Origin: a virus
DNA length: 32,481 nt
Virus record (IMG/VR): IMGVR_UViG_3300025674_000201
Coordinates: 1 to 32,481 of that record
Direction: 5' to 3' (one strand)
The notes below the pieces were generated by a model. It was not told the origin of the DNA, did not search any database, and saw only the letters and a program-made list of their open reading frames with translations. Position numbers and translations under genes: made by a program. How positions within the stretch are numbered: the stretch's first letter is position 1; each line of letters opens with the position of its first letter. Shown piece by piece: positions 1 to 32,481 of the stretch.

Positions 1-2
1 CC

Positions 3-491
3 TGGAGAAATTACGATACTACCTTGCGTACTCCTCCTTACACAGATACTTGGGCTGCTACGACCGATGCCACCCTTGACATCACTGGCGTCCAACTAGA
101 ATTAGGTTCCAAGGCTACCCCGTTTGAGCATCGTAGTTATGGTGATGAACTTCAAAGGTGCAAACGTTATTATCAAATATTTAAGTGTGATGCCTCTAAT
201 GGCTATAGGGTTACTTTTACAGGTCACTTTGGCAGTTCTACTAGTTGTAATTGTCGCGTAGATTTAAGTCCAGAAATGCGGATAGGTCCAGACGTAGACA
301 GTAGGCAAGCCTCTGACTTTGATATTGAACCGCGTGACATCACAATTACAGGGAAGCCTACTATCAATGAATCTACACCTCAGCAAGTAGTATTGAATTA
401 CACTGCAAGCAGTTCAGCTTCTATATCTGAGTCGGCCTGGCTTACTATTGACGTATCAGGCGGCTTTTTAGATTTTGATTCGGAGCTTTGA
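3..491 (+). CDS. Tail fibre / receptor-binding protein, C-terminal part (5' end outside window)
   Basis: The frame is open to the left edge (first codon TGG at 3), so only the last 162 residues are seen. The segment DITGVQLELGSKATPFEHRS followed by GDELQRCKRYY is a pattern common near the C-terminus of phage tail fibres and collagen-like fibre proteins. The rest is rich in Ser, Thr and Asp with alternating beta-type sequence, as in a trimeric fibre tip. The DNA is noticeably more AT-rich than the lysis genes that follow, as is usual for exchangeable host-range tips. The next gene starts two bases after the stop. Product class is fairly sure; receptor is unknown. Confidence 0.75.
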   Translation, partial: WRNYDTTLRTPPYTDTWAATTDATLDITGVQLELGSKATPFEHRSYGDELQRCKRYYQIFKCDASNGYRVTFTGHFGSSTSCNCRVDLSPEMRIGPDVDSRQASDFDIEPRDITITGKPTINESTPQQVVLNYTASSSASISESAWLTIDVSGGFLDFDSEL

Positions 492-493
492 TC

Positions 494-667
494 ATGACTA
501 ATTACAAACTTGTAAACAACAGGAAAGGCAAACTTTGCAGCATAACTAAGTTGCCGGGTGGATTGTCAATTAGCATCAATCCAAAAAGTCGTCATTATCA
601 AGAATACCTAGCCTGGCTAGCCGAAGGCAACGAACCACTACCCGCTGATGAACCACCAGCAGACTGA
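494..667 (+). CDS. 57-aa small protein downstream of the tail fibre
   Basis: ATG at 494, stop TGA 665-667. The C-terminal half reads YQEYLAWLAEGNEPLPAD, a signature (aromatic, WL.EGN.P.PAD) often seen in small tail-fibre-associated or fibre-assembly proteins of phages. The N-terminal half has a small beta-type segment (CSITKLPGGLSISI). It lies two bases after the fibre stop and its own stop overlaps the next start by one base (TGATG), so the genes are translationally coupled. A fibre-assembly or fibre-capping role is inferred from position only. Confidence 0.6.
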   Translation: MTNYKLVNNRKGKLCSITKLPGGLSISINPKSRHYQEYLAWLAEGNEPLPADEPPAD

Positions 668-801
668 TGGCGGTTAAATCACGCACGGGCCTGGCACGTA
701 CCGACCACAAGCAAGCCAAACCAAAACGTACGCGCCAGGGGAACGGCCAACACAGCCGCCCCCGTGGCACGCGCAAGCTGTTACGCGGCCAAGGCAGGTA
801 A
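667..801 (+). CDS. 44-aa very basic protein
   Basis: ATG at 667 overlaps the preceding stop (TGATG). The product has about 15 Arg/Lys in 44 residues and no acidic residue except one Asp, so it probably binds nucleic acid or is an internal basic peptide. No family was recognised. A second small basic protein lies at 19510-19677, but the two do not align convincingly. Its reality rests on tight coupling to the upstream gene. Confidence 0.45.
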   Translation: MAVKSRTGLARTDHKQAKPKRTRQGNGQHSRPRGTRKLLRGQGR

Positions 802-825
802 AATTACAACAGACGTTCTATAGCT

Positions 826-1071
826 GTGATTGAAATTGCCGCCGCAGCTATAGGAGCCTGCATCGGTGTCGTTGGCGCGTCGGCATCTGGCTTCAGCCGC
901 CGTACCAGCGAATCAAGAGACGCCGTAATCCGCCTAACAATGGCGGTGGAAAGCATCGCCGGAAAGCTAGAGGAACTACACCAAGACATGAAATCCGACC
1001 GCAAGGAGATTTATAGCAAACTGAGCAGTCACGACCACCGCCTGACAGTTCTCGAAAACCGCGATAGCTAG
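826..1071 (+). CDS. 81-aa membrane plus coiled-coil protein, holin-like/XhlA-like
   Basis: GTG start at 826. Residues 2-20 (IEIAAAAIGACIGVVGASA) form one short hydrophobic helix, followed by a charged segment and a C-terminal coiled coil (KLEELHQDMK to HDHRLTVLENR). This arrangement matches small phage lysis accessory proteins such as XhlA-type haemolysin/holin partners, although those usually have the membrane helix at the other end. It lies in the block between the tail fibre and the endolysin, where holins are expected. Lysis function is inferred from context; the topology is seen directly. Confidence 0.55.
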   Translation: MIEIAAAAIGACIGVVGASASGFSRRTSESRDAVIRLTMAVESIAGKLEELHQDMKSDRKEIYSKLSSHDHRLTVLENRDS

Positions 1072-1096
1072 TATTGAAGCACAAGGGTTAATCACC

Positions 1097-1246
1097 ATGC
1101 ACATCGAAGAAATCATCGCCCACCCGGCATTTTGGATTGTTCTGGCAGCGGCTTCAGAGCTGATCGGCATGAGCAAGCTCAAAGATAACTCCGTAATCCA
1201 GCTAATCTTCACCGCGCTGCGCTCCATCAAACCAAAAAAGCGCTGA
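1097..1246 (+). CDS. 49-aa single-pass membrane protein, candidate holin
   Basis: ATG at 1097, stop TGA 1244-1246. Residues 10-24 (PAFWIVLAAASELIG) form a hydrophobic helix, followed by SKLKDNSVIQLIFTALRSIK and a basic tail (KPKKR). Small proteins with one or two hydrophobic stretches and a basic C-terminus before an endolysin are typical holins. The stop overlaps an upstream extension of the next frame. Too short for a family assignment; holin role is inferred. Confidence 0.55.
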   Translation: MHIEEIIAHPAFWIVLAAASELIGMSKLKDNSVIQLIFTALRSIKPKKR

Positions 1247-1302
1247 CCCCACCGGACGGGCGCTGGATCGTACGGTTCAGCACCCGCTCACCGTGGTCCA
1301 CC

Positions 1303-1488
1303 GTGGAACGCGCCATCGCCAAGCGCAAATTCCACGCCACGCTCAAGCCACGTCTGGACACCGCCATCGAAGATTGGCGTGCCACCCAACCAGACGAACC
1401 AATCAAACCCGTCTATAAAGAAGACGGCTGGAAAATCAGCATCCATTCTCCCTGGAGCGATGACGCAACAACCGATCCGCCTGAGTGA
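1303..1488 (+). CDS. Small protein with a duplicated W...SPWS motif; true start uncertain
   Basis: The GTG at 1303 gives 61 residues. The frame stays open upstream, however, and codons 1252-1302 encode a stretch (PPDGRWIVRFSTRSPWSTV) that closely mirrors the C-terminal stretch EDGWKISIHSPWSDDA. This suggests the real protein contains both halves and starts upstream. The only NTG codon available there is CTG at 1243, which overlaps the previous stop (CTGA). The gene overlaps the endolysin start at 1460 by 29 bases. It is probably part of the lysis cluster; function unknown. Confidence 0.5.
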   Translation: MERAIAKRKFHATLKPRLDTAIEDWRATQPDEPIKPVYKEDGWKISIHSPWSDDATTDPPE

Positions 1489-2575
1489 TCTGCTCCGCTA
1501 CTACCAAGCGTTACCGCACCAAGACGCTGCACTGATTGAGCTTGAGCAGCTAATCCTCAAGTCCAACCCAGCCGCGTTCAACCGCGACCAACCCTGGTAC
1601 GCAACGTGGAAATCTGCGGTCGATCCAAAAGGTGAAAACAGTTGGGACGGCATCAAAGCAGCCGCCAAACAAGCCGGTGCAAAGTATCCCGAGTGCGTAG
1701 CCGCTCAATGGGCATTGGAATCAGGCTGGGGCCGCCACACCTCCGGCAAAAACAACTTCTTCGGCCTCAAGGGCGATGGAACTGAGACATCCACCTCCGA
1801 ATACATCGACGGCACCTGGATCGAGATCAAGGATAGCTTTATCAACTTCCCGAGCATCACCGCGTGCGTCGAATACCTCGTCCAACGCTGGTACAAAAAC
1901 TATAAACGCTACTGGGGTGTCAACAATGCCCCCAACCGCGAAGACTGCGCCCGTGCCCTGGTACGTGAAGGGTATGCGACCGACCCAAATTACGCCGAGA
2001 AGCTTATCCGCCTAATGAACGAAAACGAAAAGACTGGAGCGAGCGAAAAGGTACTGGACGTGCCGTACGAGTACCAGCTGGACAACGCATCTGGCACCGG
2101 CTATCGAGAATGTTTCTCAAGTAGCTGTGCAATGATCGCCAAGTATTACGGCAAGGTCAACTCAGACGACCAATACAATACGATCCGCGCAAAGTATGGC
2201 GACACGACATCGAGTGATGCGCAGGTTTTAGCGCTACGCGACCTTGGTTTGAAAGCTCGATTTATTACCAACGGCACAGCAGCAGTGCTTGAAAACGAGA
2301 TCAACAGCAACCGTCCTATTGCTGTCGGCTGGCTGCACTACGGCCCACCATCTGCACCCCACGGCGGCGGCCACTGGACCTGCTGTGTCGGTTACACGCC
2401 AGACGCATTTATTTTCCACGATCCAAACGGCGAAGCCGACATGTTGAATGGCGGCTACAAATCAAACGCAAAGGAAAGCGGCAAATATGTGCATTACAGC
2501 CGTAAAAACTGGCTTCGCCGCTGGGAGTGCGACGGCCCTGGAACGGGGTGGGCGATCTTAATCGATCCCAAATAA
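1460..2575 (+). CDS. Bifunctional endolysin: glucosaminidase-type domain plus C39-like cysteine peptidase
   Basis: ATG at 1460 gives 371 residues; the frame is open further upstream but only with a weaker start. The first half contains a FlgJ/Glucosaminidase-type lysozyme domain (AAAKQAGAKYPECVAAQWAL, then ESGWGRHTSGKNNFFGLKG, with the Glu of ALESGWG as probable catalytic acid). The second half is a papain-like C39-type peptidase domain: Gln and Cys region (YRECFSSSCAM), His in GGGHWTCCVGY and Asp in IFHDPNGEAD form the expected triad order. It would cut both the glycan and the peptide parts of peptidoglycan at the end of infection. It lies directly after two small membrane proteins that may export it; no signal peptide is seen. 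Confidence 0.85.
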   Translation: MTQQPIRLSDLLRYYQALPHQDAALIELEQLILKSNPAAFNRDQPWYATWKSAVDPKGENSWDGIKAAAKQAGAKYPECVAAQWALESGWGRHTSGKNNFFGLKGDGTETSTSEYIDGTWIEIKDSFINFPSITACVEYLVQRWYKNYKRYWGVNNAPNREDCARALVREGYATDPNYAEKLIRLMNENEKTGASEKVLDVPYEYQLDNASGTGYRECFSSSCAMIAKYYGKVNSDDQYNTIRAKYGDTTSSDAQVLALRDLGLKARFITNGTAAVLENEINSNRPIAVGWLHYGPPSAPHGGGHWTCCVGYTPDAFIFHDPNGEADMLNGGYKSNAKESGKYVHYSRKNWLRRWECDGPGTGWAILIDPK

Positions 2576-2645
2576 AAAGTAAAGGTAAACACCGATACAA
2601 TTTAATTAGCCGCAAGTCAAACCTTTTGGTATTGCTTGGCGCGAG

Positions 2646-2972
2646 GTGGTAGTGGACCACCAGATTGACGAGACCGAACTCGTCACACGGAAAACCGCAA
2701 AGGTGCGTTTCCGTGAAAAAGTCTTGACGGCCTGGGACTACTGCTGCGCCTATTGCGCCGAGCCCCTAGGCAAGAACGCCACGCTAGATCACGTCCACCC
2801 AAAAGTAAAAGGTGGCGCGACTCGTGAGTCCAACATTGTGGCGTGCTGCCTGAACTGCAACTCACACAAATCGGCCCACCCCTGGCGCGAGTGGTTCCGA
2901 GGTCGTGAATACTGGACCGAAGCTAGAGAAACCGCAATCGAACGCTGGATCGACAGTAACGTAACAGAGTAA
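2646..2972 (+). CDS. HNH endonuclease
   Basis: Start is GTG 2646 or GTG 2652; length about 106-108 residues. Two CxxC pairs (CAYC and CLNC) bind a structural zinc, and the HNH core is seen as TLDHVHPKVKGGA, ESNIVACCLNCNSHK. The DH pair supplies the catalytic His. Free-standing HNH nucleases are common in phages either as homing enzymes or as packaging cofactors beside the terminase. Here it lies after the endolysin and far from terL in this map, so a homing or host-DNA role is at least as likely as a packaging role. Confidence 0.85.
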   Translation: MVVDHQIDETELVTRKTAKVRFREKVLTAWDYCCAYCAEPLGKNATLDHVHPKVKGGATRESNIVACCLNCNSHKSAHPWREWFRGREYWTEARETAIERWIDSNVTE

Positions 2973-2986
2973 GACTCATAAGTCCC

Positions 2987-3115
2987 ATGGATAAGCAGAG
3001 CTTTGAGAACTGGAAAAAGGTAAAAGAGACCCTGGAGCGGGCGGGCAAAACCAACTCTATGTTTTACAAACGAGCCTTAGCGATCCTCAGCGGAAAACCA
3101 GATCCGTTCAATTAA
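2987..3115 (+). CDS. 42-aa small conserved-looking protein
   Basis: ATG 2987, stop TAA 3113-3115. The product is a compact helical protein (ENWKKVKETLERAGKT, then FYKRALAILSG). It has the feel of the tiny conserved proteins of marine cyanophages and cyanobacteria, but no function is known to me. It is the last + gene before the convergent leftward block. Confidence 0.5.
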   Translation: MDKQSFENWKKVKETLERAGKTNSMFYKRALAILSGKPDPFN

Positions 3116-3197
3116 CTGAGCCCGACGACGGCTTGTGCAATCCACGCACATACCGCCACCGGGCGTACAAATCCTATAAATACCGTTCCCTAAGTGC
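3116..3197. other. Convergent intergenic spacer
   Basis: This lies between the end of the + lysis/HNH block and the end of the leftward early operon. A weak 5-bp hairpin (TGTGC 3134-3138, GCACA 3146-3150) is the only structure seen. No convincing terminator with a T-run is present in either direction. Confidence 0.4.
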
Positions 3198-3428
3198 TCA
3201 ATCCGGCCCCTGGTACGTCCCATCGCTAGCGGAGCTTCGATATATCCGTTCTAGTTGGCTCGTCAGCGGATTTTGGTCGCCTATCGGCATTTCATCAAAA
3301 GGCGAGTTAGCGATAAATAGCAGTGGTCCGTCCATCTGCTTAACCGCAACCATTCCCGTCCTAGGACTCCTAACAAGGATGCCAAGCGCCCACTTTTCAA
3401 CCCAAGTCAGAAAAGGAATCTTGTTCAT
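3198..3428 (-). CDS. 76-aa protein coupled to thyX
   Basis: ATG at 3428 lies two bases after the thyX stop (3431-3433), which fixes the start and argues that the gene is real. The sequence has a hydrophobic/aromatic N-terminal part (IPFLTWVEKWALGILV), then PRTGMVAVKQMDGPLLFI, and a Ser/polar tail. No family recognised. As the last gene of the leftward operon it is probably co-transcribed with thyX and the sigma factor. Confidence 0.55.
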   Translation of the reverse strand: MNKIPFLTWVEKWALGILVRSPRTGMVAVKQMDGPLLFIANSPFDEMPIGDQNPLTSQLERIYRSSASDGTYQGPD

Positions 3429-3430
3429 GA

Positions 3431-4066
3431 TTACAGTGTACTGAAGGCGGCCTCTGCGACGGTAGGGAAACACCGTCTGAAAACCTTGAGACATTGTTCA
3501 GCAATGACTCTGTGCTCAAGCTGTGTTTCCTCACTGGTCCGTATAAGGATGAAGTGAATCCAACTGCGAAGTGTGCCTTGCATGTACAGCGTCGTTGGAG
3601 TGCAGAGCGGCAAAATTCTCCGCGCAGTTTCCTTTGCAACACCCCGCTCCAGCATTGATTCATAGAGCAAAAAGGCATCACTAATCACCCTACCCGCACT
3701 GATCTGAAGATTCTGCTGGTGCGTAGGGTGAATATCGTCAAAGCTATTCTGTCGATTCTTCTCATCCTGCCGCCTAAACATCGGAATCTCGGCAGGGCTA
3801 GTGCGGCTGTAACGAGTTGAAAACTCCTGGAACGCGAACGACTTGTGCCGTATGATCTGCGCTGCAATATCCCGTTCCGTCTCAATCTTCACGCACAAAT
3901 TGGCCATTTCAAAGGGCGACCAATGACTGTGTTTGATCAAGTACCGTAAGAGCCCTGGTCCGGTCTCCCAGTTATCTTCGTTAGCGGGGTTACTAACACG
4001 CGCCATCTTGACGATGAGCTTTTCAGCGTCGGGCGTTGCCCAAACAAGTTCAACCTTTTTTGTCAT
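3431..4066 (-). CDS. thyX: Flavin-dependent thymidylate synthase ThyX
   Basis: 211 residues, normal for the family. The ThyX signature RHRxxSxxxxSxRY is present as RHKSFAFQEFSTRYS. The C-terminal region (ETARRILPLCTPTTLYMQGT) and the final FAD/dUMP-binding helices are also recognisable. The enzyme makes dTMP from dUMP using FAD, methylene-tetrahydrofolate and NADPH, feeding phage DNA synthesis. Its start overlaps the stop of the upstream zinc-ribbon gene by four bases (ATGA), so they are translationally coupled. ThyX genes are frequent in cyanophages. Confidence 0.95.
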   Translation of the reverse strand: MTKKVELVWATPDAEKLIVKMARVSNPANEDNWETGPGLLRYLIKHSHWSPFEMANLCVKIETERDIAAQIIRHKSFAFQEFSTRYSRTSPAEIPMFRRQDEKNRQNSFDDIHPTHQQNLQISAGRVISDAFLLYESMLERGVAKETARRILPLCTPTTLYMQGTLRSWIHFILIRTSEETQLEHRVIAEQCLKVFRRCFPTVAEAAFSTL

Positions 4067-4290
4067 TGGTAGAGAGAAGTGATTAGACGACGAAAAATAG
4101 ACTCCTTAATGTGATAATGCTTCTTAGTACAAGTGATATGGTGTTTCTCTACCGGAAGTTCGATGGAATAAAACCGTTCCTCACAACTCAAACACTTGCG
4201 AACGCGAGTAACACCAATGCCACAAGATAGACGTGTACTAACAACCTTTTGCATCCCTCTGGACAATTCACCGCAATGAGGGCACTCCAT
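4063..4290 (-). CDS. NrdR-like zinc-ribbon protein, 75 aa (second of a pair)
   Basis: ATG at 4290 was chosen because it overlaps the preceding stop (TGATG) and starts right at the zinc ribbon. CPHC near the N-terminus and CLSC about 33 residues later form a four-cysteine ribbon, embedded in a context (VVSTR, RVRKCLSCEERFYSIE) resembling the N-terminal ribbon of NrdR (IRRRRECLxCxxRFTTYE). The ATP-cone of true NrdR is absent. It may bind DNA or contact RNA polymerase. It lies between its paralogue and thyX. Resemblance is seen; regulatory role is inferred. Confidence 0.65.
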   Translation of the reverse strand: MECPHCGELSRGMQKVVSTRLSCGIGVTRVRKCLSCEERFYSIELPVEKHHITCTKKHYHIKESIFRRLITSLYQ

Positions 4291-4505
4291 CAGATAACCT
4301 CCATCAGTTTTACTTTTTGAGTTCCGTCTTTCATACGCCTGCCCACCCACTGAACGGCACCATCGGGCAAGACCTTTTCACCATCCTGGTACGTGTACCA
4401 CCTGTGCTCGCACTTGGCACAGCGCCGACGCCGCACTTTGACAACTTCATCGACTGTTCTAGTGAGGATGACTTTAGAAACGGGGTGATGGCAATTAGGA
4501 CACAT
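4290..4505 (-). CDS. NrdR-like zinc-ribbon protein, 71 aa (first of a pair)
   Basis: ATG at 4505 opens directly on MCPNCHH and overlaps the 3' end of the sigma-factor gene by 11 bases. The ribbon is CPNC ... RRRRCAKCEHRWYTYQ, a close match to the NrdR N-terminal consensus (RRRRECLxCxxRFTTYE). The C-terminal tail is basic (VGRRMKDGTQKVKL). No ATP-cone follows, so it cannot sense dATP/ATP as NrdR does. Coupling to a sigma factor upstream and thyX downstream suggests control of transcription or nucleotide metabolism; that is inference. Confidence 0.65.
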   Translation of the reverse strand: MCPNCHHPVSKVILTRTVDEVVKVRRRRCAKCEHRWYTYQDGEKVLPDGAVQWVGRRMKDGTQKVKLMEVI

Positions 4506-5349
4506 GGTTTCGATGAGTTGAAATGACACGAAGTTTGGTGAGCGCTTTCTGGCACCTCTGCCTGGCACGCTCCCTAGAGATTCCGTGTTCCCTGGAGAGC
4601 TTAAGGTACGTCTTGGGCTCGCCGCCTTTGAGGGCAAAAAGCCCTTCAAGCAAGCTCCGATCAATCGGATCAAGCCGAGCCAGCAAGTCATTAGCGTCAT
4701 CAAAGGCCCAAAGATCCTGGAGCTGATCCATGGGATGCTCGCCGTCAGTAATACTGTCAATCAACGCAACGTCGTTATCCGTTGTGATGATCTTGCGGTC
4801 GAGACTGACGCAATCCGAACTCCGCTCCAGGTACTCACGCATCCTTTGCGGGTTGGTTTTGCAATACTCGGCGCATTCCTCGATGGTGGGTTGTCTGCCG
4901 TGGATCGCATAGAACTGAGGCGACCACACACGAAGTTTTGACAGCATCTCCACCGCATGGGACGGCAGCCGAATAATCCTGTCATTACAACTGAGGTAAC
5001 GAGTGATCGACTGCCGGATCCACCAATAGACGTAGGTAGACAGTGCATACCCACGCTCAGGATCAAACTTTTTAATGCCATGCGCCAGCCCGATATTCCC
5101 CTCCTGCACAATGTCGAACATCTCCGACCTTCGCGCATGGGGCGTATACCGCTTTGCGATCGAAACAACCAAGCGTAGGTTGCAGTTGATCAGTTTTTCG
5201 TACGCTCGCCGTCCGATGCGCTCCTGCTTGCTGGTCAGATTTTCTGTATTGACCCAGGTTTGCACCTGACGAGCCAGCATAATCTCCTGCTCTTTAGTGA
5301 GCAACGGATACCGAACAATGTCTTTTAGATACTTACTAAACCCTTCCAT
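4495..5349 (-). CDS. Sigma-70 family RNA polymerase sigma factor
   Basis: 284 residues from ATG 5349 (TTG 5352 is possible). Regions are visible in order: 1.2 (YLKDIVRYPLLTKEQEIMLA), 2.1-2.2 (NLRLVVSIAKRY, DIVQEGNIGLAHGIKKFDPE), 2.3-2.4 (ALSTYVYWWIRQSITRYL), region 3, and 4.2 (LSREHGISRERARQRCQKAL). The architecture is that of cyanobacterial primary/group-2 sigma factors without an acidic region 1.1. It would direct host RNA polymerase to phage promoters. The gene starts three bases after the stop of the gene before it and is followed by two zinc-ribbon genes and thyX. Confidence 0.93.
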   Translation of the reverse strand: MEGFSKYLKDIVRYPLLTKEQEIMLARQVQTWVNTENLTSKQERIGRRAYEKLINCNLRLVVSIAKRYTPHARRSEMFDIVQEGNIGLAHGIKKFDPERGYALSTYVYWWIRQSITRYLSCNDRIIRLPSHAVEMLSKLRVWSPQFYAIHGRQPTIEECAEYCKTNPQRMREYLERSSDCVSLDRKIITTDNDVALIDSITDGEHPMDQLQDLWAFDDANDLLARLDPIDRSLLEGLFALKGGEPKTYLKLSREHGISRERARQRCQKALTKLRVISTHRNHVS

Positions 5350-5352
5350 CAA

Positions 5353-5562
5353 TTAGAACCCAACCTCAACAATCTGAGGGATACCCACAAAGGTATGACT
5401 AAGGGCCTTTGCAACTGCACAAGCTTGCTCATAGGTGACATAAGAGCAAGCATCCTCTGGAATGTCAGTGAGTCTAATACCGCTGCCGGTCTGTTCGTAG
5501 GAAGCAGCCAGGTAAACGGGCCCAAGGGAAGGGCGTGTGATGCTTAGTGCGTAGCGTGCCAT
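5353..5562 (-). CDS. 69-aa protein, first gene of the sigma-factor operon
   Basis: ATG at 5562, about 20 bases downstream of the predicted transcription start of a good -35/-10 promoter. The sequence is MARYALSITRPSLGPVYLAA at the N-terminus, then a region with YEQACAVAKALSHT that resembles a small alpha/beta fold. No family recognised. Its stop is three bases from the sigma-factor start, so the two are co-expressed. Confidence 0.6.
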   Translation of the reverse strand: MARYALSITRPSLGPVYLAASYEQTGSGIRLTDIPEDACSYVTYEQACAVAKALSHTFVGIPQIVEVGF

Positions 5563-5588
5563 GGTTTGTAGTTTTGGACCACGGGAGC

Positions 5589-5617
5589 AAAATAGTGCGC
5601 ATCACCTGGAGCGTCAA
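5589..5617 (-). promoter_or_regulatory. Sigma-70-type promoter for the sigma factor/thyX operon
   Basis: Read on the - strand: -35 TTGACG (5617-5612), a 17-base spacer, -10 TATTTT (5594-5589). The predicted start of transcription is near 5582, leaving a leader of about 20 bases before the ATG at 5562. Spacing is ideal and the -35 is five of six. It would be read by host sigma factor early in infection. Confidence 0.6.
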
Positions 5618-5619
5618 CG

Positions 5620-5638
5620 GATTACTACAGGAGTAATC
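5620..5638. repeat. Perfect 7-bp inverted repeat next to the early promoter
   Basis: GATTACT (5620-5626) and AGTAATC (5632-5638) flank a 5-base loop. It begins at the stop codon of the RHH-type gene and lies a few bases upstream of the -35 box of the next operon. It could be an operator for the RHH protein or a weak transcript-end hairpin; there is no T-run, which favours an operator. Confidence 0.45.
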
Positions 5639-5888
5639 AGTCTTTTTTGAGTCTCATCCTGCCTTCAACACGACGGCGCACAGATTCTTGCCAAACCTCT
5701 TTATCCTTCTCCAGCGCTTCGTTATAGACCTCCCTCGAAGTGTCTAGCTGGAGCATTTTGTAGACAGCCTCACGCACCCAAGCACTGGGACGCATACCGG
5801 CTTCCTCCGCTAGTTGATTGACCAGAGCGGCACGATTTGGATCAATCAGGATCTGCAGGTAAGCCTTATTCCCGTGCCGAACGGCCAT
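5637..5888 (-). CDS. Ribbon-helix-helix-type DNA-binding protein
   Basis: ATG at 5888 gives 83 residues. The N-terminal part fits an Arc/MetJ/CopG fold: a beta strand (AYLQILID), helix one (NRAALVNQLAEEAG), a turn, and helix two (RPSAWVREAVYKML). A charged helical tail follows (EKDKEVWQESVRRR). Such proteins repress their own operons. An inverted repeat overlaps its -10 box (5900-5920), and another lies after its stop, in front of the sigma-factor promoter. It may therefore regulate both units; that is inference. Confidence 0.65.
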   Translation of the reverse strand: MAVRHGNKAYLQILIDPNRAALVNQLAEEAGMRPSAWVREAVYKMLQLDTSREVYNEALEKDKEVWQESVRRRVEGRMRLKKD

Positions 5889-5899
5889 GTAGTACAACA

Positions 5900-5935
5900 G
5901 TGCTTATTATAGTCTAGCACTCTGTTACCAGTTAA
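5900..5935 (-). promoter_or_regulatory. Promoter with operator-like inverted repeat for the RHH gene
   Basis: On the - strand: a perfect -10 TATAAT (5911-5906), an 18-base spacer and a weak -35 TTAACT (5935-5930). The arms GTGCT (5900-5904) and AGCAC (5916-5920) are inverted around the -10 box, a natural position for a repressor site. The promoter overlaps the 3' end of the upstream gene. Confidence 0.5.
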
Positions 5936-6140
5936 TAGAGTCATCAACATGCTTGCGCCACCCCTGTAGTTGATCTTTCCGGGACTTGGTGCGCTGCTTC
6001 CGACATCCCTGCCTTACTTCCCTAGCTTTCTCAAGGAAATTAGCTGCCCTCTGTAAATCTGCAGTTGTTGCACGGGCGATCTCGTACTGCAGATAGGTGA
6101 GAATTACTTGCCGACCCGTCTTGGGCTGCATAAGCAGCAT
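5925..6140 (-). CDS. 71-aa basic helical protein, overlapping the previous frame
   Basis: ATG at 6140 or 6131. The product is a plausible helical protein (VILTYLQYEIARATTADLQR, then AANFLEKAREVRQGCRKQRT) with a very basic C-terminal half. Its first 100 bases overlap the 3' part of the gene at 6040-6228 in another frame. The upstream frame loses protein-like character just where this one becomes good, so the two may be one gene joined by frameshifting, or broken by a mutation. Confidence 0.5.
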   Translation of the reverse strand: MLLMQPKTGRQVILTYLQYEIARATTADLQRAANFLEKAREVRQGCRKQRTKSRKDQLQGWRKHVDDSINW

Positions 6141-6228
6141 CCATCACTTCCGCGAGACTATTGTAATAACTAATTTTGGCTGGAACGTGAAAAGTCCAGC
6201 CGTTAGCGGTGTGATAGATGCTGACCAT
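6040..6228 (-). CDS. 62-aa protein after the DNA polymerase gene
   Basis: ATG at 6228, preceded by a purine-rich stretch. The first 35 residues are protein-like (MVSIYHTANGWTFHVPAKIS, YYNSLAEVMDAAYAAQ), but the tail is Ser/Cys/Arg-rich and looks like out-of-frame sequence. A +1 shift near 6120 would lead into the 71-residue frame. No family recognised. Confidence 0.4.
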   Translation of the reverse strand: MVSIYHTANGWTFHVPAKISYYNSLAEVMDAAYAAQDGSASNSHLSAVRDRPCNNCRFTEGS

Positions 6229-6243
6229 GGCACCCCAGAGGTA

Positions 6244-8178
6244 TTAGTGGATTTCAGACCACCGTTTGCCAACCGAGGGTTCCGCCAAAGGCGGGATGTC
6301 ACCCAACCACTTCGATTCGGCGGTCTCCATGACTTGTTTTAGCTGGTCTGCCCAATGCTGAGCCTTGTCTTCACGCACCAGCAGCAAAATTTCATCATGA
6401 ATACAGGCCGCAATCCGCACTTCGTCCTCTCCAGCTTTGGAAAGCAGGGGCCAGAGATTACCTAAGGCGCACTTAAGGATGGCTGCACCAGCGCCCTGGA
6501 TCGGCGTATTGCACCGAACAGTCAGCCGATTCATATCGCCAGGCAGCAACCGCCGCATACCAGAGCCCGGAATACGCACCTCAGCGAACTTGTCGCCCTC
6601 GCTGTTTCGCGCGTCATCAGAGTTTTGCTGCTGCCACTCTTTAATACCGTGGTACGTATTTAGCCACTGTTGCCGAATATCTCCGGCCTCCTCGATCGTC
6701 ATAACGATGCCAGACGCGCCAGCGTAATCCCGCAGCCCTTTGGCCCCTGATCCATAAAGCAGGCCAAAATTTGCAGATTTTGCAATTTGTCTGGAGCACC
6801 CGATGGCCTCAGCGGTCACGGTATGGAGGTCTTCCCCATCCTGGAACGCTTTGGTCATCCTCTCGTCTTTAGCCACTGCCGCAGCGAGTCGTAATTCCAT
6901 CTGACCAAAATCCGCATCAACAAGCAGATAACCATCAGGAGCTTCAACGCATTGACGGAACTCCGTATCACGGGGAATCTGCTGGTTGTTGGGTTTAATG
7001 CAGGACATTCGACCTGACTCGGCTCCAAGCTGCAGATAGCTGGCACGAACAAAACCATCGGGATCCATTTTGTCGAGGATTGATTCGACCATCTGCCGCC
7101 GCTTTTCCGCCTTCTTCCAAGCGAGATAGGTCTGCACGACATGATGATCAGCGGCGTGCTGCTGGAGCGCAGCCCGCGACGCACTATTTTTACCTGTCTT
7201 GGGGTCTTTGGGTGCTTCCCCCAGCAGAGCGGCGAACTTTTCCAGCAGTTGCTTAGGGCTATTCAGGTTGAACCCCGCCTCTCGCTTGGTCCCAAGACGA
7301 GCAACACCAGTAGCTTTAGGCCGGAGGTTGAAGACCGCTGGCGCGTTCTCCAGTTCCTCGATCTCTTCGTACCACCGCTCATACTGCGCATCGTCATGTC
7401 CCATTTCGGTGACCATGCGCCGGAGTCGCGCAAGTCGCTCAGGATCAGCTGCTTCTCTGGGAAGCTTGTGTTCTTCTGGAAGCGCCGCATCCAACTCTCG
7501 TAAAAAGTCTCGACCGAGCGCATCAATGTCGTGCTGGTAGTCATCACGTAGCTGTTCAAGGCTGGAACGGTTCCAAGGCAGCCCGGTACGCCACATCTGT
7601 GCCATAGCCGGAAGCGCTTTGCACTCTAGTTGGAACGCCCCAATCAACCTTGTTTTGGCAAGCATCTGTGTGAGCTTGACCTCCAAATCCAGGAGCAGTT
7701 CAACATCCCTAGCGGCGTAGACCAATTGGTCTCGATTTAAGACTGGAGCGCCCCAATCGGACTTCTGCTGCTCTTTATCCACCTCAACCTTGAGGTAACG
7801 CTTAGCGACCTGTGCCAGACCGTGCTTGAGGTTAGGTGTGCCGTTGTAGTGCAGCTTGCTGGCGAGCATTGTGCAGAGAACACGTCCCTCGACGTAGATT
7901 CCCTGCTCCTGAAGCCAGCCAAGATCAAAGACAGCATTGTGTGCGATCCAGGTCCGCTCCGTAGAGAAAAACTCCTCTAAGTGTTTCCAGTCCTGTTCCT
8001 CCAGCTCAAAACAGTCGATGATGACGATGGCTTTGGCGGTAGAGCAGCCGAGCTGAATCAAGCGCAGCTTGCCCTGCTCTGGTTGCAGCTGGAGCGTCTC
8101 CGTATCAAAGGCAAGGGTATGGGCAGCCGAGATCTCATCGAGATGCTCGACGCCATACAGAATTTTGTAGTCAGACAT
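6244..8178 (-). CDS. polA: Family A DNA polymerase with 3'-5' exonuclease domain
   Basis: 644 residues, with no 5'-3' exonuclease domain, as in phage enzymes. The proofreading domain shows exo I FDTET (about residue 24), exo II NAVFDLGWL (about 79) and the DEDDy exo III YAARD (about 155). The polymerase domain shows motif A DFGQMELRLAA (about 419), motif B RQIAKSANFGLLYGSG (about 466) and motif C HDEILLLV (about 594). The motif B position equivalent to E. coli residue 762 is Phe, the form that discriminates against dideoxynucleotides. It is the replicative polymerase of this phage. Confidence 0.95.
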   Translation of the reverse strand: MSDYKILYGVEHLDEISAAHTLAFDTETLQLQPEQGKLRLIQLGCSTAKAIVIIDCFELEEQDWKHLEEFFSTERTWIAHNAVFDLGWLQEQGIYVEGRVLCTMLASKLHYNGTPNLKHGLAQVAKRYLKVEVDKEQQKSDWGAPVLNRDQLVYAARDVELLLDLEVKLTQMLAKTRLIGAFQLECKALPAMAQMWRTGLPWNRSSLEQLRDDYQHDIDALGRDFLRELDAALPEEHKLPREAADPERLARLRRMVTEMGHDDAQYERWYEEIEELENAPAVFNLRPKATGVARLGTKREAGFNLNSPKQLLEKFAALLGEAPKDPKTGKNSASRAALQQHAADHHVVQTYLAWKKAEKRRQMVESILDKMDPDGFVRASYLQLGAESGRMSCIKPNNQQIPRDTEFRQCVEAPDGYLLVDADFGQMELRLAAAVAKDERMTKAFQDGEDLHTVTAEAIGCSRQIAKSANFGLLYGSGAKGLRDYAGASGIVMTIEEAGDIRQQWLNTYHGIKEWQQQNSDDARNSEGDKFAEVRIPGSGMRRLLPGDMNRLTVRCNTPIQGAGAAILKCALGNLWPLLSKAGEDEVRIAACIHDEILLLVREDKAQHWADQLKQVMETAESKWLGDIPPLAEPSVGKRWSEIH

Positions 8179-8205
8179 TGGTGGTGTCAGTTTTAGTTGG
8201 GTTGA

Positions 8206-8646
8206 TCAGAGGTCGAGGTAATCGGGCACCTCTTCCATCTGGTACTCGGGTAGCGTATCAGCGTCGAACTCCGACTCATGACGCCCGTCGCCAGCGTACC
8301 AGCCGCTGTCATCCATACGCCAACCGGCTTCAATGCGCTTTTGCGCTTTCCAGTTGAACCATTCTTCGTGCTCAGGCAGGGGGTAGCCCAGCTCGCATTC
8401 CCAGTCAATGTCCATGAAGCCATTGGGGCTGTACCAGCCGCCCTCATCAGACTCCCAGCCTTCATCGGCACGGGCCTTATCAATGCGGTCCATCTCGGTC
8501 ATAGCTGCATCAACTTGTGATGCAATTTTGCCGTAGTTTTCCCACTGTGCAGCGCGTTTCATGTTGTGTTCATCCAGCTCCGCCTGCATGTAGGCAGGAG
8601 CCGTCTTCATCTTAATGTGATCGAGTGGATGGGTGGACATGATCAT
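8206..8646 (-). CDS. 146-aa acidic protein with an internal duplication
   Basis: ATG at 8646 overlaps the previous stop (ATGA); ATG 8640 is an alternative. The central and C-terminal parts carry two related blocks: ADEGWESDEGGWYSPNGF and EAGWRMDDSGWYAGDGRH, each followed by an acidic segment. Trp/Gly/Asp-rich repeats of this kind suggest a small repeated fold. The family was not recognised. It lies between the DUF3310-type gene and polA in the replication operon. Confidence 0.6.
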   Translation of the reverse strand: MIMSTHPLDHIKMKTAPAYMQAELDEHNMKRAAQWENYGKIASQVDAAMTEMDRIDKARADEGWESDEGGWYSPNGFMDIDWECELGYPLPEHEEWFNWKAQKRIEAGWRMDDSGWYAGDGRHESEFDADTLPEYQMEEVPDYLDL

Positions 8647-8882
8647 GCAAGAGGGTCGTTAAATGGATCAAGTTCAAATTCGGAGATCAACCGGTTCAAG
8701 TACCACTGAGCCTTACGTAGGTCTTCGGCGCCACCTTTTTGGCGGTAACGCCAGAGATACTTTATGTTGCTGCCGCGCAGATACCCAAGAAATTCATCCT
8801 GCGTCATCTGCGCTTTGATGGCGTCGATGCACTCAATGTCACCGCTTTGGTAATGAGCGGGGTTGATTGCGCTACTCATCAT
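8643..8882 (-). CDS. DUF3310-type protein
   Basis: ATG 8882 (or 8879) overlaps the end of the upstream gene. The family pattern is clear: NPAHYQSGDIECIDAI, then MTQDEFLGYLRGSNIKYLWR, then YRQKGGAEDLRKAQWYLNRL. DUF3310 (SaV-like) proteins are very common in phage replication regions; their biochemical role is not established. About 79 residues, usual for the free-standing form. Confidence 0.85.
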   Translation of the reverse strand: MMSSAINPAHYQSGDIECIDAIKAQMTQDEFLGYLRGSNIKYLWRYRQKGGAEDLRKAQWYLNRLISEFELDPFNDPLA

Positions 8883-9132
8883 CAAACTCAATAGGTGGGA
8901 TAACAACCCAGTCATCGATCCAGGCGAGCATCTGCTCTATCTGCTCTTGCGTTGGAGCGTTGGTGTGATCGATCGGGTCGTCCCAGAGTAAGACGCCCTT
9001 ACAAGCAGCGGTGGCGAACTCGGGTGGGTCATACAGCGTTGCCGGAGCAACCTGCACCGCATCTTCAACGTAGGCATGAACCTCAACGAGGTCAGACCCC
9101 TTGGAATAACTGAAAGAGATGAGCTGAGGCAT
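8872..9132 (-). CDS. 86-aa acidic protein of unknown function
   Basis: ATG at 9132. The product is acidic (C-terminal PPIEFDDE) with an alternating N-terminal beta-type segment (LISFSYSKGSDLVEVHAYVE). No family recognised. Its stop overlaps the DUF3310-type start, supporting expression as part of the leftward operon. Confidence 0.55.
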   Translation of the reverse strand: MPQLISFSYSKGSDLVEVHAYVEDAVQVAPATLYDPPEFATAACKGVLLWDDPIDHTNAPTQEQIEQMLAWIDDWVVIPPIEFDDE

Positions 9133-9167
9133 GGGTGGTGCCCTGAACTACTCGATTACAGTAGCAC

Positions 9168-9476
9168 CTAAGCTTCGAGGTAGGAAGTGATGACCGGGAA
9201 GATGGTGGAATCGTAATGACTTATCACACTGGCATCGATCCCAGACTCCAGCGCAAGCTCGATGTCGCCTTCTAATCGACAAAAGTCGTCTGCATCGTCT
9301 GTATAGATGTCCTCACAGATCCTGACCGCCTGCCCATCAAAGTCATAGGCGGTGTAGCGGACAATCGCTAAATAGCCCGGATCCCGATTAAGGGTGTAGT
9401 AGGTGATGGTCGATAGCTGTTCCATTGAGCTGCTTGGACCGTCACCAGTCTGGCCACTCCTGAAAAGGTTGAACAT
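9168..9476 (-). CDS. 102-aa protein of unknown function
   Basis: ATG 9476 was preferred over an upstream TTG (9509) because the latter would run into the divergent + gene starting at 9504. Aromatic/acidic sequence (TITYYTLNRDPGYLAIVRYT, CEDIYTDDADDFCRLE). No family recognised. It is the first gene of its segment, with only 27 bases to the divergent gene. Confidence 0.55.
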   Translation of the reverse strand: MFNLFRSGQTGDGPSSSMEQLSTITYYTLNRDPGYLAIVRYTAYDFDGQAVRICEDIYTDDADDFCRLEGDIELALESGIDASVISHYDSTIFPVITSYLEA

Positions 9477-9503
9477 AATAGAATAGTAATCGGCGCTCGG
9501 ACC

Positions 9504-9686
9504 ATGCAAATGAAGCGTGAATTTGTCTACGAGCGCTTCAAGCGCGACATCTACGGAGTAGAGGATGTAAAAAAGTTGCAGGAGCTTGCCTGCAAATTTT
9601 TACACCTCTACCTAGCTCAACAAGAGACCGTAGAAGCGTTAATTAACCAGAAATGGCTACCTAACAAAGAAGACAAAAGTTTTTAA
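9504..9686 (+). CDS. 60-aa two-helix protein; weak NblA-like character
   Basis: ATG 9504. This is the only + gene inside the leftward block. It has a short N-terminal helix (YERFKRDIYG) and a long helix (VKKLQELACKFLHLYLAQQE, TVEALINQKW) ending at a Trp near the C-terminus. Length, helix layout and the aligned pattern LxxLYxxxxxxExxxxxLxxxxW recall NblA phycobilisome-degradation proteins, which some freshwater cyanophages carry. The match is pattern-level only and could be coincidence. A TAGAAT -10-like box lies at 9479-9484 without a good -35. Confidence 0.5.
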   Translation: MQMKREFVYERFKRDIYGVEDVKKLQELACKFLHLYLAQQETVEALINQKWLPNKEDKSF

Positions 9687-9976
9687 TAGTCTTCGCGCCT
9701 CTCCTTTCTAGCCCGAATCAACTTCCCAGTCAGGGTAAAGCATTCGCGGCGAGTTTCGTACGGAATTGCCCGCAGAATCTGGTGTAACCGAAACTGTAAA
9801 TACTGATCGTTGTCATCAGCTGGCACGCCAGTAAGTTCTGCTGTACTTAACCCATTACTGATTGCACTAACGAGCCATGGGCCGAAGGTAGGTGATTCAA
9901 ACAGATCTCGGAGAAGAATTTTTTCAGAAGCGTCAAGAACCTTGTCAGGAAGCGAGGTTTGAGTCGCAAGTGTCAT
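9683..9976 (-). CDS. 97-aa protein of unknown function
   Basis: ATG 9976 overlaps the upstream stop by one base (TAATG). The sequence is helical and charged (SEKILLRDLFESPTFGPWLV, RLHQILRAIPYETRREC). No family recognised. Its 3' end overlaps the end of the divergent small gene at 9686 by four bases. It is part of the primase-helicase transcription unit. Confidence 0.55.
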   Translation of the reverse strand: MTLATQTSLPDKVLDASEKILLRDLFESPTFGPWLVSAISNGLSTAELTGVPADDNDQYLQFRLHQILRAIPYETRRECFTLTGKLIRARKERREDY

Positions 9977-10275
9977 TACTTAAAAAGATTAAGTTGTGCC
10001 GGTGGACCGGCATCAGGGAGGTTAGCCGAGCCCTGCTTGGTTTGAGCAAAGCGGGTCTTGCCTTGGCGGTCCCGTATGGCAAGTGATTCCCAGAAGACGT
10101 ACCAGGCGAGGTCTTCGCTTTCGTCGTTTTCCACAGCCTCACGGGAAACCAAATGCGCCGCCAAGGCAGGAGGCCGGATGGAGCGGAAGTAGGAAGCCCA
10201 CTCCCTAGCCGCCTGTCGGGCAGCCAGGGAATCGGGATTAGGGAACTTGTCGCGGGTCAGTCCCACTGCTTCCAA
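9976..10275 (-). CDS. About 96-99-aa protein following the primase-helicase
   Basis: The start is TTG 10275 or GTG 10266, both inside the 3' end of the primase-helicase gene, which ends at 10257. The central part is protein-like (ARQAAREWASYFRSIRPPAL, then EDLAWYVFWESLAIRD), with a C-terminal LNLFK. No family recognised. Overlaps at both ends make it a coupled operon member. Confidence 0.55.
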   Translation of the reverse strand: MEAVGLTRDKFPNPDSLAARQAAREWASYFRSIRPPALAAHLVSREAVENDESEDLAWYVFWESLAIRDRQGKTRFAQTKQGSANLPDAGPPAQLNLFK

Positions 10276-12674
10276 CCTTGATCGAGCATCCGGTCTAGCT
10301 CCTCTTTGGTGCGGTCGCCATCATCGTCCCTCGCGCGGGGATATTGATCTGAGTGTCCACCTGAGGCAGATTCCGCTCCAGCACTGGGTTTAGCAGGTGG
10401 ACACCCCCCTGTTTTCGACCCAAAGTGTCCACCTGGTTGGTCGGAGCAGGTGGACACATCATCCAAATTTGGGGAGTGTCCACCTGGTTGTCCACCTGCA
10501 AAACCCGCACCAGCACTAGCTTTCGTCCCAGGTGGACACATATCACCATCCTCCCCGCACGCGAGGACTGCTCTGTAGTGCTGGATCGGACTACCTCCTC
10601 CCTTTTTCGGGGTCGTCATCACCACCTCAATCAACCCCCTCTTCACAAGGCGCTGGAGCGACTTCTGAATTGCGGCGACCTTGCCACCCACGATTGGATC
10701 GGAGTTGAGGTCCGTCCGGGAGAAAGTGCGGGGGTATCCAACCCGCAACCGCTGCAGAACTCGATCAGTAATTCCACTGGGAGCAGCGTTGGTTGGATCG
10801 ACCTCAGGGGTGAAGTCAGCGATGGAGAAGCTGAGGTCATCTTCCTGGCGCATGATCAGCGACGTCCCAGAGCGCCCAGCACGGCTCTTCTCGATCGTGA
10901 TGATCCGAGAGTGCGCTGGAGCGGTTCCCTTCTCCACCTGGTCCTTAGAGGGCTTCTTCAGCGCCCAGGTCTCATCCACAGCGTCACGGATAGCGGAGGT
11001 GCCCCTAAAGCCGCCCTGCTTGTTGGCGTGATGAACGATGAGGATCGTGGCCGCAGGGAACAGCACGCCGTTGTTCCTGGTGAGCCAGTAGAGGGGCGTC
11101 GCAAAGTCGGACTTGTTCTCGTCAAAGGCCCGACCACCGGAGCAACCGATAAGCGAGTCAATGACAACCAGAGCGGGCTTGACGTCGCGCATCATCTTGA
11201 TGAACTGCGCGTACCGCTGGAGCGACCAGTCCGTAAGGATCTTGGTTCGATCGTCCAGGGGGTACTCCACCTCCTCCAGCTGCTCCTTGAGCTGAATCAG
11301 GGGCTGATCACCATTCAGCAGCAGAACAGGCCCCTGCTTAACGGGCATGTGCTTCCCACGCACAACGAATGGCTGGCCCGTTGCAATGTGCTTAGCGAGT
11401 GTCCAAGCGGACATGGACTTGCCATCACCGCCAGCGCCATAGATCAGGACAACCGAGGGATGAGGGAGAACATCGGGGATCAGGTAATCCCGCTTGTCAT
11501 CCATCTGCGCAAATTTCTGGGCATCCATAAGCCCAGTGGCACCCTCGAACTGAATCTGATCAACGATGAGCTTTTCAAGTGCAAGCTGATCTCGATAACC
11601 CGCCTGGAGCGCGAGGTTATTGAGGTTGAAGTTCATCTCCGCCGGGTTGTCCATTTCGAGGTAGGACTTGGCCTTTTCGATGACTTCGCCAAACGAAAGA
11701 GTTGCGCGTGCATAGAAGATCGGTTTCGCTTCGATCTCGTCCACCAGTGATGTAAGACCGTCCCTCTGAAATCGGGCCCTCTCTGGGTCGTAATGATCCG
11801 CGAGCTTGACGAGCGAACCAAAGCCAAGCCCGCCATTGGACTTAAAGCCAGCATTCCAGCGCTCAAGGCAGGGGTCTTCACCGTCCGCCCAGTCATCGCT
11901 GTACTCGTCATCCTGGAGCGACCACTGCCTCCAGAGGTTGAGACCCTCATCATTGGGCAGTTCGGAGTGGAGCATGGCTCCGATACGCCACCAGAGGTCT
12001 TCAGAGCCGCGACCCTGAGGCTGAATCACAGAGAGACAAGATTCCGCGATGGTGATCTTTTCTTCCTTGGAGCGCATGGAATAGCGCCCGTCTTTGGCCT
12101 GCTTAGAGGCGGTTTTGTTGTTCTTCTCCTTGAACGACTCGTGCATCCGGGCCACAAGCCACCCAGGAGCCTCTGGAACAGCATTCAGATCACCTTCAAG
12201 GGTGTATGTCCCTCCCTTGGGATAAGCGCCTCCTACAAGCCCCTGACGGCCCCACAGAACCTCCCAGCCTTCACCGCTTGCAGCCAAGCTGATGTCCGAT
12301 ACACCAGTCCAAAGCTCGACTGGAACGGTGAACAGGAACTTGGCTGCAGCCTTTTTAGGGGACTTAATGCGAGGCGCCTTTTCAAGGTCCGCACCCCACT
12401 TCTTCATGACGGCGCCGAGGTTGGCGTCAACGTCAAGAATTACGAGGCCCTTACTGCGAGGTCCAGTGAATACCCCAATTGCCTGGAACGTCTCAGGGGA
12501 GCGTTCGATGTAGAGGGCAGCAGCTTCAGGGGAGAGGTCTTCGTGGTGAGCGCGACCAAGCGGATTTTTACCGCAAGCCTCACCGCCTTTAGGCATGGTG
12601 ACGCCCTTTGCATAAATGGGAGCGCAAGCCCAATGAGAGGGCAGAGAACGCGCAAACCCAACCAATTTGTCCAT
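10257..12674 (-). CDS. Bifunctional primase (Prim-Pol type) - superfamily helicase, replication protein
   Basis: 805 residues from ATG 12674, with AGGAG (read on the - strand) as ribosome-binding site. The N-terminus resembles Prim-Pol (GVFTGPRSKGLVILDVD, residues 67-83, with the acidic DxD). A PriCT-like segment follows (RGSEDLWWRIGAMLHSELPN). The ATPase has Walker A GAGGDGKS (about 412-419) and Walker B LVVIDSLIG (about 502), with VHHANKQGGFRGTSAIRDAV as in RepA/AAA_25 helicases. A winged-helix-like segment (QKSLQRLVKRGLIEVV) precedes a Gly/Pro-rich tail. The usual sxH histidine of Prim-Pol appears to be Lys (AAAKFLF, about 109-115). The tail is encoded by an inverted-repeat array that may be the origin. 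Confidence 0.85.
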   Translation of the reverse strand: MDKLVGFARSLPSHWACAPIYAKGVTMPKGGEACGKNPLGRAHHEDLSPEAAALYIERSPETFQAIGVFTGPRSKGLVILDVDANLGAVMKKWGADLEKAPRIKSPKKAAAKFLFTVPVELWTGVSDISLAASGEGWEVLWGRQGLVGGAYPKGGTYTLEGDLNAVPEAPGWLVARMHESFKEKNNKTASKQAKDGRYSMRSKEEKITIAESCLSVIQPQGRGSEDLWWRIGAMLHSELPNDEGLNLWRQWSLQDDEYSDDWADGEDPCLERWNAGFKSNGGLGFGSLVKLADHYDPERARFQRDGLTSLVDEIEAKPIFYARATLSFGEVIEKAKSYLEMDNPAEMNFNLNNLALQAGYRDQLALEKLIVDQIQFEGATGLMDAQKFAQMDDKRDYLIPDVLPHPSVVLIYGAGGDGKSMSAWTLAKHIATGQPFVVRGKHMPVKQGPVLLLNGDQPLIQLKEQLEEVEYPLDDRTKILTDWSLQRYAQFIKMMRDVKPALVVIDSLIGCSGGRAFDENKSDFATPLYWLTRNNGVLFPAATILIVHHANKQGGFRGTSAIRDAVDETWALKKPSKDQVEKGTAPAHSRIITIEKSRAGRSGTSLIMRQEDDLSFSIADFTPEVDPTNAAPSGITDRVLQRLRVGYPRTFSRTDLNSDPIVGGKVAAIQKSLQRLVKRGLIEVVMTTPKKGGGSPIQHYRAVLACGEDGDMCPPGTKASAGAGFAGGQPGGHSPNLDDVSTCSDQPGGHFGSKTGGCPPAKPSAGAESASGGHSDQYPRARDDDGDRTKEELDRMLDQGWKQWD
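10354..10538. repeat. Array of seven 10-bp repeats in alternating orientation; candidate replication origin
   Basis: TGTCCACCTG occurs on the + strand at 10354, 10426, 10477 and 10489. Its inverse CAGGTGGACA occurs at 10394, 10447 and 10529. The order is + - + - + + -. All lie within 185 bases in the 3' part of the primase-helicase gene and encode GGH and CPP tripeptides in a low-complexity tail. Clusters of short repeats inside an initiator gene are how phage lambda places its origin in gene O; by analogy this may be the origin here. Confidence 0.6.
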
Positions 12675-12705
12675 TTGATAGACTCCTACAGGAATGTTTA
12701 GACAG

Positions 12706-12736
12706 CGCCTCAGGCCCTACCGCCTGGGGCGTTTTT
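12706..12736 (+). terminator. Intrinsic terminator-like hairpin in the divergent region
   Basis: CGCCTCAGG (12706-12714) pairs with CCTGGGGCG (12723-12731), one pair being U-G, around an 8-base loop. TTTTT (12732-12736) follows. Read on the + strand it would stop transcription entering from the left, antisense to the leftward block, just before the SSB promoter. It thus insulates the divergent units. Confidence 0.55.
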
Positions 12737-12749
12737 AATGGTACGGAGG

Positions 12750-12777
12750 TTGGCAACCCCCTCTGTTGTGCTACTGT
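12750..12777 (+). promoter_or_regulatory. Promoter for the SSB gene
   Basis: -35 TTGGCA (12750-12755), 16-base spacer, -10 TACTGT (12772-12777). This lies directly after the hairpin/T-run and about 42 bases before the ATG at 12820. The -10 resembles the TATTGT box at 15814. Confidence 0.45.
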
Positions 12778-12819
12778 GATCGAGCACAGGGCAGCTTTAG
12801 CCCACAGCAACCCGCATCA

Positions 12820-13407
12820 ATGCCATTCATTCCAAGCAAATTCCAGAGCGCCATGTCGGGGGGATCCGGCGGTGGCGGATACCTGAACCCAAGCAAAATC
12901 CAGAGCGGCAGCAGCGTCCGTTTCGCGCTGCTCAGCGAAGAGCCGCTGTGCTTCTACGAGTGCTGGGGCGAGGCTACCGACGGGAGCGTGCGTCCTTTCC
13001 GTTTTGCGGATGACCCGAGCCCTGCAGACATCGAGCAAGAGATGGGCCCGGACTACAACCGGCGCCTGAACCGCGACGGCACTGCACCCGAGGCGGTGAA
13101 GTTTGCCATCGCAGTGCCGGTCTACAACCATGAGACTGGTTCGGTGCAGGTGCTGAGCATCACGCAGAAGTCAATCCAGCGCGAGTTCGACCAAGTTTCT
13201 CAGATCGAGGACTACGAAGACCTGCTGACCTGGGACTTTGTGTTGGGCAAGGAAGGCACTGGCCTGTCTACGGAGTACAGCTTGCGCCCTGTACCCCGCA
13301 AAGCAGCAGCTCAGAAGGCCATTGATCAAGCCTGGACCGTTGCACAAGAGGAGGGGTTTGACATCAACCGCCTGCTGGTTGGCGGGAACCCATTCAAGGG
13401 TGAGTGA
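12820..13407 (+). CDS. Putative single-stranded DNA-binding protein (gp32-like)
   Basis: ATG 12820 gives 195 residues; an upstream in-frame start (12766) would fall in the promoter region. N-terminus PFIPSKFQSAMSGGSGGGGY, then an OB-type beta-rich core (VRFALLSEEPLCFYECWGEA, KFAIAVPVYNHETGSVQVLS, ITQKSIQREFDQV). The segment DLLTWDFVLGKEGTGLSTEY matches the pattern of phage SSBs in which a 'W-D-hxhxxxGxGLxTxY' strand pair follows the core. It would coat ssDNA at the fork. It is transcribed divergently from the primase-helicase and ends at a strong terminator. Assignment rests on pattern and context. Confidence 0.65.
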   Translation: MPFIPSKFQSAMSGGSGGGGYLNPSKIQSGSSVRFALLSEEPLCFYECWGEATDGSVRPFRFADDPSPADIEQEMGPDYNRRLNRDGTAPEAVKFAIAVPVYNHETGSVQVLSITQKSIQREFDQVSQIEDYEDLLTWDFVLGKEGTGLSTEYSLRPVPRKAAAQKAIDQAWTVAQEEGFDINRLLVGGNPFKGE

Positions 13408-13431
13408 TTAGTTAATCCAAGGGCCAGGGGT

Positions 13432-13454
13432 GCCCCGCTACGGCGGGGCTTTTT
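13432..13454 (+). terminator. Strong intrinsic terminator after SSB
   Basis: GCCCCGC (13432-13438), loop TACG, GCGGGGC (13443-13449), then TTTTT. The C(UACG)G loop belongs to the extra-stable UNCG class. It follows the SSB stop by 24 bases. Confidence 0.85.
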
Positions 13455-13464
13455 CATGCACAAA

Positions 13465-13486
13465 CCGCTAGCGTTCCGGGTAGCGG
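13465..13486. repeat. Inverted repeat before the small-gene cluster
   Basis: CCGCTA (13465-13470) and TAGCGG (13481-13486) flank a 10-base spacer, just after the SSB terminator. A TATATT box (13495-13500) follows, 16 bases before the next ATG. This may be an operator plus -10; no good -35 was found. Confidence 0.35.
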
Positions 13487-13516
13487 ACGACCAATATATT
13501 CCTAAAAAGTATTGCC

Positions 13517-13675
13517 ATGAAAGTTAACGCTGCTGAGCCAACAGACAAGGCTCTCCAAGAACTCTGGAACGATCTGTATTGGGAGCCCGGAGCATCCAGC
13601 ACCCCAATGATTTACAGGTTTGCGCGTGCTGTGCTGGAGCGTTGGGGACCACAATCAGGTGATGCAGAAACTTAG
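13517..13675 (+). CDS. 52-aa protein ending at an in-frame amber codon
   Basis: ATG 13517, stop TAG 13673-13675. Helical sequence (DKALQELWNDLYWEPG, IYRFARAVLERWG). The same frame continues after the TAG with protein-like sequence and no start codon until ATG 13742. This gene and the next may therefore be one reading frame with an internal amber codon, either read through or a recent nonsense change. No family recognised. Confidence 0.5.
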   Translation: MKVNAAEPTDKALQELWNDLYWEPGASSTPMIYRFARAVLERWGPQSGDAET

Positions 13676-13741
13676 AGCCCAACTGACCCTGGTCATAAAG
13701 GCTATTTAGGTGTATATTTAGATGGGAAAGAGTATTTAGGT

Positions 13742-13903
13742 ATGCCTGGAGCGGAAGACACACAAGCAATGAACGCTCGGGTGGAACGTCTTGAAGAGCT
13801 ATACGTCCAAGATGGCCGCAATAAACCAGATCATCCCTGGCACGGCCACTACACCGGCCTTTATTTGAAATACAACAATGCAGAAGCAACCCCCGGCAAC
13901 TGA
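13742..13903 (+). CDS. 53-aa protein, probably the downstream part of the frame at 13517
   Basis: ATG 13742, stop TGA 13901-13903. Upstream in frame, back to the TAG at 13673, the sequence GHKGYLGVYLDGKEYLG is clearly protein-like but has no start codon. The later HPWHGHYTGLYLKY echoes it. The coiled middle is ARVERLEELYVQDG. Two motif-containing repeats of G-Y-hydrophobic suggest a small binding module. Function unknown. Confidence 0.5.
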   Translation: MPGAEDTQAMNARVERLEELYVQDGRNKPDHPWHGHYTGLYLKYNNAEATPGN

Positions 13904-14039
13904 AATCATCAACGAACCTGACGGGATGGTACGTCTTACTGTCGGAGACCAGTTTGGCTGGGTAAGCTCACACCATCTAGCACCAACTAAAGAGTGTCAG
14001 CTAATCAAAGCTTGGAAGAAAGCGCACAACAAAGACTAA
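13878..14039 (+). CDS. 53-aa small protein
   Basis: ATG 13878, stop TAA 14037-14039, overlapping both neighbours. Middle part GMVRLTVGDQFGWVSSHHLA looks like a small beta-barrel fragment, followed by a basic helix (CQLIKAWKKAHNK). No family recognised. Overlap on both sides suggests translational coupling into the nuclease gene. Confidence 0.5.
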   Translation: MQKQPPATEIINEPDGMVRLTVGDQFGWVSSHHLAPTKECQLIKAWKKAHNKD

Positions 14040-14812
14040 GTAAGTTACGCAAAAGTTGCCTGGTCCGTGATGATTCTGGCCCTTTCCGCGTGTATCGGGA
14101 TGACAGGGGCGATATTTTTCATTCTGTTACGCACATCCTCAAAAATACAGCACCCGAATGGCAGCAACAGGCCCTGGAACGGTGGCTGGATCGACCAAAT
14201 GCTGCTGAAGATCGAGACATGGCGGCACAACGCGGAACGCTAGCCCACAATCACGCCGAGTTCTTGTTGAAACTCGCCAGCAAGCTGGCTCGTTCAACTG
14301 CGAACAAGCGCGGCTGCTGGAAAACCTCCGCAGACGGCCTGGAACGCTGCCCCCGCTCTATCACCCGCTGGAGCCTGGAACGCGCCATTCAAGGAGCCCC
14401 AAGAGTGCCCTGGAGCGCTGCTGGTTATGCACGCGGCCTCCGTTCATTCATCGCAGACAACGTAACCGCCATTCATGCGATCGAATTTTCCATTCATCAC
14501 CCGGGGGGTTTCGCTGGAACGTGCGATGCCCTGCTGGATATTTCCGGGAAAGGCCCCATCATCGTGGATTGGAAGACCAGCGTGCGCGAACGCAACGAAG
14601 ACATGCTGACCAACTACATCGATCAGCTTGGAGCGTATTCACTCGGCCTCAAAGAACTAACCGGCATTCAAGCAACTGGAGCGCTCGTCGTCGTGGCACG
14701 ACGCACCGGAGCCCCCCAGCTACGCGAACTAACCCAACTTGAGCTATACGGCGCCGAAGCCAGATTCCAACAACGGGTGGAACGTTACTTTGACCTGCTT
14801 GCAGCTAGCTAA
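13994..14812 (+). CDS. RecB/Cas4-like PD-(D/E)XK nuclease
   Basis: GTG 13994 gives 272 residues. Nuclease motifs in order: RGTLAHNHAEF (helical His motif), HHPGGFAGTCDALLDI (first Asp) and GPIIVDWKTS (D-x-K core), followed by YIDQLGAYSLGLKE, the QxxxY helix of RecB-type exonucleases. It probably acts in phage recombination, end resection or host DNA breakdown. This gene alone holds eight copies of the dispersed TGGARCG motif in all three codon phases. It overlaps the preceding small gene by 46 bases. Confidence 0.85.
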   Translation: MSANQSLEESAQQRLSKLRKSCLVRDDSGPFRVYRDDRGDIFHSVTHILKNTAPEWQQQALERWLDRPNAAEDRDMAAQRGTLAHNHAEFLLKLASKLARSTANKRGCWKTSADGLERCPRSITRWSLERAIQGAPRVPWSAAGYARGLRSFIADNVTAIHAIEFSIHHPGGFAGTCDALLDISGKGPIIVDWKTSVRERNEDMLTNYIDQLGAYSLGLKELTGIQATGALVVVARRTGAPQLRELTQLELYGAEARFQQRVERYFDLLAAS

Positions 14813-14835
14813 GTGGACTAATTAGTGCGTTAGTA

Positions 14836-15141
14836 CTAGCGCAGAGAGCTGATCATTGAAAGGCTGTGCCGGTGGTTTTCATCCCGGCTGGAACGTATGA
14901 AATAACCGCCGCCAATCAGCCGCGATTCAACAGGCAGCCTCCTACTGCCCCAGCCATTCAACTCCAGCATCGGTTGCTTGTAGTGCATCCGTGCTCGCTG
15001 GAGCGCTTCTTGCAAACTCGTCGCAATAGTCATGCAACGGTGGACCGTTCTTCCATTCACCAGCGTCAAAGACACCAGCCGTTCTTCCATAAAATTCGCA
15101 TTCATAGTGAATTTGCCATTCATAGTGAATTTGCCATTCAT
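14836..15141 (-). CDS. Possible 84-101-aa protein with repeated start region
   Basis: Four in-frame ATG codons lie near the 5' end (15141, 15123, 15105 and about 15090), the first three produced by an 18-bp tandem repeat that encodes TMNGKF twice. From the fourth Met the sequence is protein-like (EERLVSLTLVNGRTVHRCMT, IATSLQEALQRARMHYK). It is convergent with the nuclease gene and on the same strand as the HTH gene at 15338. Reality is moderately supported; function unknown. Confidence 0.45.
   Translation of the reverse strand: MNGKFTMNGKFTMNANFMEERLVSLTLVNGRTVHRCMTIATSLQEALQRARMHYKQPMLELNGWGSRRLPVESRLIGGGYFIRSSRDENHRHSLSMISSLR
15100..15135. repeat. 18-bp tandem repeat, two copies plus a partial
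   Basis: Unit ATTCATAGTGAATTTGCC at 15100-15117 and 15118-15135, followed by ATTCATT. On the - strand each unit carries an ATG in the same frame, so changes in copy number would move the start codon of the 14836-15141 frame by six codons. Confidence 0.8.
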
Positions 15142-15337
15142 TAGGTTTTGTGTCCCTGGGGCGTAGTGGGCCCGCCAGAGAACCTAAGCGGTGACCCCTG
15201 GCACGTCAACCGCAATGTTGCGCAGTGCAACTATCGCTATTGCGTGTCATTCTCAACAGCTAGGCACAAAGAAGGGCAGCCAGCCAAGCTAGGCCGACCA
15301 CCCTCGGGTAGTTTGTTTGTATTGGTGCCCTGGGACG
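15142..15337. other. Intergenic spacer with no gene recognised
   Basis: No convincing reading frame is seen. A short hairpin GTTGC/GCAAC lies near 15219. The dispersed motif appears here as CTGGGGCG, CTGGCACGT and CTGGGACGT, the first of a series lacking the TGGARCG form. Confidence 0.4.
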
Positions 15338-15622
15338 TTACATCTTGCGGGCCTTAGCCTCCGCTGCGATGTAGGCGCTGGCGTACTTCGCTATTGCTTC
15401 TGGATCGCCCTTCTCTTCTGCCGCCTGCAGCAGATCAAAGAGAGAATCCAAAGCCTGAGAGACTCGGGACGGTTTGACTGGCTCCGGTAGCGCTTCCCGT
15501 ATCCAGCGGTAGGCGGTGGCACGTGGCACGTCATCAGCCACCAGCGCTGAGGCTATCTGCTGGCGCGTCTGGCCGTCCGCTGCTAGTTCCGCGATGATCG
15601 CGGCTGCGTGTTCCCTATCCAT
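15338..15622 (-). CDS. 94-aa helix-turn-helix DNA-binding protein
   Basis: ATG 15622 was preferred over a longer upstream start because the product then begins at the HTH (DREHAAAIIAELAADGQTRQ). The HTH is TRQQIASALVADDVPRATAY, RWIREAL; the C-terminus is a helical oligomerisation-type region (ALDSLFDLLQAAEEKGDPEA). It faces a regulatory region with GTGAGA/TCTCAC sites. It could be the repressor of this block, or a small-terminase-like protein given its HTH plus helical tail. The first is favoured by the operators. Confidence 0.65.
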   Translation of the reverse strand: MDREHAAAIIAELAADGQTRQQIASALVADDVPRATAYRWIREALPEPVKPSRVSQALDSLFDLLQAAEEKGDPEAIAKYASAYIAAEAKARKM

Positions 15623-15684
15623 TGTGTGGAGAGTGAGGGGAACACAGACACTACATGAGCACAATAGAAAGCGCAAGGGATGCG

Positions 15685-15787
15685 GTGAGACTGGGGCGAG
15701 AATCTCACAGAATCCCACGGCCTAACGGCTGAAACCGCTTGCTGTGACTGGTACGTGGTGAGATTATGGCAAACCGTGAGAATCTCA
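15685..15787. promoter_or_regulatory. Operator cluster: GTGAGA/TCTCAC sites upstream of a + promoter
   Basis: GTGAGA at 15685, GAGAATCTCAC at 15698-15708, GTGAGATT at 15758, and a perfect palindrome TGAGAATCTCA at 15777-15787 (arms TGAGA/TCTCA around one base). The last ends three bases before a -35 box. The sites lie between the HTH gene and a divergent + gene, as expected for a repressor-controlled switch. Confidence 0.6.
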
Positions 15788-15790
15788 GGG

Positions 15791-15819
15791 TTGACGACTG
15801 GAGAGGCTGTCTGTATTGT
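15791..15819 (+). promoter_or_regulatory. Sigma-70-type promoter for the 15851 gene
   Basis: -35 TTGACG (15791-15796), exactly 17 bases, -10 TATTGT (15814-15819); predicted start near 15826, 25 bases before the ATG. The TGAGAATCTCA palindrome abuts the -35 box. Confidence 0.65.
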
Positions 15820-15850
15820 GCTTGGGTAGCTCACCACACTAGGTGTACCG

Positions 15851-16315
15851 ATGATCAAGCTTCAACACTTCACCAAAGCGGATTGGCTGGCACGTGATCA
15901 CGGGCTAGTGGTTCTGTCAGCCTGCTCTGCTTCGTTACCGGCTGGCATCCCTTGGCACGATCACTATGGGAACCGCGTCACAGCCACCACCGCCTACATC
16001 GGCACGGCTGATCAGGCTGGCACGTTACCGAAGGGTTTGGCCTATGGTCGCCTAGTGCACAGCATCCACCAACAGTCCGTGCCCATTGCGGACGTGTTGA
16101 TTGATATTGCCGAACAGTTCGAACTGGTTAGCGCTTATCCGACACGCGACAGCTTTGAGAGCTTCGCGATCGATTGTCTGGGCTTCGGTCGTTGCCCTGC
16201 TGACCGGATTGACGAAGCTCGCCAGCAATGGCGCGACGCTGCCAACACAGTGGATCGTGCTAAGCGTTGCCTCCCTGCGGCTGTCGTGTTGCAGCTAGGC
16301 GAACTGTTCGTCTGA
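15851..16315 (+). CDS. 154-aa protein of unknown function
   Basis: ATG 15851. The protein is soluble, with a mixed alpha/beta look (DHGLVVLSACSASLPAGIPW, then LPKGLAYGRLVHSIHQQSVP) and a C-terminal helical half. No motif or family recognised. It is the first gene behind the operator/promoter pair, so it is probably controlled by the HTH protein. The DNA here carries the CTGGCACG form of the dispersed motif three times. Confidence 0.6.
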   Translation: MIKLQHFTKADWLARDHGLVVLSACSASLPAGIPWHDHYGNRVTATTAYIGTADQAGTLPKGLAYGRLVHSIHQQSVPIADVLIDIAEQFELVSAYPTRDSFESFAIDCLGFGRCPADRIDEARQQWRDAANTVDRAKRCLPAAVVLQLGELFV

Positions 16316-16352
16316 TATAGTATCCGCATTCCTCCCACCCTTAGAGGTTCCT

Positions 16353-16826
16353 ATGTCTGACAACGCTAAGCGCAACGCCAAAGCGCATGCTGAAACAATC
16401 GAAGCGCTTTACGATCTCCACTGCTGGGACGGTACGAGAGAAACTGCTGTAGATCTCGAACCCGAAGCGGTAGAACTAGCTGGGGAGTTTGGCTGGGACT
16501 ATGCCTGCCCGGACGTTTACGCGCTCCGAGAATGGATTGAAACCAGAGTCCGCGAGATTCCGCTTTCTGTGCTCGTTAGATCTGACTGGCATGTGCCGGG
16601 CGACGAGAGCGAAGCGGGCTTCGGTGACTTTGAGTTGCTGCTAACGACAGGCGGCCCAGGCTGTCGCATCACTGGCTGTCTGTATCAGGGAGAGCCAAGC
16701 TACCGCGAAGGAGAGCGCCCAGACATCCAATGGCAAGACTGGGGCGAACCCTGGACTGTCTCGGACTATCGCGTGTCGTCTGATGCGCTCCTGTGGTTCT
16801 GCTGTCTGTTTTACTTCGGCGCTTAA
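16353..16826 (+). CDS. 157-aa protein of a family seen on mobile elements, function unknown
   Basis: ATG 16353. Acidic protein. The second half (VRSDWHVPGDESEAGFGDFE, then LLLTTGGPGCRITGCLY, then QDWGEPWTVSDYR and LWFCCLFYFGA) follows a pattern I associate with hypothetical proteins of plasmids, integrative elements and phages (TGGPxxRIxG...QDWGTPWT...FYFG). No reaction is known to me. A TATAGT box (16316-16321) lies 31 bases upstream. It ends the two-gene segment between operator clusters. Confidence 0.65.
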   Translation: MSDNAKRNAKAHAETIEALYDLHCWDGTRETAVDLEPEAVELAGEFGWDYACPDVYALREWIETRVREIPLSVLVRSDWHVPGDESEAGFGDFELLLTTGGPGCRITGCLYQGEPSYREGERPDIQWQDWGEPWTVSDYRVSSDALLWFCCLFYFGA

Positions 16827-17048
16827 GCGCTGCTGCTAGGTGCTGTGGGATGCTGCTGTGCTGTGTTGGGTATTGAACCTGGCACGTTCCGCAGCGTCTC
16901 TTGTGAGATTTGCCCTTACGCCGCAAGGATTCTCTAGTTCTGTTGTAGTGTTTCAGCGATCTCACCAGCTTGTGAGACAACTATGTAGTTTTGTTAATTC
17001 TCTGGTGTGATCGCCTAGCAAATGCCGGGCAATCGCTTACTGTATTGC
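16827..17048. promoter_or_regulatory. Intergenic region with a second GTGAGA/TCTCAC operator cluster
   Basis: GTGAGATT at 16903-16910, GATTCTCT at 16928-16935, and a perfect inverted pair TCTCAC (16960-16965) - six bases - GTGAGA (16972-16977). The half-sites match those near 15685-15787, suggesting one regulator for both regions. No gene was seen in this stretch. Confidence 0.5.
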
Positions 17049-17276
17049 ATGAGTCACCCACGCTCTCCCAAAATGCTCCAAACAATCCCCCGCCAACGTC
17101 CCACCCTTCCGGGCGAAAACCTGCCACCGGCTCCGCCGATCTGGCATGGTCCGTCACCCCAGCTTCCGCAACTGCCACCAGCTGGCCTTAACGCTGCTGG
17201 TCGGCTGTCGCCCTGCTGCCGTCAGCTTGCCGCCACCGGCTGCGCCCTGCCGCTTTGGTCAGTCGCTGCCGTGTGA
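17049..17276 (+). CDS. Doubtful 75-aa Pro-rich reading frame
   Basis: ATG 17049. The sequence is rich in Pro, Leu and Ala (TIPRQRPTLPGENLPPAPPI). Several frames are open here because the DNA is GC-rich, so an open frame alone is weak evidence. The start lies in a 15-bp segment (GAGTCACCCACGCTC at 17051) that is repeated with one change at the start of the next gene (17330), which might indicate a duplicated expression signal. Confidence 0.25.
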   Translation: MSHPRSPKMLQTIPRQRPTLPGENLPPAPPIWHGPSPQLPQLPPAGLNAAGRLSPCCRQLAATGCALPLWSVAAV

Positions 17277-17309
17277 ACAATTGTTAACGGAAGGCGGCAC
17301 CGTGCCGCC
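17276..17309. promoter_or_regulatory. Two palindromes upstream of the membrane-HTH gene
   Basis: AACAATTGTT (17276-17285) is a perfect 10-bp palindrome. GGCGGCAC (17293-17300) and GTGCCGCC (17302-17309) form an 8-bp perfect inverted repeat around one base. A TATTGT box (17317-17322) follows, 16 bases before the ATG. This could be an operator or a leader hairpin. Confidence 0.45.
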
Positions 17310-17338
17310 GACCGTCTATTGTAGTTCAAGAGTCACCC

Positions 17339-17539
17339 ATGCTCACCATGACCACCACCACCGCCCTTGCCCTGCTGATCGCGGCGTTGCTGCTGCCGCT
17401 GCTGATCCTGCTGTGGCTGACTGAGTCGCGCGGCCAACGCATCCGCCGCTGGCGTGCCGCTGGCCTGCCCTGGCGCGTCATCGCCGACCGTCTCGGCTGC
17501 TCACGATCCACCGCCGCTTGCTGGTCCGCGCAGCCGTAG
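17339..17539 (+). CDS. 66-aa membrane-anchored helix-turn-helix protein
   Basis: ATG 17339 (or ATG 17348). Residues about 8-27 (ALALLIAALLLPLLILLWLT) form a strong transmembrane helix. The rest (RIRRWRAAGLPWRVIADRLG, CSRSTAACW) is a recombinase/MarR-style HTH with a basic face. The N-terminus would be outside or in the membrane and the HTH in the cytoplasm. Not recognised as a known family. It lies directly before the terminase region and its 16-bp repeats. The combination of membrane helix and DNA-binding motif in such a small protein is unusual. Confidence 0.55.
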   Translation: MLTMTTTTALALLIAALLLPLLILLWLTESRGQRIRRWRAAGLPWRVIADRLGCSRSTAACWSAQP

Positions 17540-17557
17540 CGCCGGCGCTGCGGCAGC

Positions 17558-17605
17558 AGTACAACTGAACTACAGTACAACTGAACTACAGTACAACTGA
17601 ACTAC
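17558..17605. repeat. Three perfect 16-bp direct repeats upstream of terL
   Basis: AGTACAACTGAACTAC at 17558-17573, 17574-17589 and 17590-17605, head to tail. An inverted copy of the junction sequence ACTACAGTA occurs as TACTGTAGT at 17678-17686, and an inverted TGAACTAC occurs at 17321-17328. Direct repeats beside the large terminase gene are candidates for terminase small-subunit or packaging-site binding, or for a late-control protein. Confidence 0.8.
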
Positions 17606-17771
17606 TGGGGGGCGGTTGCGATTGTCCGCGAGCAGGTGGCAGGGCAGGGAACTTACTGATACATCTGGACTTTTTTCTACTGTAGTAACCCTAGGGGGGT
17701 AAGGTCGAAAAGTCAACTACTCTGTACTACAGGCCCCCAGAACCGGGCACCCCCACATTCTTTTGTAATAC
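17606..17771. other. Non-coding leader of terL; candidate packaging-site region
   Basis: No gene seen. It contains a G-run after the repeats, a T-run (ACTTTTTTC), TACTGTAGTA (17678), CCCTAGGGGGG (17689) and CTGTA-C-TACAG (17722-17732). The position before the terminase, with unusual composition and repeats, fits a cos/pac or late promoter region. No end sequence can be proved from here. Confidence 0.4.
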
Positions 17772-19022
17772 ATGCCAAAAGCTGCCGAACCGCTGACCCT
17801 CCGCTGGGCCCAAGGCCAAGTATTTGAGGATCGCAGCCGCTTCCGCGTCCTCGTCGCAGGCCGCCGCTTCGGCAAATCCTACCTCTCATGCGTCGAACTC
17901 CTGCGTGGAGCGATCGAAAACCCCGGCCAAACCTACTTTTACTGCGCCCCGACCTACCGCATGGCGAAGGACATTGCCTGGAAAGTCCTCAAACGCCTCG
18001 TCCCCAAGCCTTGGATCAAGAGCAAGAACGAAACCGACCTAAAAATCGAGCTTGTGAACGGCTCAATGATCGAATTAAAGGGCACAGAGAACGCAATGGC
18101 GCTTCGAGGCCGCTCATTATCAGGCGTCGTCCTCGACGAAGCCGCCTTCATGGACTCCGAAGTCTGGTTCGAGGTAATCCGCCCCGCCCTTGCGGACAAA
18201 CAGGGCTGGGCCCTCTTCATTTCCACCCCCGATGGAACGGCCTCATGGTTTTACGAGCTATGGCAATACGCAGATAGCGGCGACGACGACTGGATGCGCT
18301 GGTGCTACACAACAGTTGAGGGCGGGAACGTCCCAAAAGAGGAAGTCGAAGCCGCCCGCGCCCAACTCGACCCCCGCACATTCCGCCAAGAATTTGAAGC
18401 CAGCTTCGAAAACCTAAACGGCCTAGTCGCCATCAGTTTCAGCGACAAAAACATCAGCACCGACGCCATCGACATCAGCGTCCTCCCCCTAATCCTGGGC
18501 GTCGACTTCAACGTCGACCCAATGAGCGGCATCTGCGCGGTCAAAAAGGACGACACGCTCTACGTCTTCGACGAAATCATGCTCAAGGGTGGAGCGACCA
18601 CCTGGGACTTCGCCGAAGAAGTCACCCGCCGCTTCGGCGTGGAGCGCCGCGTAATCGCCTGCCCCGACCCCACCGGCTACGCCCGCAAAACCAGCGGCAT
18701 GGGCGTCACCGACCACACGATCCTCCGCAAATCCGGCTTCACCGTCCAATCTCCCCGCTCCCCCTGGAAGATCCGCGACAAAATCACCGCCGTCAACACC
18801 GCCCTAATGGACGCCACCGGAACACGCCGCACCCTCATCCACCCCCGCTGCAAAGAACTAATCAAATCCCTCCGCACCCTGACCTACACCCCTGGAACGG
18901 GCCTCCCCAACAAAAACCTGGGCGTCGACCACGCCTTCGACGCCTTCGGCTACCTCTGCCTCCAACAATTCAACCTGGCACGTCCCGAAGTTTTAGGCCA
19001 AACCGCCTACCGTTTGTACTAA
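17772..19022 (+). CDS. terL: Terminase large subunit (TerL)
   Basis: 416 residues, normal for a two-domain TerL. ATPase: Walker A GRRFGKS (30-36), Walker B SGVVLDEAAF (about 116-125) and coupling motif ISTP (about 149). RNase H-like nuclease: LGVDFNVD (about 242), CPDPTG (about 297) and DHAFDAFGY (about 386), giving the three acidic metal ligands. It translocates DNA into the prohead and cuts the concatemer. It begins the rightward morphogenesis operon. Confidence 0.97.
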   Translation: MPKAAEPLTLRWAQGQVFEDRSRFRVLVAGRRFGKSYLSCVELLRGAIENPGQTYFYCAPTYRMAKDIAWKVLKRLVPKPWIKSKNETDLKIELVNGSMIELKGTENAMALRGRSLSGVVLDEAAFMDSEVWFEVIRPALADKQGWALFISTPDGTASWFYELWQYADSGDDDWMRWCYTTVEGGNVPKEEVEAARAQLDPRTFRQEFEASFENLNGLVAISFSDKNISTDAIDISVLPLILGVDFNVDPMSGICAVKKDDTLYVFDEIMLKGGATTWDFAEEVTRRFGVERRVIACPDPTGYARKTSGMGVTDHTILRKSGFTVQSPRSPWKIRDKITAVNTALMDATGTRRTLIHPRCKELIKSLRTLTYTPGTGLPNKNLGVDHAFDAFGYLCLQQFNLARPEVLGQTAYRLY

Positions 19023-19056
19023 ACAGAGCCAAAAATACAAATCCATTTGTTACTCT

Positions 19057-19506
19057 ATGACTAAAGGCATAAATGTTATGGACGGGGAAAACACCGAACA
19101 GGCTGCACCCAAAAAACACCGCCCATTCGGTTCAAAGAACCCCGACGCAGTAATCGAACTGCGCCGCCAGCGCTTATACCGCCGCCAGCTAGAGGGCCTC
19201 GGCTCCCGCGATCTCGTCCAACAGCACGCCAAAACTGAGCAAATCAGCATGGCCACTGCCTGGCGCGACTGGGCCCAAGTGAATGCCTGGAACAAAGAGG
19301 ACTGGGAGCGCGAGCGCGAGGACATGATCGCCCGCATCCAGGGAATGCGCTTCAAGCTGTACCACACCGCCTACAAAAAGGGCCACCTCCAGGTCGCCGC
19401 AGGCGTCCTCGACAGCCTGGGCCGTGTATTGGGCGAAGCAACCCCCGAACAAGTGGCGGTCCAAGTCCCGAACCTCAACATCCAAATCGAGCAAAAGAAG
19501 GACTGA
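19057..19506 (+). CDS. 149-aa HTH protein, candidate terminase small subunit
   Basis: ATG 19057 (ATG 19078 possible). A basic N-terminus (KKHRPFGSKNPDA) leads to an HTH-like region (GLGSRDLVQQHAKTEQISMA, TAWRDW) and a helical tail (KLYHTAYKKGHLQVAAGVLD, SLGRVLGEA). HTH plus helical oligomerisation region and position next to terL suggest a TerS-type DNA recogniser. The order TerL-TerS is reversed relative to most phages, so the role is inferred. Confidence 0.55.
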   Translation: MTKGINVMDGENTEQAAPKKHRPFGSKNPDAVIELRRQRLYRRQLEGLGSRDLVQQHAKTEQISMATAWRDWAQVNAWNKEDWEREREDMIARIQGMRFKLYHTAYKKGHLQVAAGVLDSLGRVLGEATPEQVAVQVPNLNIQIEQKKD

Positions 19507-19509
19507 CCC

Positions 19510-19677
19510 ATGCCAAAACGCGGTCTCTACGCCAACATCAACGCCAAACGCAAGCGAATTGCCGCTGGTTCGGGCGAAAAGATGCGCAAACCGGGCTCCA
19601 AGGGCGCTCCAACCGCCGCCGCCTTCAAAAAAGCGGCCAAAACCGCCAAAAAACGCAAACCCAAGGGTAAAAAATAA
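19510..19677 (+). CDS. 55-aa basic phage protein (KRGLYANI family type)
   Basis: ATG 19510, stop TAA 19675-19677 overlapping the next ATG. Sequence MPKRGLYANINAKRKRIAAG, then SGEKMRKPGSKGAPT and a Lys/Ala tail. I recognise this as a small conserved protein found beside head genes in many phages; its function is not known to me. Its high charge suggests DNA or capsid-interior binding. Confidence 0.65.
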   Translation: MPKRGLYANINAKRKRIAAGSGEKMRKPGSKGAPTAAAFKKAAKTAKKRKPKGKK

Positions 19678-20021
19678 TGGCCATCACCGTCGTCCGTGGC
19701 ACGAACCTCGTCGAATACCACGAATCAACTCCCCTAACTTCTGTTGGGGACAACTTGGAAGTACACGCCGACACAAGCGAATTTTGTTTCGCTGCTGTCG
19801 TAACAGGCGGCGCCAACTTCACCCTCGCCTTCGAGACCGAATTTAACGGCGGTGCAGGCACCTGGTACGAAATCGACGCCAGTAAAACAATCAACTCCGA
19901 CGGCGAGTACATCTACTTCTACACAGGCAAGCCCGTAAACCGGATCCGCATGAGAATCAAGAGCATCAGCTCTGGAACGCCCAGCGTCCTTGCGCACATC
20001 GGCCTTTCGTATAGCAGCTAA
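19677..20021 (+). CDS. 114-aa beta-rich structural protein
   Basis: ATG 19677 overlaps the previous stop (TAATG). The sequence alternates hydrophobic and polar residues in beta style (FCFAAVVTGGANFTLAFETE, GKPVNRIRMRIKSISS). It lies in the head gene cluster. A head decoration or fibre-type protein is possible; no family recognised. Confidence 0.55.
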   Translation: MAITVVRGTNLVEYHESTPLTSVGDNLEVHADTSEFCFAAVVTGGANFTLAFETEFNGGAGTWYEIDASKTINSDGEYIYFYTGKPVNRIRMRIKSISSGTPSVLAHIGLSYSS

Positions 20022-20200
20022 TGGGTACCCGCATCATCCCCGGATTCTGCACTCACCTGGAGGTCGATGCGGAGAGCCGCATGACCGAGGCTAGTTTTAC
20101 TTTTATGACCCCTCAAGACCCAGTTGACTTTGGCGCGTTAATGACCCGCCTTGCATCAGGGGTCGAGGTAATGATCGAAGTGGAGGATGACGATGATTGA
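20021..20200 (+). CDS. 59-aa acidic small protein
   Basis: ATG 20021 overlaps the previous stop (TAATG); stop TGA 20198-20200. Short beta-type product (CTHLEVDAESRMTEASFTFM) ending in DDDD. It overlaps the next start. Function unknown. Confidence 0.5.
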   Translation: MGTRIIPGFCTHLEVDAESRMTEASFTFMTPQDPVDFGALMTRLASGVEVMIEVEDDDD

Positions 20201-20465
20201 GTATCGCGGCGAAAAATTCGAGGGCTATAACAAACCCAAGCGCACCCCGAACCACCCGAGCAAAAGCCACGCCGTTTTAGCGAAGGTCGGCAACGAGGTC
20301 AAGTTAATTCGTTTCGGCCAACAGGGCGTCAAAGGCAGCCCCAAAAAGCAAAACGAAAGTGAGTCTTACCGCAAGCGCCGCGAATCATTTAAGGCCCGCC
20401 ATGCAGCTAACATCAAAAAAGGAAAAATGTCTGCGGCCTACTGGGCTGACAAGGTGAAGTGGTAA
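20187..20465 (+). CDS. 92-aa basic protein of a widespread phage/virus type (DUF5872-like)
   Basis: ATG 20187 or 20193. The sequence NKPKRTPNHPSKSHAVLAKV, EVKLIRFGQQGVKGS, then SFKARHAANIKKGKMSAAYW and ADKVKW is a recognisable conserved pattern in phages and large DNA viruses. The function is unknown; strong basicity suggests nucleic-acid contact. It directly precedes the portal gene (four-base gap). Confidence 0.65.
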   Translation: MTMIEYRGEKFEGYNKPKRTPNHPSKSHAVLAKVGNEVKLIRFGQQGVKGSPKKQNESESYRKRRESFKARHAANIKKGKMSAAYWADKVKW

Positions 20466-20469
20466 CCCC

Positions 20470-21900
20470 ATGACTTATTCTGTCCCCGGCCAAATCCGCA
20501 CCCACCTCGTCAGCTCCACCTATCCCGGTGGACCGGACAGTCCTTTCGTCCGCACGCAAGCAGTGCTGGACCAAATGCGCGGCTGGGAGATCATGAAAGC
20601 CGTCACCCTCGGCACCGAATATCTCCGCGAGAATAGCGAAGCCTTCCTCCCAATCGAACCCCGCGAGGATTACTCGGCCTACCTCGCCCGCGTAAACCGC
20701 GCCGTCTTCTCCCCCTACACCCAGCGCCTGGTACGTGCCGCCGCAGGTCTAATTTTGCGCCGCCCCATCACGCTCGAAGGCGACCCGTACTGGTCAGAGG
20801 TTTTTGCGAAGAACGTCGACGGATGCGGCTCCGACCTCGACGAATACGCCCGCCGCTCACTGATCTGCGCCCTAACTTACGGCCACTGCCACACGCTAGT
20901 CGACTTCCCCGCCCCAACTGGAGCACGCAGCCTGGCCGAAGAACGCGCACTCAACCGCCGCCCCTACTGGATTGAGGTCGATCCAACCAACATCTACGGC
21001 TGGCGCCTGGACCGCGAGACAAATTACGGCCAACTAACCCAAATCCGCATCAAAGAACGCGCAGTCGTCGCTGATGGAGAGTTTGGTGAGAAAGTTTACG
21101 ACCAAATCCGCGTCATCGAACCAGGCCGCTACCGCATCTACCGCCAAACCGAATCTGTAAAGGCAGCAGCAGGCGGCTTCCCCTATCCAAACGCCTACGA
21201 GGCTAGCGACGCCACCTCCGACTACGAATTAGTCGAGTCTGGCGACTACAGCCTGGGCGAAATCCCCCTAGTCACGGTTTATTCCAACAAGACCGACACG
21301 ATGGTCAGCAAGCCCCCGCTGCTGGACATCGCCTACCTAAACCTGGCCCATTTTCAACGCCAAGCCGACCTAATCCACAGCCTGCACATCGCCAGCCAAC
21401 CAATGCTGGTTTTAGAGGGCTGGGACGACCAAACGAAGGACATGGCCGTAGGCGTGAACTACGCCATCTCCACCCAACCAGGCAACAAGGTCTACTACGT
21501 CGAGCCAGCATCCAGCGCATTCGAGGCCCAAACCTCCGAGATCCGCGAGCTACAGATGCAAATGGCCACGCTAGGCATCAGCACCCTCAGCCAACAAAAA
21601 TTCGTTGCAGAGTCTGCCGACGCCCGTCGCCTGGACCGTGTTGACACCAACTCCATGCTGTCCATGGTTTCACTGGACCTCGAACAAAGTTTGCAGAAGT
21701 CCTTCGACCTTGCGGCCAACTACTTAGGGCTCGAACCACCGAAAGTAAGCATCAGCCGCGACTTCGACATCGACAAACTGATCGGCCAAGACATCACCGC
21801 ACTAACCTCACTCTTCGACCAAGGTGTCCTGGACCGCGAAGAGTTCCGCCAGGTGCTGGTGCGCGGCGAAATCCTACCGACTGCGAACGAAAGCATTTAG
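20470..21900 (+). CDS. Portal protein (DUF4055 type)
   Basis: 476 residues from ATG 20470. The regions SAYLARVNRAVFSPYTQRLV, RAAAGLILRRPITLEG, ALTYGHCHTLVDFPAP and PYWIEVDPTNIYGWRLD match the DUF4055 portal-like family. The C-terminal part (SSAFEAQTSEIRELQMQMAT, LGISTLSQQKFVAESADARR) is the long-helix region typical of SPP1-like portals. It forms the dodecameric DNA channel at the prohead vertex. It is flanked by the terminase and scaffold genes as expected. Confidence 0.88.
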   Translation: MTYSVPGQIRTHLVSSTYPGGPDSPFVRTQAVLDQMRGWEIMKAVTLGTEYLRENSEAFLPIEPREDYSAYLARVNRAVFSPYTQRLVRAAAGLILRRPITLEGDPYWSEVFAKNVDGCGSDLDEYARRSLICALTYGHCHTLVDFPAPTGARSLAEERALNRRPYWIEVDPTNIYGWRLDRETNYGQLTQIRIKERAVVADGEFGEKVYDQIRVIEPGRYRIYRQTESVKAAAGGFPYPNAYEASDATSDYELVESGDYSLGEIPLVTVYSNKTDTMVSKPPLLDIAYLNLAHFQRQADLIHSLHIASQPMLVLEGWDDQTKDMAVGVNYAISTQPGNKVYYVEPASSAFEAQTSEIRELQMQMATLGISTLSQQKFVAESADARRLDRVDTNSMLSMVSLDLEQSLQKSFDLAANYLGLEPPKVSISRDFDIDKLIGQDITALTSLFDQGVLDREEFRQVLVRGEILPTANESI

Positions 21901-21906
21901 TAAGTA

Positions 21907-21918
21907 GTGCAGTAGACT
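21907..21918 (+). promoter_or_regulatory. Candidate late promoter, -10-like TAGACT
   Basis: TAGACT at 21913-21918 lies 22 bases before ATG 21941. It is one of four TASACT boxes found 22-24 bases before starts of late genes. No -35 was seen. Confidence 0.3.
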
Positions 21919-21940
21919 AATACTGCCATTAAAACTTGTC

Positions 21941-22129
21941 ATGGCCGAATCACTTGACAAGGTTCTGCAGCCCGACGGGACATACAAGTGGGAACTTGTA
22001 GAACTCCGCGCTGCGAATCTGTACGAGAAGGACAAACCGAAGGAGGTAAAGCCTGCTTCGCAACCCCGACCAAAACGGCGTACCAAAGCCGAGCAAGAAA
22101 TCCCCCAAACCGCTGAATACGAATTTTGA
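21941..22129 (+). CDS. 62-aa charged small protein before the scaffold gene
   Basis: ATG 21941. The N-terminal part LQPDGTYKWELVELRAANLY is ordered-looking; the C-terminal half is a Lys/Pro/Arg-rich linker (KPASQPRPKRRTK). Its stop lies three bases before the scaffold ATG. Function unknown; possibly a head minor protein. Confidence 0.55.
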   Translation: MAESLDKVLQPDGTYKWELVELRAANLYEKDKPKEVKPASQPRPKRRTKAEQEIPQTAEYEF

Positions 22130-22131
22130 CA

Positions 22132-22854
22132 ATGGAAGAGCAAGTCATCCAGGACACGCCCGTGGCGAGCCCTGACCAGCCCGTGGCTGGAGCCGACACC
22201 GCTTCACAACCCGACCCAACCGCTTCAATCCGCGCCGAGTACGAAGCCCAGCTAGCTGCAATCAAGCAGCAAGCCGCCGAAGCCGAGGAACGTTTCCAAG
22301 GCATCAAAACCAAACTCGACGAGGTTTACAAGAAGCAGGACGACCAACGCAAAAAGACGTTGGAAGACCAGGGCCAATGGAAAGACCTCTGGGAAGAGGC
22401 CAACAAAACCGCCCAGGACAAAGATCTCCGCATCTCCGACCTGGAACGCCAGCTCGACGACCTGCGAGTTTCCAACGAACAGGCCGCAACAAAAGCGAGC
22501 GCATTATCCGCAATCAACCAAGCCGGAGCTATCAACTCCGACCAAATGTTGATGCTTTTACAAAACAATCTACAAAAGAATGCAGAAGGCAAAGTTGTCG
22601 TATTACAGGGCGGTGTCGAACAGGACATCAGCACCTATTTGAACAACTTAAAGAACCCTGGATCGGGCTACGAACACCACTTTAAGCCAAGCACCGCTGC
22701 AGGTATGGGCGCCAAACCCACACCGAACTCAGCGATTGCACCAGGAATGGCTAACCCCTGGAAGGAGGGTAGTATTAACATAACGAGGCAAATGCAACTA
22801 GAAGCACAGGAACCTGAACTCGCAGCAGTGCTGAAGAGGGAAGCGAACCTGTAG
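22132..22854 (+). CDS. Scaffolding protein
   Basis: ATG 22132 gives 240 residues. The acidic, Gln/Pro-rich N-terminus is followed by a long coiled coil (EAQLAAIKQQAAEAEERFQG to LRISDLERQLDDLRVSNEQA) and a short C-terminal part. Composition, length and position between portal and major capsid gene are those of phage scaffolding proteins, which guide capsid assembly and are then lost. Confidence 0.8.
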   Translation: MEEQVIQDTPVASPDQPVAGADTASQPDPTASIRAEYEAQLAAIKQQAAEAEERFQGIKTKLDEVYKKQDDQRKKTLEDQGQWKDLWEEANKTAQDKDLRISDLERQLDDLRVSNEQAATKASALSAINQAGAINSDQMLMLLQNNLQKNAEGKVVVLQGGVEQDISTYLNNLKNPGSGYEHHFKPSTAAGMGAKPTPNSAIAPGMANPWKEGSINITRQMQLEAQEPELAAVLKREANL

Positions 22855-22875
22855 TCCCAGTGGGACGTTGCCTCA

Positions 22876-22892
22876 CCAAGTCCGTGACTTGG
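22876..22892 (+). other. RNA hairpin between scaffold and capsid genes
   Basis: CCAAGTC (22876-22882), loop CGT, GACTTGG (22886-22892): a perfect 7-bp stem without a T-run, 34 bases before the capsid ATG. It may be an mRNA stability or processing element that raises capsid expression over scaffold. Confidence 0.5.
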
Positions 22893-22926
22893 ACCCCGCA
22901 AACACCTTTGACGTTGGTTTTCTAAA

Positions 22927-24009
22927 ATGGCCGCACCATTTCAGAATTATTCCGGCGGTGTCCTTCTCGCGGACATCGTAAAAAGGAATAATCTCAGCAC
23001 CTATGTGTCTGAGGCAATCAAAGAGCGCAGCCTGTTCCTGAAGAGCGGTGCTGTTGCTCGCAACCCCCTGCTGGATGCCCGCGAAGGCGGCACCCGCATC
23101 CAAGTCCCCGAGTTCAATCCCGTGTCTCCCACCGAGGAGATCATGGATGGAACGGCAACCTGGGGCACCTCAACCGCTGGCTATCTGACCCCTCAGAAGA
23201 TCGGCACCGGCACCCAAATTGCAACCATTTGCCATCGCGGTTTCGCGTACGCCGTGGACGACGTGGCAATGCTTGCTGCTGGTGAGGATCCGATGGGTCA
23301 CATCCGCAACCAGCTTGCTGATGCCATCAACAAGAAGAACAGCGAGCGTCTGTTCTCCCAGCTTGCCGGTCTGTTCGGCACCGCTCTGAGCGCCAACGCC
23401 CTCGACAAAGGCGTTGCTGCTGCCTCTGGTGCGGATGAGGACAACTTCCTGACCGCCGCAACTGTTGCCGAAGCCCGCGCCAAGCTGGGCGAGCGTGGCG
23501 ACGAGCTGGACGTGCTGGTTGTCCACCCCTCCGTCGGCTTCTACCTGTATCAGGTGGGCATGCTGACCTTCTCCACCTCAGCACTCGCCGCATCCGGCGC
23601 TGTGACCTGGGGCGGTGGCGGCGTGGGCGTTGGCGCACGCAGCATCGGCCAATTCGCCGGTTGCGACGTGATCATGGATCCCTCGGTGAACACCGTGGCT
23701 CCTGGCACCTCCACCCACCAGATCGAGTTCTACTGCTACCTGACCAAGCGTGGCACGATCCTCGAAGGTGTGCAGCAGGATCTCCGCATCGAAGCCGACC
23801 GCAACGTGCTCTCGAAGCAGGACGTCCTCTCCGTGGATTACCACACCGCCTACCACGTCATGGGCACCAAGTGGACCAACGCAGGCGACAACCCGACCAA
23901 CACTGGTCTGGCCACCGCAGGCAACTGGAGCGCCACCTACGACATCGACCTGATCCCCATGGTTCAGCTCACCGTCAACAGCCCCCTCGACACCTCCGTC
24001 ATCGCCTGA
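22927..24009 (+). CDS. Major capsid protein (HK97 fold expected)
   Basis: 360 residues from ATG 22927. The N-terminal arm (NLSTYVSEAIKERSLFLKSG), the segment EGGTRIQVPEFNPVSPTEEI, the long helix (NQLADAINKKNSERLFSQLA) and the C-terminal LVVHPSVGFYLYQVG region are typical of phage major coat proteins. Codon choice is strongly biased to C-ending codons, as for a highly expressed gene. It is followed by a strong terminator. Confidence 0.88.
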   Translation: MAAPFQNYSGGVLLADIVKRNNLSTYVSEAIKERSLFLKSGAVARNPLLDAREGGTRIQVPEFNPVSPTEEIMDGTATWGTSTAGYLTPQKIGTGTQIATICHRGFAYAVDDVAMLAAGEDPMGHIRNQLADAINKKNSERLFSQLAGLFGTALSANALDKGVAAASGADEDNFLTAATVAEARAKLGERGDELDVLVVHPSVGFYLYQVGMLTFSTSALAASGAVTWGGGGVGVGARSIGQFAGCDVIMDPSVNTVAPGTSTHQIEFYCYLTKRGTILEGVQQDLRIEADRNVLSKQDVLSVDYHTAYHVMGTKWTNAGDNPTNTGLATAGNWSATYDIDLIPMVQLTVNSPLDTSVIA

Positions 24010-24032
24010 TACGGTTATTTCGGATCCCCATC

Positions 24033-24057
24033 AGCCCCACTTCGGTGGGGCTTTTTT
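24033..24057 (+). terminator. Strong intrinsic terminator after the capsid gene
   Basis: AGCCCCAC (24033-24040), UUCG-type loop TTCG, GTGGGGCT (24045-24052), and a T-run to 24057. The C(UUCG)G loop is extra stable. It separates the capsid gene from the neck genes. Confidence 0.9.
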
Positions 24058-24061
24058 ATTG

Positions 24062-24071
24062 CCGCTACACT
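24062..24071 (+). promoter_or_regulatory. Candidate late promoter CCGCTACACT after a terminator
   Basis: CCGCTACACT at 24062-24071 lies five bases after the T-run and 24 bases before the GTG at 24096. The identical 10-mer follows the terminator at 26888. The position of a -35 box is occupied by the terminator stem, so the element would have to work without a standard -35. Confidence 0.4.
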
Positions 24072-24095
24072 GAGACAAAGTGATTTGTTATTGCT

Positions 24096-24626
24096 GTGGC
24101 CGCAGTAATCGACGCCACATTAAAGGGAGCCTCCTCCAACAGCTATGTAACGCTGGCTGAGGCAAACTCGTACTTTGAAACCACGCCCGAAAGCAGCACC
24201 TGGGACGATAAGACCGACGACCAAAAGAACCGCTCTTTAATCTCAGCAACCCGCTGGATCGACAGCCTTAATTTTTACGGCGACCGCTGCAGCACAAGCC
24301 AAGCACTGAGCTGGCCCCGCAACAATTACCACGTCGATCGCATCGAACTGGTCTGCGACGTAATCCCCGCCGAGATCAAATACGCAACCTATGAGCTGGC
24401 CCGTGCCCTAGCCAACGATCCAGACGCCGTAACCGGCAACACCGGCACCGAGGGTATCTACGACGAGGTGAAGCTAGGCGAGCTGGAAGTGAAATACAGC
24501 AAACAAAGCCAAGCAGTCGGCACCATCAACAACGTCTTCGACGTTTACCCCTGGCTGCAGTCTTACCTTGGCGCGTACACCATCGGCGGCTCCGGCAGCT
24601 ACCAAGTCCGTGTTGTGAGGGGTTGA
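24096..24626 (+). CDS. Head-tail connector / DnaT-like neck protein
   Basis: GTG 24096 gives 176 residues. The segments SNSYVTLAEANSYFETTP, KNRSLISATRWIDSLNFYGD and IPAEIKYATYELARALAND match the 'DnaT-like' head-tail adaptor family seen after capsid genes. It would form a ring under the portal. Positioned first in the neck operon. Confidence 0.78.
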   Translation: MAAVIDATLKGASSNSYVTLAEANSYFETTPESSTWDDKTDDQKNRSLISATRWIDSLNFYGDRCSTSQALSWPRNNYHVDRIELVCDVIPAEIKYATYELARALANDPDAVTGNTGTEGIYDEVKLGELEVKYSKQSQAVGTINNVFDVYPWLQSYLGAYTIGGSGSYQVRVVRG

Positions 24627-24627
24627 G

Positions 24628-25005
24628 ATGTCACTCATTGACGACGTTTTCAAGGGTATCCCCGCTCCACTTTTAAGCAAGTGGGGCCAAGACCTTACGT
24701 ACGTCAAGGCAGCAACAACCGAAACCTACGACCCAGCCACTGGAACGATCAGCGGCTCCGATACGAACGTAACAGTCAAAGGCATCATCACCAAACTGAA
24801 CCCAAAAGAGTTCCGTGGTCAGTACCAAACAACAGACATTAAGGTGATCATCGGCAATTCCGAGCTTGGTGATTACTACCCGAATGTGCGCGACCGCCTT
24901 GAGTACAGCGAAGCCGGATCCACCCGAGTGGGACGGATCATTGATGTCGATATTTACCGAGGCGAGCAAGCAATTTTGCACATCCTTATCGTGAGGCCCC
25001 AATAA
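24628..25005 (+). CDS. Head closure / stopper protein
   Basis: 125 residues. Beta-rich sequence (TYDPATGTISGSDTNVTVKG, TDIKVIIGNSEL, then DRLEYSEAGSTRVGRIIDVD) resembles siphovirus head-closure proteins. It lies between the adaptor and the gp10-like tail-completion gene, the expected order. Its stop overlaps the next ATG (TAATG). Confidence 0.7.
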   Translation: MSLIDDVFKGIPAPLLSKWGQDLTYVKAATTETYDPATGTISGSDTNVTVKGIITKLNPKEFRGQYQTTDIKVIIGNSELGDYYPNVRDRLEYSEAGSTRVGRIIDVDIYRGEQAILHILIVRPQ

Positions 25006-25568
25006 TGGCCAGAAAGTTTCTCAACGAGCTAACTCAGCTAAGTAAGGACTTAGATGCACTTGGCGTAAATCTGGTGTTTAACAGTCGCGCTAGGGCAGCT
25101 GAAGCCGTGGTGAAGGATCTACAGGAACTAGGCCCAGCCTGGACCGGAAAATTCCGTAATTCTTGGTACATAGAAAGTCCTACCGGATCGCGGCAAGGTG
25201 GTAGCCAGTCTGCAGGTGAAGCTATCCCTGTAAAAGCCCCCACACTGTCTGGCGCTGATGCACGAAAAGTTTACACAAACGGATCGAAACCCTTTATTGT
25301 TGACAGTGCATCTAGCTACAAAGAGCAGGCAACGGATACCGCGCCATTTAGGCTGGATGGGCCTGTACCACGTAAAACTGCCGAGAGTGACTTTGGTGTA
25401 AAACGAGGAGAGCGTCCTGATGGCGGTCTTCGTGGCGATGTATCCGGTTCAGGAGGCAACAGAAGTACGGCGGAACTGAACTGGTTCAGCAAGTATTCTC
25501 GCGCGGGTAAGCTGGACCAGACAGTTAAAAAGGCCCTTAGTAAGCCTTTTAAGGGGTTTTTGAAATGA
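25005..25568 (+). CDS. Neck / tail-completion protein (HK97 gp10-like)
   Basis: 187 residues from ATG 25005. The hallmark is VVKDLQELGPAWTGKFRNSW, where a helix leads to a P.WTGxFRxSW segment as in gp10-like tail-completion proteins. The rest is polar with Gly/Ser-rich linkers. The order in the operon supports the call. The region is more AT-rich and uses codons differently from its neighbours. Confidence 0.7.
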   Translation: MARKFLNELTQLSKDLDALGVNLVFNSRARAAEAVVKDLQELGPAWTGKFRNSWYIESPTGSRQGGSQSAGEAIPVKAPTLSGADARKVYTNGSKPFIVDSASSYKEQATDTAPFRLDGPVPRKTAESDFGVKRGERPDGGLRGDVSGSGGNRSTAELNWFSKYSRAGKLDQTVKKALSKPFKGFLK

Positions 25569-26020
25569 ACTATCAAGGCATCCGCGCCAAGTTTGAATCC
25601 CCGCTTTACACGGCTTACAACGCGCTTAGCCCTGCCGTACCCATTTACTTCGACAACGTACTAAACACAGCATCCGATGGCGACTCCGAGTTTATCGAAG
25701 TCAACATCCAATTTGGCTTAACAACCGAAGCAACTTTGACCGGCCAAACTGACCTGGTGCGTGGGATTGTAGTAGTCCGCGCCTACAGCGAAAAAGGCAA
25801 AGGCCCCGGTCGCAACCAGACACTGATAGACACAGCCTTCACAGTTTTATCGACGATAAATGCCACCGGAAAACCGAGCAGCGGTATTTATGTTCGCACC
25901 GGATCAATTGATGGTCCGAGTTTCGGCACCGGATCGACGGATCAGGAGTCAAGGATTGCGTTTACACCGTATTTTATTTCTCGTATCGAGACCGACTTCA
26001 CGGCGCAGGTTATTTCGTAA
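25565..26020 (+). CDS. Tail terminator protein (DUF4128-like)
   Basis: 151 residues; ATG 25565 overlaps the previous stop. The pattern IRAKFESPLYTAYNALSPAV, PIYFDN and the core EFIEVNIQFGLTTEATLTGQ, RGIVVVRAYSEKGKGPGRN fit DUF4128 tail terminators, hexameric caps that set the end of the tail tube. It directly precedes the tail tube gene. Confidence 0.75.
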   Translation: MNYQGIRAKFESPLYTAYNALSPAVPIYFDNVLNTASDGDSEFIEVNIQFGLTTEATLTGQTDLVRGIVVVRAYSEKGKGPGRNQTLIDTAFTVLSTINATGKPSSGIYVRTGSIDGPSFGTGSTDQESRIAFTPYFISRIETDFTAQVIS

Positions 26021-26030
26021 ATAGCAACAT

Positions 26031-26062
26031 CGGCTAACCTATAGTTAGCCGGGCTGTGCCCG
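26031..26062 (+). other. Two adjacent RNA hairpins before the tail tube gene
   Basis: CGGCTAAC (26031-26038), loop CTATA, GTTAGCCG (26044-26051): a perfect 8-bp stem. It abuts a second stem CGGGC (26050-26054), TGT, GCCCG (26058-26062). Neither has a T-run. They may protect or process the tail tube mRNA, which must be abundant. Confidence 0.5.
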
Positions 26063-26090
26063 CGACACTCCCTACCGATAGGTCTTACCT

Positions 26091-26837
26091 ATGGCAACCG
26101 TCCTCTCGGGCACCTCCGGCGCCCTGTACTACAAACCAGCCGGAACTTCCGTCACCACTCTCGCTGCTTCAGCATTCCCTGCAAGCGGCGGCGACATCAC
26201 TGTCGGCACCTACTTGGGTTTCCAGGTCAACGACCCCGTGACCCTGGCCTACCCCGCTGGAGCGACCACCACCAACGCAATTGCTGCTGGTGATTACTAC
26301 GTGTTGACCTACTCCGAGTCCACCGGTGTGATGACCCTCAGCTCCACCGTAGGTGGTTCCGAGGAAACCGCAACTGCAGCTCCCAGTGGCTTTGGTTCGG
26401 ACACCGCAAGCATCACCTACACCGCCGCCGAAGTTGTCGGTCAGGTGCGTGAGTGGAGCTTTGAGATCACCCGGAGCGAGATCGATGTCACCACAATCGG
26501 TCAAACTGTTTCCGGCACTGCTCCTTTCCGTGCTTACATCCCTGGTTTTGCTGACGGTTCCGGCTCAGCCACCGTCTACACAACCGACGATGACACTCTG
26601 CTCTCCAGCCGCCTGATCCAGGACGTGATCCAGCGCGAGCAGAACGGCGCCACGATGAAGCTGTACATCGACCGCATCATCAGCTCTGGTTCGGTGAACG
26701 ACACCACCAGCCGTTCGATCGAAGTTCCCGTGATTTTGACTTCCGCAAGTCTGAGCGTGAACCCCGACGACGGCCAAAGCGTGGAAATCGCCTTCCGTCC
26801 CAGCTCTGCCCCCAGCTTCGACTTCAGCAAGTCTTGA
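26091..26837 (+). CDS. Major tail protein (tail tube)
   Basis: 248 residues from ATG 26091. Beta-rich, Ser/Thr/Gly-rich sequence with the tube-domain segments EVVGQVREWSFEITRSEIDV, TTIGQTVSGTAPFRAYIPGF and GATMKLYIDRIISSGSV. The insert at residues 20-110 resembles an Ig-like decoration. C-rich codon bias suggests high expression. It is followed by a strong terminator and the chaperone genes. Confidence 0.82.
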   Translation: MATVLSGTSGALYYKPAGTSVTTLAASAFPASGGDITVGTYLGFQVNDPVTLAYPAGATTTNAIAAGDYYVLTYSESTGVMTLSSTVGGSEETATAAPSGFGSDTASITYTAAEVVGQVREWSFEITRSEIDVTTIGQTVSGTAPFRAYIPGFADGSGSATVYTTDDDTLLSSRLIQDVIQREQNGATMKLYIDRIISSGSVNDTTSRSIEVPVILTSASLSVNPDDGQSVEIAFRPSSAPSFDFSKS

Positions 26838-26864
26838 TAAGCTGTTACAAGGCAGATGGCAATC

Positions 26865-26888
26865 GCCCCGGTTTTACCGGGGCTTTTT
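26865..26888 (+). terminator. Strong intrinsic terminator after the tail tube gene
   Basis: GCCCCGGT (26865-26872), loop TTT, ACCGGGGC (26876-26883), then TTTTT (26884-26888). It follows the stop codon by about 28 bases. Confidence 0.9.
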
Positions 26889-26896
26889 GCTGTAAA

Positions 26897-26906
26897 CCGC
26901 TACACT
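26897..26906 (+). promoter_or_regulatory. Candidate late promoter CCGCTACACT
   Basis: The same 10-mer as at 24062-24071, again just after a terminator and 22 bases before the next ATG (26929). Confidence 0.4.
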
Positions 26907-26928
26907 AATCACATACACAACTAATTCA

Positions 26929-27282
26929 ATGCCTGTCGCACTTCGCGCAATTGATCGTCTCCGCAAGGCTGCCAATATGGAGCCGATCAAAAAAGAAGTC
27001 GAGTTGTCGGATGGATCGATCTTCGAATTTTGGTTCACGCCACTGACCATGGCCGAGCGTGAGCGTGCCCAACGCCAAGCCAAGTCCGACGACGCAACCG
27101 CATTCGCTCTCCAGCTGCTAATCAACAAAGCTCAGGACGAGAACGGCACCAAGCTGTTCAAGCCTGGCGAGATCGACATCCTGAAAAACGAAGTCAAGGA
27201 CAAAGATCTCCAAGCCCTGATGCTGGCAATTTTGACGGAGGAGAACGAAGCAACAGACGACATGAAAAGCACTGCAGAGTGA
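26929..27282 (+). CDS. Tail assembly chaperone, N-terminal frame (G-like)
   Basis: 117 residues, from ATG 26929. The core EVELSDGSIFEFWFTPLTMA, ERERAQ and the helical part (DDATAFALQLLINKAQDENG, KDKDLQALMLAILTEEN) match tail assembly chaperones that bind the tape measure during assembly. The gene lies between tail tube and tape measure. Its last codons (ATG AAA AGC ACT GCA GAG TGA) contain an AAAA run at which a +1 slip would join it to the next frame. Confidence 0.8.
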   Translation: MPVALRAIDRLRKAANMEPIKKEVELSDGSIFEFWFTPLTMAERERAQRQAKSDDATAFALQLLINKAQDENGTKLFKPGEIDILKNEVKDKDLQALMLAILTEENEATDDMKSTAE

Positions 27283-27463
27283 GATCGAGAAGGATCCTGC
27301 TCTGCAGTTCCAGTTCTTCCTAGCTGGCGAGTTAAAGATGACGCTCAGCGAACTCCAATCCCGCATGAGCCAGGAAGAACTGCTGGGCTGGCACGCTTAC
27401 TACACGTACCGCGCCAAGGTCGAAGAGGAAGCATACGAGAAAGCCAAACGTCGCGGTCGCTAG
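27269..27463 (+). CDS. Tail assembly chaperone, frameshift extension (GT-like)
   Basis: This frame is open from 27266, after an in-frame TGA (27263-27265), to TAG 27461-27463 and has no good start before ATG 27338. Its sequence (EIEKDPALQFQFFLAGELKM, TLSELQSRMSQEELLGWHAY) is that of the C-terminal domain of tail chaperone fusions. A +1 slip of the Lys tRNA on AAAA (27265-27268) gives DDMK-ALQSEIEKD and a fusion of about 177 residues. Such fusions bridge tape measure and tube proteins. Confidence 0.75.
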   Translation, partial: ALQSEIEKDPALQFQFFLAGELKMTLSELQSRMSQEELLGWHAYYTYRAKVEEEAYEKAKRRGR

Positions 27464-27466
27464 ACT
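27459..27466 (+). promoter_or_regulatory. Candidate late promoter, CGCTAGACT
   Basis: TAGACT at 27461-27466 (including the chaperone stop codon) lies 24 bases before the tape measure GTG. It resembles the CGCTACACT boxes at 24063 and 26898. Confidence 0.25.
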
Positions 27467-27490
27467 TAGGTGAAGATCTAGTGCCGCGCC

Positions 27491-30400
27491 GTGGCTTACA
27501 AGACAGAAATCCAGATCGGCGTAAAGGGAACAGCTGCTCTCGATAAGCTCCGCAAAAACATAAGCGATCTAAGCGAAAAAGTAGATTTAGTCGATAAAGG
27601 TTTTAAGGATGGCATTCAGTCTGTAGACAGATACGAAAAAGCGCTGAAAGAGGCTGCAAACGCACTTCGAACAGTAAGAATCAATACTGATGACGAGAGA
27701 CAAGCGATACAAAACTACGTAACAGCATTAGGAAACGCAAACGGAGCACTGGACCGTCAAAACAGTCTTATCCAAGAGGAGATTTCGCTTCGCGGTAGAG
27801 CCAAAGTAGAGCTGCAGGCGTACAACGCTGCTGCCGCTGCCGCACGCCCGCCAGGCGGCAGCATGAGCCAGCGCTATCTGCGACCTGGAGCGCCGATCGC
27901 TACCACACAATACGACCAGCCAATCGGTCCAGCTCCTGCATCACCCATAGACGCACTTGTTGGGCAGTCATCTCCAGTGGAGGGCCGCATAAAGAGGATA
28001 AAAGAGGCACAAGATGCTCTAATCGATGCTATGCGGCAAATGCAAGCCGTAGAGCAGAAAATGACTCAACAGGAGCTTATAAACGACGAAAAGGTATTCA
28101 ACAATAAGTTAGAAGACCTGAGAAGATTGCACGCCGAGGAACTAAGACAGATAAAAGCTGCCGATAAGGCAGAGCTAGAAGCATTCGACAAAAAATTAAA
28201 AGCGCGAGAAGAGCTTAAGAAAACCAAAACCGGCACAGCCGGATTCCTCGAACAAGCCGGTGCATTCGGTCTTGGTGCTGGTTTCCCACTGCTGTTTGGC
28301 GGTGGCGTCGGCCAAGTTGCCGGTGGCGCAATAGGAACCGCTCTAGCCAAATCTTTCGGGCTAGCTGGAGAGGCCGCCATGGGCCTTCAGATTGCCCTAT
28401 CTGCAATTTTGGGCAAGGTTGAGGAACTTGTCACCCGCTTTGTCGAGGTCGGCAACGCCGTCAACGCCATCGACATGGACGCGCTGGCGGGCACCTTCAT
28501 AACGGTAAATGCAGAGGCCCGCACCCTGGTACGTGGTTTAATCGAAGCCGGACAATCTCAAGAGGCTCTTTATGAGGCAGCCAGACAGACAGCCTTGCAA
28601 ACGGGCGTGCTACCCGAAGCTACAGCCGACATCACTAACAACGTAAACCTACTTTCAAATACCTGGGACGAAGTTGTAGGTTCTGTTTCCGGCCTAGTTT
28701 CAATTATTGCAACGCCTTTCGTTACTGCACTGACCCTTATTTTGCAGTTAGTTTCAAAAGTTGTTCAAGGTGTAAACATTTGGTTTAGCCTTATAGGCAT
28801 GATACTTAAGAAAACCGGTGAAATTATTCTTCAAATTCCTCTGCTTAAGCCTGTATTAGAGTTCATCCAAAGGAACACAAAAAGTATTGTTGAGGAAGAA
28901 GAAAAGGGTTTAGACGCACTGATAAAGTCCGGTGAAGCCTTGGAGCGTGAAGCCCAAAAGACTCAGAGGATAGCAGCTATTGAAAAGGATCGCACCGCCG
29001 GTCGAACTGCAGCCGAAAAGCTTATCAATGCAGACGTAGACAGACGAGTCAAGCTTGAAGAGCTTAGTGTAGCTACTGCCGAAAAGATACGCCAAAAGAG
29101 AGAAGAGTTCGGCAACTTAACCAGCCATCAAGCGCAGGTAGAGCTTGCCTACCAAGAAATGCTTATCAATCAAGATGCAGATAGGCAGCGAGGAAAAGTA
29201 CAGCAAACTTTTGAGCTTCAGAAGCAAAATATCGAACTTGAAGCACAACGGGAAAAAGAAAAAGAGCTAAAAGAACTGGCCAAAGAAAGGTCAGAAAAAT
29301 ACAAAGAAATGGCCGAGGATGTCAGGCTTCAAACTAGCCTGCTGAACGACCAAGCAACAAGCCTGAATCACCAAGCAGAAATCGCCAACAATATCGCTAG
29401 CTTGAGCAACGCTCGCCGTAAAACAGAATCTGACCTGCTAAATCTGCAAATTGGCCGCCTGGAACGTCAAAAAGAGGAAGCCAAGCACTTCCTCGACAAG
29501 ATCAAGCTCAACAACATCATTATTGAAAAGAGAAAAGAGCAGGCAAAGCTTGAGTACGAGAGCCAGCTGACCAGCATCAAGCTGTCCGTCTCCAAGGCAG
29601 AACAGGAACGTATTCAAATCAAGCTGAAGGAACAGCAAATCAAGCTGCAGCTTGAGCAAGTTCGACTTGAAGCGGAAGCGATCCAAGACGCTGACCGCCG
29701 TAATGCTGCTCTAGGTCGAATCAACAAGCAGGAGCAGTCAACTTTACAAGTAGTTGAGGACATGAACCGGGCTGCTGACCACAGCCTTGCGACGACCCGA
29801 AAGATCGCTGCTTTCCAGCAGCAGTCAGCGAAGTACGCGTACCAAGGCAAGATCGAAGCCTTGGAAACTGCTCGCCAGCAAGAGAGGATGGCAATTTTCC
29901 TCAACAGCCAAAAGGGCAGCATGAACTCCTTGGCAACTCAGTCTGGGCAGTACGCCTCAAACATGGAGCGAGCCGCCAATGCTGCGAAGAACCAAAAAAC
30001 TGCCTTCGAGAGAGGCGAATTAGGCGCTACCAAAACTTTTACAATATCCACCGGCATACCAATCGACGAGGACGTCAGGAAAGCAGTACTGGACAGGGCC
30101 AGATTCAGATCCCCCGAAGAGATGGTCTCGGCACTTGTGGAAGCACAAAAGAAACGGAATAAGCAAAAAATTGTGGAGGAAAGACGGATTGAGAGTCAGC
30201 AGGTTCAGCATCAGCAAGTTCAGGATCGGCTTCAGCATCGGCAAGTTCAGCATCGGCAAGTTCAGCCTCGGCAGGTTGCCTATGCCCAAGGCGGTTTCGT
30301 CAACAGGCCGCACATCGGCATGGTCGGTGAAGGCGGCCCCGAGTACATCATCCCCGAGAGCAAGGCCGCAGCCTTCGCAACCAACTACATGATGGGTGCC

Positions 30401-30604
30401 CGTGGAGCGGCTGCAATCCCCCGCTACGCTGAAGGTGGTTATGTCGGACCAATCAACGTCCAGACCGGCCCAGTCATGCAGCAGGGTGGAACGAACTACG
30501 TCACGATGGCCCAGTTCGAGAAAGGACTGATGGATCTCGCCAGTTCCTTTAGCGCATCAAACCGTAGCTACGGAGCCCGCCAGTACATGGGTGTCCAGCG
30601 ATGA
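27491..30604 (+). CDS. Tail tape measure protein
   Basis: 1037 residues from GTG 27491, which implies a tail of roughly 150 nm if the usual 1.5 angstrom per residue applies. It has an N-terminal coiled coil, two hydrophobic regions (about residues 245-290, Gly-rich, and 400-455), a very long charged coiled coil (about 470-850), a Gln-rich repeat (about 904-929) and a C-terminal globular part (GMVGEGGPEYIIPESKAAAF, AEGGYVGP) common in tape measures. The 28.68-29.4 kb segment is AT-richer than its surroundings, suggesting mosaic exchange. Its stop overlaps the next ATG. Confidence 0.93.
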   Translation: MAYKTEIQIGVKGTAALDKLRKNISDLSEKVDLVDKGFKDGIQSVDRYEKALKEAANALRTVRINTDDERQAIQNYVTALGNANGALDRQNSLIQEEISLRGRAKVELQAYNAAAAAARPPGGSMSQRYLRPGAPIATTQYDQPIGPAPASPIDALVGQSSPVEGRIKRIKEAQDALIDAMRQMQAVEQKMTQQELINDEKVFNNKLEDLRRLHAEELRQIKAADKAELEAFDKKLKAREELKKTKTGTAGFLEQAGAFGLGAGFPLLFGGGVGQVAGGAIGTALAKSFGLAGEAAMGLQIALSAILGKVEELVTRFVEVGNAVNAIDMDALAGTFITVNAEARTLVRGLIEAGQSQEALYEAARQTALQTGVLPEATADITNNVNLLSNTWDEVVGSVSGLVSIIATPFVTALTLILQLVSKVVQGVNIWFSLIGMILKKTGEIILQIPLLKPVLEFIQRNTKSIVEEEEKGLDALIKSGEALEREAQKTQRIAAIEKDRTAGRTAAEKLINADVDRRVKLEELSVATAEKIRQKREEFGNLTSHQAQVELAYQEMLINQDADRQRGKVQQTFELQKQNIELEAQREKEKELKELAKERSEKYKEMAEDVRLQTSLLNDQATSLNHQAEIANNIASLSNARRKTESDLLNLQIGRLERQKEEAKHFLDKIKLNNIIIEKRKEQAKLEYESQLTSIKLSVSKAEQERIQIKLKEQQIKLQLEQVRLEAEAIQDADRRNAALGRINKQEQSTLQVVEDMNRAADHSLATTRKIAAFQQQSAKYAYQGKIEALETARQQERMAIFLNSQKGSMNSLATQSGQYASNMERAANAAKNQKTAFERGELGATKTFTISTGIPIDEDVRKAVLDRARFRSPEEMVSALVEAQKKRNKQKIVEERRIESQQVQHQQVQDRLQHRQVQHRQVQPRQVAYAQGGFVNRPHIGMVGEGGPEYIIPESKAAAFATNYMMGARGAAAIPRYAEGGYVGPINVQTGPVMQQGGTNYVTMAQFEKGLMDLASSFSASNRSYGARQYMGVQR
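30203..30274 (+). repeat. 15-bp tandem repeat inside the tape measure gene
   Basis: Codons for VQHQQ, VQDR, LQHRQ, VQHRQ and VQPRQ follow one another; units are based on GTTCAGCATCGGCAA. One unit is 12 bases, so copy number and length can vary without breaking the frame. It forms a flexible Gln/Arg linker before the C-terminal domain. Confidence 0.8.
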
Positions 30605-31068
30605 GTAACAGAGCCCAAGCGCAGTACCTGAGGCTTTACGCCTCAGGCGGCTCCGACCACATCCTCTGGCAAAACTACTACCTCAATACAACGGTCACTG
30701 TCAGCAGCAAAAACTACGAGTACTACCCCTTTGAATTTGAGGGCATCTCCGAAAGCTCCGCCATCGGTGGAGCGACCGTGAACATCACTGTTCCAGCCAC
30801 TGACGAAGTAATCACGCAATTTCTAAAGGCTGCTTATTTTGACCGCCTCTGCGAAGTCTCTGTATACGAGTTCGACAACAGATTAGGGAATACAGCGCCG
30901 CAGACTGGACAGACACTCGTCGGTCAGTTCGTGGGTTATGTCCGCAATATGAGCGGTGATTTTACGGCGCTACAAATCGAGTTAGGATCAGCACTAGCTC
31001 CCATTGGAGCGCAAATTCCACCGCGCACTTACAACAGCTTTCTTGTCGGGGCTCCGCTTAGAGCATGA
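30601..31068 (+). CDS. Distal tail / minor tail protein
   Basis: 155 residues; ATG 30601 overlaps the tape measure stop (ATGA). Beta-rich sequence (YYPFEFEGISESSAIGGATV, NITVPATDEVITQFL, VGQFVGYVRNMSGDFTALQI) as in distal tail proteins that link the tube to the tip. The final GAQIPPRTYNSFLVGAPL is typical of proteins preceding tail-tip genes. Confidence 0.68.
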   Translation: MSNRAQAQYLRLYASGGSDHILWQNYYLNTTVTVSSKNYEYYPFEFEGISESSAIGGATVNITVPATDEVITQFLKAAYFDRLCEVSVYEFDNRLGNTAPQTGQTLVGQFVGYVRNMSGDFTALQIELGSALAPIGAQIPPRTYNSFLVGAPLRA

Positions 31069-32481
31069 AGATTAAATTCACCGATCCTTTATTTCTGCTG
31101 TCCTCTCAGACTGGCTTGTCTGTCAACAAGCTGAAGGACGCTGCTGCACTGGGCGGTTTATCACCGCAAGCATCCCAAGAGTCGGTAAAGCTAGGTGAAC
31201 CAATCCCGATTGTGTTTGGCCGTCGTCGCACGGTTAATTCCGTCGAGCAAGGCGGTGTTTTCATTGCACCGAAGGCAACCGAAGGCTACTTCTCAAACCA
31301 GGCTGTCAACACAACTCTTCAGTACAAATATCTGCTTGTTTTAAGTCAGGGCCAGCTTGGTCAGACGCAAGTCCGTGACGTTTTCCAGCGCAGCTGCAGA
31401 TTAGGTACAACTCTAAACCAAGCGTATGACGCCAGAGCCGGAAACTGGAACCCAACAAACGATATAACGCTCCTGTCAAGCGGCACTTGGAGTACGCCAT
31501 CTTTCGTTGGAACGGGTGGATCGTACGACGATATGACCACGTTTAGCTTTGAAAGCAGCGTTGGCGAAGGTGACAATACATGGTCCAGCCAAATTTTTAT
31601 CTTCGTTCGCAGCGGCATCCGAGTAACGCGACTCGTAGACAGCACCGCTGGTCCGTCCGATAATTTTGTTGACCTTGCAAAGTATCTGCTGGAGAAGAGT
31701 GAGCGTGTAGGTGACGATCTAATCGACACAGCCGCACTGACTACAGCGGCGAAGTTTACCGATGCGAATGGTCTGTTCTTTAACGGCCAACTTTCTGATA
31801 GCCAGAATTTACAGGATTGGCTTCAAGATACCTCATATAACTTCCTGCTGCGCCTGACGCAAACCAACGGCAAGTTCGGCTTGAGACCACGCTTGCCCTA
31901 CGTTACGGCTACACATCTGATCGACACGACGACGATCACACCTTCCTACACATTCACCGAGGACCACATTACTCCCGATGGCTTCGAGATCGAATACATC
32001 GCCATCGAAGACAGAACGCCTGTCTGTTTTACTGTGCTGTGGAAGCAACAAGCAGGCAACAATTTCTCCCTGGTACGTTCGACGGAAATCCGTTACACAG
32101 GCGAAGCAGCTAACGGACCATACATTCAGATTGATTTAAGTGGATTCTGCACAACATCAGATCACGCAGCAAAGGTTGGTGCGTATGCACTGGCGACACG
32201 GAAATATGTGACGCATCATTTGCGTATCAAGGTCCGCGAGAAAAACTACAATAGTCTGCTGGTCGTTGGCGACATTGTTCGCGTCAGGTTGCGCCGTGAA
32301 AATGCAGCGGGTGAAGTTGCGTTCCATGATTACGTTTACGAGATTGAACGTATCGACAAGACGCTGGAAAGCTATCTGGTTTATGACCTAACTCATTTCC
32401 CGATTGATTCGCAAGGTAGAAGCAAGATTGCCCGCGAAGTGAATGCGGCAACGGGTCCAACTGGAACGATTTCTATCGGTA
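31065..32481 (+). CDS. Tail tip protein (partial, runs off the right edge)
   Basis: ATG 31065 overlaps the previous stop (ATGA), and 472 codons are open to the window edge. The N-terminal segment VKLGEPIPIVFGRRRTVNSV, EQGGVFIAPKATEGYFSN is characteristic of tail-tip/attachment proteins, where a 'pIpvvyGrrrv..Gg.fisp' stretch begins the gene. Later parts (FLLRLTQTNGKFGLRPRLPY and RIKVREKNYNSLLVVGDIVR) are consistent with hub and beta-barrel domains. It probably connects to the tail fibre whose C-terminus is at the left edge. Confidence 0.75.
   Translation, partial: MKIKFTDPLFLLSSQTGLSVNKLKDAAALGGLSPQASQESVKLGEPIPIVFGRRRTVNSVEQGGVFIAPKATEGYFSNQAVNTTLQYKYLLVLSQGQLGQTQVRDVFQRSCRLGTTLNQAYDARAGNWNPTNDITLLSSGTWSTPSFVGTGGSYDDMTTFSFESSVGEGDNTWSSQIFIFVRSGIRVTRLVDSTAGPSDNFVDLAKYLLEKSERVGDDLIDTAALTTAAKFTDANGLFFNGQLSDSQNLQDWLQDTSYNFLLRLTQTNGKFGLRPRLPYVTATHLIDTTTITPSYTFTEDHITPDGFEIEYIAIEDRTPVCFTVLWKQQAGNNFSLVRSTEIRYTGEAANGPYIQIDLSGFCTTSDHAAKVGAYALATRKYVTHHLRIKVREKNYNSLLVVGDIVRVRLRRENAAGEVAFHDYVYEIERIDKTLESYLVYDLTHFPIDSQGRSKIAREVNAATGPTGTISIG

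Follow-up and report, generated by a model that had tools for sequence, protein, structure and literature searches.

A repeat array in the 3′ end of a fused primase-helicase gene as the candidate replication origin of an uncultivated aquatic phage

Results and discussion

The viral genome IMGVR_UViG_3300025674_000201 (all 32,481 nucleotides of the IMG/VR record, hereafter the window) carries in the 3′ end of a fused replication gene an array of short repeats that very probably serves as a cis-acting target for that gene's product and as the replication origin of the phage. On the basis of sequence comparisons, we strongly infer that the sites of the array are bound by the winged helix of the gene's own product. 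Origin activity is suggested by the nature of this binder, a primase-helicase, and by known parallels, since precedents exist in the lambda ori, SaPI and SCCmec. A reading of the raw sequence has thus yielded a specific and testable candidate origin in uncultivated aquatic phages that form a widespread group. With the array as a guide, origins can also be predicted in related genomes from their sequence only.

The replication gene and its protein

The gene is an open reading frame of 805 amino acids on the minus strand (10257–12674), the product of which is composed of a putative Prim-Pol N-terminus, a PriCT-2 domain, a RecA/RepA-like hexameric helicase, a C-terminal winged helix and a disordered tail, in that order. 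Pfam searches recovered PriCT_2 (1.7e-8) and AAA_25 (3.4e-20) above the cut-off; the Prim-Pol match fell just below it (9.6e-4, 20.1 bits versus a cut-off of 22.8), its usual partner PriCT_2 being significant. A Toprim domain of the DnaG type was not found by Pfam in the 805-residue protein, nor was an SF3 helicase, the module being AAA_25 in Pfam and closest to the RecA-like RSF1010 RepA in the PDB. Querying PDB sequences with a profile of the full protein gave no matches. When the full protein model was compared with PDB structures, only helicases were found among the matches listed, the best one being RSF1010 RepA (1olo, E 6e-9), and the top matches of the RecA-like module were 1olo, 1nlf and 1g8y (E 6e-9 to 4e-8).

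The winged-helix DNA-binding domain (residues about 620–706, encoded at 10557–10817 on the minus strand) was delimited in an AlphaFold2 model, in which it has a pLDDT of 80 and the order helix-helix-helix-wing, and it matches many wHTH proteins by fold. A profile of this domain retrieved only weak matches to wHTH regulators among PDB sequences (E 0.02 or worse). In the model, residue 670 (Gln in the window, codon at 10665–10667, minus strand) falls in the recognition helix (residues 666–678) and residue 698 in a wing strand. The low-complexity tail that follows (residues 706–788, 10311–10559, minus strand) is predicted to be disordered, with a pLDDT of about 28.

The repeat array

All copies of the array are found near the 3′ end of the gene, in the part that encodes the tail. 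The original prediction had described seven alternating 10-bp repeats, and its copy number, positions and orientations all proved exact: TGTCCACCTG occurs seven times within 185 bases in the order + - + - + + -. These candidate initiator sites lie at 10354–10363 (+), 10394–10403 (-), 10426–10435 (+), 10447–10456 (-), 10477–10486 (+), 10489–10498 (+) and 10529–10538 (-), and they are the sole exact matches to TGTCCACCTG in the entire record, in which the reversed control pattern has none. Allowing one mismatch, 10 matches were counted in the window, against a mean of 2.0 and a maximum of 7 in shuffled sequences. Because the copies stand in different reading phases, the same ten bases encode GGH/GGQ, CPP or STC, which bears out the proposal that the repeats dictate a tail with GGH and CPP.

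Conservation of the array as DNA

Relatives were gathered through four scans of IMG/VR and one scan of GTDB genomes, and after filtering and removal of identical C-termini the 250 loci amounted to 192 distinct proteins. An array is present at the same place in essentially every relative, but with a different sequence. Within one genome, nearly all copies consist of TGTCC followed by a genome-specific suffix, and this suffix differs between genomes. The density of TGTCC/GGACA was 7.3 per 300 nt in the arrays of 187 relatives versus 0.45 in the upstream coding DNA of the same genes, which served as control. Suffix identity, computed over unselected TGTCC/GGACA sites, was 0.62 within and 0.35 between genomes, and the largest value among 300 shuffles was 0.356. 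We set aside the within-genome identity of selected motif matches, as these had been chosen for their similarity. In 48 of the 187 relatives the best-motif score was no higher than that of the best control region, and our statements about suffixes therefore rest on the clearer three quarters. We counted 300 copies of the genome-specific 9-mer within arrays; 620 kb of sequence outside the arrays yielded 4, for a chance expectation of 4.7.

In the majority of close relatives, the reading frame stays open through the array, which is therefore translated. In distant relatives the gene stops early: of 79 representatives, 27 have at least two sites beyond the stop codon. Overall, 101 of the 595 sites in the 79 representatives are located there, running into non-coding DNA. 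This holds for 7 of 8 sites in L163, 9 of 10 in L177, 7 of 8 in L181 and nearly all of those in L175. The comparison of homologues that had been put forward as a check thus came out in favour of the repeats: amino acids vary and DNA repeats stay, even where the shortened frame leaves them in non-coding DNA. The persistence of sites in non-coding DNA together with the varying tail peptides indicates selection on the DNA and not on the tail peptide, in agreement with the earlier view of the tail, which is predicted to be disordered, as a by-product of the DNA repeats. By similarity of the helicase or primase, the nearest annotated phages are S-CBS4 and S-EIV1, neither of which shows a comparable array at the 3′ end of the gene. 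A search of Rfam returned no family.

Co-variation of the repeats with the recognition helix

The identity of residue 670, the x in the segment AAI-x-KSLQRL, predicts the two bases that follow TGTCC. Genomes with Arg at this position have CA after TGTCC in 76 of 81 cases, those with Lys have CC in 29 of 31, and those with Gln, His, Gly or Thr have A followed by a variable base in 56 of 56. The natural site types are exemplified by TGTCCACCTG with Gln in the window, TGTCCCACCT with Arg (L013 type) and TGTCCCCCT with Lys (L154 type). On a tree built solely from the primase-helicase part of the protein, independent pairs followed this rule 8:0 with 1 tie when A was compared with C at the first base, and again 8:0 with 1 tie when CC was compared with CA (two-sided p 0.008 in each comparison). 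Residue 670 also ranked first of 693 protein columns in tree-based co-change, sharing its branches with 18 of the 23 motif-class changes. Residues 698 (wing) and 677 (recognition helix), both within the winged-helix domain, came next; outside the C-terminal domain, no column exceeded 8 of 23. The p-values of branch overlap are approximate, as branches were treated as exchangeable. The rule has exceptions, namely TGTCCA in three Arg genomes and TGTCCCA in one Lys genome, which suggest that other residues contribute and that 670 is the main but not the sole determinant. The original prediction had named the protein's own winged helix as a possible binder, and this comparative co-variation of residue and motif backs it.

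The relation between residue 670 and the bases after TGTCC is a rule that can be tested by simple binding assays. In addition, the roughly 190 matched DNA-binding domains and target sites constitute a natural series on how initiator and origin specificity changes, and the series is informative because all copies of the site must change along with their reader.

Dyad layout, outer boxes and spacers

The whole candidate origin spans about 237 bp (10330–10566), with a dyad centre near 10446–10448. Two pairs of sites in the window are exact mirror partners (10354–10363 with 10529–10538, and 10394–10403 with 10489–10498), a third (10426–10435 with 10447–10456) is 10 bp off the exact mirror, and the remaining site, at 10477–10486, is an extra one with no partner. 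Across relatives, 237 of 281 possible site pairs match within one base, whereas shuffling the gaps gave 141 on average and at most 153. L190 and L219 provide clean examples, the latter with sites at 42, 83, 103 and 114 on one side and 133, 145, 165 and 206 on the other.

The array is bounded by mirror-image CCCCGCGCGAG boxes, namely CTCGCGCGGGGATATTG at 10330–10346, which reads TATCCCCGCGCGAG outward, and its mirror image CCTCCCCGCACGCGAGG at 10550–10566. The outer element of relatives, read outward, is TATCCCCGCGCGAG or CTCTCCRCGCGCGAG and lies beyond the outermost sites on both sides. Where that side is non-coding, 20 of 22 relatives have kept it; the frequency of CGCG in control stretches is 5%. 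These flanking boxes and the overall dyad symmetry are additions to what had been noticed before. A spacer element of the AGTGCTGGAGCGG type, present as a direct repeat (D4) at 10366–10391 and 10498–10523, lies between the outer two sites on either side of the array. In the form AGTGCTGG(A/T)GCGG it has one orientation at both places and is widely kept in relatives, as is CAGT..TGGAGCGG. Helical phasing of sites in the same orientation was also considered, and no claim is made from it, given that signals at 10 and 12 bp were equally strong and arose from fixed spacings.

Alternative roles of the array

An alternative is an origin that is chiefly structural, that is, a large stem-loop or cruciform of about 240 nt recognised by its shape as in pRN1, with the repeats serving mainly to build the stem. 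The 240-nt element of the window can form one long nested stem, as can its counterparts in relatives, and folds far better than shuffled sequences (z -7.6 as DNA and -8.2 as RNA), its outer flanks pair together in the folds of 64 of 65 relatives, and the spacers add pairing beyond that of sites and boxes (mean z -1.8, with 57 of 65 relatives below 0). Moreover, a 100-nt stem-loop that directly follows the PrimPol gene must stay intact in pRN1 (PMC4234260). However, all copies in a genome are alike and not just those that could pair (0.67 for adjacent +/- sites, 0.61 for non-adjacent opposite sites and 0.62 for sites in the same orientation), and their sequence tracks residue 670 of the recognition helix, both of which a pure stem-loop of the pRN1 kind leaves unexplained. 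In the consensus fold of the relatives, most of the clear compensatory pairs fall in the site suffixes, where they are expected from binder-driven change alone. We therefore regard a chiefly structural origin as unlikely, and a structural role in addition to site binding as possible.

A different purpose for an array bound by the winged helix, be it partition, packaging or control of the next operon as its operator, appears more improbable still. An operator is geometrically feasible in the window, where the next open reading frame begins 79 bp beyond the array on the same strand, but no sigma-70-like promoter was found near the array, the 9-mer is absent elsewhere, including upstream of the gene itself, and by a simple ORF rule 15 of 78 representatives have the next frame on the other strand. 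Furthermore, the binder shares one chain with a primase and a helicase, enzymes that naturally act at an origin, as is established for P4 alpha and RSF1010 (cited in PMC4234260). The restriction of the sites to the array, the lack of a promoter-like site nearby and the nature of the binder thus disfavour an operator or partition role. That the repeats merely follow from selection on a repetitive protein tail with GGH/CPP motifs would fit their translation in most close relatives, but the different phases specify different peptides, the tail is predicted to be disordered, and the arrays that are mostly non-coding in distant relatives such as L163, L177 and L181 exclude this explanation for practical purposes.

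Proposed mechanism of initiation

If the array is an origin read by the winged helix, several protomers would bind the inverted TGTCC-n sites through this domain, as the comparative evidence for binding suggests, and the dyad layout could direct two oppositely facing assemblies onto the two half-arrays. The RepA-like helicase rings might then open and enter the DNA on either side, moving outward, with synthesis primed by the Prim-Pol/PriCT-2 module. Iteron binding, unwinding and priming, the work of three RSF1010 proteins, would apparently be fused here in one chain. The disordered coding tail would be a consequence of the origin lying in the 3′ end of the gene, and the proximity of site and reader, within about 400 bp, would allow them to change jointly and to be transferred as a unit. 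GC skew was uninformative on the position of the origin, drifting with gene direction and showing no switch at the array, and no AT-rich unwinding element was found about the dyad centre, either in the window or averaged over relatives.

More tentatively, the locus may be a self-contained cassette in which primase, RepA-like helicase and origin reader are joined in one polypeptide and the 3′ end of its gene holds a dyad-symmetric origin. Specificity would depend largely on one recognition-helix residue, and the reader and all six to eight sites would have switched jointly at least a dozen times. In its entirety this is a reading that we consider possible and to which we would give slightly less than even weight. 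It would include a residue code in which Gln/His/Gly/Thr, Arg or Lys read TGTCCA, TGTCCCA or TGTCCCC, respectively. Escape from origin-targeting competitors or from superinfecting relatives could be what drives such switching.

Comparison with known replication systems

In phage lambda, as in the window, origin repeats lie within the coding sequence of their binder; the lambda ori sits in the middle of O, the initiator's own gene, other lambdoid phages share this organisation, and their extra repeats add amino acids to a part of O that is not predicted to contact DNA (PMC7466680). The features of the lambda O type found here are repeats in coding sequence that are selected as DNA, together with binding by the gene's own product as indicated by sequence comparison. 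On the other hand, O is neither a helicase nor a primase, whereas the initiator of the window is fused to both. The lambda repeats are mid-gene beside an AT-rich region, while the window array is at the 3′ end with no evident AT-rich neighbour and, unlike that of lambda, has an overall dyad symmetry with outer CGCG boxes.

SaPI and SCCmec resemble the window in that the replicative helicase (SaPI Rep, SCCmec Cch2) recognises, through its C-terminal DNA-binding domain, short repeats located where its own gene ends or directly after it. These initiator helicases bind iterons just downstream of their genes, and SaPI Rep apparently acts as two hexamers (PMC7581432). SCCmec has a separate 3′-to-5′ helicase and a separate primase-polymerase, whereas the window has a RecA/RepA-like helicase and a primase in one polypeptide, with an origin that is usually inside the gene.

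The closest solved structure to the helicase module of the window is RepA of RSF1010, which employs three polypeptides for three jobs, whereas the window phage employs one. To our knowledge, the RSF1010 origin is not inside the gene of its origin-binding protein. The helicase of P4 alpha belongs to SF3, and the P4 repeat GGTGAACA resembles GGTGGACA. A C-terminal winged helix of the P4-alpha kind is predicted here from the model and from its fold matches to wHTH proteins in general; the P4 domain itself was absent among the matches listed by the fold searches, which is no evidence of a difference. RSF1010 initiates through the binding of iterons by RepC, unwinding by RepA and priming by RepB′ (PMC4234260). 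P4 alpha, like the window protein, combines a primase, a helicase and a winged-helix origin-binding domain in a single chain, and it binds short repeats; its primase is of the bacterial Toprim type (PMC4234260). The window protein instead has a putative AEP-like domain with PriCT-2 and a RecA-fold helicase.

The replication proteins pRN1 ORF904 and that of BIP-1/BPP-1 likewise have a helicase and a winged helix, and a candidate origin lies where their gene ends; BIP-1 shares PriCT-2 with the window protein (PMC4234260). Their PrimPol would correspond to the putative Prim-Pol domain of the window. Members of this type have an SF3 helicase and a stem-loop origin lacking iterons, whereas the window combines a RecA-like helicase with iterons, and in pRN1 no specific binding of the protein to the origin was found (PMC4234260). 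Co-variation of initiator and origin has been reported in Vibrio satellites (PLE; PMC8263062), and in-gene and gene-adjacent iteron origins were likewise known. Three features appear to be new: an initiator in which Prim-Pol, PriCT-2, RepA-like helicase and winged helix are fused and the gene of which carries a candidate origin at its 3′ end; the arrangement of the array as a dyad flanked by outer boxes; and a recognition rule of nearly one residue with repeated independent switches. A literature search, in which few subscription papers were covered, found no description of the array or of its co-variation.

Host and repeats at other loci

The major capsid protein of the window (22927–24009) is 75% identical to that of the single-cell Marine virus AG-345-A17, with KBS-S-2A and S-2L as the next matches, and the phage-encoded sigma factor (4495–5352) is closest to that of Synechococcus phage S-CBS1 (41%). 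Apart from the unannotated single-cell marine virus, these relatives are cyanophages, and their similarity makes a picocyanobacterial host likely.

Repeats were also noticed near primase or repA-like genes of other phages. In Synechococcus phage S-H1, nine CTAACGGTC-type repeats (17652–17937) are placed as mirror images around an AT-rich centre. They occupy the 3′ end of an unrelated primase gene of the Zn-ribbon/Toprim type (15092–17683) and the DNA immediately following it, and are likely an origin of analogous layout in a culturable, isolated cyanophage. Five GGGTGGCAC-type repeats (three + and two -) are found in cyanophage S-2L at 2334–2627, at and after the end of the PrimPol gene; this is the same position as that of the window array, a resemblance that is weak when taken alone. 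The Manatee Spring phage MW202711 carries 15-bp tandem repeats of the TGAACGTGCGTCC type inside a repA-like gene (3806–3978) and a cluster of five GTGTCCCCA copies (6646–6747) about 1.5 kb downstream of it. Finally, GCATCGGCA-type repeats occur in the tape-measure gene of the window (30208–30320) at steps of 12–27 bp (mostly 15), where they encode a QVQHRQVQ-like stretch and are probably ordinary protein repeats.
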